Below, piece by piece: positions 1 to 6,327 of a DNA stretch of 6,327 nucleotides. Under the pieces are notes generated by a model. It had not been told where the DNA came from and did no database searches. It saw only the letters and a program-made list of their open reading frames with translations. The translations under genes were made by a program, and so were the position numbers. Where the stretch lies: assembly GCA_005878995.1 (NCBI GenBank), contig VBME01000038.1, positions 1-6,327 of the forward strand, in the 5' to 3' direction. How positions within the stretch are numbered: position 1 is the first letter of the stretch; every line of letters begins with the position of its first letter. Source of the DNA: Methanobacteriota archaeon (GTDB lineage Archaea; Thermoplasmatota; Thermoplasmata; RBG-16-68-12).

Positions 1-1
1 C

Positions 2-523
2 TACCTTCTCGAGAACCTCGCGCGGATCCTCGCGGTCGAGCGATCCAAGGAAATCGGCGAGTCGGTGGACATCCTGACGTCCGCGAAGAAGCTGTTCGTG
101 TACGGCGTCGGTCGGAGCGGGCTCGCGGCGCGGGCTTTCGCAATGCGGATGGTCCAGCTCGGGATCGACTGCTACTTCATCGGGGAAACAATCACGCCAG
201 TCGTCAGCGACGGCGACGCGGTCCTGATCGTGTCGAACACGGGCTCGACGATGAGCGCGATCCAGGTCGCGAACATCGCCCGACGGGTTGGCGCGAAGGT
301 GATCTCCGTCACCGGCCACCGGACCTCGAAGTTGGGCCACGCGAGCAACGTGGTCCTGTTGATCCACGCGGACGAGGCGATCGCACAGGCCCGACTCGCC
401 CCCCTCGGCACGCTGTTCGAGGACGCGACGGTCCTCCTCCTGGACGGCCTCGTGGCCCAGGTTATGGAGCGACTGGGACAGACGGAGGCGGACATGCGAG
501 GCCGCCACGCCATCATGGTCTGA
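2..523 (+). CDS. hxlB: 6-phospho-3-hexuloisomerase (PHI), 5' end outside window
   Basis: SIS-fold sugar-phosphate isomerase that interconverts 3-hexulose 6-phosphate and fructose 6-phosphate. In archaea it works with 3-hexulose-6-phosphate synthase in the reverse ribulose-monophosphate pathway to supply pentose phosphate, in the cytosol. The frame is open back to base 2, giving 173 visible residues, so against the usual length of about 180 only a short N-terminus is missing. The GTG at 65 is internal, since sequence upstream of it still reads like the family's N-terminal helix. Family signatures are VYGVGRSG followed by RAFAMRM, then GETITP, a phosphate-loop-like SNTGST, and LGTLFED with the presumed catalytic Glu at bases 419-421. 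The protein ends in MRGRHAIMV with the conserved His. The loop is usually SGSGxT; here it is SNTGST, keeping Ser, Gly and Thr. No partner synthase (hxlA) is visible. Family assignment is strong. Confidence 0.93.
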   Translation, partial: YLLENLARILAVERSKEIGESVDILTSAKKLFVYGVGRSGLAARAFAMRMVQLGIDCYFIGETITPVVSDGDAVLIVSNTGSTMSAIQVANIARRVGAKVISVTGHRTSKLGHASNVVLLIHADEAIAQARLAPLGTLFEDATVLLLDGLVAQVMERLGQTEADMRGRHAIMV

Positions 524-535
524 CCCGGCGGGACG

Positions 536-979
536 ATGGCCGAACTCAGTCGTGCGATGATTGTCTTCGGAAAGGCGTACGTCGTGGCCGTCCTCGCCCT
601 CGGCATCCTCGCGTTCCTCGCCTCGCGGTTCGTGACGATCGATGCGCTCGACCTGTACCGGCTCCTCCTCGGCTTCATGGGCGTCGGGTACGTGTTCGCC
701 TCCATCCTGTCGTGGACCGGTTTCGGAAACCTGTATCGATATTCGCCGACGCTTTTCGTCGGCTCCTACAGCTACCGACGGATGATGGCGCAGGGAACGA
801 TCGCGAAAGAGGGCCGGGATCGCGGCTCGCTCGGAATCGGAGTCTTCTTCGGGCTCGCGTTGCTCGGCTCGGCCCTGGCGCTCTCTGGATGGATCTTCGC
901 GGGCTTGGTCCTCGCGGCAGCGGTCGGCGCCGTCTTCCTTGTCCGATTGTTCGAGAAGCCGGCCCCGAAGTCCGCCTGA
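536..979 (+). CDS. small four-helix membrane protein, unknown function
   Basis: I do not recognise a family for this 147-residue protein. Four hydrophobic segments are visible at about residues 8-30, 41-62, 100-117 and 119-137. The loop between helices 2 and 3 (about 63-99) is rich in Arg, Lys and Tyr (RYSPTLF, YSYRRMM, KEGRDRG), and the C-terminal tail is basic (RLFEKPAPKSA). By the positive-inside rule both termini and the central loop should face the cytoplasm. ATG 536 lies 12 bases after the hxlB stop, which suggests co-transcription, but the preceding GGCGGGA is only a weak ribosome-binding site. There is no signal peptide distinct from helix 1 and no catalytic motif. The gene ends 44 bases before trpS. 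It is supported as coding by its length, the coherent hydrophobic pattern and its fit between neighbours, while overlapping frames are Arg-rich and lack family features. Confidence 0.78.
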   Translation: MAELSRAMIVFGKAYVVAVLALGILAFLASRFVTIDALDLYRLLLGFMGVGYVFASILSWTGFGNLYRYSPTLFVGSYSYRRMMAQGTIAKEGRDRGSLGIGVFFGLALLGSALALSGWIFAGLVLAAAVGAVFLVRLFEKPAPKSA

Positions 980-991
980 CCAGCCGCGAGT

Positions 992-997
992 CTTTAT
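992..997 (+). promoter_or_regulatory. TATA-like box for trpS
   Basis: CTTTAT is a short AT-rich stretch in an otherwise very GC-rich 44-base spacer between the membrane-protein gene and trpS. Its centre is about 29 bases before the trpS ATG, the usual distance from an archaeal TATA box to the transcription start. Transcription would therefore begin at or just before the start codon, giving a leaderless or near-leaderless mRNA. This agrees with the lack of a Shine-Dalgarno sequence before the ATG. No clear purine-rich BRE is seen upstream. Inferred from position and composition only. Confidence 0.5.
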
Positions 998-1002
998 CCC
1001 CC

Positions 1003-1025
1003 CGGCCGGAATACGCGGCCGGAAT
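1003..1025 (+). repeat. 10-base direct repeat at the trpS start
   Basis: CGGCCGGAAT occurs at 1003-1012 and again at 1016-1025, a 13-base period, the second copy running into the trpS ATG. Each copy contains the palindrome CGGCCG. It lies between the TATA-like box and the start codon, where an archaeal repressor could block transcription initiation. In sequence this GC-rich, a short repeat may also be chance. Confidence 0.35.
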
Positions 1026-2145
1026 GCCCGAGGACTTCGTCGTCACCCCTTGGGACGTGAAAGGGACGGTCGACTACGACCGGCTCGTAACCCAGTTCGG
1101 AACGGAGCGGATCACGCCGGAACTCCTGGGGCGAATCCGGAAGATCGCCGGCGAGCTCCACCCAATGCTCCGGCGGGGCGTCTTCTACAGTCATCGCGAC
1201 CTGACCGGGATCCTCGACCGGTATGAGGACGGAGAAAAGTTCGCCCTCTACACGGGCCGCGGCCCCTCAAGCGGGATCCACATCGGACACATGCTCCCGT
1301 GGTTCCTCACGAAGTGGATCCAGGAGAAGTTCCGCGCGAAGCTGTATTTTCAGATCACGGACGACGAGAAGTTCCTGTTCAAGGACTTCGACGACCTCCA
1401 CGATGCGACGACGGTGGGTTACGAGAACATCTTGGACATCATCGCGATGGGCTTCGACAAGAAGCTGACCCGGATTTTCATTGACACGGAGTACATCCAC
1501 CACCTGTACCCGATCGCCGTGGAAGTCGCGAAGCGAATCACGTACTCGACGACGCAAGCCGTGTTCGGATTCGAGAACGCGAACAATATCGGCGAAATCT
1601 TCTACACGAGCATCCAGGCGGCGCCCGCATTCCTCCCCACGGTCGAGGAAGGGAAGGACGTCCCGGTCCTCATCCCGTGTGGGATCGACCAGGACCCACA
1701 CTTCCGCGTTGCACGGGACGTCGCCCCGAAGCTTGGCTATCCGAAGCCGGCCCTGATTCACAACAAGCTGCTCCCGAGCCTCCTCGGGCCCGGCGGGAAG
1801 ATGTCGGCCTCGATCCCGGAGTCGAGCATCTTCACGACGGACACCGAGGCACAGGCGAAGAAGAAAGTCATGAACGCGTTCACCGGTGGGCGCGCGACGG
1901 TCGAAGAGCAGCGACGCCTCGGGGCGAACCCGTACATCTGCTCGATCTTCGCGCAGTACAACTACATCTTCGAGCCGGACGATGGCCACCTCGCCGAAGT
2001 CGAGCGGACGTGCAAATCGGGGGAGCGGCTGTGCGGCGACTGCAAGGCAGAGCTCTGGGACAAGATCCGACCGTGGCTCAAGGCGCATCACGCGGCCCGC
2101 GAAAAGGCGAAGGACCGCGTCGAAGAGTTCGTCATCCGCGATTGA
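1024..2145 (+). CDS. trpS: tryptophanyl-tRNA synthetase, archaeal/eukaryotic type
   Basis: Class I aminoacyl-tRNA synthetase that charges tRNA-Trp with tryptophan using ATP, in the cytosol. The 373 residues match the full length of archaeal enzymes. The N-terminus (VTPWDVKG, then DYDRLVTQFG) and FYSHRDLTGILDRY resemble archaeal and human cytosolic TrpRS. The HIGH signature is intact as HIGH at 86-89 within TGRGPSSGIHIGH, and the KMSKS counterpart is KMSAS at 259-263. Other family blocks are QITDDEKF, IQAAPAF, PCGIDQDPHFR and RDVAPKLGYPKPALIH. In the C-terminal anticodon-binding region Cys306, 330, 337 and 340 form C-x23-C-x6-C-x2-C, one residue off the C-x22-C-x6-C-x2-C that binds [4Fe-4S] in Thermotoga maritima TrpRS. 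ATG 1024 was chosen because all family sequence starts there. The frame is open back to 712, but that extension is Arg-rich and lies inside the upstream gene. Its stop abuts the stop of the convergent ATPase gene. Confidence 0.96.
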   Translation: MPEDFVVTPWDVKGTVDYDRLVTQFGTERITPELLGRIRKIAGELHPMLRRGVFYSHRDLTGILDRYEDGEKFALYTGRGPSSGIHIGHMLPWFLTKWIQEKFRAKLYFQITDDEKFLFKDFDDLHDATTVGYENILDIIAMGFDKKLTRIFIDTEYIHHLYPIAVEVAKRITYSTTQAVFGFENANNIGEIFYTSIQAAPAFLPTVEEGKDVPVLIPCGIDQDPHFRVARDVAPKLGYPKPALIHNKLLPSLLGPGGKMSASIPESSIFTTDTEAQAKKKVMNAFTGGRATVEEQRRLGANPYICSIFAQYNYIFEPDDGHLAEVERTCKSGERLCGDCKAELWDKIRPWLKAHHAAREKAKDRVEEFVIRD

Positions 2146-2148
2146 TCA
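2143..2148. other. abutting convergent stop codons (TGATCA)
   Basis: The trpS stop TGA (2143-2145) is followed at once by TCA, the complement of the ATPase C stop (2146-2148). The six bases form a palindrome and leave no intergenic space. No T-rich terminator is visible just past either stop, so each transcript should extend antisense into the other gene. Confidence 0.9.
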
Positions 2149-2862
2149 GGCGAAACCGCGCGTGACCCGAAATCCGTTGTCGAAGACGAGGGCGTGATAG
2201 CCGGTGTCGTGCCGCGTCCCGCGCATCTTGACGACCCGGAGCTGGCGTTGCATCCCGAACTCCCCCTGCCGGACGAGCCGGAGATGGACGATCCCGTCGA
2301 CCAGGTAGTCCTCTTTGTGCTTGGCGTACGCCGCGCGGCGAGGGTCCGCGCCGATGATTCGGTCCGCCGGGAGTTCCCCGAGCAGGAACGTCGTGCACCC
2401 GAGGTCGCGGATCCAGCGGATCAGCGAGAACATCTCGCGACGGGGTTCTCGGAACTTCGCAAGGATCTCGAGGGCGTCGAGGGAATCGAGCACGAGGACT
2501 CGGTAGTCGAACGACTTGCGAATTCCCTGCGTGTAGAGCTTGAACAAGTCCATCCACGGTTGCTCCGCGGAGCCCCTCAGCTTTTTCCGGAGCGTGCCCA
2601 GGTCGAGGATGCTCAACTTGCCGCCCGTGTCGTCGAGCCGGTATCCCAACCCCTCCGTGTGGTCCAGCAGGCTCGCGCGGTTCTGCTCGAGGGACACGTA
2701 CAGACCCCGGACGCCTTCGAGGGCACGGGCGTGGAGGACATGGTACGTGAGCGACGTCTTCATCGTCCCGGGCGCGCCGGAGACCAGCACGATGTTGCCC
2801 TCCGGGACGCCGCCTCCCAGGACCTCGTCGAGGCCGTCGACGTTCGTGGGCAGGCGCTTCAC
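2146..2862 (-). CDS. KaiC/RecA-like ATPase, paralog C (intact)
   Basis: RecA-fold ATPase of the KaiC/RadA-like signal-transduction type (COG0467-like), 238 residues with a single KaiC domain. It probably forms oligomers, with ATP bound between subunits. The N-terminus (VDGLDEVLGGGVPEG) is the classic KaiC opening. Walker A is GAPGTMKT at 29-36 with Lys35, and SLEQ at 57-60 is the position of the KaiC catalytic Glu pair, with Gln as the second residue. Walker B is VLVLDS at 122-127 with Asp126. KMRG at 212-215 matches the KaiC lysine/arginine finger that reaches the neighbour's ATP, and the protein ends FDNGFRVTRGFA. The start is GTG 2862, which overlaps the upstream stop as GTGA and has a strong GGAGG ribosome-binding site seven bases before it. 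It is the last gene of the minus-strand set. The ATPase fold is secure, but the biological role (signalling, transcription control or other) is unknown. No DNA-recombinase features specific to RadA are evident. Confidence 0.9.
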   Translation of the reverse strand: MKRLPTNVDGLDEVLGGGVPEGNIVLVSGAPGTMKTSLTYHVLHARALEGVRGLYVSLEQNRASLLDHTEGLGYRLDDTGGKLSILDLGTLRKKLRGSAEQPWMDLFKLYTQGIRKSFDYRVLVLDSLDALEILAKFREPRREMFSLIRWIRDLGCTTFLLGELPADRIIGADPRRAAYAKHKEDYLVDGIVHLRLVRQGEFGMQRQLRVVKMRGTRHDTGYHALVFDNGFRVTRGFA

Positions 2863-4604
2863 CGGTTCGCCTCCACGATCAGCTCGAGCCGCTGCCGAAT
2901 CGATTCGATTTGCTTCCGGATTCGGTCCTTCTCCTCCGGGATGTCGACGACATCGGAAAGGCTCCCGAGGTCGATGCTCGCGCGGTCCGCGATCCGAGCG
3001 AGGTCCGCTCGATTGAGATCCTCGGGCCTCTTGCCCAGCCGCGCGAGCTGGGCGCGGAGCAGGCTCTCGCCCGCATCCCCAAGCTGCTCGACAAACACCG
3101 CCTTCGCCTTTTCGAACAGAGGCTCGCGCTCGCTCAGTTGGTCCGCGGCGGCGAAGAGCTCCTCCATCTCCTTACCCTTCCAGTACTCGGCCGCGGTGAC
3201 GAGCAGTTCCGTCTCCGTTTGTGAGGAGGTGCGCGACGGCCACTTCCCGCGGGCGACTTCCGTCGCCCCTTGATCCGCGAAGGCGCGCAGTACGCCCGCG
3301 GCAGCTTCGAGTTGGGTCTGTAAGCCATGTCCCGCGGTCCCGGCGACGACGCCGGACAGCTCGGCAAAAGCCTCTTGAAGGAATGCGATGAACGCGGGCA
3401 TGTGATCCGTCGTGAGGTCCTCCCGCCGCAACCCGTGGGAGCGACAGAACGCGGCGAGCAGTCGGGGTCCGCCCCCGCCGAACGACTGCGCGAGGATGGC
3501 CTCGATCTCTTGCGCCGGGTCCGGCAGCGTCCACCAAGAGAGTTGAAGATCTCCGAGGGACCGCCGCTCCGAACTCGTAAGACGGGACGTTGAAAGGACG
3601 ACCGTCGAGCCGGTGCTGCGCGAGACGTGCCGCAGCCGGACCACCATCTCGAGGGTGGGCGCCCACTCGGAAAGCACCGCCAGATCCGCGAGTCCCTCGA
3701 GGACGACGAGGCCGCCTCGTGTCGAACCGAGGAACTCCGAGGCGGTTGCGAGGGCCTGGACCGCCGCGTTCCGGGATGGCGGGATCGTGGCGTGGGCGGC
3801 TCCGCTCCGGGTCGAGGCGGGCGGTGTCCTGCCGATGACGAGGGTCGCACGGCCATCCGCCGATTCCCCTCGCGCCGCGTGGACTGCATACTTGGGACGC
3901 GTTTCTTCGAAGGCGATGGCATCGCCGGAAGGGATCCGGCCGGGGCCCGTCCGTCCTCGCGCGGGACGGGAAGAGATCGGGAACGGATCTGCCTGAAGCG
4001 CGACGAGGGCGAAGCAGGCCAGGGCGATCGGCGATGCGATGTTCGCGCCCGCGAGGGTTGTCCCACGTAGGACGTCGACCTCGTACGAGTAGACGGGCCC
4101 CGCAATGATCAGCGAGACGATTCCCAGGATGAGCCAGAACGCTTGGGTCCCAAGGAGTCGGCTGGTAGTGCGCGCGTAGATCGATTCTGCGAGGGCGATT
4201 CCGATGCAGACCACAAGGAACCCGCCAACAGCGTTGCCATCGTATGCGGTGGCAGGGGTCCAGCCGGCCACCTGCGCGAGGGCCGTGAGCCCGGGGACCG
4301 GCACAAGCAACAGAAACGCGATCGATCGTTGCCGGGTCAACGTCTCGCCGTGAATCAGGCTCAGGACGAGGATTGCGGTCAGGGCGTCCGCGAGGAGCAT
4401 GATTCCGAGAACGACGGTCGCATCCAGCGAGCCGATGACGTGTTCGTTGGTCCCAACGTACGCCGCGCCGAGCACGAGATAGGACAGCGCGCAGGCCGCG
4501 TACGTGGCTTGGAGCCAGGGTCGACGTCCGCGGAGTCCGACGAAGGCGATGAGCCATGCGTCGACCACGATGCCGGCGAGCACCGCGACGCTCGAGAGGT
4601 TCAA
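2859..4604 (-). CDS. seven-helix membrane protein with DUF835-like domain and helical C-terminus
   Basis: Integral membrane protein, probably a sensor or scaffold. Counting from TTG 4604 (581 residues), seven hydrophobic segments lie at about 4-24, 31-50, 62-84, 94-115, 125-144, 155-174 and 187-205. A basic Pro/Gly linker follows, then a domain at about 239-355 that resembles archaeal DUF835: TLVIGRTPP, a run of helix, GGLVVLEGLADLAVL, then STVVLSTSRLTSSERRSL. DUF835 is considered a RecA-like fold without a P-loop, and no Walker A is present here. The remainder (about 359-581) is helical, with a small conserved-looking block at 482-542 (FVEQLGDAGESLLRAQLARLG) and a charged probable coiled coil at 557-581. 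TTG 4604 is preferred because it gives a TTGA overlap with the previous stop and has GGGGGT six bases upstream. GTG 4667 or ATG 4661 in the same frame would overlap the previous gene by over 60 bases with low-complexity sequence. The gene overlaps ATPase C by four bases, so a joint role is likely. Domain assignment is by eye. Confidence 0.82.
   Translation of the reverse strand: MNLSSVAVLAGIVVDAWLIAFVGLRGRRPWLQATYAACALSYLVLGAAYVGTNEHVIGSLDATVVLGIMLLADALTAILVLSLIHGETLTRQRSIAFLLLVPVPGLTALAQVAGWTPATAYDGNAVGGFLVVCIGIALAESIYARTTSRLLGTQAFWLILGIVSLIIAGPVYSYEVDVLRGTTLAGANIASPIALACFALVALQADPFPISSRPARGRTGPGRIPSGDAIAFEETRPKYAVHAARGESADGRATLVIGRTPPASTRSGAAHATIPPSRNAAVQALATASEFLGSTRGGLVVLEGLADLAVLSEWAPTLEMVVRLRHVSRSTGSTVVLSTSRLTSSERRSLGDLQLSWWTLPDPAQEIEAILAQSFGGGGPRLLAAFCRSHGLRREDLTTDHMPAFIAFLQEAFAELSGVVAGTAGHGLQTQLEAAAGVLRAFADQGATEVARGKWPSRTSSQTETELLVTAAEYWKGKEMEELFAAADQLSEREPLFEKAKAVFVEQLGDAGESLLRAQLARLGKRPEDLNRADLARIADRASIDLGSLSDVVDIPEEKDRIRKQIESIRQRLELIVEANR
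2870..2874 (-). promoter_or_regulatory. ribosome-binding site for ATPase C
   Basis: GGAGG on the minus strand, seven bases before GTG 2862, lies inside the last codons of the membrane-protein gene. It fixes the unusual GTG start and makes independent or coupled initiation at the GTGA overlap likely. Confidence 0.7.
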
Positions 4605-5131
4605 CGGCCGACCCCCAGCGGATGGACCCGCATGATCGTGACGATATCCGAGGGACGCCATCCCCACCGCGCATTCCCGGCGTTGCGGAGCTCGGCTGCG
4701 GACCGGAACCCCGCTTGTCGTGCGTCTTCCTCCGTGAGGTCCGCGACGTACGCGCGGCGTGCGTCTTCGATCAGGAGCCGGCCGAACTCGGGGCCCGTCT
4801 CATACTTCGCGCGGACCGTGTACCCGACCCCCGGGAGCGACATGCCTTCGGCCGGGCGGACGACGAGGCGCGCGAGGTCCTTGAGGAGGCGATCCCCCTC
4901 CTCGACGGAGAACGCGAGTTCGCCCCGTGGCCGGCCCCGCGGCAATTCGCCGGAGAGTGCGAGCCGCGCCGCCCAGATCACGAGGAACGTGACGACCCCG
5001 CCGATGATCAGGAGGTTCGCGAACCCGATCTGGTAGAACTCGCGGTGGAACCAGAACCCCGCGACGAGGACGAGGGAGAGCAGGAAAAGGAACGCGGATC
5101 GGATCAGGAGAGTGCGCAACCGATCGCGCAT
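4601..5131 (-). CDS. two-helix membrane protein with ASCH/PUA-like cytosolic domain
   Basis: A 176-residue protein with two N-terminal membrane helices (about 8-27 and 35-57) and a soluble domain from about 72 to the end. The soluble part contains EFGRLLIEDARRAYVADL followed by TEEDARQAGFRSAAELR, then RWGWRPSDIVTIMRV. This resembles the ASCH domain, a PUA-like fold thought to bind RNA, where a strand, an acidic TxEDAxxxGF helix and a closing strand occur in that order. I know of no standard ASCH protein with such an anchor, so the call is tentative. ATG 5131 was chosen because the two helices follow directly, and sequence further upstream in this frame is the out-of-frame body of the ATPase B gene. 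The start lies four bases after the stop expected for an intact ATPase B, and overlaps that gene's current reading frame by 28 bases. Its stop overlaps the TTG of the next gene. The coding call is good and the fold call moderate. Confidence 0.75.
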   Translation of the reverse strand: MRDRLRTLLIRSAFLFLLSLVLVAGFWFHREFYQIGFANLLIIGGVVTFLVIWAARLALSGELPRGRPRGELAFSVEEGDRLLKDLARLVVRPAEGMSLPGVGYTVRAKYETGPEFGRLLIEDARRAYVADLTEEDARQAGFRSAAELRNAGNARWGWRPSDIVTIMRVHPLGVGR

Positions 5132-5691
5132 CGAATCACCCGATCGCCCGCGCGACTTCGAACCGCCCGTTCTCGAAGAGCAGGGTCCCGCAGCCACTCG
5201 AACCACCCAAAGGTCTCGGCCCGGCGGTCCGCGAACTCGAGGATCAGCTCGAGCGCGTCCCACGAGTCGATCGCGAGGAGACGGAAGTCCCGCTTCTTGC
5301 GGAGTTCGAGGATTTTCCCCTTCAATACGGCGAGGAGCGCCTCGCCGGGGGTCGCGGTCTCCGGGGACAACGCGCCGACTTTGGCGATCATCTCCTCCAG
5401 GTACTCACGGCCGCGGCTCAGGTCGAGGATCGGGAGCGCGTCGGAGACCGACGTCGCCTTGAGGCCGAGCGAGGCGATGTGTTCGAGGAGGCCGCCCGCG
5501 CTCTGTTCGAGGGTCACGTACAGGCCCGGCGTCCCTTCGAGCGCGTTGTGGTACAGCACGTAGTACGCCAGGGAGGACTTCATCGTCCCACTCGCCCCGC
5601 GGATGAGGACGACGTGACCTTCGGGGATGCCGCCTCGGAGGACGTCTTCGTCGAAGCCCCGGATATGCGTCTTCACGAAGGCCCGCGGCAT
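5104..5691 (-). pseudogene. KaiC/RecA-like ATPase, paralog B, internally deleted and frameshifted
   Basis: The second KaiC-like paralog has 195 residues as it now reads. The N-terminal two thirds are intact: Walker A GASGTMKS at 32-39 with Lys38, TLEQ at 60-63, and a Walker B strand LLAIDS at 138-143. Agreement with paralogs A and C stops after WFEWLRD (residue 169). The next 26 residues are Arg-rich and unrelated. In the shifted frame, bases 5186 to 5136 read LLFENGRFEVARAIG and stop, which matches the C-terminal ends of A (DDGRFRVTRAMSS) and C (FDNGFRVTRGFA). About 70 residues between the two parts are missing, including the KMRG finger, and the deleted length cannot be a multiple of three. 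The product would lack the last strands of the RecA core. It could be a pseudogene, a truncated regulatory subunit or an assembly error. ATG 5691 lies 10 bases after the stop of A with a GAGGGGAAGG ribosome-binding site, so translation may still start. Confidence 0.85.
5136..5186 (-). other. out-of-frame remnant of the ATPase B C-terminus
   Basis: Read on the minus strand from 5186, 16 codons give TLLFENGRFEVARAIG followed by TGA at 5138-5136. The pattern of hydrophobic strand, acidic turn with NG, then RF-V-RA is the ending of both sister ATPases. It is shifted by one base relative to the frame used upstream by ATPase B. The original stop would lie four bases before the ATG of the ASCH-like membrane gene, a spacing normal for this operon, which supports this being the ancestral end of B. 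Confidence 0.75.
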
Positions 5692-5701
5692 CGCCTTCCC
5701 C

Positions 5702-6327
5702 TCACGAGCTCATCGCCCGCGTGACCCGGAAACGTCCGTCGTCGACGTCCATCGCGAGGTATCCGGTCTCGTGTTTCGTCCCGCGCATCTTGACGACCCG
5801 CAGCCGTCGTTGCGCGGTAAGGTCCGTAACGAAATGCATGCGGAGGTGGATGACGCCGTCCGCGAGGAAGTCTTCGTCCCATCGGCCTTGGAGGACGTGC
5901 CCGGCGATGAGCCAATCGGGACGCTCCGTGACGAGGAAGCTCGTGACGCCGAGATCCCGCAGCCACTCGAACAATCGGTACATCTCCCGGCGGCGATCCT
6001 TGAACTTCGCCAGGACCTCGAGGGCTTCGAGCGAGTCGATCACGATCAGGTCGAGTCCCCGCTGTTCCTTGATCGATCGGATCGCAGCTTGGAGGCTCGC
6101 GAGCCAGTCCGTCTTCTCGGCAAAGAGGTTCTTGGCGGTCCTCGGATCCAGGACGACGAGGGAGCCTTTGGGGACTTTGAGCGGAAGGCCGAGGCCGCCC
6201 ATCTGCTTGAGCAAGCTCGACGCCCGTTCCTCCAGGCTTAGATAGAGGCCGTGGAGTTCCTCCTGCACGGCATTCTGGACGATGATCGAGAATCCTAGGG
6301 ACGATTTCATCGTGCCGGGAGCGCCCT
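5702..6327 (-). CDS. KaiC/RecA-like ATPase, paralog A, 5' end outside window
   Basis: Third single-domain KaiC-like ATPase and the first of the three in transcription order. It has 207 visible residues, with the N-terminal 30 or so cut by the window edge. The visible part begins exactly at Walker A, GAPGTMKS, with its Gly at 6325-6323. The ATG at 6310 is the Met inside this motif and not the start codon. SLEE at visible residues 30-33 keeps the two-acid pair of KaiC, whereas B and C have Gln second. Walker B is LIVIDS with its Asp at about visible residue 97. KMRG at 179-182 supplies the trans finger, and the protein ends DDGRFRVTRAMSS. It is clearly the closest model for the part lost from paralog B, sharing for instance WLRDLGVTSFLV and LRVVKMRGT with C. 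The stop lies 10 bases before ATPase B, so the genes are probably co-transcribed. The ATPase fold is certain enough; the cellular role is unknown. Confidence 0.88.
   Translation of the reverse strand, partial: GAPGTMKSSLGFSIIVQNAVQEELHGLYLSLEERASSLLKQMGGLGLPLKVPKGSLVVLDPRTAKNLFAEKTDWLASLQAAIRSIKEQRGLDLIVIDSLEALEVLAKFKDRRREMYRLFEWLRDLGVTSFLVTERPDWLIAGHVLQGRWDEDFLADGVIHLRMHFVTDLTAQRRLRVVKMRGTKHETGYLAMDVDDGRFRVTRAMSS

Follow-up and report, generated by a model that had tools for sequence, protein, structure and literature searches.

Gene B, the middle one of three KaiC-like genes in a 6,327-nucleotide piece of a soil archaeal genome (the window, meaning the whole stretch of DNA analysed), was found to lack a single block of 188 bp on comparison with the nearest of 13 related loci (L001; VBMG01000088.1, a contig titled 'Euryarchaeota archaeon isolate EA_17'), and is probably a new null allele, the product of a deletion that abolished its function very recently in a single strain. 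In the proposed course of events, gene B would encode a single-domain KaiC-like ATPase conserved across this soil archaeal group, and the sampled strain would have undergone a single very recent 188-bp deletion in it, perhaps joined at a 3-bp microhomology. Such a deletion would take out residues 170-232, comprising part of the ATPase core together with the Lys/Arg pair which, in KaiC, extends to the ATP of the neighbouring subunit, and would shift the reading frame. A product truncated in this way is not expected to adopt the KaiC fold, and it is for this reason that B is regarded as a new null allele. We infer the presence of the deletion in living cells, the death of the B product and the deletion mechanism.

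Apart from the missing block, gene B was traced on the minus strand from 5691 to 5136. The open reading frame of B (5104-5691, minus strand) encodes 195 residues and matches the intact 247-residue protein of L001 (L001 2596-3339) through WFEWLRD (residue 169), the surviving in-frame part, residues 1-169, occupying 5185-5691 (minus strand) and being 99% identical to L001 where the match is best. From residue 170 it continues as a frame-shifted tail of 26 new residues (5104-5184, minus strand), in agreement with the preliminary description, which had B leaving the family sequence for unrelated residues after WFEWLRD. The stop, now at 5104, lies inside the next gene, near its start at 5131. The family ending, TLLFENGRFEVARAIG followed by a stop, lies where it had been reported, in the shifted frame at 5186-5136 (minus strand), as an out-of-frame remnant of the B C-terminus in which 0 of 51 bases differ from L001. 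Direct comparison with L001 gave 188 bp as the length of the missing block, shorter than the 200-215 bases first estimated but, as had been stated, not a multiple of three. The residues gone from the window product are 170-232 of 247 (63 positions), replacing an earlier assignment to residues 154-224 (about 70 residues). The disabling change is apparent against intact orthologs, since a 188-bp frame-shifting deletion stands beside 15 of 16 strong matches that reach the last residue.

The window aligned to L001 in two gap-free blocks, one of 3383 bp at 94.3% and one of 1144 bp at 96.9% identity, which meet at 5184-5186, and zero indels were present across the approximately 4.5 kb aligned other than the 188 bp. 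At this junction a 3-bp microhomology relative to L001 was identified (ACC on the minus strand; 5184-5186). Because a microhomology of at least 3 bp was obtained in 7.5% of 20,000 simulated deletions (50-400 bp long, with starts at L001 2600-3300), it is taken as only a hint of the mechanism. A hairpin-driven deletion was rejected, no excess secondary structure being detected in L001 3050-3340 (z -0.15), and an insertion in L001 in place of a deletion in the window was rejected because full-length orthologs hold the segment. A strain chimera at the junction was likewise rejected, as divergence from L001 shows no step, being 1.2% on one side (5104-5186, 83 bp) and 1.0% on the other (5187-5286, 100 bp). 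These two adjoining stretches, about 99% identical to L001, also bear on the suggestion made at the outset that the locus was misassembled, or had recombined, between similar paralogs. Although B and C have an identical 17-bp word in common directly beside the junction (5187-5203 and 5956-5972), the window continues as B on either side of the junction, with a tail identical to L001, and the junction contains no piece of C or A, which are 41% and 43% identical to the L001 B protein, respectively; as both flanks belong to B, misassembly or recombination of B with C (or A) is unsupported and is given hardly any credence.

The comparison with relatives that had been proposed as a check was carried out on 19 genomes congeneric with G001 (from which L001 comes), and returned an intact B in L001 and in most of the sample. 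A strong match to B (E 1e-80) was obtained in 16 of the 19 genomes, none of the 16 containing an internal stop; 15 reach residue 247, starting from residue 1 in 13 cases and spanning 2-247 and 3-247 in the other two, and the remaining match, in G010, stops at residue 197, where the contig ends (as does locus L010). At E 1e-80 nothing was obtained from three genomes (G013, G016 and G019); since the named genomes were binned from metagenomes, absence of B may reflect incompleteness, and a search of G001-G013 at E 0.001 recovered from G013 a 63-residue match to B ending 4 bases before a contig end. The junction pattern, allowing up to 3 mismatches, was present in 0 of the 19 genomes. A conserved truncated B, which the preliminary description had named as the observation that would counter a pseudogene, was found neither in these genomes nor in a family-level search of 22 genomes (the 19 included), where hits beyond the 19 were obtained only at 43-49% identity (E 1e-50). 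Several alignments of the window to related loci L002-L012 end at 5182, not 5186. Among the 120 homologous proteins listed (of 503), 95 are exactly 247 residues long and 13 are shorter than 240 residues; the 188-bp deletion occurs in none of these 13, in a protein database clustered at 90% identity in which a truncated copy could hide inside a cluster such as that of P0001 (35 members). Two of the 13, the B homologs P0117 and P0084, have lost other internal segments, in frame, from the half of the gene that is affected in the window; over the first 140 and 150 residues, respectively, each is identical to an intact protein, and these deletions are either very recent or artefacts.

For the intact part of B, the dN/dS check that had been suggested indicated purifying selection. 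Between the window and L001, codons 1-168 of B differ by 13 synonymous changes and 1 nonsynonymous change (dS 0.109, dN 0.003, dN/dS 0.025), and the corresponding dN/dS values are 0.025 for paralog A, 0.032 for the C domain, 0.094 for the 176-residue gene downstream and 0.175 for the 602-residue gene, the last being the highest among the five genes compared. An unconstrained B would be expected to gather about 20 nonsynonymous changes over the whole window branch, and a simple Poisson bound, which takes the two branches as equally long and leaves rate variation aside, limits the unconstrained period to at most about 23% of that branch. These surviving codons show no sign of the relaxed selection by which pseudogenes are usually recognised. 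Because the surviving part is under strong purifying selection, the break in B is either recent or not biological. Across an aligned selection of 53 sequences, of which three are paralogs, 32 of the 63 lost positions either do not vary or reach at least 90% conservation. The recent pseudogene offered in the preliminary description fits best among its readings in that the deletion occurs in no relative searched and the remainder of the gene still carries the signature of purifying selection; the lack of relaxed selection counts against it. Like ordinary deletion pseudogenes, B in the window has one clean frame-shifting deletion with the tail remnant in place; unlike them, it has no visible relaxation of selection yet.

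If the break is not biological, the real gene would be intact and the lesion an assembly or library artefact, produced by a chimeric read or fragment, or by local collapse, in a soil metagenome of low coverage. This explanation is the main rival and a serious one, though less probable than the allele: the deletion is seen in this window only and in no relative searched, its restriction to the window also counting against a null allele, the rest of B is strongly constrained up to a tail identical to L001, and P0117 and P0084 show that unrelated internal deletions beside intact twins, themselves perhaps artefacts, do occur among the shortened B forms in public data. However, assemblers usually need shared words longer than the 3 bp that the breakpoints have in common, and neither the long L001 alignment, with its lack of any further indel, nor the even divergence across the junction is what an artefact of this kind would lead one to expect. 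In our judgement the allele is about twice as probable as the artefact.

All three paralogs of the window match the Pfam family PF06745 ('KaiC/GvpD/RAD55 family'), to which KaiC-like archaeal ATPases belong. The intact L001 B scored 111.3 bits against this profile (cut-off 26.6), covering positions 1-218 of 231, whereas window B, without residues 170-232, scored 69.7 bits, still above the cut-off, and covers positions 1-152 of 231 only. The sequences GASGTMKS, TLEQ and LLAIDSWDAL are present in the window open reading frame and were aligned with KaiC and the paralogs; we take them to be the Walker A, catalytic-glutamate and Walker B regions of B, respectively. Alignment to KaiC placed the lost segment at the end of the ATPase domain, beyond FEWLRD and including the finger, and, as judged from this sequence, strands of the ATPase core would be lost from window B. 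The retention of the three putative nucleotide-binding regions is what favours a functional truncated subunit, in which the 195-residue product would bind ATP, lack the finger and poison or regulate assemblies with A and C. Nevertheless, the deletion removes roughly one third of the KaiC profile in Pfam, more than the finger alone, 26 out-of-frame residues have been added, and the genomes searched hold no counterpart, so that a subunit that binds ATP and fails to complete the site of its neighbour, as first proposed, is very improbable. Also very improbable is the more specific notion that cells express the truncated B and that, as a fragment able to bind ATP but lacking the trans finger, it partners full-length A and C in a dominant-negative or regulatory role, which would amount to a natural rewiring of a KaiC-like signalling set in one strain; the truncated form is not to be read as a biological type of subunit. 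On the preferred reading of B as a new null allele, the breakage of one copy, in a gene kept by the sampled relatives, is an ordinary finding, and nothing supports a new kind of system.

The neighbours of B in the window are of normal length by comparison with L001. On the minus strand lie part of C, B, a 176-residue gene, a 602-residue gene and A, and on the plus strand a gene for a Trp/Tyr-class tRNA synthetase (PF00579). Paralog A (2146-2862, minus strand) encodes 238 residues, the same number as in L001, and has the finger KMRGTRH. The 602-residue protein (2859-4667, minus strand), whose N-terminal half appears hydrophobic by eye, and the 176-residue protein of the next gene downstream of B (4601-5131, minus strand), whose N-terminal part likewise appears hydrophobic by eye, are both equal in length to their L001 counterparts; neither matched Pfam at E 0.001 or NCBIfam at E 0.01, and for the 602-residue protein no Pfam match was obtained up to E 1. 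The KaiC-like domain of paralog C (5702-6325, minus strand; finger KMRGTKH) belongs to a gene cut by the window edge, so that only its last 207 residues lie within the window. In L001, paralog C (792-2585) is a 597-residue open reading frame that contains TPR repeats, has its KaiC domain at the C-terminus, and gave a weak zinc-ribbon match below the cut-off. The alignment of the window to L001 stops inside the tRNA synthetase gene, and window positions 1-535 match another G001 contig (C214) at 96% identity. A more distant related locus, L012, is titled Thermoplasmata archaeon.

Intact L001 B fell below the cut-offs of all 9 NCBIfam models listed, the best score being 75.2 bits against a cut-off of 408. 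For circadian KaiC (TIGR02655) it scored 42.9 bits against 546.25, and B is a single domain of 247 residues. The likeness to the archaellum KaiC-like ATPase ArlH/FlaH is partial (residues 18-80; 29 bits, with the cut-off at 215), and no archaellum genes were recognised among the scanned window proteins. KaiC-like ATPases have been proposed as signal transduction hubs of archaea (as stated and cited in PMC5847659, and referenced in PMC6393860), and our best guess is accordingly that B would be an ATP-driven signalling component. The genomes of the 13 related loci (G001-G013; metagenome bins of 1.6-2.2 Mb) each contain 13-20 matches to B at E 0.001, and their KaiC-like set looks large for such small genomes.

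The K-x-R finger that acts in trans is absent from window B. In intact L001 B it is represented by K220 and R222, which were aligned with the K-x-R of the first domain of KaiC using a PDB KaiC sequence. In cyanobacterial KaiC the ATP phosphates are oriented by K224 and R226 of the next subunit, according to PMC2777353, and R226 is also treated in PMC6378743; K224 and R226 appear to be the residues aligned to K220 and R222 of B. The segment lost from window B contains, in L001, the motif KMRSVNQ, so that the earlier statement that a KMRG finger had been lost holds for the finger as such and for the form carried by A and C, but not for the form carried by B. Intact B thus keeps both charged residues of a KaiC-like finger without the usual G-T-x-H. 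Among the 120 relatives listed (of 503), 106 matched the search pattern, as KMRSVNQ (98), KMRSVDQ (3), KMRSVNH (2), KMRGVNQ (1) or KARSPNP (2), and 14 did not. Nine of these 14 are shorter than 240 residues; P0053 and P0060 have 311 residues and ends that resemble the downstream 176-residue protein, and P0058 and P0064 carry the near-forms VEMRSGHH and VKVRGANH, which lie outside the search pattern. These features suggest that, within the KaiC-like set of these soil archaea, intact B forms a distinct member under constraint. As a side result of limited value, the presence of KMRSVNQ in most of the B relatives listed, as opposed to KMRGTxH in A and C, represents a family-wide change at the site that contacts the ATP of the neighbouring subunit in KaiC.
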